Shown piece by piece: positions 1 through 64,000 of a DNA stretch of 64,000 bases. The notes below the pieces were generated by a model, which was not told the origin of the DNA, ran no database searches, and saw only the letters and a list, made by a program, of their open reading frames with translations. Numbering within the stretch: the stretch's first letter is position 1; each line of letters opens with the position of its first letter. A program made the translations under genes and the position numbers. The stretch comes from Pacificibacter maritimus (lineage in GTDB: Bacteria > Pseudomonadota > Alphaproteobacteria > Rhodobacterales > Rhodobacteraceae): assembly GCF_003814915.1 (NCBI RefSeq), contig NZ_RKQK01000005.1, positions 1 to 64,000 of the forward strand, in the 5' to 3' direction.

Positions 1-1560
1 TGTATATTGCGCGCGATCTGTGCCTGCGCCACCGACCAAAGCATCCGCACCCGCGCCGCCGATCAGCGTGTCGTTGCCATTCCCGCCATTGAGGGTGTCC
101 AACCCTGCGCCGCCAATAAGCGTGTCATCGCCGCCGGCGCCGTTGAGTGTGTCGTCACCGCCGCGTCCCCTGATGATATTGGCCAGCGAATTGCCTGTAA
201 CTGTGTCGTTGCCCTGACCCATGGAGGCGTTTTCGATTTCGGTGCCCACAGCAATGCCTATATTGCCGATTAGACCCATGACGTCTGAAAACTCACCAGC
301 GCGCATATCCAGATTGTCATCGGTGGTTGAAAAGTCGAGATCAATCAAATCGGTGCCGCTGGCATCGTAGATGGTGAGAGCAATCGGATCGCCAGAATAT
401 GACGAAGCGTATCCGTTATCGACGTCATCCATCAAATCGCCGAGGTAATTTGCGATATTGGTGCCTGATCCCCAGATGGTATCGCCAGCAGTTACTGACC
501 CGGCACCAGCTGCGCCATAAAGGTCATGTATGGCATAAATATCCGACATCATGGTCGAAACGACACTGGCCAGAGAGGCGTCGACAAGAGTATTAGTTTC
601 TTGGTCAAAATAGGACATGACGGAGACTTGCCAGCTGTCATTGGCAAAATCTGCATCGCTTGGGAAGTTGGCGGAGCCGTTATAGTTCGATTGATGGCCA
701 AGCCCCAAAGCATGACCTAATTCGTGTATGTAGGTTTGAAACCCATAGGTGCCAATGCTATCGCCATAGGCTTCGATCCATCCGGTCGTGATAACAACAT
801 CAGAGGATATAATCGTACCCCCCGATGTTTCAGAGGTTGAATAGGCATCGACGTCAAATGCGAATGGCGCGTCATTCAAAAATGTGATGTCGCTGTTGCT
901 GGTCTGGACCAGCGTGAATTCGATATCGGCAACCATTTCCCAAGCGCTCATCGCATCAAGTGCTAGGGTTTGTTCGGTACTGTTTAGATCTGTTATGTTG
1001 ACGGTAATGATATTTGAGCTTGAGGTGTCAAAGGCGCTTCTTTGATCCCCGTTGGCTTCCCAAAACCCGTCTGTGAGAAAATGCGCTAACTCTTCAATTG
1101 TGCCCTCTTCGAGGGGGCCGGTGTCACCTGCATGGAGGGTGTAGCCACCAAAGTTGTCCGAAGTGCTGCTGTATTGGTATGCTCCAACGTCCAAATAAAA
1201 CGTGCCGGTTGATCCGGCTGTGTAAGTCAGAGAAGAAAACAATTCACGACCTGTGTCGTCATTATAGGCAAGCTCATTCCCGAACCTATCGCGAAGGGTC
1301 AGGGTTGTGTCAAAAAGGCCCGCACTGCCATCTAAGTCAAATGTGTAGGTCTCACCAGCAGTTAACGTGATCTCGATCCAATCAGAATCTGTTTGACTGC
1401 TAAGGAATCCATAAAAGGTATCGCCTTCGTTGATCGAAGCAGACGTGCCTGTGTTTCCTGCGGCATCACCTGTTTCGTAAACATTCGCTTGCGTGTGGGT
1501 ATGGCGAATTTGGAAGGAATCTGAGTCAGAAAAGAATAGGCTTTTGGGTACTGTGCTCAT
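1..1560 (-). CDS. Serralysin-like M10 metalloprotease with PPC domain and RTX repeats (C-terminus cut by window edge)
   Basis: Secreted zinc protease; 520 residues are visible and the frame is still open at base 1. A pre-peptidase C-terminal (PPC) domain covers about residues 41-138. The zinc site HELGHALGLGH is at 279-289 and the Met-turn VMSYFDQ has Met315 and Tyr317, the serralysin arrangement. Residues about 461-520 are glycine/aspartate nonapeptides such as GGDDTLNGA and NGNDTLIGG, which bind calcium and normally carry the type I secretion signal further on. There is no N-terminal Sec signal, as expected for type I export. The start is the ATG at 1558-1560. The family is sure; substrate and full length are unknown. 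Confidence 0.93.
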   Translation of the reverse strand, partial: MSTVPKSLFFSDSDSFQIRHTHTQANVYETGDAAGNTGTSASINEGDTFYGFLSSQTDSDWIEITLTAGETYTFDLDGSAGLFDTTLTLRDRFGNELAYNDDTGRELFSSLTYTAGSTGTFYLDVGAYQYSSTSDNFGGYTLHAGDTGPLEEGTIEELAHFLTDGFWEANGDQRSAFDTSSSNIITVNITDLNSTEQTLALDAMSAWEMVADIEFTLVQTSNSDITFLNDAPFAFDVDAYSTSETSGGTIISSDVVITTGWIEAYGDSIGTYGFQTYIHELGHALGLGHQSNYNGSANFPSDADFANDSWQVSVMSYFDQETNTLVDASLASVVSTMMSDIYAIHDLYGAAGAGSVTAGDTIWGSGTNIANYLGDLMDDVDNGYASSYSGDPIALTIYDASGTDLIDLDFSTTDDNLDMRAGEFSDVMGLIGNIGIAVGTEIENASMGQGNDTVTGNSLANIIRGRGGDDTLNGAGGDDTLIGGAGLDTLNGGNGNDTLIGGAGADALVGGAGTDRAQYT

Positions 1561-1668
1561 GATACTCACATCTGCGTAGGGATAATAAATCTTAACTTCA
1601 AAAGACATTAGCCCAGATGAGGCATTTTTTATAGAAAAATATTAATAGCTTTGAATAAGCCAAACAGC

Positions 1669-2157
1669 TTATTCTTCGGTGGCCGCAGCGATTGTACGAT
1701 CCAAAAATCGTTTGTAATGCGCCAAACCGTGGGCGCGTCGGGCATCCATTACCGTCAAGTTACGCTTAGTCTCAATGGTCCCACCATTCGCAGTTGTCAC
1801 AAAAACAGACAGGGCCATGCCAAGGGGTTTCTTTGTTACAAAGACCGCAACCGCCACATCTGTATCGCGCAAAGTTTTCGGCGCGGGTGCATCGACAAGG
1901 CGCGCATCAGGGGCAATCTGTTGCAAACCAGCGCGCAACCGCCCTGAGGTCGTGAGTTGGCGATACATCTGCTGTGAAACATAGTCACAGACATCAGCCA
2001 TACTATCGCCTGTTGAGGCGCATTGGATGTAAATATTCGACATAGGCGGATTGGATTTCGCGTGCAAATTCGTACCAAATATTGCAATTAGCAGCGCTGT
2101 TAAAATGCCCCCCAACGCCACGGCAGGCTTGGCATTTATGCGACTGTGCCCAGTCAC
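1669..2157 (-). CDS. Hypothetical membrane-anchored or exported protein (162 aa)
   Basis: I do not recognise a family. The N-terminus is short and basic, followed by a hydrophobic stretch at about residues 12-33 (VALGGILTALLIAIFGTNLHA) that could be a signal anchor or a cleavable signal. The rest is a soluble domain of about 125 residues with two Cys (C46 and C57). The start is GTG, overlapping the trhO stop by four bases (GTGA), so the gene is probably translationally coupled to trhO. A periplasmic location is inferred from the N-terminus only. Confidence 0.75.
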   Translation of the reverse strand: MTGHSRINAKPAVALGGILTALLIAIFGTNLHAKSNPPMSNIYIQCASTGDSMADVCDYVSQQMYRQLTTSGRLRAGLQQIAPDARLVDAPAPKTLRDTDVAVAVFVTKKPLGMALSVFVTTANGGTIETKRNLTVMDARRAHGLAHYKRFLDRTIAAATEE

Positions 2158-3071
2158 GATAACCGCGTGCGCCCCAAATGGCGTTCGCCGCGCGCGCGCG
2201 ATAAGGCCATCTGCTTTTGCCGTTCGCGAAACCGTTCTTTGCGATCCGCGTCAAATTCGTCAACGCATTGATGACAGGACACACCCAGTTCAAATTCGGG
2301 GCGCTCTTTGTCTGCGGGCAAAATCGGACGACGGCAGGCGTGGCACAATTCATGCGGGCCTTCTGTTAATCCGTGGCCGATTGAAACGCGTTGGTCAAAG
2401 ACGAAACATTCGCCTTCCCACATGCTTTTCTCTTCGGGCATTTCTTCCAGATATTTTAAAATGCCGCCCTTGAGGTGAAACACATCCTCGACGCCTTGCT
2501 GCATCAAATAGTTGGTCGATTTCTCGCAACGAATACCGCCTGTGCAAAACATCGCGATGCGTTTGTTGTGAAAGCGGTCTTTGTTCTCTTCCCACCATTT
2601 CGGGAAATCGCGAAAGGTCGGCGTTTTCGGATCAATCGCGCCTTTGAACGTGCCGATGCCCACCTCGTAATCGTTGCGCGTATCAATCACAGCCACATCA
2701 GGGGCCGAAATCAATTCGTTCCATTCCTCAGGCGTGCAGTAATTGCCAACCGCACTGCGCGGATCCACGTTGGGCTGGCCCATTGTGACGATCTCTTTTT
2801 TCAGCCGCACTTTGATTTTGCCAAAGGGCTGGTCTTGCGCCGTCGATAACTTGTATTCGAAATCCGCACAGCCGGGCAGGGCGCGAATATGCGCGATCAC
2901 TTTTTCAATCGCTTCAGCCGTCGGCCCTGCAACAGTGCCGTTGATACCTTCGTTGGCAAGCAACAAAGACCCAGTGATCCCTTCGGCCTGACATAGCTCC
3001 AAAAGGGGCCCCTGAATATCTGCAGGGGTTTCAAAACGGGTGAAGTGATAAAGCGCGCATACTGTAAACAT
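2154..3071 (-). CDS. trhO: tRNA uridine(34) hydroxylase, rhodanese family (TrhO/YceA)
   Basis: Oxygen-dependent hydroxylase that forms 5-hydroxyuridine at the tRNA wobble position. The 305 residues match the family: an N-terminal ferredoxin-like domain (1-100), then a rhodanese domain (about 120-215) with the active-site loop FCTGGIRCEKS, putting the catalytic Cys at 176 and a second conserved Cys at 182. The C-terminal part carries two Cys pairs (243/246 and 266/269), which may bind zinc, and a basic tail. The gene is divergent from pncA and runs into the next gene with a 4-base overlap. Confidence 0.93.
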   Translation of the reverse strand: MFTVCALYHFTRFETPADIQGPLLELCQAEGITGSLLLANEGINGTVAGPTAEAIEKVIAHIRALPGCADFEYKLSTAQDQPFGKIKVRLKKEIVTMGQPNVDPRSAVGNYCTPEEWNELISAPDVAVIDTRNDYEVGIGTFKGAIDPKTPTFRDFPKWWEENKDRFHNKRIAMFCTGGIRCEKSTNYLMQQGVEDVFHLKGGILKYLEEMPEEKSMWEGECFVFDQRVSIGHGLTEGPHELCHACRRPILPADKERPEFELGVSCHQCVDEFDADRKERFRERQKQMALSRARGERHLGRTRLS

Positions 3072-3204
3072 GTGTTTCCATTACTCCTCAAGAATGGTCA
3101 AATCAAGTGCGTCAGGGTCGTAATATGCGGCAAAATGCACCCCAACCGCTTGACGTTTGGCTGCGGACCGATTCCAAATAAGCCAACTTAGAAAGGTCTT
3201 TGAT

Positions 3205-3804
3205 ATGCAGCCCAAATCACATGCTTTGATTGTAATCGATGTTCAGCGCGATTTTTGTGTAGGTGGCGCCCTAGCGGTGCCGCAGGGCGATGACATCGTC
3301 GAGGGTATCAATGCTGCCATGGCTGAGTTCAGCACAGTGATCTTAACCCAAGATTGGCACCCATCGGGGCACAGTTCTTTCGCCAGTAGTCATCAGGCCG
3401 ATCCGTTTAGCGTTATTGATATGCCCTACGGACCCCAAGTGCTTTGGCCTGATCATTGTATTCAGGGCACCGATGGGGCGGATTTTCATCCTGCGCTTCG
3501 CACCGAAGGCGATTTGATCATCCGCAAAGGGTTCAACTCTGATATCGATAGCTATTCTGCCTTTTTCGAGAATGACAAAACCACGCCCACAGGGCTTGAA
3601 GGTTACCTTCGGTCGCGGGGCGTCACGGATGTGACCTGTGTTGGTTTGGCTTTGGATTACTGTGTGAATTACTCCGCGCAAGATGCAGCCAAGTTGGGCT
3701 TTGTAACACATGTGCGTACGGGGCTTTGTCGTGCGATTGCGCCCGAAACAGAAGAGACCGCGCGCGCTGAAATGGCCGCCCTTGGAGTGAATTTACAGCC
3801 ATAA
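3205..3804 (+). CDS. pncA: Nicotinamidase
   Basis: Deamidates nicotinamide to nicotinate, the first step of Preiss-Handler NAD salvage. The 199-residue isochorismatase-fold protein shows the catalytic triad Asp12 (VIDVQRDF), Lys108 (IIRKGF) and Cys153 (DYCVN), and metal ligands Asp50, His52 (DWHPSGH) and His84 (WPDHC). An upstream in-frame TTG at 3157 exists, but the ATG at 3205 follows a GAAAGG ribosome-binding site and begins the conserved MQPKSHALIVIDVQ, so it is preferred. pncB, the next enzyme of the pathway, lies 1.3 kb downstream on the same strand. Confidence 0.95.
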   Translation: MQPKSHALIVIDVQRDFCVGGALAVPQGDDIVEGINAAMAEFSTVILTQDWHPSGHSSFASSHQADPFSVIDMPYGPQVLWPDHCIQGTDGADFHPALRTEGDLIIRKGFNSDIDSYSAFFENDKTTPTGLEGYLRSRGVTDVTCVGLALDYCVNYSAQDAAKLGFVTHVRTGLCRAIAPETEETARAEMAALGVNLQP

Positions 3805-3914
3805 CGGCCAATTCTTGCGTGATAACGTCTGACTGTGCGGCTGTTTGGGGGGTGTTAAGGTTTCGTTAACCTGCGCGGTGATAAAATCTCGTTTAAAATT
3901 GGAGATATTGTTGC

Positions 3915-5015
3915 ATGTCAGGTCAAGTGCTTCATGACAAAGCCGCCAGTGATCAGATGTTATTCCAGCGGATGGGGTTGGTGGATGCGAAAGCACCAGA
4001 GGCCTTTAACGCTATAACACGCCTTGCTTTGCAGATATTTAAAACACCTGTATCGCTCATATCTGTTGTGCAAGAAGAACAAGATCGCCAATTTTTTACC
4101 AGTCAAATTGGCTTGCCAGATGATGTGGCAGCACGGCGCCAAACCCCTTTGTCACATTCGTTTTGCCAGCATGTAAAACGCGCAGGGCAACCCTTGGTGG
4201 TGAATGACGCGCGCAAGCACCCTTTGGTAAAAAACAATCTCGCTGTCCATGATATGGAAGTGATCGCCTACCTCGGCGTGCCGATTCTTGGACCTGGTGA
4301 TGCGCCTCTCGGTGCGCTTTGCGTGATCGAAAATGAACCGCGCGTTTGGACAGACGATGACGTTTCGATCCTACAGGATTTGGCAATCTGCGTTTGCGAC
4401 GAAATTCGTCTCCGTCATCAAATGCTGGAATATTCGGATTTGCTTGCGGCCGTACGTCAGCGTCAAAATTTGACAGTCGCTATTACCACTGCTTTTTCCG
4501 CGCCCAACCTGTCGATGGAGCAACGATTCGACGCAATGTTGAAAGCCAGTTGCGAACTGTTTGAGACATCCTCGGCTATCTTAGCGCGTGCCAACTATGA
4601 TGAATTTCAGACGGTCTTCGCCTATCAAAAAGGTGATATGAATCAAGGTGATGTGTGTACCCTTGAGCAGAGCGGCGTCACATTAAGCCGAGTTGGCAGG
4701 CAGGTTGCTGCGCAACAAGAAAGCATCAGTATACATGATGCGACTTTCTATAGGGGTGCATCCGAAGATGGCATTGGGTGCTATTTGGGCTGTCCGATGT
4801 TTATAAACGGTACGTTTTTCGGTGTGCTTGAATTCCATCGCAAAGCGCCGCGCGCCACCCCGTGGAGCGATACAGATATCGTGGTGCTCAACATGATTGG
4901 TCAATTCGCTGCCGCCGAGATGAGTGCCTTTGACCGCATGGAAGCATTGAAACGCAGCGAAGACGAATTGCTTCAGAAACTCTATCACAACCGCAAAAAC
5001 TTGGCAGCTTCCTAG
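3915..5015 (+). CDS. Two-GAF-domain sensor protein ending in a kinase H-box-like motif
   Basis: The first GAF domain (about residues 25-170) shows the typical pattern PLSHSFCQHV, then PLVVNDARKHP, then YLGVPI and LGALCVIE. A second, more divergent GAF domain spans about 185-345. The last 15 residues, LLQKLYHNRKNLAAS, resemble the phosphoacceptor box of HWE/HisKA_2 histidine kinases (LLxELxHRVKNxLA), with His358 in register, but translation stops there and no ATPase domain follows. The GGAGA ribosome-binding site lies 8 bases before the ATG. The gene sits between pncA and pncB. It may be a decayed kinase or a regulator without catalytic activity; the ligand is unknown. Confidence 0.85.
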   Translation: MSGQVLHDKAASDQMLFQRMGLVDAKAPEAFNAITRLALQIFKTPVSLISVVQEEQDRQFFTSQIGLPDDVAARRQTPLSHSFCQHVKRAGQPLVVNDARKHPLVKNNLAVHDMEVIAYLGVPILGPGDAPLGALCVIENEPRVWTDDDVSILQDLAICVCDEIRLRHQMLEYSDLLAAVRQRQNLTVAITTAFSAPNLSMEQRFDAMLKASCELFETSSAILARANYDEFQTVFAYQKGDMNQGDVCTLEQSGVTLSRVGRQVAAQQESISIHDATFYRGASEDGIGCYLGCPMFINGTFFGVLEFHRKAPRATPWSDTDIVVLNMIGQFAAAEMSAFDRMEALKRSEDELLQKLYHNRKNLAAS

Positions 5016-5083
5016 CAGGATCTCACCTTGCCAACCCCTGTGCCCACCTGCTTTAAACAAACCATGTTTAAGGGAGCGGCCGA

Positions 5084-6376
5084 ATGGTTGATATTGCGAC
5101 GCGTGTTTACAATCACAAATGGAAAATCGACCCTATCGTCCGGTCGTTGATTGATACCGATTTTTACAAACTTCTGATGTGCCAATCCGTGTTTCGCAAC
5201 AAGCGTGACACGCAAGTCACCTTTTCCTTGATCAACCGTTCCAAATCCATCCGATTGGCTGATCTCATCGACGAAGGCGAGCTGCGCGAACAGCTTGATC
5301 ATGTGCGCTCTTTGTCCCTGACGCGCGGCGAAAGCACATGGTTGCGCGGCAATACATTCTACGGCAAACGCCAGATGTTTCGCCCTGACTTTATGGAATG
5401 GTTCGAAAACCTGCGCCTTCCGCCCTATCACCTCGAGAAAATCGACGGCCAATATGAACTGACATTCGAGGGCACTTGGCCCGAGGTTATGCTCTGGGAA
5501 ATCCCCGCTTTGTCCATTCTGATGGAGTTGCGATCCCGCGCTGTGACGGGCGATATGGGGCGCTTTGAATTGCAAGTGCTCTACGCCCGCGCCATGACCC
5601 GCGTCTGGGAAAAAGTCGAAAAACTGCAACCTCTGCAAGGCGTCAAAATCGCCGACTTCGGCACGCGTCGTCGCCATTCCTACCTGTGGCAAGACTGGTG
5701 CGTCCAAGCCATGACCGAAGGGCTGGGTGACAGCTTTGCTGGCACCTCCAACTGCCTGATTGCGATGAAGCGCGATATGGAAGCCGTGGGCACCAACGCC
5801 CATGAATTGCCCATGGTCTATGCGGCCTTGGCCGAAAATGACACCGCCCTGCGCCAATCCCCCTATGACGTGCTGGCCGATTGGCACGAAGAACACGAAG
5901 GCAACCTGCGCATCATCTTGCCCGACACCTACGGTACCAAAGGCTTTCTGTCCGGTGCCCCCGATTGGCTCGCGGGCTGGACAGGCATCCGCATCGATTC
6001 CGGTGACCCCGCCACAGGCGCTGAAACCGCGATCAAATGGTGGACCGAACGGGGTGAAGACCCGACCCAAAAGCTGGTGATTTTCTCAGATGGCTTGGAC
6101 ACCGATAAAATCATCGAGTTGCACAGCCAGTTTGCGGGCCGCGTCCGCACGTCTTTCGGCTGGGGCACATTGCTGACGAATGATTTCCGAGGGTTAACCG
6201 AAAACAACGCCCTCGCGCCGTTTTCTATTGTCTGTAAAGCCGTTGAAGCCAACGGCCGCCCCACCGTGAAACTCTCCGACAACCCGAACAAAGCCATGGG
6301 CCCCGCCGATGAAGTCGCTCGGTACAAACGGGTGTTTGGGGTTGGTGAGCAGGTCGCGATGGATGTGGTGGTTTAA
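5084..6376 (+). CDS. pncB: Nicotinate phosphoribosyltransferase
   Basis: Converts nicotinate and PRPP to nicotinate mononucleotide using ATP. The 430 residues show the family N-terminus ([14 protein letters not shown]), the motif FGTRRRHSY, and GTNAHEL, where His240 is the expected autophosphorylated histidine. The phosphate-binding stretch IRIDSGDP and the FSDGL motif follow. The ATG is preceded by AAGGGAG. The stop overlaps the convergent end of the accessory operon (6373-6831) by four bases. Confidence 0.96.
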
Positions 6377-6831
6377 ACGAACAAGGGCTTTGGAAGCTTG
6401 CGTTTACATTTTTCTACTTTATGCAGAAAAGAAAAGCATGTCATTTCGATAGATGCGATCCGATTTAAATCGGGAGTGCGATTGAGTTGTCCATATTTAC
6501 CGCCAGTCACGGCTTCATGGAATCTATTCAAGTCAGTCTCTACGGCTTTCAAAGAAGCGGACTGTGAGTCAAAAAGATGTCGAATAATTGTACCAACATA
6601 TGAAAGCCTACCATTGATAGAAGCCTCCAATTTTTTGGCGCTTTCATCGCTGCCATCAATTGCCCAGTATGTGTTGGCCAAAGTTCTTATTTCAAAGATG
6701 CTTTCGCGAATTTCTTTGATGTCGTAGTCAACTTGCGAGACGCTAGAGCGCCCACGGAAAGCGAAAGCGTCAAGAATTCGAGCAATTAGAAACCCTATAG
6801 CTGCCGCGATTACCGTCTCAAAAAAGCTCAT
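6373..6831 (-). CDS. Membrane-anchored hypothetical protein, third gene of the HATPase/STAS-like operon
   Basis: No family recognised. One N-terminal hydrophobic segment at about residues 4-24 ([21 protein letters not shown]) is followed by a mostly helical, charged cytosolic-looking region of about 125 residues, partly coiled-coil-like, ending in a basic tail ([12 protein letters not shown]). Its ATG overlaps the stop of the DUF4325 gene by ATGA, so it is translationally coupled as the last gene of a three-gene operon. It may be the membrane effector or anchor of that module; this is inference from position and topology only. Confidence 0.75.
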
Positions 6832-7151
6832 TGTTTTGCTTTTGCGCCATCTATGTACTGTTGGATTAGTACCAAAAACCTTTCCAGTGTCGGGTCATTC
6901 GTTTTGATATCGAAGGTTTCTTTTATTTGCTTTGCTGTATAGCCAGCTCTAACAAGGCCACCAAAGGCTTCTTCAAGAAATGAAGATGGGTAGCCAAGGG
7001 CGCCATCCAACAAAACTTGGGCTTTTTGATGTGCTTTTAGCACGGGCACCAAGTGCCTATTTCTAAAGTCTGTACCGTTAGCTGGGCCGTCTTCGGGATA
7101 CCTTCCGCCTGGGTAGGGTGAAAACTCTTTTGCGATTTCTATAGTGTTCAT
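6828..7151 (-). CDS. STAS-like domain protein (DUF4325 family)
   Basis: This 107-residue protein matches the DUF4325 pattern: IEIAKEFSPYPGGRYPEDG, then TDFRNRHLVPVL, a LLDGA strand, then SSFLEEAFGGLVR at about residues 57-69. The family is STAS-like and typically encoded next to GHKL-ATPase proteins, as here. The ATG at 7149-7151 overlaps the stop of the upstream ATPase gene (ATGA) and begins the conserved MNTIEIAKEF; an upstream in-frame start at 7178 would lie inside the ATPase gene and is rejected. By analogy with SpoIIAA/SpoIIAB pairs it may be a binding partner or phosphorylation target of the ATPase. That role is inferred. Confidence 0.88.
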   Translation of the reverse strand: MNTIEIAKEFSPYPGGRYPEDGPANGTDFRNRHLVPVLKAHQKAQVLLDGALGYPSSFLEEAFGGLVRAGYTAKQIKETFDIKTNDPTLERFLVLIQQYIDGAKAKQ

Positions 7152-8206
7152 CACGTGGCTCCAACTGGTATGGTCCATTCAACGAGCGTGCCCCCAATAT
7201 GGTTGGACCGATCACGCTTAGATATTTGTTCTCCTTGCCTATATAGTACTTCTCCGCAACCACTCAAGATTCGTAGTTTAGCACCGGCCATGGACTCTAC
7301 TGGAGCAACTATATCACGTAATCCTTGTCCGTGACCATCCGAGCGCGAAGTTCTTGATACTTTAAGCGCAGCTTCGATCATGGTTGAATCTGATTTAAAA
7401 AGTGTTGAGCCGACGGGCGTGACAGAACTTAAAGACGCAACGACCTTCTCGTACAATTTCGAACGCGGTAGAGTTTCTGAAATGCCAACACCCTGATCAT
7501 AAACAATAAACTTAACTGTTTGTTCTTTTGGCGACCAACTTGCTGTTGCCCACCAAGTCTTGTGCAAAGGAGGGTATTGGAATGAGAATTTTTCTGGATA
7601 GCCGTGCAAAACGCCATTATATGCGGCTTCCAAAACGGCACAATACATCACGGGATCTTGCTCAAAGGCGCTTGCAATTCCACTTAAGCGGCTTGAAATT
7701 TCTGCGATTCGCTCGCCGTTAGCGGAGTCACAACTAATTAACTCCAGCACGGAAATGGCTTCCCCGCTAAAGCCATGGCACAAACTGTGACTATTTGGCG
7801 TTCCAAGCAACGCAAAGAAACCGATGTCATGAAGTAGGCTTTTTACATCATCGCTCCAGCTTGAGTAATTCTTGAGAACAAGTTTAACATTTTTAATTTT
7901 TTGCCAGCGGTCGATTTCAGCAGCTAAAACGAGAGCCGCGCCGACAGATATCGCTTCTATAGTTTCGAAATCCAAAAAGACCTTTCGATGTCCAGTTTTT
8001 GGGCGCTTAAACGCTGCCTGCTTGATTGACTGCAAAAAGGTGACGGTAGCGTCATAGTTTTGTGAGAAACTAAATATTGAAGGCGCGATGACTCGTATGT
8101 ATCCCGAGTATTTTTTTGATTTTGGGTCTCGGCGTAAGCTTTTTTGTAAGCGCTTTCTTCTATAGAAATCTCTTCTCAAACAACTTGTTCTATCAATATG
8201 TTTCAA
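7151..8206 (-). CDS. STAS-like plus GHKL-type ATPase (HATPase) protein
   Basis: The 351 residues begin with a basic segment (1-35). A region at about 72-135 (VFLDFETIEAISVGAALVLA) reads like a STAS fold. A GHKL ATPase follows: N-box with Glu193, Asn197 and His201 (EAAYNGVLH), G1 box DQGVGI at 237-242, G2 box GHGQGL at 291-296, and a closing GGTLVEWTIPV strand. There is no phosphoacceptor-His kinase box or transmembrane segment. The start is an apparent TTG with GGA 9 bases upstream; no ATG lies nearby. It is the first gene of a three-gene ATGA-coupled operon just downstream of arfB. Anti-sigma-factor-like or defence-type signalling is possible; the function is unknown. Confidence 0.87.
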   Translation of the reverse strand: MKHIDRTSCLRRDFYRRKRLQKSLRRDPKSKKYSGYIRVIAPSIFSFSQNYDATVTFLQSIKQAAFKRPKTGHRKVFLDFETIEAISVGAALVLAAEIDRWQKIKNVKLVLKNYSSWSDDVKSLLHDIGFFALLGTPNSHSLCHGFSGEAISVLELISCDSANGERIAEISSRLSGIASAFEQDPVMYCAVLEAAYNGVLHGYPEKFSFQYPPLHKTWWATASWSPKEQTVKFIVYDQGVGISETLPRSKLYEKVVASLSSVTPVGSTLFKSDSTMIEAALKVSRTSRSDGHGQGLRDIVAPVESMAGAKLRILSGCGEVLYRQGEQISKRDRSNHIGGTLVEWTIPVGAT

Positions 8207-8243
8207 TATCTATTCCACAATTAGTTTTCTCAAAAAAGCTATT

Positions 8244-8660
8244 TCACTCAACCCGCCCACGCAACGCCTTAATCTCTCCGCGTTTCTTTTTCCCGTCCAA
8301 ACGTCTGCGCACCGATCCTTTGGTCGGCTTCGTCTTGACCCGAAACTTGGGCCGCTCGGTCGCTTGTTTTATCAGCGCCACCAGACGCTCGCGGATGAGT
8401 TCTCGGTTTCGGACTTGGGACCGCGTTTCATCGCATTGCAGGATGATCGCGCCGTCTTTGGTCCAGCGGCGGCCTGCCAATTTGCGCAGGCGGATTTTCA
8501 CGGCGGGCGGCAGGTTGGGGGAGCGGTCTGCCTCAAACCGCAGTTCCACCGCTGACGACACTTTGTTGACGTTCTGCCCCCCCGGACCAGAGGCGCGCAT
8601 GAAGCTTTCAGACAGCTCCCAATCGGCCAGTTCGATGGTCTCATTGATGCGCAGGGACAT
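8244..8660 (-). CDS. arfB: Alternative ribosome-rescue factor / peptidyl-tRNA hydrolase ArfB
   Basis: Releases stalled ribosomes by hydrolysing peptidyl-tRNA. The 138-residue protein carries the GGQ motif at 27-29 (MRASGPGGQNVNK) and the basic C-terminal tail (KPTKGSVRRRLDGKKKRGEIK) that enters the empty mRNA channel. The frame is open further upstream to 8831, but the conserved MSLRINETIELADWELSE start at 8660 fits the family length. The accessory HATPase operon starts 37 bases downstream on the same strand. Confidence 0.93.
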   Translation of the reverse strand: MSLRINETIELADWELSESFMRASGPGGQNVNKVSSAVELRFEADRSPNLPPAVKIRLRKLAGRRWTKDGAIILQCDETRSQVRNRELIRERLVALIKQATERPKFRVKTKPTKGSVRRRLDGKKKRGEIKALRGRVE

Positions 8661-9029
8661 GGTGGTTTCCGTGGTTTTGTGGTGATTTGGCAGCGGCTGC
8701 GTGCGTGGCACCTTTAAAACATGTAAAGTGAGGGGGGCGTCAAGCGTGCAAAAGTTGCAAAGACGCGCCACAAAGTCGTGCAAGATTTTGAAAGAGGCTG
8801 AAAATCTAAAAGGGCTGCCTAGATAAGACAACCCTTCGAGAATTTAAGGAAATGGGCCAGTTAGGTTGCCCAATCGAGAGTGTTTCGCTTACAGGGTTGC
8901 CTCTAAGCGGCGGCCCTCCCGACTGTCTTGACCTCATTCACCATAATAACTCTAGACACTGGTCCACCTCCTTTCGATTGTTTGCCGATAAGGTGATGGT
9001 GCCATAGATTTGGTATATAGCAAGTAAAA
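8661..9029. other. Intergenic stretch between arfB and the YhhQ-type gene
   Basis: About 370 bases without a conventional gene. It contains the 18-codon ORF at 8903-8959 and the imperfect inverted repeat between 8824 and 8900. The part at 8661-8820 would allow an N-terminal extension of arfB but does not look protein-coding. I see no tRNA and no clear T-tailed terminator. Confidence 0.6.
8903..8959 (-). CDS. Candidate 18-codon small ORF with ideal ribosome-binding site
   Basis: On the minus strand AAAGGAGGTGGACCA is followed by GTG; the AGGAGG core (8967-8972) lies exactly 7 bases before it. The frame reads MSRVIMVNEVKTVGRAAA and stops at TAG. Such a strong Shine-Dalgarno in an otherwise gene-free 370-base gap argues for a translated peptide or a leader. 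Downstream, copies of GGCAACC and a facing GGGTTGTC (about 8824-8900) could form a hairpin. I cannot name it. It could also be part of a structured RNA that uses an SD-like sequence for another purpose. Confidence 0.5.
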   Translation of the reverse strand: MSRVIMVNEVKTVGRAAA

Positions 9030-9671
9030 TTATACGACATCTGTGTGAAGACGGCGTAAAATGATGCGAAATGGCACAAGAGCGATCAGAACAAGCGCAA
9101 GTTTTACGCACCAGTCAGTCAAAGCCAAAGTGACCCAAAGCGGGGCGTCTGGTCCTGTCAAAAGCAGGGGAGTTGCTTCCCACGCCCAGTTGATTTCCAT
9201 ATCCGCATTTTCGCCAAATACCTGAATTGACTGGGAAAAAGAGATGGAGAAAAAGATCGCAGTGTCCAAAGCAGACCCGATGATGGACGACACGAGGGGC
9301 GCTTTCCACCATGTGCCAGACCGCAATTTGTCAAAGACAAACACGTCAACAAGCTGCGCGATCAAGAAAGCAGTGGCAGATCCAACAGCAACACGTAAAG
9401 CCACGGCAGGGTAGGTAAACCCTTCACCTTGCAGCATAATTTGCGTGCCGATGAGTGAACAGATGATGCCCGCGACGAAGCCCGCATAGATCACCTTGCG
9501 CGCGTCTTTGGGGCCATAGAGGCGGTTCATAAGATCTGTAACAAGAAAAGCGAATGGGTAAGCAAAGGCGCCCCATGTCAACAGCCCATCGAGGATAAGA
9601 AACTGCACAAGGATGTTGGACGCGACAACGATAGCGGCCATGGCAAAAATGCCAGGTATGATGTGTTTCAT
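9030..9671 (-). CDS. Queuosine-precursor transporter, VUT/YhhQ family
   Basis: An integral membrane protein of 213 residues with about six hydrophobic segments. Family signatures include TWGAFAYPFAFLVTDLMNRLYG near residues 33-54, ARKVIYAGF, and VFDKLRSGTWWKAPLVSSIIGSALDT (split by a membrane turn). The family imports queuine/preQ precursors used for tRNA wobble modification. I could not make out a preQ1 riboswitch in the 90 bases upstream. It appears to be a single gene. Confidence 0.88.
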   Translation of the reverse strand: MKHIIPGIFAMAAIVVASNILVQFLILDGLLTWGAFAYPFAFLVTDLMNRLYGPKDARKVIYAGFVAGIICSLIGTQIMLQGEGFTYPAVALRVAVGSATAFLIAQLVDVFVFDKLRSGTWWKAPLVSSIIGSALDTAIFFSISFSQSIQVFGENADMEINWAWEATPLLLTGPDAPLWVTLALTDWCVKLALVLIALVPFRIILRRLHTDVV

Positions 9672-9762
9672 GATAAAATCCGTTTTTTATCGAAGGTGAC
9701 GGCAACTCGGCCTCAAGCGAGGCGATGCGCGCGTTTAGCCAATAAACAAAGGGAAATCAAGC

Positions 9763-10635
9763 TTATTCAGTCACGCGGTATTCGACAAATTCGGTGACCT
9801 GAAAAGCCTTGAAGTTGTCATCAGATATCATCGTTAGCCGAATGTCTTTGCCGTCATGCCAAACGGCGAGGCCTTCCAGATTGTCATGAGCGCCCAGTGA
9901 AGACTCTAGCAAAGTGGTTTCATTGGTAAGGCGAGAGGTGCCAAAATCAAAGCGACGCACCCGCGATGAAAAGCCAATTCCACGAAACCATCGTTCGAGT
10001 AGATAAAGCTTGCCATCGGGGCCAATATCCATCCCAACGGGAAGATAGTTGGCGGAGCGCGGAATGCTATAAGGTTGGTCCCAATGCGTGCCATCAAAGC
10101 GATAAACGGGAAAGGGCCTTGTTTCGCCGCCAGAACGTTCGGGCACTGTCAAAATATGCCCAGTGTCAGTGATGGCCAAAGCTTCAAGCGATGAATTGCT
10201 TTGCAACGCTTCGAAGGCTGGGTGTTGATCCATCTTCATGGCGCGACTTGTGTCAGACGGATAACGATAGATTTTGTGTATACCCTCGAAGCTGATAAAA
10301 AGCTGCCCGTTGGGCGCAATGGCAAGCCCTTCAGCATCGCGTTCATATTTTTTAATCGTGTCTGAATCTGCCCCTTTTAACGCATGGCGTTGCACACTGG
10401 TGACGGATTTGATCACACCCGTTTCGGCGCGCTCGAAGCGCCCTTTTGCGATGCTCCCATGATCTGAAATTGCGACAAACCCACGACCATCGGCGGTGAC
10501 TTCAAGTCCTGAATACCCTCCGTGCAGGGGGTCATCAGATGTCCACAGGGTAGAGCCAACATATTTGGTGTCAGCCGCTACAATTTGTGTGAAAAGCGCA
10601 ATGAACCCTAGCGCGAGGACAAGACGGATGTGCAT
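9763..10635 (-). CDS. Secreted esterase-like activity of phytase family protein
   Basis: The 290 residues start with a signal peptide (about 1-22, ending IVAADTK). The mature part looks like the beta-propeller of the esterase-like/phytase-like family: SGLEVTADGRGFVAISDHG, AEGLAIAPNGQLFISFEG, LEALAITDTGHILTVPE and LEGLAVWHDG, which are repeated blades with acidic/glycine turns. The start lies within the end of the upstream mepA gene, a 28-base overlap, so expression is probably coupled. Natural substrate unknown. Confidence 0.82.
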   Translation of the reverse strand: MHIRLVLALGFIALFTQIVAADTKYVGSTLWTSDDPLHGGYSGLEVTADGRGFVAISDHGSIAKGRFERAETGVIKSVTSVQRHALKGADSDTIKKYERDAEGLAIAPNGQLFISFEGIHKIYRYPSDTSRAMKMDQHPAFEALQSNSSLEALAITDTGHILTVPERSGGETRPFPVYRFDGTHWDQPYSIPRSANYLPVGMDIGPDGKLYLLERWFRGIGFSSRVRRFDFGTSRLTNETTLLESSLGAHDNLEGLAVWHDGKDIRLTMISDDNFKAFQVTEFVEYRVTE

Positions 10636-11528
10636 TGTGCTGGTAAGGTCGCAAGTGAAATGGGCGCACTAGGCTTAGGCTTGGGCGCGTTCGGATCACG
10701 TGGTTTGGGGGGCGGTGGATTCAAAATATTGTTCACCCAAGATTGCGCATCTGCACAGCCATCCCCGCTTGGCGGTGGCACTTGGTCAACACAGGACTTG
10801 TCGCCAGTGGGACATTTTAAGCGCACATGAAAATGGTAGTGATGGCCATACCAAGGGCGAATTTTATTCAACCAAGCACGGTCACCTGTTTCGTCATTGC
10901 ACATCTGAACCTTTGCGCCAGGAAACACGAAAATGCGTGCGACGCGTGGGTCACTGGCCGCGGCTTTTAGGATGTTGTGATGCTGTTTCGTCCAGCGATC
11001 ATTCACAAACGCGCCTGCAGATTTTCGCATGGAAATCGATGACAGGTTTTCACGCTCAGATGCAGTAAGATCTAGGCGATCTGGTGGTAGCATCCAAATG
11101 TCTGCATCAAGCCCGATCTGATGGCTGGCGTGGCCAGACAGCATGGGGCCGCCACGCGGCTGGCTCATGTCGCCAATATACAGCCCGTTCCAACCAGGTT
11201 GCTGTGCTGCTTTGCGCGATAAATCTTGCAGGTAGTCGATCAAAATGGGCTGTCCCCAATTCCGATTGCGTGACAATCGCATAGCTTGCCATGTGGGGCC
11301 TGTTTCGGGCAATTGTTTCGCACCCGCAAGGCACCCTTTCGCATAGCTTCCAAATGATTCATCCGCCTGCTTAGAGCCGCTTTTCATAGCGCCAAATAAA
11401 GTTTTCGCAGGGCGGTAATCATTGGATGACACCGCGGTGGCTTGAGCTTGGTTTTTTGCGGGTTTGTCGTCATCCCCGCAGCCAGCTAGGGCGGCAAGAA
11501 CAATAAAACCGAATACTTTGAACTGCAT
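10608..11528 (-). CDS. mepA: Penicillin-insensitive murein endopeptidase (MepA), probable lipoprotein
   Basis: Zinc endopeptidase that cuts D-Ala-meso-DAP cross-links in peptidoglycan. The 306-residue protein opens with a lipoprotein signal (LAALAGC, Cys17 at the lipobox). The LAS-family zinc ligands are visible: HQIGLDADIW and HYHFHVRL. Extra cysteines in the C-terminal half (CPTGDKSCVDQ, GDGCADAQ) fit the disulfides of the family. A proline-rich tail follows (NPPPPKPRDPNAPKPKP). The ATG overlaps the stop of the upstream MFS gene (TAATG), so the two genes are coupled. Confidence 0.93.
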   Translation of the reverse strand: MQFKVFGFIVLAALAGCGDDDKPAKNQAQATAVSSNDYRPAKTLFGAMKSGSKQADESFGSYAKGCLAGAKQLPETGPTWQAMRLSRNRNWGQPILIDYLQDLSRKAAQQPGWNGLYIGDMSQPRGGPMLSGHASHQIGLDADIWMLPPDRLDLTASERENLSSISMRKSAGAFVNDRWTKQHHNILKAAASDPRVARIFVFPGAKVQMCNDETGDRAWLNKIRPWYGHHYHFHVRLKCPTGDKSCVDQVPPPSGDGCADAQSWVNNILNPPPPKPRDPNAPKPKPSAPISLATLPAQCTSVLSSR

Positions 11529-12901
11529 TACACTACCTCTTCGCCGTCGGGTTTAACCCAGACTAACAGCAATAAGCCAATAAGGAAAAGTCCGATCAGC
11601 GGGGTAATGCCTAATCTTTGTGAATTGGTCAGCGCTGTCGTTACGCCGATCAAGGCGGGCGCTAAAAAAGATGTTGCCTTGCCTGATAGAGCAAATAAGC
11701 CAAAGGCTTCGGTCATGCGATCTGGATGTGATTGACGGACCATCATGGTGCGGCTGGCGGATTGGATAATGCCGCCCACTGCGCCCAGTGCTATACCGCA
11801 AATATAGAATGCTACATCAGGAAGGGGGCTGTTGGCATCGACCGACATCAAGAGCACGCTTGTGGGGGTAATTGTCATGATCACGATGCATAGGGCAATC
11901 AAAACGAGAATGCAGAACATGATCACAGGTTTGGGTCCAAACTTGGCATCCATGCGTCCGCCCATAAACGTAAAAATAGCGCCTGATATAATTGTCAGGA
12001 TACCAAAGATACCAATGTCCGTTGTGCTCCAGTTCAAGACGCCTAGCGCGTAAATTCCCCCGAAAGCGAAAACGCCATTCAGCGCGTCTCGGTAAAACAT
12101 TGATGACGCGAGATATGCGAACATGGATTTACGTGCGGGAAGGGTTTTGAGTGTGGTGGTCAAACTTGTCAGCCCTTCACGGACTGCGAATGACAGTCTA
12201 ATGCTGGGCGCATGCGCGTCGCGCACCCATAGGAAAAATGGGATCATGGACAGCACAAACCAAAGGGCCGTAAACGGGCCAACGAAACGGCTGCCTTGGC
12301 GCGTTTCTGGATCTAGGCCAAAGAGAGGCGGTGTGTTGGCCAAAGTTACGCCGCTTGAATTTTCGGCAAAGCACAATAGCATGATCACCAGCGCTACAAA
12401 CCCGCCGACATAACCCCACGCCCAGCCAGTTCCCGATATCTTGCCAATCTCTTCTTTTGTGCCGAGGCTCGGTAAAATCGCATTGGTAAAGATTGTGGTG
12501 CATTCCAATCCTATGATGCCTAAGATAAAAAAGCCCAAGACTGTGTAGGTGGGCAAGGCATTGGGCATGGCAAGCCAAAGCCCAGCAGATCCGATGACAT
12601 AAAGCGCGCTAAAGGCCCAAATCCATGGCATTTTGCGCCCCGATCGATCGGCGATAGCCCCTAAGATGGGCGCAAAAATTGCGATAGAAACCCCAGAAAC
12701 AGTGAGTGCTGACCCCCAGATAGATTGCGCTTGGGCTTTGGCAGAAACTTCTTCCATGCCTGACAACAAGAGTTGCGCGATGACTTGTTCTGCAAAGAAT
12801 GGGGCAAAGACAAATGTAATGACCAATGTGTGAAAAGGCTGTGTTGCCCAGTCGTACATCATCCAGCCTGTGATGCGTTTTTTCGCGCTGACTTGTGTCA
12901 T
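11528..12901 (-). CDS. MFS transporter, UMF1 family
   Basis: A 457-residue membrane protein with about 12 hydrophobic segments. The N-terminal signature GWMMYDWATQPFHTLV and the segment GGFVALVIMLL, followed by a long loop, are typical of UMF1-type (Atg22-like) transporters. The start at 12901 is chosen because GCGAGGATC lies just before the ATG; the frame is open 12 codons further. It is followed by mepA with a one-base overlap, which hints at export or recycling of cell-wall breakdown products. The substrate is unknown. Confidence 0.86.
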   Translation of the reverse strand: MTQVSAKKRITGWMMYDWATQPFHTLVITFVFAPFFAEQVIAQLLLSGMEEVSAKAQAQSIWGSALTVSGVSIAIFAPILGAIADRSGRKMPWIWAFSALYVIGSAGLWLAMPNALPTYTVLGFFILGIIGLECTTIFTNAILPSLGTKEEIGKISGTGWAWGYVGGFVALVIMLLCFAENSSGVTLANTPPLFGLDPETRQGSRFVGPFTALWFVLSMIPFFLWVRDAHAPSIRLSFAVREGLTSLTTTLKTLPARKSMFAYLASSMFYRDALNGVFAFGGIYALGVLNWSTTDIGIFGILTIISGAIFTFMGGRMDAKFGPKPVIMFCILVLIALCIVIMTITPTSVLLMSVDANSPLPDVAFYICGIALGAVGGIIQSASRTMMVRQSHPDRMTEAFGLFALSGKATSFLAPALIGVTTALTNSQRLGITPLIGLFLIGLLLLVWVKPDGEEVV

Positions 12902-12967
12902 GAATGATCCTCGCTCAAAGTTATGGCGATAGAACAACCAAACGATCTTGGGCGCAATGTTTAAAGG

Positions 12968-13516
12968 TTATTGGCGTTCTGGTGGCCAAGGACGTGTTTT
13001 GTCCGCATCCGCCCAAGCTTGAACCCAGTCAGGTAATTGCGCGGGCTCTGCTGTTGGATCGATAGCGCGCATCAAGTCGATGGGCGGCACCATTTTTCCG
13101 TTTTTAACAACAGCTCCGCGGACCAAAATGTGATTGGCGCAATCGCCATTGGCGTGCCACATTGATTGTTCGATGTAGACAAACTTGTCGTCAAACCCGA
13201 CAGTGCGCGTCTGCATTTCCAACTTTTGAAACATGGTGATCCGCTTGCGGTAGCGTACGGATGCGCCCGCAACCACAATGCCAAGGCCTGCATCCTTGCG
13301 CAACTTTGCTGTGCCATTGCGCATGGCCATTGTGATCCGACCAAAATCATACAGAGTTAAAGTGCGGCCATTGTTGAGTTCCCACCACAAATCGATGTCC
13401 CAAGGCATGCAGTAGTGGTGATCGATATGCGTGTCCCAAAGCCCCAGCTTGGGAGCGTCGCGGAAACGGAAATTGGCAAAGGCAATGCGAAAAATCGGGT
13501 ACATGTGCAAACTCAT
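12968..13516 (-). CDS. Acyl-CoA thioesterase-like (hot-dog fold) protein
   Basis: About 182 residues of the thioesterase family related to THEM6/4HBT-like proteins. Visible signatures are the motif DIDLWWELNNGRTLTLYDFGR and RMTMFQ/KLEMQTRTVGFDDKFVYIEQSMW in the central sheet. The start is uncertain: ATGs at 13516 and 13504 are both possible and neither has a clear ribosome-binding site; a TTG exists at 13540. The substrate is not predictable. It sits between the MFS gene and the divergent yggT. Confidence 0.78.
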   Translation of the reverse strand: MSLHMYPIFRIAFANFRFRDAPKLGLWDTHIDHHYCMPWDIDLWWELNNGRTLTLYDFGRITMAMRNGTAKLRKDAGLGIVVAGASVRYRKRITMFQKLEMQTRTVGFDDKFVYIEQSMWHANGDCANHILVRGAVVKNGKMVPPIDLMRAIDPTAEPAQLPDWVQAWADADKTRPWPPERQ

Positions 13517-13634
13517 GACCAAGCTGAAACCAAAGGTCAATATGAACCTTGCTCAATCATATGTAACCTTGCGTCTTGCGTAGGGCAAACCAAGACCTTA
13601 GGTGTTAGAGAGCAAGAAAATAGGACCTGAAAAC

Positions 13635-13922
13635 ATGCTTTCCATACTGCAAATTCTGCTCATGATCCTCGGCGTCGTAAAGTTTATCATGATCGTACAT
13701 ATCGCCATGAGCTGGTTGATTAACTTTCAGGTGCTCAATCTACGCCAACCCCTAGTATATCAAATCTGGGAAGGCCTGAATCGCCTGCTTGAGCCATTAT
13801 ATTCGCGCATTCGTCGCCTCTTGCCTGATATGAATGGCCTTGATCTTGCTCCATTGGTGGCTTTTCTTGGTATTTATGCGCTTGAAATCATCATCCGCAA
13901 TAATGGTCATTTGCTGCTGTAA
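13635..13922 (+). CDS. YggT family integral membrane protein
   Basis: A 95-residue protein with two hydrophobic segments (about 4-30 and 65-85) joined by the typical YggT loop NRLLEPLYSRIRRLLPDMNGLDLAPLVAF. Members are implicated in osmotic or ion stress and, in several bacteria, lie near cell-division genes. The start at 13635 (MLSILQILL) matches the usual length of the family; an upstream TTG at 13602 would add 11 residues. recQ follows on the same strand. Confidence 0.9.
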   Translation: MLSILQILLMILGVVKFIMIVHIAMSWLINFQVLNLRQPLVYQIWEGLNRLLEPLYSRIRRLLPDMNGLDLAPLVAFLGIYALEIIIRNNGHLLL

Positions 13923-13990
13923 CGCGATCTGCTCTTGAGGCCATGCTGCTGACGTGCGATTCTGCTGTCACTTATAAGGCAGCAAAAAAC

Positions 13991-16033
13991 ATGTCACACA
14001 CACAGGCTCTTTTATCTTCAGTCTTTGGCTTTAGCGGGTTTCGGCCTGGCCAAGAAGAGATCGTGAATTCGGTTTCAAAAGGTGAAAATGTGTTGGCTAT
14101 TATGCCAACGGGGGGCGGTAAGTCCCTGTGTTTTCAATTGCCAGCTTTGGTCCGCGACGGATTAACCGTTGTGATATCGCCCTTGATCGCGCTGATGCGG
14201 GATCAGGTTGAAGCATTGAAAGCTGTTGGTGTTGAAGCGGGCGCATTGACCTCGGGCAACACGGACGAAGAAACTGATGCGGTATTTGAGGCCTTGTCGT
14301 CTGGGCGTCTCAAGCTTTTGTATATGGCACCTGAGCGCCTTTCATCTGGGGGTACTCTTACGCTTTTACGCCGGTCCAATGTCACAATGATCGCAGTGGA
14401 TGAAGCGCATTGTGTCAGCCAATGGGGACACGACTTCCGCCCAGATTATCTGCGTATAGGGGAGTTGCGAAGGGCGCTAGATGTACCGCTTTGTGCTTTT
14501 ACAGCTACGGCGGATGAAGAAACACGGGACGAAATCGTTGCACGTTTGTTTGACGGTGAGGCGCCTCAGACCTTTTTACGTGGGTTTGATCGCCCCAATA
14601 TCCATCTAGCCTTCGCGGTCAAAGATAGCCCGCGCGCCCAGATTTTGAGTTTTGCCAAAGCGCGCAAAGGGCAGTCCGGCATCGTGTATTGCGGTACGCG
14701 CGCGAAAACCGAAAGCCTTGCCAAGGCACTGAATGATAGCGGCCAGACCGCGCTTGCTTATCACGGCGGTATGGAGCGAGATCAGCGTCGAGATGCGGAA
14801 CGTAGGTTCCAACAAGAAGATGAATTGATCGTGGTGGCGACTGTCGCCTTTGGCATGGGGATCGACAAGCCCGATATACGCTGGGTTGCCCATGCGGATT
14901 TGCCTAAATCTGTTGAATCTTACTACCAAGAAATTGGGCGGGCAGGGCGCGATGGCGCACCTGCCGAGACGCTGACGCTATTTGGCCCCGATGACATGCG
15001 CTTCCGCCGCACGCAAATTGATGAAAGCCCATCACCAGTCGAGCGCCGCGCAGCAGATCATGCGCGTTTGAATGCACTCCTTGGGATTGCAGAGGCGCAG
15101 GTCTGTCGTCGTCAAAACTTGCTATCATATTTTGGCGAGGCGTCTGAAAAATGTGGCACCTGCGATCTGTGCGACACGCCGCCAGAATTGTTCGATGGGA
15201 CAGAGGCTGTGCGCAAAGCCTTGTCTGCCATCTTGCGATGCGACGAAGGTTTTGGCGCTGGTCATCTTATCGACGTGTTGATGGGCAAGCAGACTGACAA
15301 AGTGAAGCAATGGAGCCACGACACGCTCTCAGTTTTCGGTATCGGAAAAGAATACGACAAGCGGCATTGGAACGCGATTTTTAGGCAAATGATGGGTATG
15401 GATTTGGTGCGCCCCAATCCAGATCGTTTTGGCGCGTTGTTCATGACTGAACCTGCGGTTCCAATTCTAAAAGGTCAGGCTAATGTCACTCTGAGGCGCG
15501 ATACATTGGCAAAGGCAAATCGCGGTGGTCCTGTTGCTAAGGCCTTGGTTTCAGACGAAGATGCACCACTTCTTTCAGCGCTTAAAGCCAAGCGACGCAG
15601 TCTGTCGGAAGAAGCCCGTGTGCCCGCATATGTGGTCTTTGCTGATCGCACACTGATCGAAATGGCCGAAACGCGCCCACAAACTCTTGATGACATGGCG
15701 CGCATCGGTGGCGTTGGGGCGAAAAAGCTTGAGAAATACGGTGACGCTTTTTTGTCTGTGATTCTTGGCTCGGCACCGGAAAAAATGCACCCGTCGCGGC
15801 GCAAATTAGCAACCCGTGGGTCAGGAGATGTGTTCGAGCGGTTGTTGGAAGCTCAAGCGAACCAGGTTCGGGGAGCATGTGGCACATTGAAACCTATGAC
15901 TTTGACCTCAGCGCAATTGTCGCGCATCGCTGCAACACGCCCCCGAGACCTCAAAACCTTTACAGGGTTGGTCGGGCCGCGGCATGCGGAACGATTTGGA
16001 GAAATCATGCTGCGCGTAATCCATGAGACATAG
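13991..16033 (+). CDS. recQ: ATP-dependent DNA helicase RecQ
   Basis: A 3'-5' helicase of 680 residues for replication-fork repair and recombination. Helicase motifs: FRPGQEEIV (Q-motif), MPTGGGKSLCFQ (Walker A, Lys44), VDEAHCVSQWGHDFRPDY, FTATAD, and QEIGRAGRDG. The RecQ zinc cluster is seen in VCRRQNLLSYFGE and CGTCDLCD. The C-terminus has an HRDC domain (ETRPQTLDDMARIGGVG) and what reads as a second HRDC repeat (AATRPRDLKTFTGLVGPRHAERFG). The start at 13991 (MSHTQALL) is preferred over an upstream in-frame ATG at 13943. Confidence 0.95.
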   Translation: MSHTQALLSSVFGFSGFRPGQEEIVNSVSKGENVLAIMPTGGGKSLCFQLPALVRDGLTVVISPLIALMRDQVEALKAVGVEAGALTSGNTDEETDAVFEALSSGRLKLLYMAPERLSSGGTLTLLRRSNVTMIAVDEAHCVSQWGHDFRPDYLRIGELRRALDVPLCAFTATADEETRDEIVARLFDGEAPQTFLRGFDRPNIHLAFAVKDSPRAQILSFAKARKGQSGIVYCGTRAKTESLAKALNDSGQTALAYHGGMERDQRRDAERRFQQEDELIVVATVAFGMGIDKPDIRWVAHADLPKSVESYYQEIGRAGRDGAPAETLTLFGPDDMRFRRTQIDESPSPVERRAADHARLNALLGIAEAQVCRRQNLLSYFGEASEKCGTCDLCDTPPELFDGTEAVRKALSAILRCDEGFGAGHLIDVLMGKQTDKVKQWSHDTLSVFGIGKEYDKRHWNAIFRQMMGMDLVRPNPDRFGALFMTEPAVPILKGQANVTLRRDTLAKANRGGPVAKALVSDEDAPLLSALKAKRRSLSEEARVPAYVVFADRTLIEMAETRPQTLDDMARIGGVGAKKLEKYGDAFLSVILGSAPEKMHPSRRKLATRGSGDVFERLLEAQANQVRGACGTLKPMTLTSAQLSRIAATRPRDLKTFTGLVGPRHAERFGEIMLRVIHET

Positions 16034-16034
16034 C

Positions 16035-18218
16035 CTACTGAGAGGCGACGGCCTCAACCTGTACCGTTGAGTTTAATTCGATTTCTTCTGGTAGAATGGG
16101 TCGGCATTGAGCAGGGTGTTCTGCCTGAATACGGTCGATGATTGCGGCTTTTCTGAGCGGTTTTGTCATATAGTGATCTAAACCGGCCGCTAAAATTTCG
16201 CGATCATCCCCTGCCATTGCATGCGCGGTCAGCGCGACGATGGGCGTTTTTAGGTTGAGATCGATTTCCAATGCACGAATGGCGCGTGTTGCTTCTTTGC
16301 CGTCCACTTCAGGCATAGAAATATCCATGAAAATCATGTCCGGTTTAAAAGATTGAAAATATTCGATCGCCTCGCGTCCATTGTTGGCGAATTTGAGGTC
16401 GATATCGAGTGCTTTGAGCATTTTACTGAATACAAGCTGATTGGTCTTGTTGTCTTCGGCTGCAAGAATACGCATCTGTCTGTTGTTCGGATTTTCCGAT
16501 TGCGACTTGAGCGGTTCAAGCGACGACAAAGCATGGCAAAGATCGGCGCGCAAAAGCGGCTTTTGCAAAGAAGTCGTACCATCAATTTCCAAAGTCACAG
16601 CAGATACCGGGCCAGATGTCATTAGCAATATTGGCGCCACAACGTCCTGCTGGCGCAGTTGTTGAATCACATCGTTGATATCCGTGTTCGGCAGACGGTT
16701 ATCAATCAGGAATATGTCGGCGTCTAGGGTTGATCCAAGCATGTCTTCTGCAGTTTCGAAAGGAAACACATCAAAACCAAGCGCCGTAAGCTGTTTTTCT
16801 AAAATAGCGCTGTTGGCAGAAATGTGATCAAGAAGCACTGCCTTGTTCAGCCATGTAGGAATTTGCGGTATGTCTTCGGAGGCTTCGACGACCTCCATAT
16901 TGCAATAAAAACCAAAACATGACCCAATGCCTTCTTCGCTATCGACCCAGATTTCACCACCCATTAGGGCGACCAGTTGTTTGGTTATAGCAAGGCCAAG
17001 ACCTGTCCCTTCAAACTTTCTGTTTCTTTCATCTTCAACTTGATTGAATTCGCCAAAAATATGAGAGCGCATTTCATCAGGGATACCAATCCCTGTATCT
17101 TCAATCGAAATATGGACCCGCTGAGCCGTGCCGCCATCTTGTGGCAAGCCAACGATGCGAACAATGACATGCCCTTCGGATGTAAATTTTACCGCATTGC
17201 CAATAAGGTTGGTCAATATTTGGCGCATACGCCCTTGGTCCCCGAGAAAGCGGGTTGGCATAAACATATCGTAGTCGATGATCAGGTCGATATTTTTTTG
17301 CTTCGCAACAGGCTGCAATAGAACCACGACTTCTTGGATGCAGCGCTCAAGATCAAATGGTACGGGGCATAGCGTTACCTTTGACGCTTCGATCTTAGAG
17401 AAGTCCAAAACATCGTTGATGAGATTCAACAAAGCTTCACCCGAACTTCTGATGGTGTCGACATAGAGCCTTTGTTCCTCTGTAAGCTCTGTGTCGCTCA
17501 TGAGGTCGGCCATCCCCACCATGCCATTCATTGGGGTGCGTATTTCGTGACTCATGTTGGCGAGAAAGGCAGACTTTGCACGATTCGCTGCTTCGGCTTT
17601 TTGGGTAGCTTCGGTCAGGCGCGTGGCTGTCCGAATAGAGTCGGTGATGTTGAGGCCAAGTGACACCATGTCGCCATCAGCAGAGCGCCGATCTACGAGT
17701 TTTACAAACTGATTGTTCCAAAGGCGAATTGTATGGGGTTCACGCACTGGCGCGTGCCAGCGTTCAAGAGCGGCATCTACAAATTGCGCACGGGTCATAT
17801 CGCCGATGTCGACTATGCCCTCTTCTACCGCGAGGCCTAAAATTTCCGTATATGAAATACCGGGCCGTACAGCTTCTAGGCCGTCGAAGATACTGAGATA
17901 GGCTGGGTTGGCCGCGATCAAAATATCTGTCGGGTCGAATACAGCAAACCCGTCCTGAATGGTTGCGATCGAATCCCAAAGTCTTCGTTCAGCAATACTA
18001 ACCGCCGTATTTGCCTTGTCTAAATCCTCAAGAACTTGAACCTTTTCATCTTTCAAAACATCAGTTTCTTTGCGTTTGACGATGATTTGATCAGAAAGAG
18101 TTAGGGCGTGGTGTGACAGTTGTTTATTGGCTTTGAACAGTTCTGCTTGCTTCAGTTCAAGCAGGCGTTCAGCCGCCAAGCGTGCACGGCGTTCTTGCGC
18201 CAAGGTATCGACAGACAT
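16035..18218 (-). CDS. Hybrid sensor histidine kinase with PAS domain and two receiver-like domains
   Basis: A 727-residue soluble hybrid kinase. Order: N-terminal coiled coil (1-85); PAS domain (about 90-195); HisKA box [15 protein letters not shown] with His224; HATPase with DTGIGIP and GTGLGLAIT; a degenerate receiver (about 465-570) that keeps an Asp (FLIDNRLP) and a Lys (LQKPL) but not the full acidic pair; and a complete receiver (about 585-700) with [26 protein letters not shown] and MTKPLRK. There are no membrane segments. The start at 18218 (MSVDTLAQ) has AGGG upstream; a TTG at 18269 is less likely. The signal is unknown; the next phosphotransfer partner is not in the window. Confidence 0.9.
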
Positions 18219-18349
18219 TTGAAACCCTTTTTGATCCCTGCCACTGTATCGCTGTGGCCTTTTGTTCAAAGTGGCGGATCAGGGTGAAAAGAGTCTTAAT
18301 GAATTAAGGAAAACGCGAACGATTTTAAAACCGCTCGCGTTTTATGAAC

Positions 18350-19132
18350 CTACTGCGTTGGTTTGGTACGCTTAACAAATGGCGCTGGGTTCTTGGGGTC
18401 GGCTTTGGTCAAGGGGGCACGCCCTGTATCCGTGACAACTTCTTGCGTATCGCCCTCAATAACGATTGCAGTCACCGGCCAGCCGTAACCCGCGCCCGTG
18501 TCGATATCGATGCGGTTGCCAAAATGCGAGGGCAGGTTCACCGCTGTATGCCCGTGGACAACGATCCAAGGCAGGTCACCTTCGTAATCTAACCAGCCTT
18601 TGCGAATCCAAATGAGATCTTCCTCTGATTGCTCTTCCAGCGGAACACCGGGTTTAACACCAGCATGAACGAACAAGTATTTATCCCATTCATAATACAA
18701 AGGCAGGCCTTCGATGAATTCTAGGTGTTCTTTGGGAACAGCCTTTTGAGCCGCTTCAAAAGCTGCTTCAAATTCATAATCTACAGTCGTGACGCCATAT
18801 GAGGCCAAAGTGGTATTGCCGCCGATCCGTGGATTCAAGAAAGACAGTTCAGGTGGCATATTATCGTCAAAGGCCGTCATATCACGCACAAAGCGCGTGA
18901 AAAGGCGGTCATGATTGCCACGCAGGCAAATCCAAGGTTCGCCATGCGCCATACCGTGCATCAAATATTCAATTACTTCGCGGCTGGCAGGGCCGCGATC
19001 CGTGTAATCCCCCACGTGGACGATTTTAGCGGATGTGTCACCGACGCGTTCCATATCCGCTTTGATCCGAGCGTGTGTGGCTTTGAGTTCTAAAATGTGG
19101 CCGTGAATATCACCGATGGCGTAAATGCGCAT
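18350..19132 (-). CDS. Metallophosphoesterase, serine/threonine protein phosphatase-like
   Basis: The 260 residues carry the calcineurin-type metal motifs: GDIHGH at 8-13, VGDYTDRGP near 40-48, GNHDR near 72-76, and VVHGHTAV toward the C-terminus. These fit the bacterial PPP / ApaH-like group. Substrate could be a phosphoprotein or a dinucleoside polyphosphate; the sequence does not decide. It appears to be a single gene, downstream of serA in the same orientation with a terminator between them. Confidence 0.88.
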   Translation of the reverse strand: MRIYAIGDIHGHILELKATHARIKADMERVGDTSAKIVHVGDYTDRGPASREVIEYLMHGMAHGEPWICLRGNHDRLFTRFVRDMTAFDDNMPPELSFLNPRIGGNTTLASYGVTTVDYEFEAAFEAAQKAVPKEHLEFIEGLPLYYEWDKYLFVHAGVKPGVPLEEQSEEDLIWIRKGWLDYEGDLPWIVVHGHTAVNLPSHFGNRIDIDTGAGYGWPVTAIVIEGDTQEVVTDTGRAPLTKADPKNPAPFVKRTKPTQ

Positions 19133-19163
19133 GTTTGTCTCCTCTTTGGGCCTACAAAAGCGA

Positions 19164-19190
19164 AGGGCCGCTGGAATGTCCAGCGGCCCT
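19164..19190 (-). terminator. Probable terminator after serA
   Basis: AGGGCCGCTGG and CCAGCGGCCCT form a perfect 11-bp stem around the loop AATGT. On the minus strand the stem is followed by TTCGCTTTTG, a weak T-tract. It lies between the serA stop and the phosphatase start. Confidence 0.8.
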
Positions 19191-19227
19191 ATGCAATCAA
19201 GTCATGATCTTTTTGTAACGCGGGTGA

Positions 19228-20820
19228 TTAGGCTTTGAAATGTAGGGGGCGAACGTGTTGGAACAATCCGCTGTCTTTCAAAGCTGCCACCGTTGTGGGT
19301 TTGATCGGCGTATCAAGGAAGGTCACAGCAATCGCATCGCCACCCGCTTTGGCACGACCCAATGTGAAGTTCGCGATGTTTTCATCGTGCTCAGCCAAAA
19401 GCGTACCAAGTTTACCAAGGATACCAGGGACGTCTTGGTTGGTGGTGTAAAGCATGTGCTCGCCAACTTCAGCGTCGATGGTGATGCCCTTGATCTGGAT
19501 GAAACGTGGTTTGCCGTCTGAGAACACAGTGCCCGCAATGGTGCGGTGCTTTTCGACAGTTTGAATGTCGAGCTTGATGTAGCCGTCAAATGTGCCTGTC
19601 GCGTCTTGTGTTGTTTTAGAAATCTGGATTCCGCGCTCTTTGGCGATCACGGGCGCAGAAACCATGTTCACGTCAGGGTTTGACGCTTGCATGATACCAG
19701 CCACAACGGCCGCTTCCAATGCTTTCAGGTTCATTTCAGAGGCAACGCCGTCGAATGTGACGTTGATTTCTTTGATGGCTTCGTCAGTGACCTGACCGAT
19801 GAACGCGCCAAGGTTTTCAGCCAATGTAACCCAAGGGCCCATGATTTTGGCTTCTTCTGCAGACATGGAGGGCATGTTCAACGCGTTCTCAACAGCGCCG
19901 TCGAGCAAGTAGTTGGACATTTGCTCAGCCACTTGCAGGGCCACGTTTTCTTGCGCCTCAGATGTAGAGGCACCCAAGTGCGGCGTGCAGACAACATTTG
20001 GCAGGCCGAACAAAACGTTGTCGATGGCAGGCTCAACGGCGAACACGTCCAAAGCGGCACCAGCAACGTGGCCGGATTTCAGCAACTCAGCCAATGCTTC
20101 TTCGTCGATCAGGCCGCCGCGCGCACAGTTGATGATGCGAACGCCTTTCTTTGTTTTCGCCAAGTTTTCAGCAGACAAGATGTTGCGTGTGCCATCTGTC
20201 AACGGAACGTGCAAAGTGATGAAGTCAGCGCGTGCCAGCAGGTCTTCGAGCTCAACTTTTTCAACACCCATTTCAACAGCGCGTTCAGCAGACAAGAAGG
20301 GATCGTATGCGATCACTTTCATTTTCAGGCCACGTGCGCGGTCGCAAACGATGCCGCCGATGTTGCCTGCGCCGATGACGCCGAGCGTTTTGTTGGTCAG
20401 CTCAACGCCCATGAATTTGGACTTTTCCCATTTGCCTTCGTGTGTAGAGGCAGAGGCTTCCGGAATTTGACGCGCAACAGCGAACATCATCGCGATGGCG
20501 TGCTCAGCTGTTGTGATCATGTTGCCGAATGGCGTGTTCATAACGATCACGCCTTTTTTAGAAGAGGCTTCTTTATCGACGTTATCTGTGCCGATGCCTG
20601 CACGACCAACTACTTTCAGGTTTGTGGCGTGCTCCAAAAGGCTTGGTGTCACTTTGGTGGCAGAGCGGATCGCAAGACCGTCGTATTTGCCGATCACGGC
20701 TGCAAGGGCTTCTTTGTCTTTGCCGAGCGCTGGTTCGAAATCTACTTCGATGCCGCGGTCACGGAAAATCTGAACAGCTGTTTCAGAAAGGCTATCGGAT
20801 ACGAGTACTTTGGGTGCCAT
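19228..20820 (-). CDS. serA: D-3-phosphoglycerate dehydrogenase
   Basis: First enzyme of serine synthesis, oxidising 3-phosphoglycerate to 3-phosphohydroxypyruvate with NAD. The 530 residues are the long form: catalytic and NAD domains (1-315; GAGNIG dinucleotide motif near 150, NCARGGLIDEEAL near 230, active-site HLGASTSEAQ near 280), an intervening ASB-type domain (about 320-450) and a C-terminal ACT domain (about 455-530, beginning after GEHMLYTTNQDVPG). The ACT domain usually gives serine feedback. Located downstream of serC on the same strand. Confidence 0.97.
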   Translation of the reverse strand: MAPKVLVSDSLSETAVQIFRDRGIEVDFEPALGKDKEALAAVIGKYDGLAIRSATKVTPSLLEHATNLKVVGRAGIGTDNVDKEASSKKGVIVMNTPFGNMITTAEHAIAMMFAVARQIPEASASTHEGKWEKSKFMGVELTNKTLGVIGAGNIGGIVCDRARGLKMKVIAYDPFLSAERAVEMGVEKVELEDLLARADFITLHVPLTDGTRNILSAENLAKTKKGVRIINCARGGLIDEEALAELLKSGHVAGAALDVFAVEPAIDNVLFGLPNVVCTPHLGASTSEAQENVALQVAEQMSNYLLDGAVENALNMPSMSAEEAKIMGPWVTLAENLGAFIGQVTDEAIKEINVTFDGVASEMNLKALEAAVVAGIMQASNPDVNMVSAPVIAKERGIQISKTTQDATGTFDGYIKLDIQTVEKHRTIAGTVFSDGKPRFIQIKGITIDAEVGEHMLYTTNQDVPGILGKLGTLLAEHDENIANFTLGRAKAGGDAIAVTFLDTPIKPTTVAALKDSGLFQHVRPLHFKA

Positions 20821-20858
20821 GGTGTAAGGCTCCTACATTATATGAATTCTGTTTGGGT

Positions 20859-20888
20859 AAAAGGCGACCAGGGCCATTGGCCGCCTTT
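20859..20888 (-). terminator. Hairpin between serC and serA
   Basis: AAAGGCG pairs with CGCCTTT at the base and CCA with TGG further in, with a one-base bulge and the loop GGGCCAT. On the minus strand it ends in GCCTTTTACC, so it could be a partial terminator or processing site that sets serA level relative to serC. Confidence 0.6.
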
Positions 20889-20925
20889 GAATTGTCCTGC
20901 AAGCTACGCGGTCAAGCGCGGGTGC

Positions 20926-22068
20926 TTACTGTGCAGAGATCTCAGCTTCGAATGCCCATTCAAGCCAAGGCAAAAGCGCCTCAATGTCAGACGTTTCAAC
21001 CGTACCGCCACACCAAATGCGCAAGCCTGCTGGTGCGTCACGGTAAGCGCCGATGTCGAGTGCAACACCTTCAGCTTCCAGACGTTTTGCAACGGCTTTG
21101 GCAAAGGCTGCACCGTCTTGGATGCGCTCATCTGTGAACTTCAAGCAAACAGATGTTGTGGATGCGATGGCTGGATCAGACGCAAGGTTTGCGATCCAAG
21201 GCTTGGCGTCGCAGAAGTTCCAAATCGCTGTCGCGTTGGCTGTGGCGCGGTCGATCATGCCCTGCAAGCCGCCAACAGATTTCGCCCAGTCAAGCGCCAC
21301 AAGGTAGTCTTCCACAGCCAGCATAGATGGCGTGTTGATAGTCGCACCAGTAAAGATACCGTCGATCAACTTGCCGCCTTTGGTCATGCGGAAAATTTTC
21401 GGCAATGGCCATGCTGGTGTGTAGGATTCAAGACGCGCAACAGCACGTGGAGACAAAACGATCACGCCGTGTGCCGCTTCGCCGCCCAAGGCTTTTTGCC
21501 AAGAGAATGTGGTGACGTCGAGTTTGTCCCAATCGAGATCCATCGCGAAGACAGCGGATGTCGCGTCACAGATGGTCAGACCTTCGCGGTCCGCAGGGAT
21601 CGCGTCAGCATTCGGAAGGCGCACGCCAGATGTGGTGCCGTTCCAAGTGAAGACAACGTCAGTGTTAAAGTCGATTTCAGCGAAATCAACGATGTCGCCG
21701 TAGTCGGCAGTTTTCACGTCTGCGTCGATTTTGAGTTGTTTGACAACATCAGACACCCAACCCGCGCCAAAGCTTTCCCATGCAACCATGGTGGCTTTGC
21801 GTTCGCCAAGCAAAGACCAAAGCGCCATTTCAACTGCGCCTGTGTCAGAACCAGGAACGATGCCAATTTTGTAATCCGCTGGGATGCCCAAAACGTCGCG
21901 AGTATTTTCAATCGCGTCTTTGAGCTTGGTTTTGCCAACAGCTGCACGGTGCGAGCGGCCAAGAGGCGCATCGCTTAGCAGGTCGAGCGAAAATGTAGGG
22001 ATTTTGGCACAGGGGCCAGATGAAAAACGCGGGTTAGCCGGCCGCGTGGCCGGAGCTTGAATAGCCAT
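20926..22068 (-). CDS. serC: Phosphoserine aminotransferase
   Basis: PLP enzyme converting 3-phosphohydroxypyruvate and glutamate to phosphoserine; it also serves pyridoxal-phosphate synthesis in many bacteria. The 380 residues are the alphaproteobacterial type: [13 protein letters not shown] at the N-terminus, [41 protein letters not shown] (read in two parts; the Lys in SWQKALGGE binds PLP). The frame is open to 22278, but the ATG at 22068 has AGGA at the right distance and follows the leader RNA, so it is the start. Confidence 0.96.
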
Positions 22069-22073
22069 TGCTG

Positions 22074-22150
22074 GTATCCTTCCAGATATAAGCCTCTCGT
22101 TGGGGAGAGGTGTCCCGCCGCTGCGTTTAAGCCTCGGTTGCGATTCATGC
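22074..22150 (-). ncRNA. serC-type leader RNA motif
   Basis: Directly upstream of the serC ribosome-binding site, the minus strand reads GGCGGGACACCTCTC, the loop CCCAAC, then GAGAGGCTTAT. The perfect 6-bp CCTCTC/GAGAGG hairpin spans 22093-22110, and a weaker upstream hairpin is possible around CCGAGGCTTAAACGCAGCGG. The position before serC-serA and this sequence agree with my memory of the serC RNA motif of alphaproteobacteria, whose ligand, if any, is not known to me. The boundaries are approximate. Confidence 0.6.
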
Positions 22151-22296
22151 AATGAAAATGTTTTAGAGGGGCGTTTTTTCGCAAATCTGTGATGCAATGC
22201 GGCGCGGGCCACTTCGCTGACGCTAGATCGCAGACTTGGCACAGCGGGTTTGTCATGCGATAGGGTTGGCAACAACAAACACTCGGATTTAGACCT

Positions 22297-23169
22297 ATGT
22301 ATATCGTCACGTTGATCACATCCCCTGCGGCCCCTTCTTTGTCACGCGAAGTCGTTGAAGCTTTACGCAATGCATGGGGGGGCGGCGATGCGCAGTGGTT
22401 GGCGGTTGGTGAAGCGGCTGAGTTTGTGATTGAAAAAGCGCCCGAAAACGCCCCGCAAGTCTGGGACGATTTGCAAACCCAAGGCATCGACATGGTGATC
22501 CAGCCATCCAAAGGGCGCCGCAAAAAGATGCTTTTGGCGGATATGGACAGCACCATGATTCAACAAGAATGCATTGATGAATTGGCAGCCGAGGCAGGCG
22601 TTGGCGAACGTGTGGCAGAGATCACTGCGAAAGCCATGAATGGCGAATTGGATTTTGAAGGCGCAATTGATGAACGTGTTGGTCTATTGAAGGATTTACC
22701 CGAAGAGATTATCGACCATGTTCTTAAAACGCGCATTGACTACATGCCAGGCGGTAAAACTTTGGTTCAAACGATGAAAGCCAATGGAGGATATGCGGCG
22801 CTGGTCTCTGGGGGGTTCACCGCGTTTACCGCGAAAGTCGCCTCAGAGCTGGGCTTTGATGAGAACCGCGCTAACACGTTGGACGTCGCAGACGGAAAAC
22901 TCACTGGCCGTGTTGTGCGGCCAATTCTGGGCCGCGAAGCAAAGCTTGAAGCCTTGGACGAGATCACGGCCACCTTGAAAATCAGCCGCGACGACGTTCT
23001 TGCTGTGGGCGATGGCATGAATGATTTGTTGATGCTGGCCAATGCGGGCACAGGGGTCGCATTGCACGGCAAACCCGCGCTTCAGGCTGAATGCGATGTG
23101 CGCGTGAATCACGGCGACTTGACGGCTTTGCTTTACATTCAAGGCTATTCCAAGTCTGAGTTCGCCTAA
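22297..23169 (+). CDS. serB: Phosphoserine phosphatase
   Basis: Last step of serine synthesis. The 290 residues contain an N-terminal ACT-like region (1-70) and a HAD hydrolase domain with the catalytic motif [10 protein letters not shown] (nucleophile Asp82, acid/base Asp84), the SGGFTAF motif and [11 protein letters not shown]. Divergent from serC-serA, so the whole pathway sits at one locus. A TSUP transporter gene begins right after its stop codon. Confidence 0.96.
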
Positions 23170-23928
23170 GTGTTCGAACTTTCCGCCGATCTTGTTGTCA
23201 TATTGATGGGGGCTGCTTTCATAGCGGGCTTTGTTGATTCGATCGCAGGAGGCGGCGGGCTGATCACTGTGCCGGCTTTGATGCTGGCTGGCGTTCCGCC
23301 GATCATCGCATTAGCCACGAACAAAGTCCAAGGGCTCTTCGGCGCAGGTATGGCTGCGATCACCTATGCGCGTGCAGGGCATGTGGACCTGCGAAATCAA
23401 ATTATGCCTGCACTGTTGTCGTTTGTCGCAGCGTTCTTTGGTGCTGCTCTGGCGTCGCGCCTTCCGACTGATGTAATTAAGGTGGGGCTGCCTTTTCTGC
23501 TGATCGGAATCGCATTATTTTTTGCCTTTAAACCAGGCTTGAATGACACCGATAAAGCGCAGCGGATCACTCCGTTTTTGTTTATGGCAACATTGGTTCC
23601 TATTGTTGGGTTTTATGATGGTCTTTTAGGGCCAGGCACGGGCGCATTTTTCATGCTCGGCTTTGTAACGCTCGCGGGCTATGGGATTCTAAAGGCCACG
23701 GCCCATACCAAATTGTTGAATTTTGCGTCCAATGTCGGTGGTCTTTTGGGGTTTGTCTTTGCTGCGAAACCATTGTGGGCTTTGGGGCTGTCTATGGGCA
23801 TCGCGCAAATGGCAGGCGCCTATTTAGGCTCTCACCTTGCCACGCGGGTTGGGGCGCGATTGATTAAACCTGTTTTGGTTTTTGCAGCAACGGCCTTGGC
23901 ATTGCGCCTGTTATGGGATTGGACCTGA
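23170..23928 (+). CDS. TSUP/TauE-SafE family membrane transporter
   Basis: A 252-residue integral membrane protein with about eight hydrophobic segments. Signatures of the family: FIAGFVDSIAGGGGLITVPAL (in two halves) near residues 17-37, ATNKVQGLFG, and FYDGLLGPGTGAFF near 150-163. The family exports sulfur-containing or organic anions such as sulfite and sulfoacetate. The start is GTG immediately after the serB TAA, so the genes are probably co-transcribed. The substrate is not evident. Confidence 0.9.
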   Translation: MFELSADLVVILMGAAFIAGFVDSIAGGGGLITVPALMLAGVPPIIALATNKVQGLFGAGMAAITYARAGHVDLRNQIMPALLSFVAAFFGAALASRLPTDVIKVGLPFLLIGIALFFAFKPGLNDTDKAQRITPFLFMATLVPIVGFYDGLLGPGTGAFFMLGFVTLAGYGILKATAHTKLLNFASNVGGLLGFVFAAKPLWALGLSMGIAQMAGAYLGSHLATRVGARLIKPVLVFAATALALRLLWDWT

Positions 23929-24109
23929 CGCTAAACTGCGTTGTTCAATCACATTTCAGCGAATTTCTGCCAAGGGCCTTTCACAAATAGGCGGTAATAC
24001 GTTACTGTGCTGTTAGAAATTGAAAACTGGCCTGCGCGCATCAAAACTGCATGATAAGATAGTTGCAGCGCATATTTATGGCCACCAGAGGCAGAGGCAC
24101 CGAGTACCC

Positions 24110-24643
24110 ATGAAATTTTCTATCCATCGCCTGTTGGTCGGCACAGTTTTTGCCGTAGCAGCACTTGGCGCTCAAGCACAAGAAAGCACCAATAAAGTTG
24201 CAAACAATACAGATTGGTACGTGTTTGAGGAAACCTCGCCCACGAAGCAATGTTGGGCAGTTTCAAAGCCGAAAGAAACTGTAAACACAGACAGCGCTGG
24301 GCGGATCAAATCTGTAACCCGTTCAGAAATATTGTTGTTTGTGTCCTACGCTTTGTCCAATGGAGTCAAAGGTCAGGTCTCTTTCTTGGGCGGCTACCCA
24401 TTTGCGTCTGGCTCTGAAGTTAAACTTGAAATCGGCAGTTCAGAATTTGCGTTGTTCGTTGACAATGAAACAGCATGGGCTTTGACGCCAGAAGATGACG
24501 CACGTATCGTGGCTGCGATGAAACGCGGCGCGACGGCGGTTTTGACTGGCCGATCAGCGCGCGGCACCATCACCAAAGATACGTTCTCATTGCTTGGGTT
24601 TACGGCCTCTGTTGATGAAGCTGGCAAACGTTGTAGCGCATAA
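24110..24643 (+). CDS. Invasion-associated locus B (IalB) family exported protein
   Basis: The 177 residues start with a signal peptide (about 1-23, cut near AQA-QES). The mature domain shows the IalB pattern: DWYVFEETSPTKQCWAVSKP, SYALSNGVKGQVSFLGGYPF, EIGSSEFALFVDNETAWA, AMKRGATAVLTGRSARGT, and FSLLGFTASVDEAGKRC, with two Cys likely paired. Periplasmic or outer-membrane associated; the molecular role in free-living bacteria is not known. The start at 24110 fits the signal peptide; a terminator follows. Confidence 0.88.
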   Translation: MKFSIHRLLVGTVFAVAALGAQAQESTNKVANNTDWYVFEETSPTKQCWAVSKPKETVNTDSAGRIKSVTRSEILLFVSYALSNGVKGQVSFLGGYPFASGSEVKLEIGSSEFALFVDNETAWALTPEDDARIVAAMKRGATAVLTGRSARGTITKDTFSLLGFTASVDEAGKRCSA

Positions 24644-24665
24644 AAAATCTGAATAAATGACAAAA

Positions 24666-24691
24666 GGGGCTCCCTATTGGGAGCCTTTTTT
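24666..24691 (+). terminator. Rho-independent terminator after the IalB-like gene
   Basis: GGCTCCC and GGGAGCC form a perfect 7-bp stem with the loop TATT, directly followed by TTTTTT. A textbook intrinsic terminator. Confidence 0.93.
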
Positions 24692-24702
24692 CATTGGTCT
24701 TT

Positions 24703-24722
24703 CAAGATTGGTAAGAATCTTG
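24703..24722. repeat. Inverted repeat upstream of rlmN
   Basis: CAAGATT, six bases (GGTAAG), AATCTTG: a perfect 7-bp inverted repeat 37 bases before the rlmN start. It could be an operator or a hairpin in the rlmN leader. There is no T-tract, so it is not a terminator. Confidence 0.55.
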
Positions 24723-24758
24723 TACGACAACAGCTTCATAAGTTGAAAGCGACTCATC

Positions 24759-25937
24759 ATGCAGCCTATTGCCCCTATCACCCAAGACGTCATGACTATC
24801 CCGCGCAAAGACGCAGCAGGCGATAAGATCAATCTTGTTGGCCTCACACGCCCTGCGATGCGTGAGGTTTTGATCGCCCATGGCACGCCTGAAAAACAGG
24901 CCAAAATGCGTGTGGGTCAGCTTTGGCAGTGGATCTACGGCTGGGGTGTGCGCGATTTCGATGCGATGACAAATCTATCAAAGTCCTTGCGCGAAGACCT
25001 GAAGGCTTCGTTCGAAGTTTCGGTTCCCGAAGTGGTGTCCAAGCAAGTGTCAGAAGATGGCACACGTAAATATCTAGTGCGCATCGCGGGCGGGCATGAG
25101 GTGGAAGTCGTCTACATTCCGGAAGAGGGGCGTGGAACACTCTGTGTGTCTTCTCAAGTTGGCTGTACTTTGACTTGCTCATTTTGTCATACAGGTACTC
25201 AGAAACTGGTCCGCAACCTGACGGCTGGCGAAATCATTGGTCAAGTAATGATGGCGCGCGACGACCTAAACGAATGGCCTGAGCAAGGTGCGAAAAACAC
25301 CGAGTCCCGTTTGTTGTCCAACATAGTGTTGATGGGCATGGGCGAACCTTTATACAATTTTGAAAATGTGCGCGATGCGATGAACATCGCGATGGACCCT
25401 GAAGGCATCCAACTGTCACGTCGGCGGATTACTCTGTCCACATCTGGCGTTGTGCCTGAAATTGCACGCACGGCTGATGAGATCGGCTGTCAGTTAGCCG
25501 TCTCATTTCACGCCACAACAGACGAGGTCCGCAATCAGTTGGTTCCAATCAACAAGCGCTGGAATATCGAAGCTCTGCTTGAGGCGCTTAAAGCCTATCC
25601 GCGTGTTTCAAACTCCGAGCGGATTACATTTGAATACGTGATGCTGCAGGGCGTGAATGACAGTGATGAAGATGCGCATCGTTTGATCGAGTTGATCAAA
25701 GGTATTCCAGCAAAGATTAACCTTATTCCGTTCAATGAATGGCCTGGCGCTCCTTATAAACGGTCGTCAAATAATCGCATCCGTGCTTTTGCTGACATCA
25801 TTTACAACGCAGGCTATGCCTCGCCTGTGCGTAAACCGCGCGGAGAAGACATCATGGCAGCCTGTGGCCAGTTGAAATCTGAAACAGAGCGTGCGCGCAA
25901 ATCACGTAAGCAGATTGAGGCAGACGCGGGCCTTTAG
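24759..25937 (+). CDS. rlmN: 23S rRNA (adenine2503-C2)/tRNA methyltransferase RlmN
   Basis: Radical-SAM methyltransferase acting on A2503 of 23S rRNA and A37 of some tRNAs. The 392 residues have the iron-sulfur motif CTLTCSFC (Cys136, 140, 143), the methylated-Cys partner motifs TLCVSSQ (Cys129) and MAACGQL near the C-terminus, and [12 protein letters not shown]. All catalytic residues appear present. The start ATG at 24759 gives the usual length; no strong ribosome-binding site is visible. Confidence 0.96.
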
Positions 25938-25980
25938 GCTGCTAACGAAAATTTAACCATGCTGTGGCCAATATTCAGGC

Positions 25981-26412
25981 ATGGATTGGATACAGATCAG
26001 ATTCGATGATGACCTAGCGCGTTCTATTGAGCGCGCAGCATCACGCGCAAACATGCCTGTAGGCAGTTACATTCGTGATATCTTGGCAAAAGCTAGCCAG
26101 CCCTGTCACCCTGTATTGGCCTATGCAGGTCCCCGCAAACCTTTGGGCCTAAAGGCTTACTTGTCATGTGATTTTGCCTATGCCCAAGATTGGGATGACC
26201 TGCAAGAGGGCTTGCGTGCAAAGGGCTATGAGTTGGCCGAACGAGGGGATGGGCTGGTTTTGCGCACTCTGGAAGGCGAACGTTTGTGTAGGGCTTCTGA
26301 CATCGGTCAGCCCTACTCACAATTGATGAAACGATTTGGTGCGCCTTTCCCAAAACATGCCCACAAGCACTTGGAACATAAACATCTCGGCCAAATGACT
26401 TTTAGTCTTTAA
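25981..26412 (+). CDS. Hypothetical protein with N-terminal ribbon-helix-helix segment
   Basis: A 143-residue protein of unknown function. Residues 1-40 (IQIRFDDDLARSIERAA, then RANMPVGSYIRDILAKA) match the strand-helix-helix pattern of ribbon-helix-helix DNA-binding domains. The remaining 100 residues look like a small alpha/beta domain (YLSCDFAYAQDWDDLQEGL, GYELAERGDGLVLRT) followed by a histidine-rich end (KHAHKHLEHKHLG). A second RHH-like gene follows 34 bases later. Confidence 0.75.
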   Translation: MDWIQIRFDDDLARSIERAASRANMPVGSYIRDILAKASQPCHPVLAYAGPRKPLGLKAYLSCDFAYAQDWDDLQEGLRAKGYELAERGDGLVLRTLEGERLCRASDIGQPYSQLMKRFGAPFPKHAHKHLEHKHLGQMTFSL

Positions 26413-26446
26413 CCATATTTCAATTTTGTTGACCTAGGGTAACTGT

Positions 26447-26650
26447 ATGGAAAAAATGACCCTTTTGCTCCCCGCCAATACCGCTGAAATGTTACATCTT
26501 TTGTCTCGTGAAACGGGGCAAAGAATTGGCGACCTTGTCCATGAAATGGCGCTTGATCGGTATATGCGTCATGCCTTGGACGCGTCCGAAACGAACGATG
26601 CCGAACGCGCCTTTGTTTCTCAGTCGGACCTCTCTAAAGTGTCGGGATAG
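26447..26650 (+). CDS. Small hypothetical protein, possible ribbon-helix-helix fold
   Basis: 67 residues. The segment MTLLLPANTAEMLHLLSRE, then TGQRIGDLVHEMALDRYM, follows the strand-helix-helix pattern of MetJ/Arc-type proteins. Only GGG is present as a possible ribosome-binding site. It may form a pair with the preceding RHH-like gene. No toxin gene is next to it. Confidence 0.62.
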   Translation: MEKMTLLLPANTAEMLHLLSRETGQRIGDLVHEMALDRYMRHALDASETNDAERAFVSQSDLSKVSG

Positions 26651-26652
26651 CT

Positions 26653-27525
26653 CTATTCACGACCTGGTAAATGATCCCGCTTTTGTGTCTGGCCTTGCCA
26701 GTTATCGATCACGTCTACCGCTTCTTCAGCCGTTTCAACGAAACGGAACAGGTCTAGGTCGTCAGCAGAAATCGTGCCAGCTTCAGATAGCGCATCCCAA
26801 TTGATAATCTTTTCCCAGAAAGCGCGCCCGAACAACAAGAACGGCACGCGTTCCATTCGGCCTGTCTGAATAAGCGTTAGGGCTTCAAACATCTCATCCA
26901 ATGTTCCGAATCCGCCTGGAAACACCGTGATGGCCTTGGCGCGCATCAAGAAATGCATCTTTCGAATCGCAAAATAGTGAAAGTTGAAACATAAATCGGG
27001 CGTGACATATTCATTCGGGGCCTGTTCGTGGGGTAGGACAATATTCAAACCTATTGAAGCGCCACCTGCATCTTTTGCGCCGCGGTTACCCGCTTCCATG
27101 ACGCCGGGCCCACCGCCCGTCACGATTACATTTTCGCGGTGCCCATTCTCCTTTGCGCGTTCCGTCATGATCCGTGCAAAGTTTCGCGCTTCATCGTAGT
27201 ATTTCGACAGGTCTGCCAAGGTTTTTGTGCGGGCTGTATCTTTCTTTGCAGGCTCGGGAATCCGTGCTCCCCCAAAAAGCACGATCGTGCTTTCTACGCC
27301 GTATTCCGCCATCATCATTTCTGGTTTCAGCAACTCCAGCTGCAATCTGACAGGCCGCAATTCATCACGGCACATGAAATCTTGGTCTGAAAACGCCAAC
27401 GCATATGCAGGGGATCGGGTTTGCGCTGTGTCGGGAATTTCGCGTGCTGATGCGATATCTTCATGACTGCCTCGCAAAGGGTGACGGCGGTGGCTTTTGG
27501 TTTCAACTTGGTCGGTCATGCGCAA
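26653..27525 (-). CDS. LOG family protein (TIGR00730-type nucleotide phosphoribohydrolase)
   Basis: A 290-residue Rossmann-fold protein with both LOG motifs: [16 protein letters not shown] near 138-153 and [13 protein letters not shown] near 203-215. Homologues hydrolyse nucleoside 5'-monophosphates, including cytokinin ribotides, to free base and ribose phosphate. It is the longer bacterial form with about 90 extra N-terminal residues. Divergent from dapD. Physiological substrate in this organism not predictable. Confidence 0.88.
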
Positions 27526-27574
27526 TCCTCAATCGGTTCGTTTGTTATTCTGGCAGGTTTGCCATGCGCACGCG

Positions 27575-27603
27575 TTGCACGAGCGCTCGCAACAGACTAT
27601 AGC
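27575..27603 (+). promoter_or_regulatory. Candidate sigma-70-type promoter of dapD
   Basis: TTGCAC, a 17-base spacer, then TATAGC, lying 41 bases upstream of the dapD ATG. The spacing is ideal and both hexamers are close to consensus. No other promoter of this quality is seen between the LOG gene and dapD. Confidence 0.55.
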
Positions 27604-27643
27604 CTTCTGCAACGAATATTCCATGACCCTTGGGAGACAGATT

Positions 27644-28471
27644 ATGTCCAACGCACAGCTCGAAACCGCCATTGAAGCCGCATGGGACGCCCGTGACACG
27701 ATCACGTCCGCGACCACAGGTGAAACGCGTGATGCCATTGAAGCCACATTGAACGCGCTCGATAGCGGTTCATTGCGCGTGGCTGAAAAATTGGAAAATG
27801 GTGATTGGCATGTCAACCAGTGGGCCAAAAAAGCGGTCCTTTTGGGGTTCCGTATTAAGGACATGGAAGAGCACACAGGCGGCCCGCAAGGGTCCGGTTG
27901 GTGGGATAAAGTTGACAGCAAATTTAAAGGCTGGGGTGCTGCAGAGTGGAAAGAAGCAGGGTTTCGCGCTGTTCCAAACTGTGTCGTTCGCAAATCAGCT
28001 TACATCGCGCCAGGCGCAGTTTTGATGCCATCTTTCGTGAACTTGGGTGCTTACGTGGATGAGGGCACGATGGTTGATGCTTGGGCCACTGTAGGTTCAT
28101 GTGCGCAAATCGGTAAGAACGTACACCTCTCTGGTGGCGTGGGTATCGGCGGTGTTCTTGAGCCGATGCAAGCTGGTCCGACCATCATCGAAGACAATTG
28201 CTTTATCGGGGCGCGCTCCGAAGTTGTCGAAGGCTGTATCGTCCGTGAAGGATCTGTTTTGGGAATGGGCGTTTTCATTGGTCAGTCCACCAAGATCGTT
28301 GATCGCGAAACAGGTGAAGTAACCTACGGCGAAGTTCCTCCATATTCTGTTGTTGTCGCAGGTTCTATGCCGTCGAAAAATGGTGTGAACTTGTACTGTG
28401 CTGTGATCGTGAAGCGCGTTGATGCGAAAACACGTTCTAAAACGGGTATCAACGATTTGTTGCGCGACTAA
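27644..28471 (+). CDS. dapD: 2,3,4,5-tetrahydropyridine-2,6-dicarboxylate N-succinyltransferase
   Basis: Succinyl-CoA-dependent step of the diaminopimelate/lysine pathway. The 275 residues have an N-terminal helical domain and a left-handed beta helix of hexapeptide repeats ([60 protein letters not shown]). The ATG at 27644 follows GGGAGAC at good distance and fits the family length. The next succinyl-pathway enzyme, dapE, is 3 kb away on the same strand. A terminator follows. Confidence 0.96.
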
Positions 28472-28485
28472 TATCGCATACCTTT

Positions 28486-28522
28486 TAAAACGTCCGCCAC
28501 TTGTGCGGGCGTTTTCTTTTTT
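28486..28522 (+). terminator. Rho-independent terminator after dapD
   Basis: AAAACGTCCGC and GCGGGCGTTTT pair (one G-T wobble) around the loop CACTTGT, followed by CTTTTTT. It separates dapD from the next small gene. Confidence 0.88.
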
Positions 28523-28537
28523 GGCGAGAGGCCGATC

Positions 28538-28888
28538 ATGACCGATAAAGTGAAAAAACCGTCCCGCCAAAAGGCCTACACGTTGCTTGTGGAAGTGGGC
28601 AGAAAAGAAGATGATGGTTTACCCAAAGGGGCGACAGGCGCCGCTTTGATGATTTATGCGTCAGGCGTGGATGAAGCCGAAGCTGTACGTGAAACTGTCG
28701 CTTTGCTCAAGCAAGCCGATTTAGCGCCTTTGGATGTGACGGGCTACGGCACGCTGGAAGAGCGCCTTGCCGAAGGTCACGATATTTCAGACGATGAAAT
28801 CGCGTTGATGCAACGTGCCCTTGACGAGAATTCTGTGGTCGTCGCGCAGATGACCCCTTTTTTCGGTGATGAAAAAAACGAAAGCTAA
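28538..28888 (+). CDS. Conserved hypothetical protein (116 aa)
   Basis: No family recognised. The protein is acidic and soluble, with an alternating pattern (AYTLLVEVGRKEDDGLPKG, ATGAALMIYASGVDEAEAV, NSVVVAQMTPFFGDE) that suggests a small alpha/beta fold. The ribosome-binding site GAGAGG lies 8 bases before the ATG, and the 3' end meets the convergent glutamate-receptor-like gene one base away. Real on codon and RBS evidence; function unknown. Confidence 0.75.
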   Translation: MTDKVKKPSRQKAYTLLVEVGRKEDDGLPKGATGAALMIYASGVDEAEAVRETVALLKQADLAPLDVTGYGTLEERLAEGHDISDDEIALMQRALDENSVVVAQMTPFFGDEKNES

Positions 28889-28889
28889 C

Positions 28890-29945
28890 CTAACGGTTTC
28901 CGAACCACTTTTTGTAGAGGCGATCATAGGTGCCGTTTTCACGCAGCTCTAGCAGGCTTTGATTGATATCCTCTGACAGCGGTGAATTGGATGGCAACGC
29001 AATCCCATAGTTTTCTGCCAAGAAAACTGGACCCACAAGTTTAAGGTCTGATTTCGGGTGTGTCTTGACATAGTATGCGAGAATGGGTGCATCAAAGACA
29101 ACGGCGTCGATTTCGCTGTTTTCAAGCGCGGTTAAAAGCTGTTCATCATCATCAAACCCGATAAATGCAAGGTCGCGCTTTGACAAAAATGCCGCTGCTG
29201 TGGACCCTTCGATTGTGCCAACACTTTTATCATAGAGGTCATTGATATCGGCTACATTCGCCTGAATCGCACCGACCGTCATAGCGGCTGTAATGCGGGC
29301 AACAAAAATCGAGACGAAGAACAAGGATGAGATCACGAGAAACACGCCGAACACGCGGCCAAGCGGGCTGCGCGGTTGACGTTCTTCAAAGCCGCCATTC
29401 ACGATTAAATTGAGTGCCCACCAAAACGCAGGAAACAAGGCCTCTTTGGCATTCAGGTCAAAATACTCTTGATGCTTGCGTTCCAAACGCCACATCAACA
29501 TGCCGCCCCCCAAAAGTAACGCGAAGGCACCGAGAATGGCCAGCATGAAATCCTTGGCAAATAGGATTTTCCAGATCGATATGTTGCTGGCTTCAGTGGG
29601 TGCTAAGATTTGCAGGCCTGCTTCGAAGATAGGTTGTGAGAAATCTAAAATCGCTTCGCGATTGGCCGTGATCGAAATATTTGCAATCGCTGCGTCCGCT
29701 TCGCCTTCGACGACAGCATCAAGCATTCCAGAAAAGCTGTCCATGCGATTGATCGTATAAGATAAGTCTAGATTTTTCGCGACCTCGCCGAAAAGCTCTA
29801 TGGAAAACCCAGTGTCTAGCCCATTCTCCACCATCGAAAATGGCGGGCGAGTCACGGTTGTAATTGTCAAATCCTGAGCATAGGCGCGACTTGTTATTAA
29901 AGCCCACAACATGAGCCCAAAATAGATGGCCAGTTTTAGTTTCAT
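28890..29945 (-). CDS. Prokaryotic ionotropic glutamate receptor-like channel
   Basis: 351 residues arranged like GluR0: signal peptide (1-23), first half of a periplasmic substrate-binding domain (25-120), membrane segment M1 (about 131-153), re-entrant pore loop (about 170-190, FPAFWWALNLIVNGGFEE), membrane segment M3 (about 194-222, FFVSIFVARITAAMT), then the second half of the binding domain to the end. The potassium filter TVGYG is absent. A simple amino-acid binding protein would have no membrane segments between the lobes. The start at 29945 has GGGGGA upstream. The ligand is probably an amino acid by homology. Confidence 0.85.
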   Translation of the reverse strand: MKLKLAIYFGLMLWALITSRAYAQDLTITTVTRPPFSMVENGLDTGFSIELFGEVAKNLDLSYTINRMDSFSGMLDAVVEGEADAAIANISITANREAILDFSQPIFEAGLQILAPTEASNISIWKILFAKDFMLAILGAFALLLGGGMLMWRLERKHQEYFDLNAKEALFPAFWWALNLIVNGGFEERQPRSPLGRVFGVFLVISSLFFVSIFVARITAAMTVGAIQANVADINDLYDKSVGTIEGSTAAAFLSKRDLAFIGFDDDEQLLTALENSEIDAVVFDAPILAYYVKTHPKSDLKLVGPVFLAENYGIALPSNSPLSEDINQSLLELRENGTYDRLYKKWFGNR

Positions 29946-29994
29946 AGTATCCCCCAACGCTTGGCGTATGCCACACACAGAGCGCCATAGGCAA

Positions 29995-31089
29995 TCACGC
30001 ATTAATATACCTGCCCGAAAGCAGCGCCGTTGCCTCATGACTAAGCAGTTTTCGCGTCGGCTTGGTGTCTATTTGATCAATCGCTACAGGCGATACATGA
30101 GAAAGCTGCGTGCGGCGATGTAGAGGTTTATCGCGTAAGTCATGCACGACAGACAAAGCATGCACTGAAATTCCTGCAACTCGATAGGCGAGATCGGAGC
30201 TAAAAAGCAATTGGTATCGCAAGGCGACAGGGGCGCCTTTTGACGACGCACGCGGTAAAAACGGGGCAATATGATTTGCGCGCAAGCTTACAAATTCATG
30301 ACCGAATTCGTATTCAACATCCACGCCATCGGTCATGATATATGTATCTTGCGATACAGATAAAGTTTGCGACAGGTTTTGGAATGGTCTGCGTAGATCG
30401 ACCCCTTGAAATCGGCCAAAGTTTGGAACTTCGGTTTTTATTAAGGCCACAACGGGGACTAAATCACCCGCATGGGTGACGACGAGATCCCCTGCTTTTA
30501 CTTGCTCGATAGGGGTCGGTCCCCATTCTGTTTCCACCAACGCACCTGCGCCCAATCCAGATCGATATCCGATGTTTTCGACTTTGGTTGATACGAAGAT
30601 AGCGCTGACCGCAGGGGTGACGACGGTGTCGTCCGTAGAGAATAAAATGCGTGCAAAGTCATCTATTGCAGACGGGACGGCGCAATCTAGGGTTTTAGAA
30701 TACAGTTGGCCTGACTTTAAATCTTCGGCAGACAGCCAGCTTTTCTGTTGGGCAATATCCCAAGAAAAACTGATGCGGATTGGCGAGTCTTTGACGCAAT
30801 CTGAAAGATCGAGCGATGACATCATCAAATTAACGCCCTGTTCACAGGCGACCCACAGGCGACCGTTCGGGCCCAAAACCATGTGAAGAGAGCGCCGAAA
30901 TCCTTGCCAATGTTCGTAATCGATAAGATCCAAGGGTTGGCTAAATTGATCAGGGAAAGTGGTCTCAATCACAATCGTGCCCCGCGGCATATTATTGCGC
31001 GGAATGACACCGCTGAACGGTGCGTCCTTTAGACCATTTGGGTCAAACACGGTTGATTGCGTTTTCGAACGCGCAGCAACCCAAGTCAC
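29995..31089 (-). CDS. Hint-domain protein
   Basis: 364 residues. The N-terminal 170 form a beta-rich domain of unknown function. A Hint domain follows (about 178-330): GALVETEWGPTPIEQVKAGD, VVTHAGDLVPVVAL, then LSVSQDTYIMTDG and FVSLRANHIAPFLPR. Stand-alone Hint proteins of this layout are common in Rhodobacteraceae. The usual nucleophilic Cys at the start of the domain is not present (SGLGAG), so self-splicing is unlikely. The start is GTG at 31089 without a clear ribosome-binding site. Function unknown. Confidence 0.82.
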   Translation of the reverse strand: MTWVAARSKTQSTVFDPNGLKDAPFSGVIPRNNMPRGTIVIETTFPDQFSQPLDLIDYEHWQGFRRSLHMVLGPNGRLWVACEQGVNLMMSSLDLSDCVKDSPIRISFSWDIAQQKSWLSAEDLKSGQLYSKTLDCAVPSAIDDFARILFSTDDTVVTPAVSAIFVSTKVENIGYRSGLGAGALVETEWGPTPIEQVKAGDLVVTHAGDLVPVVALIKTEVPNFGRFQGVDLRRPFQNLSQTLSVSQDTYIMTDGVDVEYEFGHEFVSLRANHIAPFLPRASSKGAPVALRYQLLFSSDLAYRVAGISVHALSVVHDLRDKPLHRRTQLSHVSPVAIDQIDTKPTRKLLSHEATALLSGRYINA

Positions 31090-31441
31090 AGTGAAGTCTC
31101 AGTTAAAGTTACTACGCCTGTCATGCGCATCATGTTGATGCGCGTTTTTTGTGTATTCCACATCTTCTCAACAGCCCCACACTGTTGGCAGATCTTTTAC
31201 TCAAAAACGTCAATCCGTTTTATGAATTTTATACTAATTAAAATGCTACAATCGTTCTGAGTTTTCTCAGTTCCGACTTAACCTGCCTACCTCTTTTGCA
31301 AACAAAAACACGTTTCGCTATTTTTGTTAACCTTTTCGCGCTTTCCTTGAGGGTAAGTTAACTATTGTTACCCTTGGGCCACAGGCTTGTGATTGCTCAG
31401 GTGCCTTTCACGGGGTAGTCCTATCTCAATAGGAGCTTAAT
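31090..31441. other. Gene-free A+T-rich region upstream of dapE
   Basis: 352 bases, visibly richer in A+T than its surroundings. It holds the inverted repeat at 31351-31373 and the dapE ribosome-binding site AGGAG (31430-31434). I see no convincing coding frame; it presumably carries the divergent promoters of the Hint gene and dapE. Confidence 0.6.
31351..31373. promoter_or_regulatory. Inverted repeat, possible operator upstream of dapE
   Basis: GGGTAA, 11 bases (GTTAACTATTG), TTACCC: a 6-bp perfect dyad whose spacer contains GTTAAC. It lies 69 bases before the dapE start and has no T-tract, so a protein-binding site is more likely than a terminator. Confidence 0.4.
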
Positions 31442-32584
31442 ATGACCATAGACCCCGTAGACCTTACCGCACAGCTTGTTCGCTGCCCATCTGTCACCCC
31501 CGATGAAGCAGGTGCTCTCTCTCTTTTAGAAAGCGTGCTCTCTAATGCTGGGTTTGAATGTACGCGGATTGATCGCAATGGCACGCCCAATCTTTTTGCC
31601 CGCTGGGGTGAAAAGGCAGCGCAGAAATCATTGGGGTTTAATGGGCATACTGATGTTGTTCCCATTGGGGACGCAAAAGCGTGGACCAAAGATCCCTTTG
31701 GTGCTGTGATCGAGGATGGTATTCTTTGGGGGCGCGGGGCAACCGACATGAAATCTGGCGTTGCGGCTTATGTCGCCGCTGCCGTTGATTTTGTGACCCA
31801 AACCCCGCCGGATGGCGCACTCGTCATTGCCATCACAGGTGATGAAGAAGGCGATGCCCACGATGGCACAATCGCTTTACTTGATTGGATGGATCAACAC
31901 GGCGAGCACATGACAGACTGCCTTGTTGGGGAACCGACTTGTCCAAGTACAATGGGCGAAATGATAAAAATCGGTCGCCGAGGATCGATAACTGGTTTCA
32001 TAACTGCGCGTGGTATTCAGGGGCATGCAGCCTACCCACATCGTGCAAACAACCCCGTTCCAGCGCTTGCGCGCTTGATCGATGAATTGGCGTCTCATCG
32101 TTTAGATGAAGGCACTGAACATTTCGATGCATCCACCTTAGCTGTTACGACATTCGACACAGGGAATCCTGCGACGAATGTGATTCCTGCCGAATGCCGC
32201 GCAACAATCAACATACGTTTCAATGATGCACATACAGCACAAAGTCTCGCAGCTTGGTTGCAGGCAAAAGTGGCCAAGACGAGCGAAGCGACAGGTGTTG
32301 ATATTACCATTGAAACGAAAACATCAGGTGATAGCTTTTTGACACCGCCAGGTGATTTCGTAGCGCTGGTGGCCAAAGCTGTCGCGGAAGAAACTGGCGT
32401 TACGCCGGTGTTGTCCACATCAGGAGGGACATCGGATGCGCGTTTTGTCAAAAATCATTGCCCTGTTGTTGAGTTTGGGTTGGTTGGTACATCGATGCAT
32501 CAGGTGGATGAACATGTATCCATTGATCAGATTACCACACTCAAAAATGTCTATTCACGCATGATTAGAGACTATTTTGCATGA
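31442..32584 (+). CDS. dapE: Succinyl-diaminopimelate desuccinylase
   Basis: Zinc M20 peptidase-family enzyme of the DAP/lysine pathway, 380 residues. Metal-site motifs: [13 protein letters not shown] near 65-77, [11 protein letters not shown] near 96-106, [12 protein letters not shown] near 129-140, and the C-terminal [11 protein letters not shown] and [11 protein letters not shown]. Start ATG with AGGAG upstream. The GNAT gene follows with an ATGA overlap, making dapE the first gene of a three-gene coupled operon. Confidence 0.96.
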
Positions 32585-33006
32585 TTATTCATATTCAAGA
32601 GACGGATAACATTCGTGATTGTCTCGCCTTGCGCATGACCGTGTTTGTTGAAGAACAAAAAGTGCCACAAGACGAAGAACTTGATGACTTGGATGACGTG
32701 AGTACGCATTTCATTGCAACGACTCAAGATGGAGTGCCTGTAGGAACCGCGCGGATATATCAGATCGGGGATGTCGGAAAAATTGGGCGCGTATGTGTGT
32801 TGAGTTCACATCGCGGGACGGGCCTAGGAGCGCAGCTTGTTAAAACCTGTATTGCTGCCTTGCGGGAAAAAGACGGTATTAAAACTGCAAAGCTGGGTGC
32901 GCAAAACCATGCGATCCCATTCTACGAACGGCTTGGATTTACCGTAAAAGGTGGTGAATACATGGATGGTGGAATCCCACATCACGACATGGTTTTATCT
33001 TTATGA
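32581..33006 (+). CDS. GNAT family N-acetyltransferase
   Basis: 141 residues of the ElaA/GNAT type. Visible motifs: [20 protein letters not shown] near the N-terminus, VGTARIY, and the acetyl-CoA loop [20 protein letters not shown] near 72-91, followed by [20 protein letters not shown]. It overlaps both dapE and the next gene by ATGA. Acceptor substrate unknown. Confidence 0.88.
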
Positions 33007-33593
33007 AGCCATTGCTGGTGATCATGCTCAAAGAACCGATTCCTGGGCGTGTGAAAACACGATTGGGTGCTGAAATGGGCATGGTGCAAGCTGCGCAGTG
33101 GTTTCGGGCACAGGCGTTATCAACTTTGCGTCGGTTGGATGACCCTCGATGGGATATCGCTTTGGCTGTTTCTCCTGATGTCTCAGGTTTGAAAAGTCGC
33201 TTTTGGCCGCAAAAATTTGTTCGCGTCCCGCAAGGGTCTGGCAACCTTGGTCATCGTATGAAGCATGTTTTCAAGACATCAAATAGGGTAAAGACCTGCA
33301 TAATCGGTGCCGACATTCCTGATATCAAGCCCCATCATATAGCAGAGTCTTTCGCTGCATTGGGCTCGAATTCTGCCGTGATTGGACCCTCGACGGATGG
33401 CGGGTATTGGTTGATCGGATTGCGTCATGGTCAGCATCTGCCATATACCCTTTTTGACAATGTACGCTGGTCTTCACCGCATGCAAAATCAGATACTATT
33501 AAAAGTGCTGAATCTCTAAAATGGACTGAGGTCGCCACATTGGATGACATAGACACATTGAATGATCTTGCGCGGTGGCGGGCCAGTCGTTGA
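33003..33593 (+). CDS. DUF2064 / TIGR04282-type glycosyltransferase-like protein
   Basis: 196 residues of a nucleotide-sugar-transferase-like fold. Typical signatures are MLKEPIPGRVKTRLGAEMG near 8-26, PQGSGNLGHRMKHVF, IIGADIPDIKPHHI and GPSTDGGYWLIGLR near 128-141. Members are often annotated as arsenosugar-type glycosyltransferases, but only a few are proven. It is the last gene of the dapE operon (ATGA overlap). Confidence 0.85.
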   Translation: MKPLLVIMLKEPIPGRVKTRLGAEMGMVQAAQWFRAQALSTLRRLDDPRWDIALAVSPDVSGLKSRFWPQKFVRVPQGSGNLGHRMKHVFKTSNRVKTCIIGADIPDIKPHHIAESFAALGSNSAVIGPSTDGGYWLIGLRHGQHLPYTLFDNVRWSSPHAKSDTIKSAESLKWTEVATLDDIDTLNDLARWRASR

Positions 33594-33642
33594 GCGACGG
33601 TTTGAGTGTGGTGAAGCGCTACAGAGCATGGTAGTTTAGATT

Positions 33643-35898
33643 ATGAGCAAAATCCCCACAAAGCAGGCGATCCTAGATTGGATTTCTGAGCACCCGACCA
33701 AAGCTGCCAAGCGAGACATAGCCAAAGCCTTTGGAATCAAGGGCGCGGCTAGAATCGACCTAAAGCGAATGCTGAAAGAGCTCGAGGCAGAGGGGCACCT
33801 CACCAAGCGGGTTAAAACTTATCGCGATCCCGACAAGTTACCGCCTGTCTCGGTTTTGGAAATTCTTGCGCCAGACACCGATGGTGATATTTTTGCGCTA
33901 CCGCTTGAATGGACTGGCACTGGGTCAGAACCACGCATTTTGATGGTGCTAAAAGAAAGCGATCCAGCCTTGGGTGCAGGCGAGCGCATCCTTGCAAAGC
34001 TTCAAGCCGTAAAGGCTGAAGATCACGCTTATCAAGCGCGTTTGATCCGTAAAATAGGCTCTAATCCAGAGAAAATACTGGGTATCTATCGTGCGAACGC
34101 CGAAGGTGGGCGTGTCGTTCCGATTGATAAAGGTGCAGGCAAAGAATGGCTCGTGCGCAATGGGCAGGACTATGGCGCAGAAGATGGTGAGCTGGTCGAA
34201 GCTGAGCAAACAGGCCCTAAAGATAGGATGGGCCTGCCGCGTGCCAAAATCATCGCACGCCTCGGAGACCCAACAGCCCCGCGTGCCGTTTCGTTGATTG
34301 CGATACATCAGCACAATATCCCAGACGCTTTTCCAGACAATGTGATCTCTATGGCTGATGCGGCGAAGCCTGCAGGACTAGCTAGTCGTGAAGATATGCG
34401 CGATGTTCCTTTGGTGACGATCGATCCAGAAGACGCACGAGACCATGATGATGCGATTTGGGCTGAATTAGATACTGATTCAAATAATCTAGGCGGCTTT
34501 ATTCTTTGGGTCGCGATTGCCGATGTTGCCCATTACGTGACCTCAGGATCGGCACTTGATAAAGAGGCTCGAACAAGGGGTAATTCTACATATTTTCCGG
34601 ATCGTGTTGTGCCGATGCTGCCTGATCGTTTGTCAGGTGATTTGTGTTCTCTTCACGAAGGTGTCCCGCGCCCCTGTTTGGCTGTACGCATGAAAATAGA
34701 TGCGCGTGGCGAAAAGATTTCGCATGAGTTCACACGTGGATTGATGCGGTCTGCAGCGTCGTTGAATTATCAAGAAGTGCAAGCCGCTCAAGACGGCGCG
34801 CCAAATGATACCTGTGCACCATTGATGGACACGGTCATCACACCTTTGTACCAAGCATATAAGGCTTTGAAAGTCGCACGGGAAAATCGCCAACCGTTGG
34901 AATTAGATTTGCCTGAACGCAAAATCGTGCTGGGCGAGGACGGTAAAGTGTCGTCGGTGGCGATTGCTGAACGCCTTGATGCGCACCGTATGATTGAAGA
35001 GTTTATGGTTCTGGCTAATGTTGCAGCAGCTGAGGAGCTGTTTCAGAAAAACCGTCCTCTTTTGTATCGGGTCCACGAAGAACCTTCGGACGAGAAAATG
35101 GAGTCTTTGCGCGAAGTTGCGCTAGGTTCGGGTCTAAATTTGGCCAAAGGTCAGGTTCTCCATACCTCACATCTAAATCGCCTATTGAAGCAAGCGGCGG
35201 GTACCGATCATAGTGAGTTGATTAATATTTCAACGCTTCGCTCTATGACACAGGCCTATTATCACCCTCAAAACTACGGTCACTTTGGCTTGGCTTTGCG
35301 GTCCTATGCGCATTTCACGTCACCAATTCGGCGCTACGCTGATTTGATTGTGCACCGTGCTTTGATTTCTGCGCATGGCTGGGGGGATGACGGCCTATCC
35401 GCTCACGATATTGAAACGCTTGAAGACACTGCAAAACAGATATCCGACACCGAGCGTCGCTCAATGGTTGCAGAGCGCGATACCAATGATCGGTATCTAG
35501 CGGCTTATTTGAGTGAGCGGCTCGGCACTGAGATGACTGGGCATATTTCTGGGATTCAAAAGTTTGGCGCTTTTATCAAGCTGGACGAAACGGGCGCTGA
35601 CGGCTTGGCTCCTGTGCGTTCGATGGGGTCGGAGTTTTTCCATTTTGACCCTGATGCACAAACGTTGATGGGGTCGAGTACTGGCATTACTTTGTCTATC
35701 GGTCAGCGGGTTGTGGTGCGGGTTGCAGAGGCCACGCCTGTGACGGGCGGGCTTGAGCTGGAAGTGCTTGAAGTCAACGGAATGAAAATGCCGCGAAGCA
35801 GTCGACGTGCACGTGGCAAACCAGCGTCGCGAAAGCATGCACGATCAAAAGCAAAACGGGATAAGATTAAGAAAAAGGTGTCGCGCAAGCGCAGTTAG
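33643..35898 (+). CDS. rnr: Ribonuclease R
   Basis: Processive 3'-5' exoribonuclease that degrades structured RNA and matures rRNA. The 751 residues show an N-terminal helix-turn-helix-like region, cold-shock-type domains, the RNB catalytic domain with Asp261, Asp267, Asp269 and Asp270 (DPEDARDHDDAIW), LRSYAHFTSPIRRYADLIVHR (in two parts) near the channel, an S1 domain (HISGIQKFGAFIKL), and a very basic tail (RRARGKPASRKHARSKAK). It is followed by the transglycosylase gene. Confidence 0.96.
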   Translation: MSKIPTKQAILDWISEHPTKAAKRDIAKAFGIKGAARIDLKRMLKELEAEGHLTKRVKTYRDPDKLPPVSVLEILAPDTDGDIFALPLEWTGTGSEPRILMVLKESDPALGAGERILAKLQAVKAEDHAYQARLIRKIGSNPEKILGIYRANAEGGRVVPIDKGAGKEWLVRNGQDYGAEDGELVEAEQTGPKDRMGLPRAKIIARLGDPTAPRAVSLIAIHQHNIPDAFPDNVISMADAAKPAGLASREDMRDVPLVTIDPEDARDHDDAIWAELDTDSNNLGGFILWVAIADVAHYVTSGSALDKEARTRGNSTYFPDRVVPMLPDRLSGDLCSLHEGVPRPCLAVRMKIDARGEKISHEFTRGLMRSAASLNYQEVQAAQDGAPNDTCAPLMDTVITPLYQAYKALKVARENRQPLELDLPERKIVLGEDGKVSSVAIAERLDAHRMIEEFMVLANVAAAEELFQKNRPLLYRVHEEPSDEKMESLREVALGSGLNLAKGQVLHTSHLNRLLKQAAGTDHSELINISTLRSMTQAYYHPQNYGHFGLALRSYAHFTSPIRRYADLIVHRALISAHGWGDDGLSAHDIETLEDTAKQISDTERRSMVAERDTNDRYLAAYLSERLGTEMTGHISGIQKFGAFIKLDETGADGLAPVRSMGSEFFHFDPDAQTLMGSSTGITLSIGQRVVVRVAEATPVTGGLELEVLEVNGMKMPRSSRRARGKPASRKHARSKAKRDKIKKKVSRKRS

Positions 35899-35936
35899 CG
35901 GTAAATCGCCACTTAAGTGTGACAGTGTTTTCCAAG

Positions 35937-35975
35937 CTCCACACCTTGCTCTACGATTTAGAGAAATGTGTGGAG
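35937..35975 (+). promoter_or_regulatory. Hairpin that covers the ribosome-binding site of the lytic transglycosylase gene
   Basis: CTCCACAC (35937-35944) pairs perfectly with GTGTGGAG (35968-35975); inside, CTCTA (35949-35953) pairs with TAGAG (35959-35963) around the loop CGATT, leaving an internal loop of four bases on each side. The GGAG at 35972-35975 is the only good Shine-Dalgarno for the ATG at 35984 (8-base spacing) and lies in the 3' arm. The geometry fits an RNA thermometer or other translational switch; there is no T-tract. Confidence 0.65.
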
Positions 35976-35983
35976 TTGTGTGC

Positions 35984-37246
35984 ATGAAACGTCGTTTAAT
36001 TATATCAGGCTTTTGCGCCCTTGTGATGGGCAGTCCTTCAAGTTTTGCGCAGTCGCAGGTGAATCAAAACATGCTTTTGCAATCAAAGACGGAAGGTCAA
36101 AATGTGACTGAGATCGCAACCAAGCAAGATCAAGCCCTGGCTGGCTGGATAGAGGGTTTCAAACAGCGCGCACGTCGATCAGGAATTTCAGAAACGACCC
36201 TAACAAGGGCATTTCGTCATGTTCGTTATGATTCCAGCGTCATTGCAAATGACCGCAACCAGTCCGAGTTTACAAAACAAATTTGGGATTATCTGGATAG
36301 CGCAGCATCGCCCTTGCGCGTCAAAAATGGCGCTGCAGCAATGCTTCGGCATAGTCGCGCTTTGGATAATGTTGAAACTGCATACGGCGTGGATAAACAC
36401 ATTGTAGCAGCGATCTGGGGTCTGGAGAGTGCCTATGGTGCGACCCGTGGAGATGTGCCTGTGATCCAAGCGCTGGCGACATTGGCCTATGATGGACGTC
36501 GCGGCAGTTTCTTTGAAGAACAACTTATAGCTGCATTAAAAATTCTGCAGTCGGGCGATACATCACCAAGTAACATGAAGGGCAGTTGGGCGGGGGCCAT
36601 GGGCCACACTCAGTTTATCCCCACATCGTTCTTGGCTTTTGCTGTTGATGGTACTGGCGATGGTAAACGTGATATTTGGTCTGATGATCCAACTGATGCT
36701 TTGGCGTCAACCGCTGCATATTTAGCACGCCACGGCTGGCGAAAGGGTCAACCTTGGGGGGTGGAAGTCCAGTTGCCCTCTGGGTTTGACTATGAATTAG
36801 CACGTCGTGATATGACACTTTCCCCAGCTGTTTGGGCGCAAAAGGGTGTGCGGGGTGTGGATGGGAAGGCGGTTCCAAATTACGGTCAAGGCGCAATCTT
36901 GTTGCCCGCTGGCGCCAGTGGTGCGGCCTTTATGATATTCGAAAATTTTGCTGTGATCGAACGGTACAACAAAGCCGATGCATATGTGATCGGTGTTGGT
37001 CACCTGTCTGATCGATTGCGTGGTAAAGGCCCGATTCAAGCATCTTGGCCAAGAGACTACCAACCGCTCTCTTTTGAAGAAAAGAAAATGATGCAGCGCA
37101 GTTTGAAGCAAAGGGGCTTTCTAGACGATAAAGTCGATGGCTTGATCGGTCCAAACACCATCAATGCGATCCGTGGTTTCCAGAAATCGATTGGCGTGAC
37201 GGCTGATGGGTATCCGTCGAAAACCTTATTGGCCCATCTGCGTTAG
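35984..37246 (+). CDS. Lytic murein transglycosylase with C-terminal peptidoglycan-binding domain
   Basis: 420 residues: signal peptide (about 1-22, ending SSFAQ); MltB-type SLT domain (about 60-325) with the catalytic Glu in IWGLESAYGATRGDVPV, and GSWAGAMGHTQFIPTSFLAFA (in two parts) in the goose-lysozyme-like fold; and a PG_binding_1 domain at the C-terminus (QRSLKQRGFLDDKVDGLIGP). It cleaves glycan strands with 1,6-anhydro products. The start at 35984 is set by the signal peptide and by GGAG 8 bases upstream, which lies in a strong hairpin; upstream frames would overlap rnr. Confidence 0.93.
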   Translation: MKRRLIISGFCALVMGSPSSFAQSQVNQNMLLQSKTEGQNVTEIATKQDQALAGWIEGFKQRARRSGISETTLTRAFRHVRYDSSVIANDRNQSEFTKQIWDYLDSAASPLRVKNGAAAMLRHSRALDNVETAYGVDKHIVAAIWGLESAYGATRGDVPVIQALATLAYDGRRGSFFEEQLIAALKILQSGDTSPSNMKGSWAGAMGHTQFIPTSFLAFAVDGTGDGKRDIWSDDPTDALASTAAYLARHGWRKGQPWGVEVQLPSGFDYELARRDMTLSPAVWAQKGVRGVDGKAVPNYGQGAILLPAGASGAAFMIFENFAVIERYNKADAYVIGVGHLSDRLRGKGPIQASWPRDYQPLSFEEKKMMQRSLKQRGFLDDKVDGLIGPNTINAIRGFQKSIGVTADGYPSKTLLAHLR

Positions 37247-37256
37247 GCGCAGATGG

Positions 37257-37745
37257 TTATAAATGCGCTTCGAACTCGGCGATGACGGCATCATAGATTT
37301 CTTGTTTAAACGGAACAATTTCGCGCACGACATCCGTGGCAGGCGACCATTTCCATTTCGAAAATTCGGGATGCTCAGTATCTATCGCAATATCGTTGTC
37401 GACGCCGTTGAAACGCATAAGGAACCAAAGTTGCTTTTGCCCGCGGTATTTGCCTTTCCAAACTTTACCCAACAGGTGGTCTGGCAAGTCATAGGTTAGC
37501 CATTCAGAAGTCTTTGCGACAATCGTAACGATTTTTGGATCTACTCCAGTTTCTTCCCAAAGTTCACGCAAAGCAGCTTTTTGCGGATCTTCGCCTTCGT
37601 CGATCCCGCCCTGAGGCATCTGCCAAGCGTTTGGTGTATCAATGCGTTCGCCAACAAAGATGTGTCCACTGGCGTTCACAAGCATAACCCCGACACAGGG
37701 TCGGTATGGCAAAGTGTTTGGATCAAGTGTCATGTGCATTTCCAT
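37257..37745 (-). CDS. rppH: RNA pyrophosphohydrolase (Nudix)
   Basis: Removes pyrophosphate from the 5' end of mRNA to start decay, or hydrolyses dinucleoside polyphosphates. The 162 residues show the Nudix box [20 protein letters not shown] plus TGV at about 45-67, with the IRRA/RppH features AWQMPQGG and [12 protein letters not shown]-like segment [12 protein letters not shown]. Three in-frame ATGs (37745, 37739, 37733) are possible; [12 protein letters not shown] may be the true N-terminus. Downstream of ctpA on the same strand. Confidence 0.94.
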
Positions 37746-37751
37746 ATGGAA

Positions 37752-37772
37752 TGAGGGGCAATTTTCCCCTCA
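37752..37772 (-). repeat. Hairpin between ctpA and rppH
   Basis: TGAGGGG, seven bases, CCCCTCA: a perfect 7-bp inverted repeat 7 bases from the rppH start. It begins 10 bases after the ctpA stop and has no T-tract, so it may be an RNA-processing or stability element rather than a terminator. Confidence 0.5.
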
Positions 37773-37782
37773 AGTCGTGACT

Positions 37783-39114
37783 TTATTTTGAATCAATAGC
37801 TGACAGGCCGCGCAAAAGGTCGATCGCATAGGCAAGCTGATAATCTTCGTCACGCAATTTCGCTGCCTGTTCAGCCTTTTCTCGGTCCGCTTCGATTTGC
37901 AGGATTTCATCTTCTGTAAGGCTGTCATTGTTCAGCGATCCACGAAGGTCAGCCTCAGTGCGCTGTTGGCGTGCGTCATCGGTTGCCTCGTCGGTTTCTG
38001 GTTGACGTGGCGGTTGTTCGACAATGATATCAGGGGAGACGCCGAGCGCTTGAATGGATCTGCCTGAGGGTGTGTAGTAACGCGCGGTTGTCAGACGCAT
38101 CGCGCCATCTGAACGCAGCGGCATCACAGTTTGCACTGACCCTTTGCCGAATGATTTCGTGCCAACAACGATTGCGCGGCGGTGATCTTGCAAAGCGCCC
38201 GCGACGATTTCAGATGCAGAGGCAGAGCCGCCGTTGATCAAGACAACAATAGGTTTTCCCTCTGCCAAATCGCCAGCTTTCGCGTTTACGCGTTCACTTT
38301 GTTCCAGCTCGCGGCCACGGGTCGAAACAATTTCGCCCGTCTCCAAGAAGGCGTCCGAGACCATAATGGCTTGGTCCAACAAACCACCTGGATTGTTGCG
38401 CAGGTCCACGACGATCCCGTTGACTTTATCCATGCCGCCAAGTTCTTCAACGCTCTTGGCCAAGCCGTCTTTTAGGTTGGGATAGGTCTGGTCATTAAAT
38501 GTCGTGACGCGCAAGACAACGGTGTCACCTTCGACGCGTGACCTGACTGCGGTCAATTTGATTACGTCACGAATAATGGAAATATCAAAGGGTTCATCAA
38601 CGCCTTCGCGAACAACAGTGATGATGATTTCAGCACCTACAGGCCCGCGCATCAAGGCGACGGTATCATCCAGTGTCATGCCCAAAACACTTTCACCATC
38701 AACTTGCGTAATGAAATCTCCCGCTTGCACACCAGCAATATCAGCAGGGGTGCCATCGATAGGCGCGACAACTTTTACAAAGCCTTCTTCTTGCGTGACC
38801 TCGATGCCAAGTCCGCCAAAAGAGCCAGAGGTTTGCACACGCATATCGGCAGCATCATCAGGAGACAGGTAGGACGAGTGAGGATCAAGCGATGACAGCA
38901 TGCCGTCAATCGCAGATTCGATCAGTTTCTCGGAATCGACTTCTTCAACATATTGCGCACGGATGCGTTCGAACACGTCGCCAAACAAATCCAATTGTTC
39001 GTAGACATTCACTGATTTTTCGGTCTCTTGCGCAATCAACGGACCTGCGATTTGCGTTGACACTAGTGTACCTGTCAAAACACCAACCACGCCTGCCATC
39101 AAATACTTCTTCAT
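37783..39114 (-). CDS. ctpA: C-terminal processing peptidase, S41 family
   Basis: A 443-residue periplasmic protease. Signal peptide or anchor (1-28), then the N-terminal helical region, PDZ domain (about 85-165, GGLGIEVTQEEGFVKVVAPI, DTPADIAGVQAGD-like), and the catalytic domain with Ser in NGGSASASEIVAGALQDH and Lys in SFGKGSVQTV. The start at 39114 has GGAAAG upstream and begins the signal sequence. Immediately downstream of envC on the same strand; in other bacteria this pair acts on cell-wall turnover. Confidence 0.95.
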   Translation of the reverse strand: MKKYLMAGVVGVLTGTLVSTQIAGPLIAQETEKSVNVYEQLDLFGDVFERIRAQYVEEVDSEKLIESAIDGMLSSLDPHSSYLSPDDAADMRVQTSGSFGGLGIEVTQEEGFVKVVAPIDGTPADIAGVQAGDFITQVDGESVLGMTLDDTVALMRGPVGAEIIITVVREGVDEPFDISIIRDVIKLTAVRSRVEGDTVVLRVTTFNDQTYPNLKDGLAKSVEELGGMDKVNGIVVDLRNNPGGLLDQAIMVSDAFLETGEIVSTRGRELEQSERVNAKAGDLAEGKPIVVLINGGSASASEIVAGALQDHRRAIVVGTKSFGKGSVQTVMPLRSDGAMRLTTARYYTPSGRSIQALGVSPDIIVEQPPRQPETDEATDDARQQRTEADLRGSLNNDSLTEDEILQIEADREKAEQAAKLRDEDYQLAYAIDLLRGLSAIDSK

Positions 39115-39176
39115 GCGTCTTTCCTTTTCCAGTGCGTCAAATTGCACGTAATATACTGCGCACCAGATGATACGAC

Positions 39177-40313
39177 TTATTGTTCATTTGCAAACCATTG
39201 CGCAGGGTCTACAGGCTTACCGCCTTCTCTTACCTCTATATAAAGCGTCTCTGACAGTCCTGCACCAGTGCCTTGTGTCGCATTGGTTACAAATGCATCA
39301 AGATCGGGAGAGGTGCCCGACATCAACCCCACAGCAGAGCCCGCTGGGATGACCGACCCAACATCACCATACACTTCATCCAAACCAGCTAGAACGATCA
39401 ATACATCATTTCCAGGCTCAAGTATGATCACGTTTCCGTAGTCTAAAAACGCGCCTTGATATCGGATCGTGGCTGGCCAAGGGGATGTAACCAATGACAA
39501 CGGCCGCGTGGCCAAAAGCCACCCAGGGCGTTGAACGCCTGCTGCGTCGGTTTCATCGAAGCGACGCAAAATACGACCGCGTGAGGGCAGGGGCCATCTG
39601 CCTTTGGCGGTGTCCAAGTCTGGCAGCGTTGACGTTCCATCAACAACGTCCATAACCGCAAGGCTTGACGCAAAGGCTTCTAAGGTATCTGATCCATTGA
39701 TCAGCTCTTGCACACGCTCTGCATCGGCCACAAATCTACGCGGAAGATCTGTTCGGTTTGACATGGCTTGACTGAGGTCTGTGCGAGCGGATTGCACATC
39801 TTTGAGGCCCGCTTCCAAAACATCCAAAGCTTCATTTTGCAACTCACGCAGGATCGAAACTTCTTGTAATTGTGCGCGCAAGATCTCGGCCTGTTCTTGC
39901 ATTGCGGGCGTAATCGATGACACCAACATGCCTGCGCGCGCATGGCCGAGAGGGCCTGTAGGGTGCACCAAGGCTGCGGGTGAAGCGTCTGGTTTTAGAT
40001 TGATCAAAACGGCCAAAAGCGTTGCGACTTGTCCGCTTTCATCTTGAAATTTGCGATTGATTTCTGCTTCGCGCAAGGCAGCTTCGCGCAAACCAGATCG
40101 CATGGCTTCAAGGCCATCTTCATAGGCTTGGATGACGCCAGTCAATGCTTTGACTCGGTCGGTGGCGATCTCTGCTTTTTCTAGTTTTTCGTGAGCGGTC
40201 TTAAATTGCGCAAGTGCATTTTCTGCGAGGGCGGCAGGGCTGGCATCTTGCGCCTGTGCCGCTCCTGCGACACAGATGCCAAGTATAAGTCCTGCAACAC
40301 ACATTATTTTCAT
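39177..40313 (-). CDS. envC: Murein hydrolase activator EnvC-like protein (degenerate LytM domain)
   Basis: 378 residues: signal peptide (1-21), long coiled coil (about 25-235) and a C-terminal LytM/M23 domain (about 250-375, GRILRRFDETDAAGVQRPG, LDYGNVIILEPGNDVLIVLAG). The zinc-ligand histidines of active M23 enzymes (HxxxD and HxH) are missing, as in EnvC, which activates amidases instead of cutting peptidoglycan itself. It overlaps gpmI by four bases (ATGA), so translation is coupled. Confidence 0.9.
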   Translation of the reverse strand: MKIMCVAGLILGICVAGAAQAQDASPAALAENALAQFKTAHEKLEKAEIATDRVKALTGVIQAYEDGLEAMRSGLREAALREAEINRKFQDESGQVATLLAVLINLKPDASPAALVHPTGPLGHARAGMLVSSITPAMQEQAEILRAQLQEVSILRELQNEALDVLEAGLKDVQSARTDLSQAMSNRTDLPRRFVADAERVQELINGSDTLEAFASSLAVMDVVDGTSTLPDLDTAKGRWPLPSRGRILRRFDETDAAGVQRPGWLLATRPLSLVTSPWPATIRYQGAFLDYGNVIILEPGNDVLIVLAGLDEVYGDVGSVIPAGSAVGLMSGTSPDLDAFVTNATQGTGAGLSETLYIEVREGGKPVDPAQWFANEQ

Positions 40314-41836
40314 TTTTGGATCAGACTTTTGCCTGTCATTTCGTCGGGTTGCTCAAGCTGCATAAGGTCCAAAAGTGTAGGCGCCAAATCGGCCAACCGC
40401 CCACCTTGGCGTAGAGATACGCCATCAGGGCCATTGAATAAGGCGACGGGAACCAAGTTGGTGGTATGTGCTGTATGAGCACCGCCTGTCTCAGGGTCGA
40501 TCATAGTCTCGCAATTGCCGTGATCCGCGGTGACAATCATCGTACCACCCACACGTTTTAGCGCATCCATAACGCGGCCTAATCCCGCGTCTACAGCTTC
40601 ACAGGCTTTCATTGCAGCATTGAGATCGCCTGTATGACCAACCATATCTGGGTTGGCGTAATTGGTGACAATCAGATCATATCCAGCATCGATCACTTCA
40701 AGAAACTTTTCGGTAACCTCGGGCGCAGACATTTCTGGTTGAAGATCATAAGTCGCCACTTTGGGCGATTGCGGCATAAAGCGATCTTCACCCTTTTCAG
40801 GTGTTTCTTTGCCGCCGTTCAAAAAGAACGTAACATGTGGGTATTTTTCCGTTTCAGCCAAGCGGAATTGCGTTTTACCTTGTTTCGCGACCCATTCGCC
40901 AAGCGTGTTGACGATCGCCTTCTTTGGATAAGCGGTTTTCATATAGGCATTATGCGCTTTGGAATATTCAACCATGCCCAAAAGCGCAGCAAACTCAGGT
41001 CGATCATCTGTGTCAAAGCCATCAAAATCGGGTTGCGCGAGGGATGCTAGGATTTCACGAGCACGATCCGCGCGGAAGTTCAGGCAGAAAAAGCCATCGC
41101 CATCTTCAACGCCAGCGTAGTCGCCTATCACAGTTGCCTTGATGAATTCGTCATTCTCATCACGCGTATAAGCAGCAGTAACTGCATCAACAGCGGTGTC
41201 GGCAGCTTCGATTCCAGTTGCATTGACGATTGCCTCATAGGCCTGAGATACGCGTTCCCAGCGGTTGTCACGATCCAACGCAAAGTATCGTCCGATCACG
41301 GTGCCAACCTTGGCCCCCTTGGGCAGGTTTTCGATCAGCGTGGGCATGAAGCTATCGGCGGATTTGGGCGCAACATCGCGCCCATCTGTAATGGCGTGGA
41401 TGATAACGGGCACACCGTGGTCGGTGATCGCCTTGGCTGCCGCTAATGTGTGAACGATATGTCCATGCACGCCTCCGTCAGAAATAACCCCCATCAAGTG
41501 CGCGGTGCCGCCAGACTTTTTTAGGGTCTGCGCAAAGGCGACAACTTCTTTGTTTGCGAAAAACGATCCATCTTCGATCGCAAGGTCAATCTGGCCAAGG
41601 TCCATGGCAACGACACGACCTGCGCCGATGTTGGTATGCCCAACTTCTGAATTGCCCATTTGACCTGATGGCAAACCAACATCGGGGCCAAAAGTGATCA
41701 AAGACGCCTTTGGGCTAGTGGCCATCAAGCTGTCATAGGCGGGTGTATTGGCTTTTAAGGGGGCGTTGCCTTCGATTTCATCACGTTGGCCCCAGCCATC
41801 AAGAATGCAAAGAACGACGGGTTTGGGTGCTGACAT
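40310..41836 (-). CDS. gpmI: 2,3-bisphosphoglycerate-independent phosphoglycerate mutase
   Basis: Glycolytic manganese enzyme of 508 residues, alkaline-phosphatase superfamily. Metal and phosphoserine motifs are present: CILDGWGQRDE at 10-20, GNSEVGH with the phospho-Ser at 63, HGHIVHTL, DGRDVAPKS, and the C-terminal VTADHGNCETM. The ATG is preceded by GGAGC. envC follows with an ATGA overlap. Confidence 0.96.
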   Translation of the reverse strand: MSAPKPVVLCILDGWGQRDEIEGNAPLKANTPAYDSLMATSPKASLITFGPDVGLPSGQMGNSEVGHTNIGAGRVVAMDLGQIDLAIEDGSFFANKEVVAFAQTLKKSGGTAHLMGVISDGGVHGHIVHTLAAAKAITDHGVPVIIHAITDGRDVAPKSADSFMPTLIENLPKGAKVGTVIGRYFALDRDNRWERVSQAYEAIVNATGIEAADTAVDAVTAAYTRDENDEFIKATVIGDYAGVEDGDGFFCLNFRADRAREILASLAQPDFDGFDTDDRPEFAALLGMVEYSKAHNAYMKTAYPKKAIVNTLGEWVAKQGKTQFRLAETEKYPHVTFFLNGGKETPEKGEDRFMPQSPKVATYDLQPEMSAPEVTEKFLEVIDAGYDLIVTNYANPDMVGHTGDLNAAMKACEAVDAGLGRVMDALKRVGGTMIVTADHGNCETMIDPETGGAHTAHTTNLVPVALFNGPDGVSLRQGGRLADLAPTLLDLMQLEQPDEMTGKSLIQK

Positions 41837-41928
41837 GTTGGGCTCCTAAGATTTAACTTAGCACCTTCTAACCTGTGATACGCTTTAGGTGAACCAGAAC
41901 CATCATCTAGGTGACGAAAAACCGCTGA

Positions 41929-42399
41929 TTAAACGCGGTGATAAGGTGAGCCTGCCAAAATTGAGGCCGCACGATAAAGCTGTTCGGTTAACATTGTGCG
42001 TGCAAGCATGTGTGGCCAGACCATTTTGCCAAAGGAAATCGAAAAATCGGCTTTGGCGCGCAGGGTTGGGTCGATTCCATCCGCACCGCCAATCACAAAG
42101 GCCACATCTTGTCGGCCGTCATCGCGCCAGTCGCCAAGTTTTTGCGCGAAACTTGGCGAGGATAGAACCTTTCCGCGTTCGTCCATCGTGCATATTAGCG
42201 CGCCGTTGGGGATGGCACGCCGCAAAATATCGGCTTCGGACTTCATGCCGCCGCCTTTTTTATCTTCGAGTTGATGGATGGTCAGGGGGCCCAGCCCGAG
42301 GGCGCGGCCAGTTCTATCAAAGCGTGTGGTGTAGTCATCGATGAGAGTTGCTTCGGGGCCAGAACGCAATCGCCCCATGGCACAGATATGTACTCTCAT
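41929..42399 (-). CDS. rlmH: 23S rRNA pseudouridine(1915) N3-methyltransferase
   Basis: SPOUT methyltransferase acting on the helix 69 loop of 23S rRNA in the assembled ribosome. The 156 residues contain the SAM-knot motif FVIGGADGIDP near 101-111 and the C-terminal ISFGKMVWPHMLARTMLTEQ and LYRAASILAGSPYHR (YHR end) typical of RlmH. The rsfS gene lies 16 bases upstream on the same strand. Confidence 0.95.
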   Translation of the reverse strand: MRVHICAMGRLRSGPEATLIDDYTTRFDRTGRALGLGPLTIHQLEDKKGGGMKSEADILRRAIPNGALICTMDERGKVLSSPSFAQKLGDWRDDGRQDVAFVIGGADGIDPTLRAKADFSISFGKMVWPHMLARTMLTEQLYRAASILAGSPYHRV

Positions 42400-42415
42400 C
42401 GTGCAGTCCCCGCTT

Positions 42416-42811
42416 TTAAGATTCGGGGCGTGCGGACATCAATGCGATCGCTTCATCTGAGGTCAGCCACATTTTTTCAAGTTGATAGAATTCGCGCACT
42501 TCTGGGCGGAAGATATGAACAATGACATCACCCGCATCCAGCAAAACCCAGTCACCAGCTGATTTACCTTCGATACGTGAAAATATTGAGTGTTCAATTT
42601 TTAGGCTTGCGGATAGTTTTTCAGCTACGGCGCTCACTTGGCGCGAAGACCGACCCGAGCAAACAACCATGTAATCGGCCATGGCAGACTTGCCCTGCAA
42701 TTCGATGGTAACGATGTCTTCGGCTTTCTCAGCTTCGAGGTGCCCGGTGATGAAATCCAGCATGGCTTTGCCGCCAAATTTAGGATCAGATGTGTTCGTC
42801 GCGTCAGTCAT
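42416..42811 (-). CDS. rsfS: Ribosomal silencing factor RsfS
   Basis: Binds uL14 and blocks subunit joining when nutrients are short. The 131 residues carry the family pattern AEDIVTIELQGKSAMADYMVV then CSGRSSRQVSAVAEKL, EGKSAGDWVLLDAGDVIVHIF (in two parts), and REFYQLEKMW. The N-terminus has about 20 extra residues before the conserved core. It forms a pair with rlmH. Confidence 0.94.
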   Translation of the reverse strand: MTDATNTSDPKFGGKAMLDFITGHLEAEKAEDIVTIELQGKSAMADYMVVCSGRSSRQVSAVAEKLSASLKIEHSIFSRIEGKSAGDWVLLDAGDVIVHIFRPEVREFYQLEKMWLTSDEAIALMSARPES

Positions 42812-43010
42812 GGATCAGCCTTTATAAGTCGTCGATGAATGCCCGACGCTGGCGTATATTTAGGTTAGCAGTCAAAGCGCTTTATCTCAACGCTCTTAAA
42901 GCCAGACAGGTAAGTCCGCCCGTTTGGGGGTATAGCGCGCGTATCTATATAGTCTGAGCGGGTTTGGAAAGGGCAAGCTGACGTGAGTTTTGCCATATAT
43001 TCAAGGTTTC

Positions 43011-44336
43011 TTAGGGCATTTCACTTTCCGCCAGCATTCTGACTTCGCGTTGCGGGAAGGGAATCGAAATGTCATGGGCTTTAAAAGCATCCCAAAGGGC
43101 CAAATAGACGGCGCCTCTGACATTGGTTAGGCCATCTGTTGGATCAATAATCCAAAACCTTAGAACGTAGTCGACTGAGTTATCGCCGAAGCCGACGATA
43201 TGACAAACGGTTGGCTTGCCTTTATGTATGCGATCCACGGAATCAGCCGCCTCGATAGCGATTTGACGGACTTGATGCGGGTCGTCGCTGTAAGCGGTGC
43301 CAAAGTGGATATCCAAGCGCACGAAGGAATTGGTATGAGACCAATTCACCACCTGATTGGTGATCAAGTCTTCATTGGGGATCAGGTATTCTTTGCCATC
43401 GCGTGTCACCACAGATGCGTAGCGGGCCCCCAAAGTATTAATCCAGCCAAAGGTGTCCCCGAGGGAAATGACATCTCCAGGCTTGATGGATTTATCGAGC
43501 AAAATGATTATGCCTGACACTAAGTTTGACACGACTTTTTGCAAACCAAAGCCAAGCCCAACCCCGATGGCCCCTGACAAAACGGCCAAGCCAGATAGGT
43601 CAAATCCAACGGCTTTCAGGCCAATGAATATCGCACCTGTGTAGAGTGTCATTTGCAACAATTTGACCATCAACACGCGCATAGATGGCGAAATATCTTC
43701 GTTTCGACGAATGCTATTGGTGGCTTGAACTGAAGTCGTACGCGCCATCGCAAACAGCAATCCAGTCACGATCAAGGCCTTGGTGATATCAAGCAATGAA
43801 AGGCTAAAGTCGCCGAACGTGATCGATAGCGAATCTAAAAATAGTGCTGCGCGTATGTGCAGGTTCAGGTAATATAACGTGATATAGACCCACAAACCCC
43901 ACGTCACGATCCGTCGTACAAAACGGTTGTGGACAATACGTGCGGCGAAGCCGACCGCCAGCCATGCTGTTCCAAGGCGGGCAATTATGCCGATCAAATA
44001 AGATCGAGACGGCCAAGTGATTTGCTGCAATACAAGGTAAAGCCCCCACAAACATGCCACCCATAGCAGCAGCCAAAGGCGCTTTTCGATTTGTAACAGC
44101 CAGCGCAGTTGCCATTTGGGGCGCCCTGTCAGGCTGCGTAACCAGTCGCGCATTTTCGCACGCGCCAATTTAGAGATGCCCCAAGTGATGAGTATCAAAA
44201 AACCCATCACGGCTAATTGATTGAGCTGCGATTGGCGACTGAGTCCTTTGAAAAAGGTGATAGCTTCAGCACTGGCCGCTGCAATAATATCGCTAAACTG
44301 AATGGGCTCCAATTGGGAATCCTTTTGGGCAAGCAT
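43011..44336 (-). CDS. Mechanosensitive ion channel, MscS family
   Basis: A 441-residue protein with about five predicted membrane segments in the first 240 residues, then the MscS core: the pore-lining TM3 GLAVLSGAIGVGLGFGLQ followed by KVVSNLVSGIIILLDKSIKPGD, the beta domain (GDTFGWINTLGARYASVVTR, DLITNQVVNWSHT) and the C-terminal alpha/beta domain. The role is release of solutes on hypo-osmotic shock. The start at 44336 (MLAQKDS) is preferred over a TTG seven codons upstream. Confidence 0.93.
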   Translation of the reverse strand: MLAQKDSQLEPIQFSDIIAAASAEAITFFKGLSRQSQLNQLAVMGFLILITWGISKLARAKMRDWLRSLTGRPKWQLRWLLQIEKRLWLLLWVACLWGLYLVLQQITWPSRSYLIGIIARLGTAWLAVGFAARIVHNRFVRRIVTWGLWVYITLYYLNLHIRAALFLDSLSITFGDFSLSLLDITKALIVTGLLFAMARTTSVQATNSIRRNEDISPSMRVLMVKLLQMTLYTGAIFIGLKAVGFDLSGLAVLSGAIGVGLGFGLQKVVSNLVSGIIILLDKSIKPGDVISLGDTFGWINTLGARYASVVTRDGKEYLIPNEDLITNQVVNWSHTNSFVRLDIHFGTAYSDDPHQVRQIAIEAADSVDRIHKGKPTVCHIVGFGDNSVDYVLRFWIIDPTDGLTNVRGAVYLALWDAFKAHDISIPFPQREVRMLAESEMP

Positions 44337-44425
44337 TGCATGGCGCACCCCGTTCAAGCAAGCCAGCGTGGCATATTGTTGTGGTCAAGCTGTGCAAACC
44401 CTTGCGAGACTCATTGATTGCCTCT

Positions 44426-44532
44426 ATGTCAACGCACATGAAACGTGTTTTTGATATGGATGATCGTGCGCGGCTGCCTTGGCGGTTCTTTGGTGCGACC
44501 TGTTCTGTCCTCGCCCGACTTCGGGGCTGAGG
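44426..44532 (+). other. Possible short ORF and hairpin upstream of leuC
   Basis: An in-frame ATG at 44426 (and 44438, MKRVFDMDDRARLPWRFFG) opens a reading frame of about 34 codons that stops at 44528-44530, inside a stem-loop: CCTC and CCC on the left pair with GGGG and GAGG on the right (44509-44532), followed by TCCTTTTC. The layout recalls an attenuated leader, but the frame has only scattered Leu codons and no good ribosome-binding site. It could equally be chance. Confidence 0.3.
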
Positions 44533-44605
44533 TCCTTTTCGCGTGTTCGCATAGCATGCATTAAACTCGTAAATTTTTCCAAATGACAACTGAACGGAGA
44601 GCGCC

Positions 44606-46015
44606 ATGACCGCCCCGAAGACACTTTATGATAAAATCTGGGATGCGCACGTAGCCCATGAAGCCGAAGATGGCACAACGCTTTTGTACATCGACCGTCA
44701 CCTCGTACACGAAGTGACATCAGCGCAAGCCTTTGAAGGTTTGCGTATCGCAGGTCGCAAAGTTCACGCACCAGAAAAAACCATTGCGGTGCCCGATCAC
44801 AACGTTCCTACAACTTTGGACCGCGCTGATCCCGCCACAATGACCGAAGAAAGCCGTATCCAAGTGAATGCGCTTGATACGAATGCAAAAGAATTCGGTA
44901 TTCACTACTACCCAGTGTCTGACGTCCGCCAAGGTATTGTGCACATCGTTGGACCTGAGCAGGGTTGGACTTTGCCGGGCATGACTGTTGTTTGTGGTGA
45001 CAGCCACACTGCGACACACGGCGCTTTCGGCGCACTTGCGCACGGCATCGGTACATCCGAAGTTGAGCACGTTCTGGCAACCCAAACGCTGATCCAGCGG
45101 AAGGGCAAGAACATGAAAGTGGAAATCACTGGCAAGTTGAAACCCGGTGTGACCGCGAAAGACATCACATTGGCTGTGATCGGCGAAACAGGTACCGGTG
45201 GTGGTACAGGTTATGTGATCGAATACTGTGGTGAAGCCATCCGCGATCTGTCCATGGAAGGCCGCATGACGGTCTGTAACATGGCGATTGAAGGCGGCGC
45301 ACGCGCTGGTCTTATCGCACCTGATGAGACCACCTACGAGTATGTCAAAGGTCGCCCACATGCGCCAACGGGCGAACAGTGGGAAGCAGCTTTGGCATGG
45401 TGGAAAACGCTCTACTCTGACGATGGCGCACACTTCGACAAAGTCGTGACACTCAAGGGCGAAGATATTCAGCCTGTTGTGACTTGGGGCACATCCCCAG
45501 AAGACGTTCTGCCGATCACCGGTGTTGTTCCTGCGCCCGAAAGCTTTGAGGGTGGTAAAGTCGAGGCTGCACGTCGTTCGATGGAATACATGGGCTTGAA
45601 GCCTGGTCAGAAATTGACAGACATCGAAATCGACACTGTCTTTATCGGCTCTTGCACCAATGGTCGTATCGAAGATTTGCGTGCCGCGGCTGAAATCCTC
45701 AAAGGCAAAAAGATCAAAGACGGCATGCGCGCTATGATCGTGCCGGGTTCTGGTCTTGTGCGTGCACAGGCTGAAAAAGAAGGTCTAGCGCAGATTTTCA
45801 AAGACGCTGGTTTCGAATGGCGCATGGCGGGCTGTTCTATGTGTCTTGCGATGAACCCAGACCAACTGGCTGAAAACGAGCGTTGTGCATCTACATCCAA
45901 CCGCAACTTTGAGGGCCGCCAAGGCTACAAAGGTCGTACCCACTTGGTTAGCCCAGCAATGGCAGCCGCAGCCGCACTTACCGGTCGTCTGACCGATGTG
46001 CGCGATTTGATGTAA
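44606..46015 (+). CDS. leuC: 3-isopropylmalate dehydratase large subunit
   Basis: Aconitase-family enzyme isomerising isopropylmalate in leucine synthesis, 469 residues. The three iron-sulfur ligands are visible in [16 protein letters not shown], and [14 protein letters not shown]. Other motifs: [20 protein letters not shown], and the C-terminal [12 protein letters not shown]. Ribosome-binding site GGAGAG. leuD follows 11 bases later, so the two subunits are co-transcribed. Confidence 0.97.
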
Positions 46016-46026
46016 GGAGAGGCAGT

Positions 46027-46632
46027 ATGGAAAAGTTTCAAAAAATCACTGGCGTTGCGGCGCCGATGCCACTCGTCAACATCGACACTGACATGATCAT
46101 CCCAAAGGTGTTCTTGAAATCCATCGCCCGCACGGGCTTTGGCAAAAACCTTTTTGATGAGATGCGGTTCAACCGTGATGGCACTGAGATCGAAGACTTC
46201 GTTCTCAACAAGCCTCAGTACCGCAACGCCGAGATCTTGATCGCTGGCGACAACTTCGGCTGTGGCTCTTCGCGCGAGCATGCGCCTTGGGCGATTGCTG
46301 ATTTTGGCATCAAATGCATCATCTCCACATCGTTCGCTGACATCTTTTACAACAACAGCTTCAAAAACGGCATCTTGCCGATCGTGATGCCGCAAGAGGT
46401 TATGGATATCTTGATGGCAGACGCTGAAAAAGGGTCAAATGCGCGTATGACAATCGACCTTGAAGCGCAGGTTGTTACCACATCTGATGGTCAAGAGTTC
46501 CCCTTTGATGTCGATGCTCACAAAAAGCACTGCTTGCTTGAAGGACTTGATGATATCGGACTGACCATGGCCAAGAAGGCGTCTATCGACACGTTCGAGG
46601 CGTCTATGCAGCAAGATCGACCCTGGGTTTAA
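46027..46632 (+). CDS. leuD: 3-isopropylmalate dehydratase small subunit
   Basis: 201 residues, the swivelling domain subunit that pairs with LeuC. Signatures: [16 protein letters not shown] near 21-36 and [17 protein letters not shown] near 75-91. GGAGAGG precedes the ATG by about 5 bases. A G+C-rich palindrome follows the stop. Confidence 0.97.
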
Positions 46633-46660
46633 GATCCAGAAGTTCTTGGAGTTCGATAGC

Positions 46661-46678
46661 GGCGGCCCTAGGGCCGCC
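46661..46678. terminator. Probable bidirectional terminator between leuD and the EF-hand gene
   Basis: GGCGGCCCTAGGGCCGCC is a perfect palindrome that can form a 7-9 bp stem; the + strand continues GTTTCGCGTTTTAC, a broken T-tract. It lies between the convergent leuD and EF-hand genes. Confidence 0.75.
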
Positions 46679-46688
46679 GTTTCGCGTT

Positions 46689-46937
46689 TTACATATCGGA
46701 TTGTTCAGTTGGTGCCTCAGTCGCTGCCATCGCGATCTCAAGCTCTTCAGCAGAAATTTCACCGCTCGCGTCTAAGTCCATTGTTACGAACATTGCGTCG
46801 GTGATGTTCGGGTAGGCCGTTGCAACCTCTGCGAAAGAATAGCCGCCGCTTCCATCAGTGTCTTCAATCACAGCTTGTGCAAAAGTTGGGGCTGCCATGA
46901 GAGAAGCCATACCAAGGGTCAATGCGATCTTTTTCAT
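46689..46937 (-). CDS. Small exported EF-hand protein
   Basis: 82 residues with a signal peptide (1-20, PTFAQA) and two EF-hand loops: DTDGSGGYSFAE at 26-37 and DLDASGEISAEE at 54-65. Both have the acidic residues for calcium binding. The mature protein of about 60 residues would be a periplasmic calcium-binding protein. No neighbour suggests its partner. Confidence 0.85.
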   Translation of the reverse strand: MKKIALTLGMASLMAAPTFAQAVIEDTDGSGGYSFAEVATAYPNITDAMFVTMDLDASGEISAEELEIAMAATEAPTEQSDM

Positions 46938-47517
46938 GTCGTTTTTCCTTTATCAGATTTACACCGATCAGGTGCAGTTCAGGTGAATTTACGACGACAT
47001 CGCGCCGTCGCTGATAGAGGTGGACTATGGAAAATTGTTTATCAACTATCTGACAGCGCTTAATAAAAGCCGAATTTTGCCGCTGCGTATTTTCGCTTAT
47101 TGTCGGCAAGTTGTCGCGAATGATTGAGGCTAAATATTGCTTGGGCTTCACTTGAACTGATCGTTGTGGCGGGCTTATGCGCAGTGAAGTGGCATATTTC
47201 TGCCCGTGCAAATTGCGCGAACAGAATTCGGCGAGTTTGGGCGCAAACCCGCCGCTCTAAATTTATGGTTATAGAGATTCTGCTCATCTTTTCGAATGCT
47301 AGGCGAAGACGAAGCACAAAACACTTATGTCCATATATTGTGGTTGAGGGGACTTGGGGCCCTAATTGCTATTGGCAATGATGCAAAATCGCACCGCTTT
47401 TTCCATGAAACTGCCGCATTTGCGCCGTTAACCTTAACGATCACTTGATGAATATGGTGAAAGAAGGCAAAAATTGGGCAATAATGAGGCAGTCCGCCAT
47501 TTTTGGTGGGCATCAAA
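46938..47517. other. Gene-free region between the EF-hand gene and a membrane-protein gene
   Basis: About 580 bases. Short open frames on both strands lack ribosome-binding sites and family features. I see no tRNA, terminator or repeat of note; composition is A+T-rich at 47,230-47,460. It should contain the promoters of the two flanking, divergent genes. Confidence 0.55.
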
Positions 47518-48411
47518 ATGGAAAAAAGTGTGTGGCATCGTATCACGCACGGCCAGTTTGAAGGGAAATGGGTAGTGTTTAACCGCTTGGTTGGTGCATT
47601 TGTGCGCTCTATACTTGTTGTGGCGTTGATCGTCATGCCATCACTTTTGCTGCCAAATGTTTCTGCGGATGCAGCACAGGTTGTCGCGTTGGTGGCAATG
47701 TTTGGCGCCGCGCTGACGTTTTTCGAATATATGTCCGCTTTTCCAGGCCTGATCGAGTTTCGCGATGCGCCGCCGTTTAACCGTGTGCGCTTCTTGTCGC
47801 TCTTCGTTACTATTTTTCTACTGACGCTGATTTGCCGAGGTATCTCCGACCCCTCCGTTCTAAGTGATTTTGTGACCGCTGTTGGCGCATTGATCGGTTA
47901 TGTGTTGGACCTCCCGTATTCGCCAGTGCGCTTGATGGTACAGGCGTTGCCAGACGAATCTGCGATGCAGCAAGTTAACTTGATGCGTGTTCTTGCTGGT
48001 CTTTCATATCTGTCGTCTTTGATTTCATTTGCCGTCTTTTTGGGTATGCTTCATCGTCGCAGTTGGCCCTCCAAATCAGGTTCGTTCAACGTTTGGATCA
48101 ACTTGCCCACCTTTGATCCGACCGTAGGTGGTGATGTGGTGTCACGGTTAAAGCGTGACGCGCGGGTGAACATTATTTTGGGCTTTGCTCTGCCTTTTAT
48201 TATTCCTGCCGTGCTGCAATCAGCATCCAGTCTTTTTGGTGCAATTTCCGTCGGCAACTATCAGTCCATGATTTGGACGGTTGCGGCATGGGCATTTTTG
48301 CCATCTTCACTCTTCATGCGTGGAGTAGCGATGCATAGGGTGGCGATCATGATCGATGACCAGCGCCGCCAAACCTATGCGGCTGCGGACCTAGAGCCAT
48401 TGTTGGCGTGA
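47518..48411 (+). CDS. Hypothetical integral membrane protein (297 aa)
   Basis: No family recognised. About six hydrophobic segments are visible (about 27-48, 58-78, 98-115, 122-140, 165-185, 222-250) with a basic cytosolic-looking N-terminus and a loop containing NLPTFDPTVGGDVVSRLKRD. The start is ATG 47518 (MEKSVWHR). The next gene starts inside its end (GTGA overlap), so the two are translationally coupled. Confidence 0.78.
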   Translation: MEKSVWHRITHGQFEGKWVVFNRLVGAFVRSILVVALIVMPSLLLPNVSADAAQVVALVAMFGAALTFFEYMSAFPGLIEFRDAPPFNRVRFLSLFVTIFLLTLICRGISDPSVLSDFVTAVGALIGYVLDLPYSPVRLMVQALPDESAMQQVNLMRVLAGLSYLSSLISFAVFLGMLHRRSWPSKSGSFNVWINLPTFDPTVGGDVVSRLKRDARVNIILGFALPFIIPAVLQSASSLFGAISVGNYQSMIWTVAAWAFLPSSLFMRGVAMHRVAIMIDDQRRQTYAAADLEPLLA

Positions 48412-49487
48412 GCTGGGGTGGCGTAATTTGGCGCGGCTTCCTCGTCGGCCTGTGTTCGATGACTGCGCCTTTATTTGCTCAAGATGTGCTTCGGGTTGCA
48501 ACGTGGAATGCAGAGCTTTCGCGCAAAGGGCCTGGAATTTTATTGCGCGACATCAAAGCAGGAAAAGATCCGCAAGTTCGTGAAGCCTTGGGGCATATTG
48601 CGAAGATCAAACCAGATGTATTGTTGCTCACAGGAGTGGATACAGATTTTGACGGGTGGTCCGCCAAAGCTTTGTCGGGTGCTTTGGGGGCGTTTGGCCA
48701 TGAAATGCCGCATGTGTTTTCCAAGCTAAGTAACGCGGGGGCGGAAACCCAGCGAGATCTGGACAAAGACGGACGAACAGGGCAGCGGCAGGATGCGCAG
48801 TCATTTGGTGATTTTCACGGCCAAGGCGGGCTTGTGGTTTTATCGCGCTTAGCAATCGACAAGGCAGAAATTCGCGATTTTTCAAGTTTGCTTTGGAAAG
48901 ACCTACCGCATGCGCGCTTTCCCGTGAATTTTTATGATCAGGGCGACTTAGAGGTCTTGCGCCTTTCTTCGGCAAGTCATTGGGATGTTCCGCTGATCTG
49001 GAACGGCACGCCTTTGCATCTGTTTGCCTTCTACGCAACTACACCCGTTTTTGACGGGGATGAGGATCGCAACGGATTGCGCAACGCGGATGAAATAGCC
49101 TTTTGGCGGCTGTATCTGGACAGCGCACTGGGCTCACAGCCTCCAGATGCGCCGTTTATATTGCTTGGGGATGCGAACCTTGATCCTGTTGATGGGGGGG
49201 GCTTGCATGATGAAATGGCTAAGTTGTTATCCGATCCGCGTTTGCAAGATCCGATGCCGCGCTCAAGCTATGGTGCAAAAGTGGCAAACAGGACCCATCA
49301 GGGGGATGCGAGTTTAGATACTGCTGACTGGGATGACCCTGATCCTGGCAATCTACGGGTCGACTATGTTTTGCCCTCACGTGACCTGAACATAGTTGGG
49401 TCTGGGGTTGCTTGGGTCGAGGCTACAAAGGCCGATGGGCCGATGTTTCGGCACGGGTTGGTTTGGGTCGATTTGCGCCATCCTTAG
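48408..49487 (+). CDS. Secreted endonuclease/exonuclease/phosphatase family protein
   Basis: 359 residues. A signal peptide (about 1-26, ending PLFAQ) is followed by the EEP fold: VLRVATWNAELS, IAKIKPDVLLLTGVDTD, GLVVLSRLAI, FILLGDANLDPVDGG, and LRVDYVLPSRDL with a C-terminal FRHGLVWVDLR. The Asp/Asn metal motif GDANLDP and the terminal His are kept, so it may be an active periplasmic or secreted nuclease or phosphodiesterase. GTG start overlapping the upstream stop. Confidence 0.85.
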   Translation: MSWGGVIWRGFLVGLCSMTAPLFAQDVLRVATWNAELSRKGPGILLRDIKAGKDPQVREALGHIAKIKPDVLLLTGVDTDFDGWSAKALSGALGAFGHEMPHVFSKLSNAGAETQRDLDKDGRTGQRQDAQSFGDFHGQGGLVVLSRLAIDKAEIRDFSSLLWKDLPHARFPVNFYDQGDLEVLRLSSASHWDVPLIWNGTPLHLFAFYATTPVFDGDEDRNGLRNADEIAFWRLYLDSALGSQPPDAPFILLGDANLDPVDGGGLHDEMAKLLSDPRLQDPMPRSSYGAKVANRTHQGDASLDTADWDDPDPGNLRVDYVLPSRDLNIVGSGVAWVEATKADGPMFRHGLVWVDLRHP

Positions 49488-49568
49488 TGGTATCCGGTGG
49501 CGCCATTCCTTGACGTTAGTGTCGTTGTGCGGTAGGCGAAACTGACTTTGAAACAAGGAAATTGCGAC

Positions 49569-50675
49569 ATGAGCACGCCATCTATTCTTATTCTACCTGG
49601 TGACGGTATTGGCCCTGAAGTGATGGCGGAAGTCGTCAAAGTAATCGACTGGTTTGGTGAAAAGCGTGACCTAAAATTTGATGTGTCGCATGATCTTGTT
49701 GGCGGTGCAGCCTATGACAAACACGGCACGCCTTTGGCCGATGAAACCATGGAAAAAGCTCAGAAAGCTGACGCAGTATTGCTTGGCGCCGTTGGGGGGC
49801 CAAAATACGATGTTTTGGATTTTTCTGTAAAGCCTGAGCGCGGCCTTTTGCGTTTGCGTAAAGAAATGGATTTGTTTTCGAACCTGCGCCCAGCACAGTG
49901 TTTCGATGCTTTGGCCGACTTTTCGTCTTTGAAAAAAGATGTGGTTGCTGGCCTTGATATCATGATCGTTCGCGAACTGACCTCTGGTATCTACTTTGGT
50001 GAACCACGTGGAATCATAAAAGAAGGCAACGAGCGCGTTGGCATCAATACGCAGCGCTACACTGAAAGCGAAATCGCACGCGTTGCGCGCTCTGCTTTTG
50101 AATTGGCGCGTAAGCGTGGAAACAAAGTCTGTTCCATGGAAAAAGCAAATGTTATGGAAAGCGGCATTTTGTGGCGCGATGTCGTGACAGAAATTCACCA
50201 AGCAGAATATGCAGATGTTGAGTTGTCTCACATGTATGCAGATGCCGGTGCGATGCAGCTCTGCCGCTGGCCCAAACAGTTTGACGTGATTGTTACAGAC
50301 AACCTGTTTGGTGATTTGCTCTCCGATGCGGCTGCTATGTTGACCGGCTCACTTGGCATGTTGCCATCAGCTTCATTGGGTGCGCCTATGGATAACGGTC
50401 GCCCGAAAGCACTGTACGAACCAGTACACGGTTCTGCGCCTGATATCGCAGGTCAAGGCAAGGCCAACCCAATTGCGTGCATCCTCTCATTTGCGATGGC
50501 GCTACGGTATTCATTCGATCTCGGTGATGATGCAACGCGTCTTGAAAAGGCTGTTGAAAAAGTTCTCGCTGATGGTGTTCGCACGGCGGATTTGTTGGGC
50601 GAAGATGGCGCAACGCCGGTTTCTACATCTGAAATGGGTGACAAGATCATCGAAGCGTTGACTGCAAGCCTATAA
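49569..50675 (+). CDS. leuB: 3-isopropylmalate dehydrogenase
   Basis: NAD-dependent oxidative decarboxylase of leucine synthesis, 368 residues. Motifs: [14 protein letters not shown] at 8-21, [14 protein letters not shown] near 138-151, [21 protein letters not shown] (in two parts) near 222, and [18 protein letters not shown] near 286-303. The start at 49569 has AAGGAAA upstream; an in-frame ATG at 49548 would only add 7 residues. A terminator follows. Confidence 0.97.
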
Positions 50676-50695
50676 GGCCTGTCGTTACATTGATT

Positions 50696-50729
50696 AAACC
50701 GAGGCGGATTTGTTCTGCCTCGGTTTTTA
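50696..50729 (+). terminator. Rho-independent terminator after leuB
   Basis: AAACCGAGGC and GCCTCGGTTT pair perfectly around an 11-base loop (GGATTTGTTCT), ending in TTTTTATT. Confidence 0.92.
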
Positions 50730-50899
50730 TTTGCTTGCACTGTGGGGCGTGTGTCGCGCAGCATCGCCAAATGGCGTCTGTTTGTCGCGGATCGCCAATC
50801 TAATCCGCACTAAACTGCGACCTCGACAGGTACTAAAACAACTTGTACCAAAATACTTCAAACGCGTTGGTACAAACGAATGAAAAGGGAAGACAGACA

Positions 50900-51844
50900 A
50901 TGAATATCACAGGAGCATTCTACGCCCTTTTTGCATTTGCTGTTTTCGCGACCCATGACGCGTTGATCAAATATTTGGGCGTGTCCTATTCTCCGTTCCA
51001 GATGATCTTTTTCTCCACGTTGTTTTCGTTTCCTCTTGTGACGTTCATGTTGATGCGTGACAAAAATGAGGGGAACTTGCGCCCTGTACATCCATGGTGG
51101 ACACTTCTGCGTACGGTTTGTGCGAGTGCCAATGCGATGTGTGCTTTCTACGCCTTTACCGTTTTGCCATTGGCGCAGGTATACGCGATTCTTTTCGCCA
51201 CTCCCTTGTTGATTACTATTATGTCCATCCCCGTATTGGGCGAACGTGTTGGGCCGCATCGCTGGGCTGCAGTTTTTGTTGGTTTGGTTGGTGTCTTTGT
51301 CGTCTTGCGCCCTGGTGCTACGGAATTGTCTTTAGGTCATTTGGCGGCGCTTACGTGCGCATTCGTCGGTGGCATGGCGTCCATCATTGTGCGCAAAGTG
51401 GGTAGCGAAGAACGCACCGTCGTGCTGATGCTTTACCCAATGGTTGCAAATTTTGTGATCATGGGAGCTTTGATGGCAATTGATTACAAACCTATGCCTT
51501 TAGGTGACCTTGGTGGCATCGGTGCTTTGGCCATGTTGGGGTTCACTGGCGGCGTATTCTTGATTATTGCTTATAAAGCATCCGAGGCTGCCATTGTCGC
51601 GCCAATGCAATATTCACAAATCATTTGGGCCACTTTTTTCGGCGCTCTATTCTTTGGTGAGAGTATCGACCTACCAACGATTTTGGGGGCAAGCATTATT
51701 ATCGCGTCTGGCTTATACATCGTCTTTCGGGAATCAAAGAGCGGCACGTCAGAGAATACGCCTGTATTGCGCACGCGCTCTCGTGCCTCGTCAGCGACAT
51801 CATTTCGTGTTTCTCCGTTCTTACGGCGTACCAAACTAAAATAG
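50900..51844 (+). CDS. DMT-superfamily (EamA) transporter
   Basis: A 314-residue inner-membrane protein with about ten hydrophobic segments in two EamA repeats (about 5-140 and 155-290). Visible: FATHDALIKYLGVSYSPFQM and FYAFTVLPLAQVYAILFATP in the first repeat, MQYSQIIWATFFGALFFGES in the second. The start at 50900 (MNITGAFY) fits the first membrane helix. Substrate unknown; members export amino acids and nucleotides. Confidence 0.88.
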   Translation: MNITGAFYALFAFAVFATHDALIKYLGVSYSPFQMIFFSTLFSFPLVTFMLMRDKNEGNLRPVHPWWTLLRTVCASANAMCAFYAFTVLPLAQVYAILFATPLLITIMSIPVLGERVGPHRWAAVFVGLVGVFVVLRPGATELSLGHLAALTCAFVGGMASIIVRKVGSEERTVVLMLYPMVANFVIMGALMAIDYKPMPLGDLGGIGALAMLGFTGGVFLIIAYKASEAAIVAPMQYSQIIWATFFGALFFGESIDLPTILGASIIIASGLYIVFRESKSGTSENTPVLRTRSRASSATSFRVSPFLRRTKLK

Positions 51845-51985
51845 ACGGATGACGGGCCAAAATGCGGCAGCGTATCAGCTTAAGAGTACAGTTGATATAT
51901 TGGTGCTGATGGTAAGGCTGACCTTGGTCCTGCGGTGATCAAAGTCAGTCAGAGGCTTAACAAAAGTAGACATAACCGAATGGGA

Positions 51986-52906
51986 ATGAGCGCGCTCAAC
52001 ACGAATATAGACACACCACCAAAGTATATTTTCTTGGGGGCTTCGGGACGCATTGGCAGGCTTTTGACAGCCTTGTACGCGGAGGCAGCGGCGCCGCCTG
52101 TGGAATTGTTCTGGCAAGTTCGTCGACGCAAGAGCGATCTGAAAAATCAATTTCTATGGTCTGATTTCAAAGAGGCTGCCCCGTTGATTGATTGCGCCAA
52201 ATCCGTCGGCGGAATTGATGGACTGTTTGTGTTCTCTAGCCCTGCAGCAGACATAAGTAGGGCGCCTTCACACACCCTATCCCTTACTGTGTCATTGGTC
52301 GAACAAGCTATAATTGCAGCGAAATCAGCGAGGATCCCGCGTGTTGTGGTTGCGTCTTCCTCCGCTGTCTATGGTGCGGGGTGTGGGGTGCCTTTTATGG
52401 AAAGTGACCCTCTCGAGCCTGTAAACCCATATGGTCAGGCGAAGCGGGATATGGAGTTGCGTGCAAGGGAACTGGCTCAAAAGCTCGGTATCGAGCTGTG
52501 CTTGCTTCGCATCGGCAATGTTGCAGGCGCTGATGCTTTGTTAGGTGCGGCAGGCCAACGCACTGCAGATGATGAGCCTGTCTCTTTGGATATCTACCCT
52601 GATGGTGCTGGGCCTCGACGGTCCTACATCGGGCCAGAGCGGCTGCTTGAGGCTCTATGTGACTTGGCAATGCACCGCGCGATGTTGCCGACCGTTCTGA
52701 ACATTGCGGCGCAACGACCTGTTTCGATGAATGCGCTTTTGGATGCTGCGCAGATTCCGTGGGTCGCGCGTCATGTTCCTGCATCGCCAAAACAGGACAT
52801 CGTTTTGAATTGCGAGGCATTAGCGCAGTTGTCAGGTGGCGCGCCCTCTGATAGCGCAGCAGATGAAATTATATCACAATGGCACAAGGCCTTGAGCGCA
52901 ACATGA
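51986..52906 (+). CDS. NAD-dependent epimerase/dehydratase (SDR) of the exopolysaccharide cluster
   Basis: About 306 residues. The dinucleotide motif FLGASGRIGRLL, the catalytic SSSAVYG and YGQAKRD (YxxxK) mark an extended SDR. The start is unclear: ATGs at 51980 and 51986 and a GTG at 51935 are possible. The sugar transferase gene overlaps its end by ATGA. Likely a sugar-nucleotide-modifying enzyme supplying the cluster; exact reaction unknown. Confidence 0.82.
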   Translation: MSALNTNIDTPPKYIFLGASGRIGRLLTALYAEAAAPPVELFWQVRRRKSDLKNQFLWSDFKEAAPLIDCAKSVGGIDGLFVFSSPAADISRAPSHTLSLTVSLVEQAIIAAKSARIPRVVVASSSAVYGAGCGVPFMESDPLEPVNPYGQAKRDMELRARELAQKLGIELCLLRIGNVAGADALLGAAGQRTADDEPVSLDIYPDGAGPRRSYIGPERLLEALCDLAMHRAMLPTVLNIAAQRPVSMNALLDAAQIPWVARHVPASPKQDIVLNCEALAQLSGGAPSDSAADEIISQWHKALSAT

Positions 52907-53514
52907 CACTAGGAAAACGCTTTTTTGATATCGGGTTGGCGCTTGTGTTGTCGATCATCCTTGCGCCAGTTGTTTTAATCTTGGCGGTTGTCTTGCTTGT
53001 CAAAGAAGGTGGCCCTGTCTTCTATCTGTCTGAGCGGATGAAGACGGTAGACAAAGGGTTCTTGTTGATCAAGTTTCGGACCATGCGCATGGTCTCGGAT
53101 GACCGCGGTGTTTCGGGTGGTGATAAACTGGATCGTATCACGCCATTGGGCCGCATCATGCGCAAAACTCGCTTGGATGAATTGCCTCAACTTTGGAATG
53201 TCTTGCGCGGCGATATTTCATTTGTCGGTCCGCGCCCGCCCTTGCGTATTTATGTTGAGCAATTTCCTGAACTTTACGGCCAAGTTTTGAAGTCGCGACC
53301 TGGTATCACGGGGCTGGCATCAGTAAGGTTTTATGCGCATGAAGAGCTGCTGCTGTCACGGTGCCACACTGCACAAGAAACGGATCGGGTTTATGTTCGT
53401 GACTGTATTCCGCGTAAGGCGAAATTAGACATCATTTATCAAAAGCATCGGTCGCTGTGCTTCGATATTAGACTCATGATCGAAACCATTCTTCCTCGCA
53501 TTCAAAAATTCTGA
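52903..53514 (+). CDS. Initiating sugar (polyprenyl-phosphate glycosyl-1-phosphate) transferase
   Basis: 203 residues of the PglC/WcaJ catalytic domain: a membrane-embedded hydrophobic stretch (about 9-33), KEGGPVFYLSERM, LLIKFRTM, and RKTRLDELPQLWNVLRGD followed by ISFVGPRPPL, which hold the catalytic acidic residues. It transfers a sugar phosphate to undecaprenyl phosphate to begin repeat-unit assembly. Start ATG overlaps the upstream stop (ATGA); the larger N-terminal domain of WcaJ is absent. Confidence 0.92.
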   Translation: MTLGKRFFDIGLALVLSIILAPVVLILAVVLLVKEGGPVFYLSERMKTVDKGFLLIKFRTMRMVSDDRGVSGGDKLDRITPLGRIMRKTRLDELPQLWNVLRGDISFVGPRPPLRIYVEQFPELYGQVLKSRPGITGLASVRFYAHEELLLSRCHTAQETDRVYVRDCIPRKAKLDIIYQKHRSLCFDIRLMIETILPRIQKF

Positions 53515-53542
53515 AGCATTACCTCGCCTAAAACGAATTGCC

Positions 53543-53558
53543 GCAAGTGAAAACTTGC
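53543..53558. repeat. Small hairpin upstream of the CapD-type gene
   Basis: GCAAGT, the GNRA-type loop GAAA, ACTTGC: a perfect 6-bp hairpin about 85 bases before the capD-type start. No T-tract follows; the role is unknown. Confidence 0.45.
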
Positions 53559-53642
53559 ATTTGCTACAACTTACGCGGGATAAGAAATGCATGCCCACGG
53601 TGGCCTAAGTCAATCTGTCTGTTGTAAAAAACGAGTTAAATT

Positions 53643-55535
53643 ATGTTAGTTCAGGGCCTTACGAACTTACCAGCGCGATTCGTACGGATCATTTTGGTGT
53701 GTACTGACATGACCTTGGTCATCTGTGCCCTAGGCTTATCCTTCACTTTGTTAGGTGAATTTTCGCTATTGTTGCAGCCCGTTTCAATTAATGTGCTCAT
53801 TCCTGCGATGGCAATGATTGGTTTTGCAGGGATCATCGGTTTTGGACTGCACCGCATCAAACTTGTCATGTTTGGTGCGCGTGATGTGTTTAAAATATCT
53901 TTGGCCGCGCTTGCTCTAAGTTTTCTTTACGCAGCGCTGTTGCTGGCTACAAAGCTTTCGGGCGTTCCGTCTAAAACGATCATTTTCGGCGGAGCATTTT
54001 TTTGTTTAAGCATCGGTGTGCGCGTGCTGGCTATTGCGACTTTGTCATTTTTGCGGGCTCAAATCAGTGACCGTCGTGCAGTTGCCATTTTTGGTGCAGG
54101 CGGTGTGGGTATCCAATTGGCATCTGCCTTACGCCAATCGAGTGAAATGCGGCCGGTTTTCTTTTTTGATGACAATCCAAACCTGCAAGGGATGGCAATT
54201 GGCGGAATTCCCGTTTTGGGGATTAAGCAAATGAAGAAAGACTTGACCGATTACAAAATTGATACCGTTCTGGTCGCGCTGCCCGAAGAGGCGAAAGAAC
54301 GTCGTGCGGCAGTTATCGAACAGTTGGAAGCCCTTGGTATGAATGTGCGTGTTCTTCCCTCTGTTGTCGATTTATTGGTAGGGCGTGGGAACGAAGCGCT
54401 GTTTCGCACGGTAAGCCCCGATGAGATACTTGGCCGTGATGCTGTGGATCTTGAGGTTCCAGACATTGCGAAAAGTTTTGCGGGTCGTGTGGTGATGGTG
54501 ACTGGGGCAGGTGGATCCATTGGGTCAGAACTGTCACGACAAATTTTCAACTGTAGACCCGCTAAAATTGTTCTATTCGATCAAAGTGAATTCAATCTCT
54601 ATCAAGTTGATTTTGAGCTAAAAGAGTTAGGTCGGGCGGGGGGCATTGAAGTTGTCACATGTTTGGGGTCGGTGACCGATCCTGTACGGGTTCGTGATGT
54701 GATGACGACAGAGAAGGTCGAAATTGTCTTTCATGCGGCCGCCTATAAACACGTACCAATGATTGAGGAAAATGAACTAGAAGGCGCGTCGAACAACGTC
54801 ATCGGTACCAAAGTCGTTGCCGATGCCGCTGCTCAAAATAATGTTGAACGGTTCATTTTGGTGTCGACCGATAAGGCTGTGCGCCCGACAAATATTATGG
54901 GCGCGACCAAGCGCATGGCTGAGCTGGTGATTCAAGATATTCAAACCCGCTCGCCCGATACTTTGTTTTCCATGGTGCGCTTCGGAAATGTACTCGGGTC
55001 GTCAGGGTCTGTTTTGCCCTTGTTTCAAACACAAATTGAAGCAGGTGGACCTGTCACTGTGACCCATGCGGAAGTTACCCGTTTTTTCATGACAATATCA
55101 GAAGCCGCACGGCTGGTCCTTTTGGCAGGCGCCTATGCGCAGGGCGGAGATGTCTTTGTTCTGGATATGGGAAAGCCTCAGAAAATCATGGAAATCGCGC
55201 GAAGGTTGATCAAGCTGTCAGGGCGAACAGTCAAGGAATCGGATTCCGATGTTGGTGATATTGAAATCAAAGTAACAGGGTTAAGGCCCGGCGAAAAACT
55301 TTACGAAGAATTGCTGCTGGATCACGACAATCTATGCGCGACGCCGCACCCTAAGATTTTGCGAGCTGAGGAAACGAAATTGTCTCAATCAGACGTCGCA
55401 GCGATGTTGCTTGAATTAAATGTTGCAATAAAAACCGCAAATGCGTCTCACATGCGTAAAATTGTGCGTGAGAGGGTCGATGGCTACGCCGAACATTCCT
55501 TGGCGCATGGAACAAAGATGCCCAACCCTTCATAG
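53643..55535 (+). CDS. Membrane-bound nucleoside-diphosphate-sugar epimerase/dehydratase, CapD/WbpM type
   Basis: 630 residues. Four hydrophobic segments (about 10-110), a CoA-binding-like Rossmann region (IFGAGGVGIQLA near 145), and the polysaccharide biosynthesis/SDR domain beginning VTGAGGSIGSELSRQI near 285-300. Motifs AAAYKHVPMIEENELEG and LVSTDKAVRPTNIMGATKR are typical of UDP-GlcNAc 4,6-dehydratases. It likely makes the UDP-4-keto-6-deoxy sugar used by the sugar transferase nearby. Confidence 0.92.
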   Translation: MLVQGLTNLPARFVRIILVCTDMTLVICALGLSFTLLGEFSLLLQPVSINVLIPAMAMIGFAGIIGFGLHRIKLVMFGARDVFKISLAALALSFLYAALLLATKLSGVPSKTIIFGGAFFCLSIGVRVLAIATLSFLRAQISDRRAVAIFGAGGVGIQLASALRQSSEMRPVFFFDDNPNLQGMAIGGIPVLGIKQMKKDLTDYKIDTVLVALPEEAKERRAAVIEQLEALGMNVRVLPSVVDLLVGRGNEALFRTVSPDEILGRDAVDLEVPDIAKSFAGRVVMVTGAGGSIGSELSRQIFNCRPAKIVLFDQSEFNLYQVDFELKELGRAGGIEVVTCLGSVTDPVRVRDVMTTEKVEIVFHAAAYKHVPMIEENELEGASNNVIGTKVVADAAAQNNVERFILVSTDKAVRPTNIMGATKRMAELVIQDIQTRSPDTLFSMVRFGNVLGSSGSVLPLFQTQIEAGGPVTVTHAEVTRFFMTISEAARLVLLAGAYAQGGDVFVLDMGKPQKIMEIARRLIKLSGRTVKESDSDVGDIEIKVTGLRPGEKLYEELLLDHDNLCATPHPKILRAEETKLSQSDVAAMLLELNVAIKTANASHMRKIVRERVDGYAEHSLAHGTKMPNPS

Positions 55536-55715
55536 AATAGGATGGCTTATTTACAGGGCGGTGAACTGGAGTTCTGCTGCCTTTGCTGCTTAAAAGACAC
55601 GCCAGAAAATTCATTGGGCGCGAAAACGCCCGCCAACAGTCATTGATGCAATTTCACGTGGGCCGAGCCAGTTTATTTGCTATGCTGACCTAAATACGAA
55701 AATGCGGGTGAAAAA

Positions 55716-57824
55716 GTGTCTTTTAAACGTCAAACAATGGCTGCATGCCTTAGCATCACAACGGTACTCAGCGCGGCAAGCAGCTTCGCGCAGGATCTTA
55801 CATCGACGCGTGTGAATACATTGGGCCGGCCTGGCATCGTTGAAATGCCTTCTGCGGAAATGGCACCTGATGGTCAGCTGTCTTTGAGTTACGGGCGTTT
55901 CGGCAATTTCAACCGCACAACACTGTCGTTTCAGATTACGCCACGCTTGTCAGGCAGTTTTCGGTATTCGGGCATCAAAGATTTTAATGACGATTTTGAC
56001 ACATATTGGGATCGTTCTTTTGACATCAGTTACCTGATTGCAAAGGAAGGCACTTACAGACCTGCAATCGCCATCGGCCTACAGGATTTCCTTGGCACAG
56101 GCTTGTTAAGCGGTGAATATATCGTTGCCACAAAGTCTGTGGGCCAAAAACTGCGTGTCACTGGCGGACTGGGATGGGGTCGTTTGGCCAGCCACAGTCC
56201 CTTGGGGCTGTCATTTGGCGAGCGTAGCGAGATCGATGTTGCGACAGGTGGAACTCCTAATTTTGATCAATGGTTTCGCGGTGACATCGCTGCCTTTGGC
56301 GGCTTGTCTTATCAGTTGAACGACAAGCTGACATTGATGGCTGAATATTCATCAGATGCATATTCCGCCGAGACCGAGCGCGGCGTGTTCGATCATAAGT
56401 CTCCCGTGAATGTCGCTGTGGATTATAAGCTTGGAAAGACCACCTCTGTTACGGCGTTTTATTTGCATGGAGATGAAGTTGGGTTGCAATTTTCAGCCAG
56501 CTTGAATCCCAAAAACCCGCGCGTATCAGGGGGATTGGAAAAAGCACCTTTACCCGTTCGTCCGCGACCGAGCCGCGCAGCAGACCCCGAAGGGTGGTCT
56601 GACGGTTGGGTCGAAGAGGTTGGTGATGCCAGCGGTATTCGCAAAGCCCTATCAGCAGCTATGACTGAAGAGGGGCTTACGCTTGAGGCGATGTCATTAT
56701 CGGTCACGCGTGCCGAAGTCCGCTTTCGCAATGATAGATACAATGCTCGGTCGCAGGCATTGGGGCGTTTGTCACGTATTATGACACGTGCCTTCCCGCC
56801 CTCTGTTGAAACTTTTGTTCTCACAGAAACGATGGAAGGGGTGCCTGTCCATTCAACCGTCGTGCAGCGTTCTGCACTTGAAGCATATGAATTTGAACCT
56901 GCCCGCTCCATGTTAGAGTCTGTCACCTTTGCAGATCCCCTTAGCTTTGAGCACGATAATTTGGTTTCTGTACGCGAGGCTTATCCGCAAACACTTTGGT
57001 CGATTGCACCCTATGTTGCTGTTTCGGTTTTTGATCCCGACAGTCCTGTTCGTCTGGACTATGGCATCCGAGGGCAAATCAATTACGAATTGGCGCCAGG
57101 CTTGACGCTTGATGCGGCTGCATTTGCACGCATATCTGGAAATATCTCAGATGAAGAAGACGATGTTGATGATTCAACTTTGCCACCTGTGCGCACGAGT
57201 TCGCGTGAATATGACAACCGCTTGCGCGTCGAAAAGCTGACTGCAAATTGGTACAGTCGCCCCGCTGAAAACCTATTTGGCCGTATGACTGTGGGTTACC
57301 TTGAATCTATGTATGGTGGTGTGTCTGGCGAACTGTTGTGGAAAAAACCAAACAGTTCCTTCGCTCTTGGCGCAGAGGTGAACTATGCCGTACAACGCGA
57401 CTTTGAAGACACTTTCGGCTTTGGTGATTACGATATCATGACGGGCCACTTGTCTGCTTATTACGCCTTTGACGGGGGGTACCACGGCCAAATGGATGTT
57501 GGGCGCTACCTTGCAGGTGACTGGGGAACTACTCTGTCGCTGGATCGCGAATTCAACAATGGATGGCGTGTTGGCGCTTATGCCACTTTTACGGATGTTC
57601 CTTTCGAAGATTTCGGTGAAGGATCCTTCGACAAAGGGATTCGTATCACTGTGCCCTCAGATTGGTTCGCGGGCACTCCTACAACCGAAACAAACGACTT
57701 TGTTATTCAATCTTTGACGCGCGATGGCGGAGCCAAATTGAATGTCAGCGGACGACTGTATGATCGTGTGCGTGGTATGCAAGGTGATCAACTTGAAGAG
57801 CGTTGGGGGCGGTTCTGGCGATGA
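55716..57824 (+). CDS. yjbH: YjbH domain outer-membrane protein
   Basis: 702 residues with a signal peptide (1-25, ASSFAQ) and a beta-rich, aromatic-rich body that fits a YjbH-type outer-membrane barrel: GRPGIVEMPSAEMAPDGQLS near 36-55 is the conserved N-terminal motif, followed by long strand-turn repeats. The YjbEFGH operon is involved in exopolysaccharide production. GTG start at 55716; an ATG eight codons later would shorten the signal. yjbF follows with an ATGA overlap. Confidence 0.88.
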   Translation: MSFKRQTMAACLSITTVLSAASSFAQDLTSTRVNTLGRPGIVEMPSAEMAPDGQLSLSYGRFGNFNRTTLSFQITPRLSGSFRYSGIKDFNDDFDTYWDRSFDISYLIAKEGTYRPAIAIGLQDFLGTGLLSGEYIVATKSVGQKLRVTGGLGWGRLASHSPLGLSFGERSEIDVATGGTPNFDQWFRGDIAAFGGLSYQLNDKLTLMAEYSSDAYSAETERGVFDHKSPVNVAVDYKLGKTTSVTAFYLHGDEVGLQFSASLNPKNPRVSGGLEKAPLPVRPRPSRAADPEGWSDGWVEEVGDASGIRKALSAAMTEEGLTLEAMSLSVTRAEVRFRNDRYNARSQALGRLSRIMTRAFPPSVETFVLTETMEGVPVHSTVVQRSALEAYEFEPARSMLESVTFADPLSFEHDNLVSVREAYPQTLWSIAPYVAVSVFDPDSPVRLDYGIRGQINYELAPGLTLDAAAFARISGNISDEEDDVDDSTLPPVRTSSREYDNRLRVEKLTANWYSRPAENLFGRMTVGYLESMYGGVSGELLWKKPNSSFALGAEVNYAVQRDFEDTFGFGDYDIMTGHLSAYYAFDGGYHGQMDVGRYLAGDWGTTLSLDREFNNGWRVGAYATFTDVPFEDFGEGSFDKGIRITVPSDWFAGTPTTETNDFVIQSLTRDGGAKLNVSGRLYDRVRGMQGDQLEERWGRFWR

Positions 57825-58528
57825 AACCTAAAATGCGCAATCTCACCAAAGCTGTTACTGTGATCTCTTTATGTGCTCTCTTGGCAGCCTGTGGGAACGA
57901 CAAACAAGCGCGCCGTGGTGCGGACACAGTGAAAGAACTCGCGCTTTTGGCAAAATCCCGTTTGTCGGGAAAAAAGGCTGAGCCTACTGCGCAACCTGAT
58001 CCTGTAGCGATGATCAATGCGGTCTTGAATGAAATCCCCAACGCGCCTTTACAATTTGTTTTGGTCGAAAAGACAGGCGGCTTTGCCGTTACATCAATTT
58101 ATGGGACGAATGGAAACAAGGTGACTTGGATTTCTCCAGACCGAAAATCAATGACCTTGGAATCGGGCGTCCTAACCGCGACCCGTGGGTTCGGTGGTGA
58201 TCTGATGTCTGTCGAGGATGGCGGGGCTGCCGCCCTCATCGCGTCACGCAGCTCAGGCCAAGCCCAAAAGGTCTATCGGTTTTTGAATGGCGAAGATGAA
58301 ACAGCACGATTCATCGTGAATTGTACCATAGCGCAAGGGGAGCGCGATGTCGTGACCTCTGGTGAAATCACAGCTGCGACAAATGTGATGACTGAACGCT
58401 GCCAATCCAATGAGGGCTTTGATTTTACCAATACCTATTGGATCGACGACAATCGTCGCATGGTGCAATCTGTTCAATGGGCTGGTGCAGGTGTTGGTCA
58501 ATTGGTGTTTCGTCGGTTGAGATATTAG
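57821..58528 (+). CDS. yjbF: YjbF family lipoprotein
   Basis: 235 residues with a lipoprotein signal (LCALLAAC, Cys at about 24). The body matches the YjbF/GfcB group: TATRGFGGDLMS-like segment LTATRGFGGDLMSVEDGG, VNCTIAQGERDVVTSGE and TNTYWIDDNRRMVQSVQWAG. A periplasm-facing outer-membrane lipoprotein is expected. Translationally coupled to yjbH; together they form the export side of the exopolysaccharide cluster. A terminator follows. Confidence 0.88.
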   Translation: MKPKMRNLTKAVTVISLCALLAACGNDKQARRGADTVKELALLAKSRLSGKKAEPTAQPDPVAMINAVLNEIPNAPLQFVLVEKTGGFAVTSIYGTNGNKVTWISPDRKSMTLESGVLTATRGFGGDLMSVEDGGAAALIASRSSGQAQKVYRFLNGEDETARFIVNCTIAQGERDVVTSGEITAATNVMTERCQSNEGFDFTNTYWIDDNRRMVQSVQWAGAGVGQLVFRRLRY

Positions 58529-58586
58529 TCAAACCCAAAGGTGCGCGGTGCGGGCAACCTCACCGCATGCAGCGTAAACGACACAG

Positions 58587-58619
58587 AAAAACGGCGCCCC
58601 CGAAAGGACGCCGTTTTTT
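58587..58619. terminator. Bidirectional terminator between yjbF and the small YjbE-like gene
   Basis: AAAAACGGCGCCC and GGACGCCGTTTTTT pair around a short loop (CCGAAA) with one mismatch, and there is a T-run on the + strand and an A-run on the left that reads as T-run on the minus strand. It serves both convergent genes. Confidence 0.88.
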
Positions 58620-58643
58620 AACTTATAAGGCGAGTGCCTGAAC

Positions 58644-58844
58644 TTACTTAGAGTTCAAAGCAACTGCTACTGCTGCTGCACCGAGCAAAAGCAATGCAGC
58701 GTTGCCGCCGAGAGAACCAGCAGAAGAAGAAGAAGATTCTTCAACGATAACTGGACCAGCAATTACTGGCTCTTCGTAACCGCCAGCAAAAGAAGCAGAA
58801 GCGGAAGCTGCAACAACAGTTGCTGCAAGGATAACTTTTTTCAT
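58644..58844 (-). CDS. Small exported Ser/Gly/Ala-rich protein (YjbE-like)
   Basis: 66 residues: signal peptide (about 1-20, SASASFAGG), an acidic/Ser stretch (VIVEESSSSSAG) and a C-terminal hydrophobic helix (ALLLLGAAAVAVALNSK). Small proteins like this are known next to yjbH in Rhodobacterales and recall YjbE. The ATG at 58844 has GGAGA at good distance; an in-frame TTG two codons earlier is rejected. It is convergent with yjbF. Function unknown. Confidence 0.75.
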   Translation of the reverse strand: MKKVILAATVVAASASASFAGGYEEPVIAGPVIVEESSSSSAGSLGGNAALLLLGAAAVAVALNSK

Positions 58845-59137
58845 AACCAAATCTCCATCAAGAGGTATTCACTCGGCTACTCGGCCAAGCTCCCGAAAGA
58901 TGTCGCATATTCTTGAGGACTTATAAACCCTAAATTGTTGTAGCCCCTGTCGAGAGGGGGGCTAGTAGTGGCACAGATAGCACAATTTCGGCAAATAAGC
59001 GCCAGATCACAGCCAAGGTGATATTAGTTTTCGAAAATTCCCCCCAAACTTGAAAATGCAGCCAAGAAGACTAAGAACGAATCTTGCGCGCTTGGGTCTG
59101 AAAGCAGGCTTACGGATTCGACCGACGGGAGAATTAT

Positions 59138-60322
59138 GTGATCAAAGGTCTGTTTTGGCTCATCGCTGCCTATAGTCTTAGTCAGTTTTATCGCGCGTGT
59201 TTGGCGGTGTTCGCACCTGTTTTACAGCTCGAAATTGATTTGAGCCCTGATCAAATTTCAACGGCTCTAGGGATTTGGTTTGTGATGTTTTCTGCAATGC
59301 AAATCCCTGTCGGCTGGCTATTGGACAACAAATCCCCACGTAAAACTGCGGCAACATTTTTGGCGCTGGGCGGTGGTCTTGGCGCATTGGTTTTTTCCAG
59401 CGCGCAGGGGGCGTGGGCAATCTACGTGGCAATGGCTTTGATTGGCATCGGCTGCGCGCCAGTTCTCATGACATCGTTTTATATATTTGCACGACTTGCG
59501 CCCAGCAACAGGTTTGGGACTTTGGCTGGTATCGTTGTTGGTATCGGGTCCATCGGCAATGTCGCAGCATCTGCGCCTTTGTCTTTTGCGATGACGCTGA
59601 TTGGCTGGCGCGCCGTCTGCATCGCCCTCGCAGTGGGAACTTTATTGATCGCATATGCTCTGTTAAAATTCGTTGCTGATCCACCAAAGGTCGACAGGCC
59701 AAAATCCTCTACAGGCAACGGCTTCTCTGCGCTTGTTAGAATTTGGCCCCTCTATCCAATCTGCGTTATGGCTGCGGTTGCCTATGCGCCCTCCGCAGGC
59801 TTGCGCGGCAGTTGGGCAGGGGCGTATTTGTCAGATATTTATGGCTTAGGAAGTGATGCAATCGGGCAGGTGACATTCTTTATGGCGCTGTCGATGATTT
59901 TGGGCGCTTTGGTGTTTGGGCCGCTTGATCGGTTGATAGAAAGCAGAAAAACGATTGTTCTTGGCGCAACAGGAATTTCTTTGGGCTTTATCGCTGTTCT
60001 TTGGGCAGGGGTAGGATCGCAGAGCATCGTCATGATCACCGTTCTATTGATTGGCATTGGTTTCTTTGGATCGGCATATTCGCAAATCATGAACCATGGC
60101 AGGTCTGTTTTACCTGCGCATTTGACTGGGCGCGGAGTGACATTGATTAACTTGTTTTCGATTGGTGGCGCGGGGGTCGGTCAATTTGCAACCGCTCAGG
60201 TGTTCGCAGTCGCCCCACAATCGCCAGCAGCCACGCCCTATGGGGCAGTGTTTGCGACATATTCAATACTGTTGCTGCTAGGCGGGTTGGTATATGCATT
60301 CAGTCGAAATAAAGTTGCGTAA
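59138..60322 (+). CDS. MFS transporter
   Basis: 394 residues with about 12 hydrophobic segments. Signatures: SQFYRACLAVFAPVL near 15-29, GWLLDNKSPRKTAATF (MFS motif A) and the second-half repeat FGPLDRLIESRKTIVL. Start is GTG with GGGAG 5 bases upstream. A long leader (58,851-59,137, also containing the promoter of the YjbE-like gene) precedes it; in it an inverted repeat AGCCCC/GGGGCT lies at 58942-58963. Substrate unknown. Confidence 0.86.
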   Translation: MIKGLFWLIAAYSLSQFYRACLAVFAPVLQLEIDLSPDQISTALGIWFVMFSAMQIPVGWLLDNKSPRKTAATFLALGGGLGALVFSSAQGAWAIYVAMALIGIGCAPVLMTSFYIFARLAPSNRFGTLAGIVVGIGSIGNVAASAPLSFAMTLIGWRAVCIALAVGTLLIAYALLKFVADPPKVDRPKSSTGNGFSALVRIWPLYPICVMAAVAYAPSAGLRGSWAGAYLSDIYGLGSDAIGQVTFFMALSMILGALVFGPLDRLIESRKTIVLGATGISLGFIAVLWAGVGSQSIVMITVLLIGIGFFGSAYSQIMNHGRSVLPAHLTGRGVTLINLFSIGGAGVGQFATAQVFAVAPQSPAATPYGAVFATYSILLLLGGLVYAFSRNKVA

Positions 60323-60383
60323 TAAGTTGTATCTGTGACAGTGCTGCGCTGTATCGAGATGTCATTTGCAATAGGATTTTGGC

Positions 60384-61016
60384 GTGAACTATTTGCGGTT
60401 TTTAAGGTTTCGCCTTGCGGCGTGGCGAAATGATGATGCGTATTTGGCGCGGGGCACCAGTGCACCAGAAGCGCTATTTGCCGAGGTCGCGGGAAAGCGG
60501 GTGGCGATTGTTGGCAATGCACGCGCTTTGTCACATACCGAGCAAGGGCCAGACATCGACGCTTGTGACATCGTTATCCGCATCAATCGTGCGCCAATGC
60601 CTGATGTGAAAAGTCATGGTAGCCAGACGGATTGGTTGGCGCTTGCCACTAGCTTAAACCAAGAAAGCTTTGATAAACTTGGGGCAAGCCGTTTGATCTG
60701 GATGTCACATAAACGCAAGCGTTTGCGGATGTGGATGGCGCAAACCTCTGGCTTTGTTCTCTTTCCCAATGCGCGCTATTCTGCGCTAAAATCTGCACTG
60801 GGCGCGCAACCCACAACGGGCGCTATGCTGATCGATTTCATATCCAAAAGTGATGCGGCAGAGGTGCATTTGTTTGGTTTCGATTTTTTTGCCAGCATGT
60901 CTTTATCCGGCAAGCGCGATAGCGCCAGCGTACCGCACAACTTTACTTCCGAAAGTGGTTTTGTTCAGGACTTGGTTGAAACTGACCCAAGATTCACTCT
61001 GCACCCTATGAAATAA
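60384..61016 (+). CDS. GT29-like (sialyltransferase-family) glycosyltransferase
   Basis: 210 residues. RVAIVGNARALSHTEQGPDI, followed by DACDIVIRINRAP, is the sialylmotif-L-type nucleotide-binding segment of GT29 enzymes (VGNS...G..IDxxDxVIRxN). A second motif is ALGAQPTTGAMLIDFISK, then EVHLFGFDFF. It lacks a signal or membrane anchor, as do the bacterial homologues. It may modify a surface glycan of this region; donor and acceptor are unknown. Confidence 0.8.
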   Translation: MNYLRFLRFRLAAWRNDDAYLARGTSAPEALFAEVAGKRVAIVGNARALSHTEQGPDIDACDIVIRINRAPMPDVKSHGSQTDWLALATSLNQESFDKLGASRLIWMSHKRKRLRMWMAQTSGFVLFPNARYSALKSALGAQPTTGAMLIDFISKSDAAEVHLFGFDFFASMSLSGKRDSASVPHNFTSESGFVQDLVETDPRFTLHPMK

Positions 61017-61099
61017 GGGGGCATGGCCAGTTCTGGCTTTACAAATCCGCACAAATTGCTATCCCCCATGGCTGTCATTGGACATAAGGAGTGCCCCTC

Positions 61100-62122
61100 A
61101 TGGGTTATAAAATCGTCGTCGTAGGCGCCACAGGTAATGTGGGCCGCGAAATGTTGAACATTCTGGCTGAACGTCAGTTTCCTGTAGATGAGATTGCTGT
61201 GCTTGCGTCACGTAAATCTCTTGGCACGGAAGTTTCCTTTGGCGATAAAACCCTGAAGACCCAAGATCTTGCGACGTTTGATTTCGCTGGTTGGGATATT
61301 GCACTCTTTGCTGTGGGCTCTGAAGCCACAAAAGAATTTGCGCCAAAAGCGGCGGCGGCAAACTGTGTCGTGATCGATAACTCATCATTGTACCGCTACG
61401 ACCCGGAAATTCCGTTGATCGTGCCAGAGGTGAACCCAGACGCGATCACGATGTATTCCAACAAAAACATCATTGCCAACCCCAACTGTTCGACTGCGCA
61501 GATGGTTGTCGCGTTGAAGCCGATCCATGATCGCGCCAAAATTAAGCGTGTTGTTGTATCGACTTACCAATCTGTTTCTGGCTCTGGCAAAGATGCGATT
61601 GATGAGTTGTGGGATCAAACTAAGGGCATGTACGTGCCCGGCCAAGAAAAAGCGCCGAGAGTTTACCCAAAGCAGATCGCGTTCAACGTGATCCCTCACA
61701 TCGATGTCTTCTTGGATTCTGGCGATACCAAAGAAGAATGGAAAATGATCGTTGAGACGAAAAAGATCATTGATCCGTCGATTAAAGTAACTGCCACCTG
61801 TGTGCGCGTTCCTGTTTTCGTGGGTCACTCTGAATCTCTCAACATTGAGACAGAAGAATTTTTGGACGAAGATGAAGCACGCGATATTTTGCGCGAATCT
61901 CCTGGTATTCTTGTGGTCGATAAACGCGAAGACGGTGGGTATGTGACGCCTGTTGAATGTGTCGGCGATTTTGCGACATTCATTTCGCGCATCCGCCAAG
62001 ACGTTACTGTTGAGAACGGCTTGAACATGTGGTGTGTGTCAGACAATTTGCGCAAAGGCGCCGCATTGAACGCAGTTCAGATTGCAGAACTTCTAGGCCG
62101 TCGCGTCTTGAAGAAGGGCTAA
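61100..62122 (+). CDS. asd: Aspartate-semialdehyde dehydrogenase
   Basis: NADP-dependent enzyme at the branch to lysine/DAP, threonine and methionine, 340 residues. Motifs: VVVGATGNVGREML at 6-19, the active-site NPNCSTAQMV near 130-139, SVSGSGKDAIDEL, and RVPVFVGHSE near 238. The start at 61100 (MGYKIVVVG) has AAGGAG 8 bases upstream; an in-frame GTG at 61091 overlaps that site. A terminator follows. Confidence 0.97.
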   Translation: MGYKIVVVGATGNVGREMLNILAERQFPVDEIAVLASRKSLGTEVSFGDKTLKTQDLATFDFAGWDIALFAVGSEATKEFAPKAAAANCVVIDNSSLYRYDPEIPLIVPEVNPDAITMYSNKNIIANPNCSTAQMVVALKPIHDRAKIKRVVVSTYQSVSGSGKDAIDELWDQTKGMYVPGQEKAPRVYPKQIAFNVIPHIDVFLDSGDTKEEWKMIVETKKIIDPSIKVTATCVRVPVFVGHSESLNIETEEFLDEDEARDILRESPGILVVDKREDGGYVTPVECVGDFATFISRIRQDVTVENGLNMWCVSDNLRKGAALNAVQIAELLGRRVLKKG

Positions 62123-62151
62123 ATGATTTAGCGAAATAGCTTTCCACAGCT

Positions 62152-62180
62152 AAAAGGGGGCGCTTTTGGGCGCCCTTTTT
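62152..62180 (+). terminator. Rho-independent terminator after asd
   Basis: GGGCGC (62158-62163) pairs with GCGCCC (62170-62175) around TTTTGG, flanked by AAAAGG and TTTTT that extend the stem and give the T-tract. Confidence 0.88.
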
Positions 62181-62404
62181 CTTTGCCTGTGTCGGCGCTA
62201 CTTTTGTTTTTGTTGACTTAACGTCATGAGAGCGTGGCGGGCAAAATTGAAAGCAAAGAAAATCATAAGCTTCTGATTTATAACGGTACTACCTATGAAT
62301 TTTAGTGTATTTCGCGTTAACCGAGATGTCTGTAAAGGCGTGCGGCAAAAATAAGGCGGTGGTATGTTCTACAGGTGAATGAATCGATGAGAACTGGGGA
62401 GCAT

Positions 62405-62602
62405 ATGTTTAGAGTAAAGCTGAACCTTTGGACCGATACGCATGATCGAAACGAGTCCAGTGACGTCGACAAGGCGCTGTTAGGCGACTGGCATGAAGAA
62501 CAGCAGCGCGTTGATGCATGTGTGACACGCGAGGAAGTATACGCGATATTCCGAGATAAATTTAAAGCCAGTCAGCAGGAAAAACCAAAGACTGTTGCAT
62601 AA
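62405..62602 (+). CDS. Small hypothetical protein (about 65 aa)
   Basis: Short soluble protein, beginning MFRVKLNLWTDTHDRNES and continuing LLGDWHEEQQRVDACVTREEV; it ends with a basic, lysine-rich tail. GGGGAG lies only 3 bases before the ATG at 62405; earlier starts at 62375 (GTG) and 62387 (ATG) are also possible. No family recognised. It may be a real gene because the frame keeps typical codon use, but confidence is limited. Confidence 0.55.
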   Translation: MFRVKLNLWTDTHDRNESSDVDKALLGDWHEEQQRVDACVTREEVYAIFRDKFKASQQEKPKTVA

Positions 62603-62716
62603 GGCAACTGTACGATCTTGTAGGCGGCGAACCGCCCTTTTCGATGTGGGGTAATCGTCGTCTCTTGTAGTTTTTGAACCATCATGAACACTTTCTCCAA
62701 AGAGTCGGAGGAAGAC

Positions 62717-64000
62717 ATGACCCGCATACCCCTTTCAACAGTTTTTACATTTCTCGCCGCGACTGCCCTTGTGCCAACTGCATCATGGTCAGCTCAGTTT
62801 GAAGCAACAAGCGTTGTTTCTGCTGTCACGCTCTATCCAAACGGGGCGCAAATTACGCGCGATGCTCGCATCACGTTGCCCGCAGGCCAGCATCAAGTTA
62901 CATTTTTTGATATTCCTGTTGAGCATGAAAATGCAAGGTTGCAAGGGCTGCAAACACAAGTTGCCAAGGCACAACTAGGCCCTGTTCAGGTCGTAAATGT
63001 TGCAACATCACAAGATGAAATGGTGGTGTCTGAGGCCGCTCAATCCGCATATGACAGGGTCGAATCCCTTAAGGCAGAACTCCAGCGGGAGCGCCGCAAT
63101 ATTGCTGCTGTAAAGCTTGAGGTTGATGCGGCGGAAGACTCGCTGAACTACATTTCATCATTGAAGAGCCCTGAAGGTGCGACACCTGATGAGATCGCAT
63201 CGTTGGCGCAGACAATTCGTGCAGAATCCTTGCAAGCGCGTTTGACCATGGAAGATGCCAAAGCGCGCACGCAGACGGCTGAAGAGGATCTTGAAGCTCT
63301 AGAGTTGGACTTGGCTGATGCCCAAGCGGAACTGTCAAAACATACTTCTGTATCACCATATCGCGCGCAGGTGACGTTGAATGTGAGCCTTCAGGAAGAG
63401 GCTGAAGTGGATGTTACGTTTGTCTACAATAGCGCTGCTGCATTTTGGCAACCGAGTTATAAGGCATCGGTTGATACCGTTGACCAAAGTCTGACCCTGC
63501 AACGATCGATTGAAGCGGGGCAATCAACAGGTGAGCCATGGACGGATGTGGCACTACGTTTCGCCACCGAAAAGCCATCACAGCGCACAGCGCCCAGTAT
63601 TGTGCCAGAATACTTGCGCCGTGTTGGTGAAATCCCAGTACAAGGAAATATGCGCGCGGTTGCGCTGGACGGTGTGTCAAAGATGGCGATGACGGAAGCG
63701 CCGATGGCATCTGTGGCGACAGAGGTTGCGCAGGCGCAGTCCTACGGGGTGAGCTTGAGCTTTGATTACGCCCAGCCCGCCACGCTTTACTCCACTCGGA
63801 TGGGAACGACTGAGTTTGCGCTTGATCCTGTATCCCTCACACCTGACCTGATCGTGAGGGCTGTTCCTTTGTATGAGGATACGGGGTACTTGATCGCCAA
63901 AACGCAGAACGATACCGATGGGCTGTTTTTGCCTGGTGATATGCAATTGTTTCGTGATGGCGCTTTGATTGGTCAGGGGTACCTTGATGTACAACCGGTT
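62717..64000 (+). CDS. DUF4139 (MuiA-type) exported protein, partial (3' end beyond the window)
   Basis: 428 residues are visible and the frame is open at the window edge. Signal peptide (1-26, ending SWSAQ), a DUF4140-type N-terminal domain (VTLYPNGAQITRDARITLPA, then IPVEHENARLQG), a coiled coil (about 105-210), and the DUF4139 domain beginning TLNVSLQEEAEVDVTFVYNS and AFWQPSYKASVD. Members have been linked to mucoid phenotype; biochemical function is not known. GGAGGA lies 5 bases before the ATG. Confidence 0.88.
   Translation, partial: MTRIPLSTVFTFLAATALVPTASWSAQFEATSVVSAVTLYPNGAQITRDARITLPAGQHQVTFFDIPVEHENARLQGLQTQVAKAQLGPVQVVNVATSQDEMVVSEAAQSAYDRVESLKAELQRERRNIAAVKLEVDAAEDSLNYISSLKSPEGATPDEIASLAQTIRAESLQARLTMEDAKARTQTAEEDLEALELDLADAQAELSKHTSVSPYRAQVTLNVSLQEEAEVDVTFVYNSAAAFWQPSYKASVDTVDQSLTLQRSIEAGQSTGEPWTDVALRFATEKPSQRTAPSIVPEYLRRVGEIPVQGNMRAVALDGVSKMAMTEAPMASVATEVAQAQSYGVSLSFDYAQPATLYSTRMGTTEFALDPVSLTPDLIVRAVPLYEDTGYLIAKTQNDTDGLFLPGDMQLFRDGALIGQGYLDVQPV

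What the first reader, a model, noticed from the sequence alone, without database searches (positions are those of the whole stretch)
6373..8206. Three-gene HATPase / DUF4325 / membrane-protein operon in a core locus
Directly seen: the three genes overlap by ATGA at both junctions, the first combines a STAS-like half with a complete GHKL ATPase, the second is a DUF4325 STAS-like protein, and the third has one N-terminal membrane segment and a helical soluble part. They sit between arfB and pncB and look more A+T-rich than their neighbours, as an inserted module would. Known: GHKL ATPases and STAS proteins pair in sigma-factor partner-switching systems. Inference: the ATPase senses or phosphorylates the STAS-like partner and the membrane protein is output or anchor. 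A defence role is possible but I have no evidence for it.
Basis: partly seen in the sequence, partly recalled or inferred. Interest (0 to 1): 0.75.

Follow-up and report, generated by a model that had tools for sequence, protein, structure and literature searches.

The report
Mobile kinase–STAS–membrane-protein defence module
Three overlapping bacterial genes form a compact mobile unit, shared with prophages and plasmids, that looks like a virus-triggered switch: a kinase, a small protein it probably phosphorylates, and a membrane protein that probably acts on the cell, making it a new version of a recently described defence system.

Summary
The three genes are real and form one system. A is a STAS-like domain plus a complete GHKL kinase, B a DUF4325 STAS-like protein, and C a protein with one N-terminal hydrophobic segment leading into a predicted four-helix bundle. 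In 180 related loci A lies beside B for 171 of 182 B genes, and a C profile hits only beside B (172 of 182). The module is patchy and mobile: 1 of 20 genomes of its genus, yet found in phage contigs beside CI-type repressors, on plasmids and beside restriction genes. Here it sits at a pncB–arfB site where relatives carry different, mostly A+T-rich cargo, or almost nothing. Some relatives outside the genus carry Old, dCTPase or HEC-05 genes after pncB. A and B are profile-level homologues of the kinase and STAS protein of VapKSC-type operons, a published anti-phage system (PMC13373217), but C is not the VapC nuclease. Best reading: an infection-triggered kinase phosphorylates B, which frees membrane-anchored C to stop growth or exclude phage. 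Phosphorylation, trigger and toxicity are inferred, not shown. New variant of a known kind.

The parts
7151..8206 (-). Gene A: 351-aa STAS-like + GHKL serine-kinase-like protein (TTG start; relatives also begin MK[KR]...)
   Evidence: (phrog_3364 E 1.1e-47)
7808..8101 (-). STAS-like half of A, about residues 36-133
   Evidence: AlphaFold2 strand/helix order; Pfam STAS E 0.051, below cut-off; alignment with VapK-type kinases
7157..7738 (-). GHKL ATPase/kinase half of A, about residues 157-350; N box 7598-7630, G1 7481-7498, G2 7322-7333
6828..7151 (-). Gene B: 107-aa DUF4325 STAS-like protein, presumed kinase substrate and holder of C
   Evidence: (PF14213 E 1.3e-7)
6981..6986 (-). Codons of Ser56-Ser57 of B, the STAS phospho-acceptor position by alignment
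   Evidence: Ser57 in 14 of 14; Ser57 in 183 of 183, most fetched by a pattern that contains this Ser
6373..6831 (-). Gene C: 152-aa membrane-anchored helical protein, presumed effector
6757..6813 (-). Hydrophobic segment of C, residues 7-25 (Kyte-Doolittle mean 2.14)
6377..8243 (.). Variable cargo site between the 3' ends of pncB (5084-6376 +) and arfB (8244-8831 -)

Best explanation
A mobile three-gene immune module of the kinase-STAS type. In a resting cell the STAS-like protein B holds C inactive. A, a SpoIIAB-like GHKL serine kinase with its own STAS-like sensing half, is switched on during phage infection or DNA damage (by analogy with VapK and CapK, by single-stranded DNA). It phosphorylates B at the helix-cap serine (Ser57, or neighbouring Ser56). 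Phosphorylated B lets go of C, a single-span membrane-anchored four-helix protein facing the cytoplasm, which then acts at the inner membrane to arrest growth or block the incoming phage. Shown here: gene structure, three-way linkage, homology of A and B to VapK/VapS-type proteins, motif conservation, mobility and context. Inferred: phosphorylation, trigger, B-C binding, topology, toxicity.
For: Linkage: A lies within 400 bases upstream of B for 171 of 182 B genes; C lies beside B for 172 of 182 and nowhere else in 16,969 ORFs. Co-evolution: distance correlations A-B 0.45, A-C 0.66, B-C 0.45 over 106 modules, none reached in 1000 permutations each. Homology: A versus a set of seven VapK-type kinases, hhalign probability 99.4%, E 6.4e-22; B versus nine VapS-type proteins 96.6%, E 5.6e-10; three loci found through DUF4325 are kinase-STAS-PIN operons of the VapKSC layout, so VapS-type proteins are DUF4325 too. 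SpoIIAB is the best solved fold for A (1til E 4.2e-4). Ser57 invariant. Published mechanism for VapKSC: VapK is thought to phosphorylate VapS, freeing VapC; about 2-log protection against phage Bas42, lost with VapS S48A (PMC13373217). Mobility and defence context.
Against: No experiment. C resembles no known effector (no Foldseek match at E<=0.001 in PDB or BFVD). 11 of 106 C proteins lack an N-terminal segment above 1.2 on the Kyte-Doolittle scale and 43 of 106 lie below 1.6. In the three PIN-linked VapS-type proteins the conserved Ser/Thr aligns with Ser56, not with the invariant Ser57, so the acceptor residue is unsure. The single-stranded-DNA residue of CapK/VapK could not be placed in A. 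Much of the context evidence lacks a matched control.
Confidence: 0.58

Rival explanations
1. C is the input rather than the output: a membrane receptor or anchor that senses envelope changes during phage adsorption or injection and controls A, and the output is B (free or phosphorylated) acting on an unknown partner.
For: Weak fold matches of C include four-helix ligand-binding domains of chemoreceptors (Tar, Tsr, PcaY, E 0.07-0.6). C evolves fastest of the three (mean pairwise identity 0.17, against 0.25 for A and 0.43 for B) and its distances follow those of A most closely (0.66).
Against: The chemoreceptor domains are periplasmic, whereas most of C should lie on the cytoplasmic side (basic residues after the hydrophobic segment; inference). 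The matches are not significant. In the published sister system the third gene is the toxin (PMC13373217).
Confidence: 0.22
2. A prophage lysis/lysogeny controller: the module senses DNA damage for the phage and tunes induction, like an accessory to CI.
For: Repressor-like genes lie in the nearest two upstream genes for 13 of 52 distinct viral modules, against 21 of 856 background gene pairs; among 93 upstream neighbours phrog_4 'transcriptional repressor' hits 16 and CI-like phrog_6201 hits 13 (these overlap).
Against: The same three genes occur on plasmids and in a chromosomal cargo site without phage genes, where there is no lysogeny to control.
Confidence: 0.08
3. Ordinary partner-switching control of a host sigma factor or stress response.
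For: A resembles anti-sigma kinases and B a STAS antagonist.
Against: No sigma factor or PP2C gene beside the window copy; present in 1 of 20 genus genomes; found on phages and plasmids; the same chromosomal site holds defence genes in relatives.
Confidence: 0.05
4. A kinase-controlled toxin-antitoxin module whose main job is to keep its mobile element in the cell, with phage protection a side effect.
For: Same architecture as VapKSC, which its authors describe as a toxin-antitoxin-like system; occurs on plasmids.
Against: Also kept in chromosomes at a site shared with plain defence genes.
Confidence: 0.07

Closest known systems
VapKSC (Chambers et al., EMBO J 2026, PMC13373217)
   Same: Three-gene operon in the same order; STAS-GHKL kinase homologous to A; STAS protein homologous to B, also DUF4325 in the three operons found here; Ser/Thr at the STAS helix cap; association with defence loci.
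   Different: Third gene is a PIN/VapC nuclease there and a membrane-anchored helical protein here (PIN beside B in 0 of 182; C versus PIN profile probability 0.3%). The kinases of this module form their own branch. Acceptor serine probably shifted by one residue.
CapK-CapS (same paper)
   Same: STAS-GHKL kinase followed by a STAS substrate, associated with immune genes and restriction systems.
   Different: CapK has an N-terminal HTH and CapS a C-terminal winged HTH and acts as a repressor. Pfam gives no HTH in A or B, and B is 107 aa with only a short C-terminal part.
SpoIIAB-SpoIIAA / RsbW-RsbV anti-sigma switches
   Same: GHKL serine kinase fold and STAS partner with a serine at the helix cap.
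   Different: A carries an extra STAS-like half; no sigma factor; mobile module with a membrane gene.
Lambda RexAB (recalled, not searched)
   Same: Position beside the CI repressor in temperate phages; sensor plus membrane protein.
   Different: No homology claimed; three genes with a kinase-substrate pair.
Francisella prophage genes Fhv_0046-0048 (PMC7924643, one table passage seen)
   Same: 293-aa protein related to the Marinobacter phage AS1 protein, then DUF4325, then a 125-aa protein with a transmembrane segment, listed after the CI repressor and before the integrase.
   Different: Listed there as hypothetical, with no function proposed in the passage seen.

Membership tests
VapKSC | First gene: STAS plus GHKL kinase of the VapK kind | tested here: met
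   hhalign 99.4%, E 6.4e-22 against seven kinases, three of them next to PIN genes
VapKSC | Second gene: STAS protein with a conserved Ser/Thr acceptor | tested here: met
   hhalign 96.6%; Ser57 invariant, Ser56 Ser in 161 of 183; the exact acceptor is unsure
VapKSC | Third gene: VapC-like PIN nuclease | tested here: not met
   PIN beside B in 0 of 182; C versus PIN probability 0.3%; predicted all-helical fold
VapKSC | Kinase activated by DNA damage/ssDNA; protection against phage | not testable with these tools
   needs biochemistry and plaque assays
CapK-CapS | HTH on the kinase and winged HTH on the STAS protein | tested here: not met
   no HTH family for A or B in Pfam at E<=1
GHKL serine kinases (SpoIIAB/RsbW type) | Conserved N, G1 and G2 boxes and the GHKL fold | tested here: met
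   motif residues at 0.94-0.99 in 172 sequences; 1til E 4.2e-4
Anti-sigma partner switching | A sigma factor as the regulated partner | tested here: not met
   neighbours of the window copy are pncB and arfB; other loci not searched systematically
DUF4325 (PF14213) | Profile match above the curated cut-off | tested here: met
   31.6 bits against 23
PADLOC-DB 2.0.0 defence families | Match to a listed model | tested here: not met
   0 families for A, B and C at E<=1; the library dates from 2023

The most novel reading that the evidence does not exclude
A large, so far undescribed family of prophage- and island-borne immune systems in which a phage-triggered serine kinase releases a membrane-anchored helical effector from a STAS-type antitoxin: a phosphorylation-controlled counterpart of RexAB, and proof that the kinase-STAS unit is a general trigger onto which different effectors (RNase, repressor, membrane protein) have been bolted.
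Probability: 0.5. Interest if true: 0.78.

Novelty: new variant of a known kind. Interest (0 to 1): 0.66.

Why it matters
It would turn DUF4325, a family 'of unknown function', into the substrate arm of a modular bacterial immune switch, add a membrane effector to a system known so far with an RNase toxin or a repressor, and offer a compact three-gene operon in which sensing, signalling and killing can each be tested. The pncB-arfB site also looks like a small defence hotspot of this bacterial family, useful for finding further systems.

Tried and rejected
Chance ORF neighbours: rejected by the linkage and co-evolution tests. C as a PIN nuclease: rejected. C as a known fold: PDB sequence search (best E 0.16) and Foldseek in PDB and BFVD gave nothing significant. 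The best BFVD entry (E 0.015, TM 0.65, 159 aa) has no name; that it is the phage AS1 homologue is a guess from its length. Complex modelling was not possible (single chains only, two jobs). A first scan of genome contigs with A alone found no relatives, because its six peptide patterns were too specific. Promoter-like and terminator-like matches (8 and 5 found, 2.9 and 3.8 expected) and the tRNA scan (none) settled nothing. Rival kinds considered: sigma-factor control, prophage induction control, plasmid addiction (see rivals). Padloc scans of cargo covered 10 proteins in the genus and 10 proteins from 8 of 29 family loci that I chose for A+T-rich or odd-looking cargo; no control site was scanned. 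The repressor test used an iterative phmmer set that is probably incomplete. The kinase tree is a quick tree on 37 of the module's kinases, drawn at random apart from the window's, with long branches.
Full report
WHAT IS THERE. Three genes on the minus strand fill the space between the 3' ends of pncB (nicotinate phosphoribosyltransferase) and arfB (RF-1 domain). Gene A (7151-8206) encodes 351 aa, gene B (6828-7151) 107 aa, gene C (6373-6831) 152 aa. B starts inside A's stop codon (TGATG, 1-base overlap), C starts inside B's stop (ATGA), and C's stop overlaps that of pncB tail-to-tail. The interval is 43.6% GC in a 50.5% GC window.

THE PROTEINS. A: the AlphaFold2 model (mean pLDDT 85.6) shows a strand-helix-strand-helix-strand-helix N-terminal half (residues 36-133), in keeping with a STAS-like domain (Pfam STAS only E 0.051), followed by a GHKL half. 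The best solved folds are SpoIIAB (1til E 4.2e-4, 1l0o 6.7e-4, 1th8 1.8e-3), and the best PDB sequence matches are RsbW and SpoIIAB, weak at E 0.06-0.12. N-, G1- and G2-box residues are 0.94-0.99 conserved in 172 sequences. B: PF14213/DUF4325 (E 1.3e-7). Its profile's top PDB match, not significant (E 0.32), is a STAS protein aligned at the Ser-Ser-Phe motif. Ser57 is Ser in 14 of 14 of the first alignment and 183 of 183 later; most of the latter were fetched with a pattern that includes this serine. C: model with mean pLDDT 95.9, one long helix (3-56) carrying the hydrophobic segment 7-25, then three helices; no significant structural match.

ONE SYSTEM. In 180 related loci, 182 B genes were found; 171 have an A gene directly upstream. 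Of the 11 without, four have B at the first base of the locus. A first C profile found 128, a second one 172 of 182, with no hit anywhere else in 16,969 ORFs. Distances between modules correlate across the three genes (A-B 0.45, A-C 0.66, B-C 0.45; 106 modules; 0 of 1000 permutations as high in each). An N-terminal hydrophobic segment is present in 95 of 106 C proteins at a mild threshold and 63 of 106 at a strict one.

PATCHY AND MOBILE. A is found in 1 of 20 genomes of the genus, 9 of 295 of the family and 8 of 398 of the phylum, the window's own genome counted each time. It occurs in Marinobacter phage AS1 (1 of 50,697 phage records matched A), directly followed by B-like and third genes, with an annotated Cro/CI-type gene two genes upstream on the other strand, and on plasmids of Novosphingobium, Vibrio and Leptospira (3 of 72,556 records). 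An Acinetobacter plasmid carries B and C with a shorter ORF annotated in front. B relatives were found in 169 viral-contig stretches and 284 genome-contig stretches (80 kept of each). In a quick kinase tree, 37 kinases of this module fall on one branch (support 99) apart from three VapK-type kinases and five of six other kinases; one long-branched other kinase falls inside. Viral, plasmid and chromosomal copies are mixed, and the window's nearest rows are a Pseudorhodobacter and a viral contig. The window's family is probably Rhodobacteraceae-like: family genomes G186, G223 and G264 match named Nioella, Paracoccaceae and Marinovum contigs in length (inference).

WHERE IT SITS. In viral contigs the upstream neighbours are often repressors: of 93 proteins scanned (of 100 listed), phrog_4 'transcriptional repressor' matches 16 and CI-like phrog_6201 matches 13, sets that may overlap. 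In an independent count, 13 of 52 distinct modules have a repressor-like gene among the two nearest upstream, against 21 of 856 background pairs. Downstream neighbours (92 of 101 scanned) include integrases, but also portal, tail and terminase proteins. In genome contigs, 99 nearest neighbours of 71 distinct modules include type I methyltransferase and specificity subunits, AbiLi, ThsC, MzaA and Mad5 (the number of neighbours with any hit is not given by the tool and there was no control).

THE pncB-arfB SITE. pncB is in 20 of 20 genus genomes. Of 19 relatives, 15 have arfB within the fetched stretch: one with a 105-base gap, 14 with 895-1699 bases of cargo, 13 of these 14 at 0.406-0.482 GC and one at 0.61. 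The cargo differs: Abi_2/AbiD (1.7e-55; PADLOC AbiD 1.4e-72), GmrSD_N and HNH as two overlapping ORFs, HATPase_c_3, AAA_16, a ParA-like ATPase, an M78 peptidase, an HTH protein, a STAS-GHKL protein alone in two genomes, and several with no Pfam match. Of 10 cargo proteins scanned with PADLOC, 6 match at E<=0.01, several only weakly. In 29 further family loci, arfB lies within the 1.5-kb flank in 8 (gaps 25, 30, 39, 216, 941, 942, 943 and 1055 bases). Among 10 proteins from 8 loci that I selected as odd-looking, 8 proteins from 6 loci match PADLOC at E<=1e-5: Old 3.1e-151, dCTPase 3.5e-136 and again in a second locus, HEC-05 3.1e-156, PDC-M53 and a weak mREase_IV. The remaining loci look like ordinary G+C-rich core genes or were not scanned. 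In most of these the far boundary (arfB) was not seen, so 'after pncB' is the accurate wording. One family genome (L255) carries a kinase-STAS pair of a different branch after pncB, with what looks like arfB beyond it (read by eye).

WHAT IT WORKS LIKE. The closest described system is VapKSC in Chambers et al. 2026 (PMC13373217; I read the abstract, the sections on the gene pair, on VapKSC and the discussion, and passages). There, VapK (STAS-GHKL) is thought to phosphorylate VapS (STAS), releasing the VapC PIN nuclease. The kinase step was shown with the related CapK/CapS and is modelled for VapK. The operon gave about 2-log protection against phage Bas42, lost with VapC D28A, VapS S48A or VapK F54A. 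A search for DUF4325 across the phylum (26 of 299 genomes, 28 matches) turned up three kinase-STAS-PIN operons (L228, L229, L231), as well as this module (C profile in 5 of 28), kinase-STAS pairs and single proteins in which a GHKL domain is fused to DUF4325. Profile comparison links A to VapK-type kinases (99.4%, E 6.4e-22; 3 of the 7 kinases in that set are PIN-linked) and B to VapS-type proteins (96.6%, E 5.6e-10), but not C to PIN (0.3%). I could not compare with the published VapK/VapS sequences themselves, so 'VapK-type' rests on operon layout and domains.

MECHANISM. Shown: the three-gene unit, homology, intact kinase motifs, invariant acceptor-position serine, mobility, defence-rich surroundings. 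Inferred: that A phosphorylates B, that infection or ssDNA is the trigger, that B holds C, that C faces the cytoplasm and is toxic at the membrane. Against: in the PIN-linked VapS-type proteins the conserved Ser/Thr aligns with Ser56 while the invariant residue here is Ser57, C has no recognisable effector fold, and a minority of C proteins lack a clear hydrophobic segment.

NOVELTY. DUF4325 occurs in 2 papers of the library; one is the Francisella prophage table in which the three genes are listed as hypothetical (one passage). Searches for kinase-STAS immune systems returned only PMC13373217 as relevant among the listings shown. DefensePredictor (PMC13092281) mentions HATPase once, in an abbreviation list, and STAS not at all in the main text (supplements not available). 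The library holds open-licence papers only, so earlier description elsewhere is possible. I file it as a new variant of a known kind: the kinase-STAS chassis with a membrane protein in place of VapC.

Noticed in passing
window 6377-8243 and loci L203-L220, L264-L291: The 3' side of pncB looks like a small defence hotspot in this bacterial family: empty or nearly empty in some genomes, Old, dCTPase, HEC-05, AbiD or GmrSD-type genes in others.
   Followed up: partly
L255 (G219:C12): A kinase-STAS pair of a different branch, with no third gene recognised, sits after pncB in another genus.
   Followed up: partly
L212 and L219 (G682, G689): A lone 338-aa STAS-GHKL protein fills the pncB-arfB site in two genomes of the genus, with no STAS partner beside it.
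   Followed up: partly
L224, L234, L237: Single proteins of about 335-352 aa that appear to join an HTH-like start, a GHKL domain and a C-terminal DUF4325 domain.
   Followed up: no
L093 and L177: Two B genes of this module in one locus; in L093 two A-B pairs in tandem.
   Followed up: no
L215 1482-2863: GmrSD N-terminal and HNH parts lie on two overlapping ORFs at the pncB-arfB site, so the gene may be split or broken.
   Followed up: no
L042: A protein with an NPPF-type methyltransferase motif lies upstream of the module, suggesting insertion in a restriction locus.
   Followed up: no
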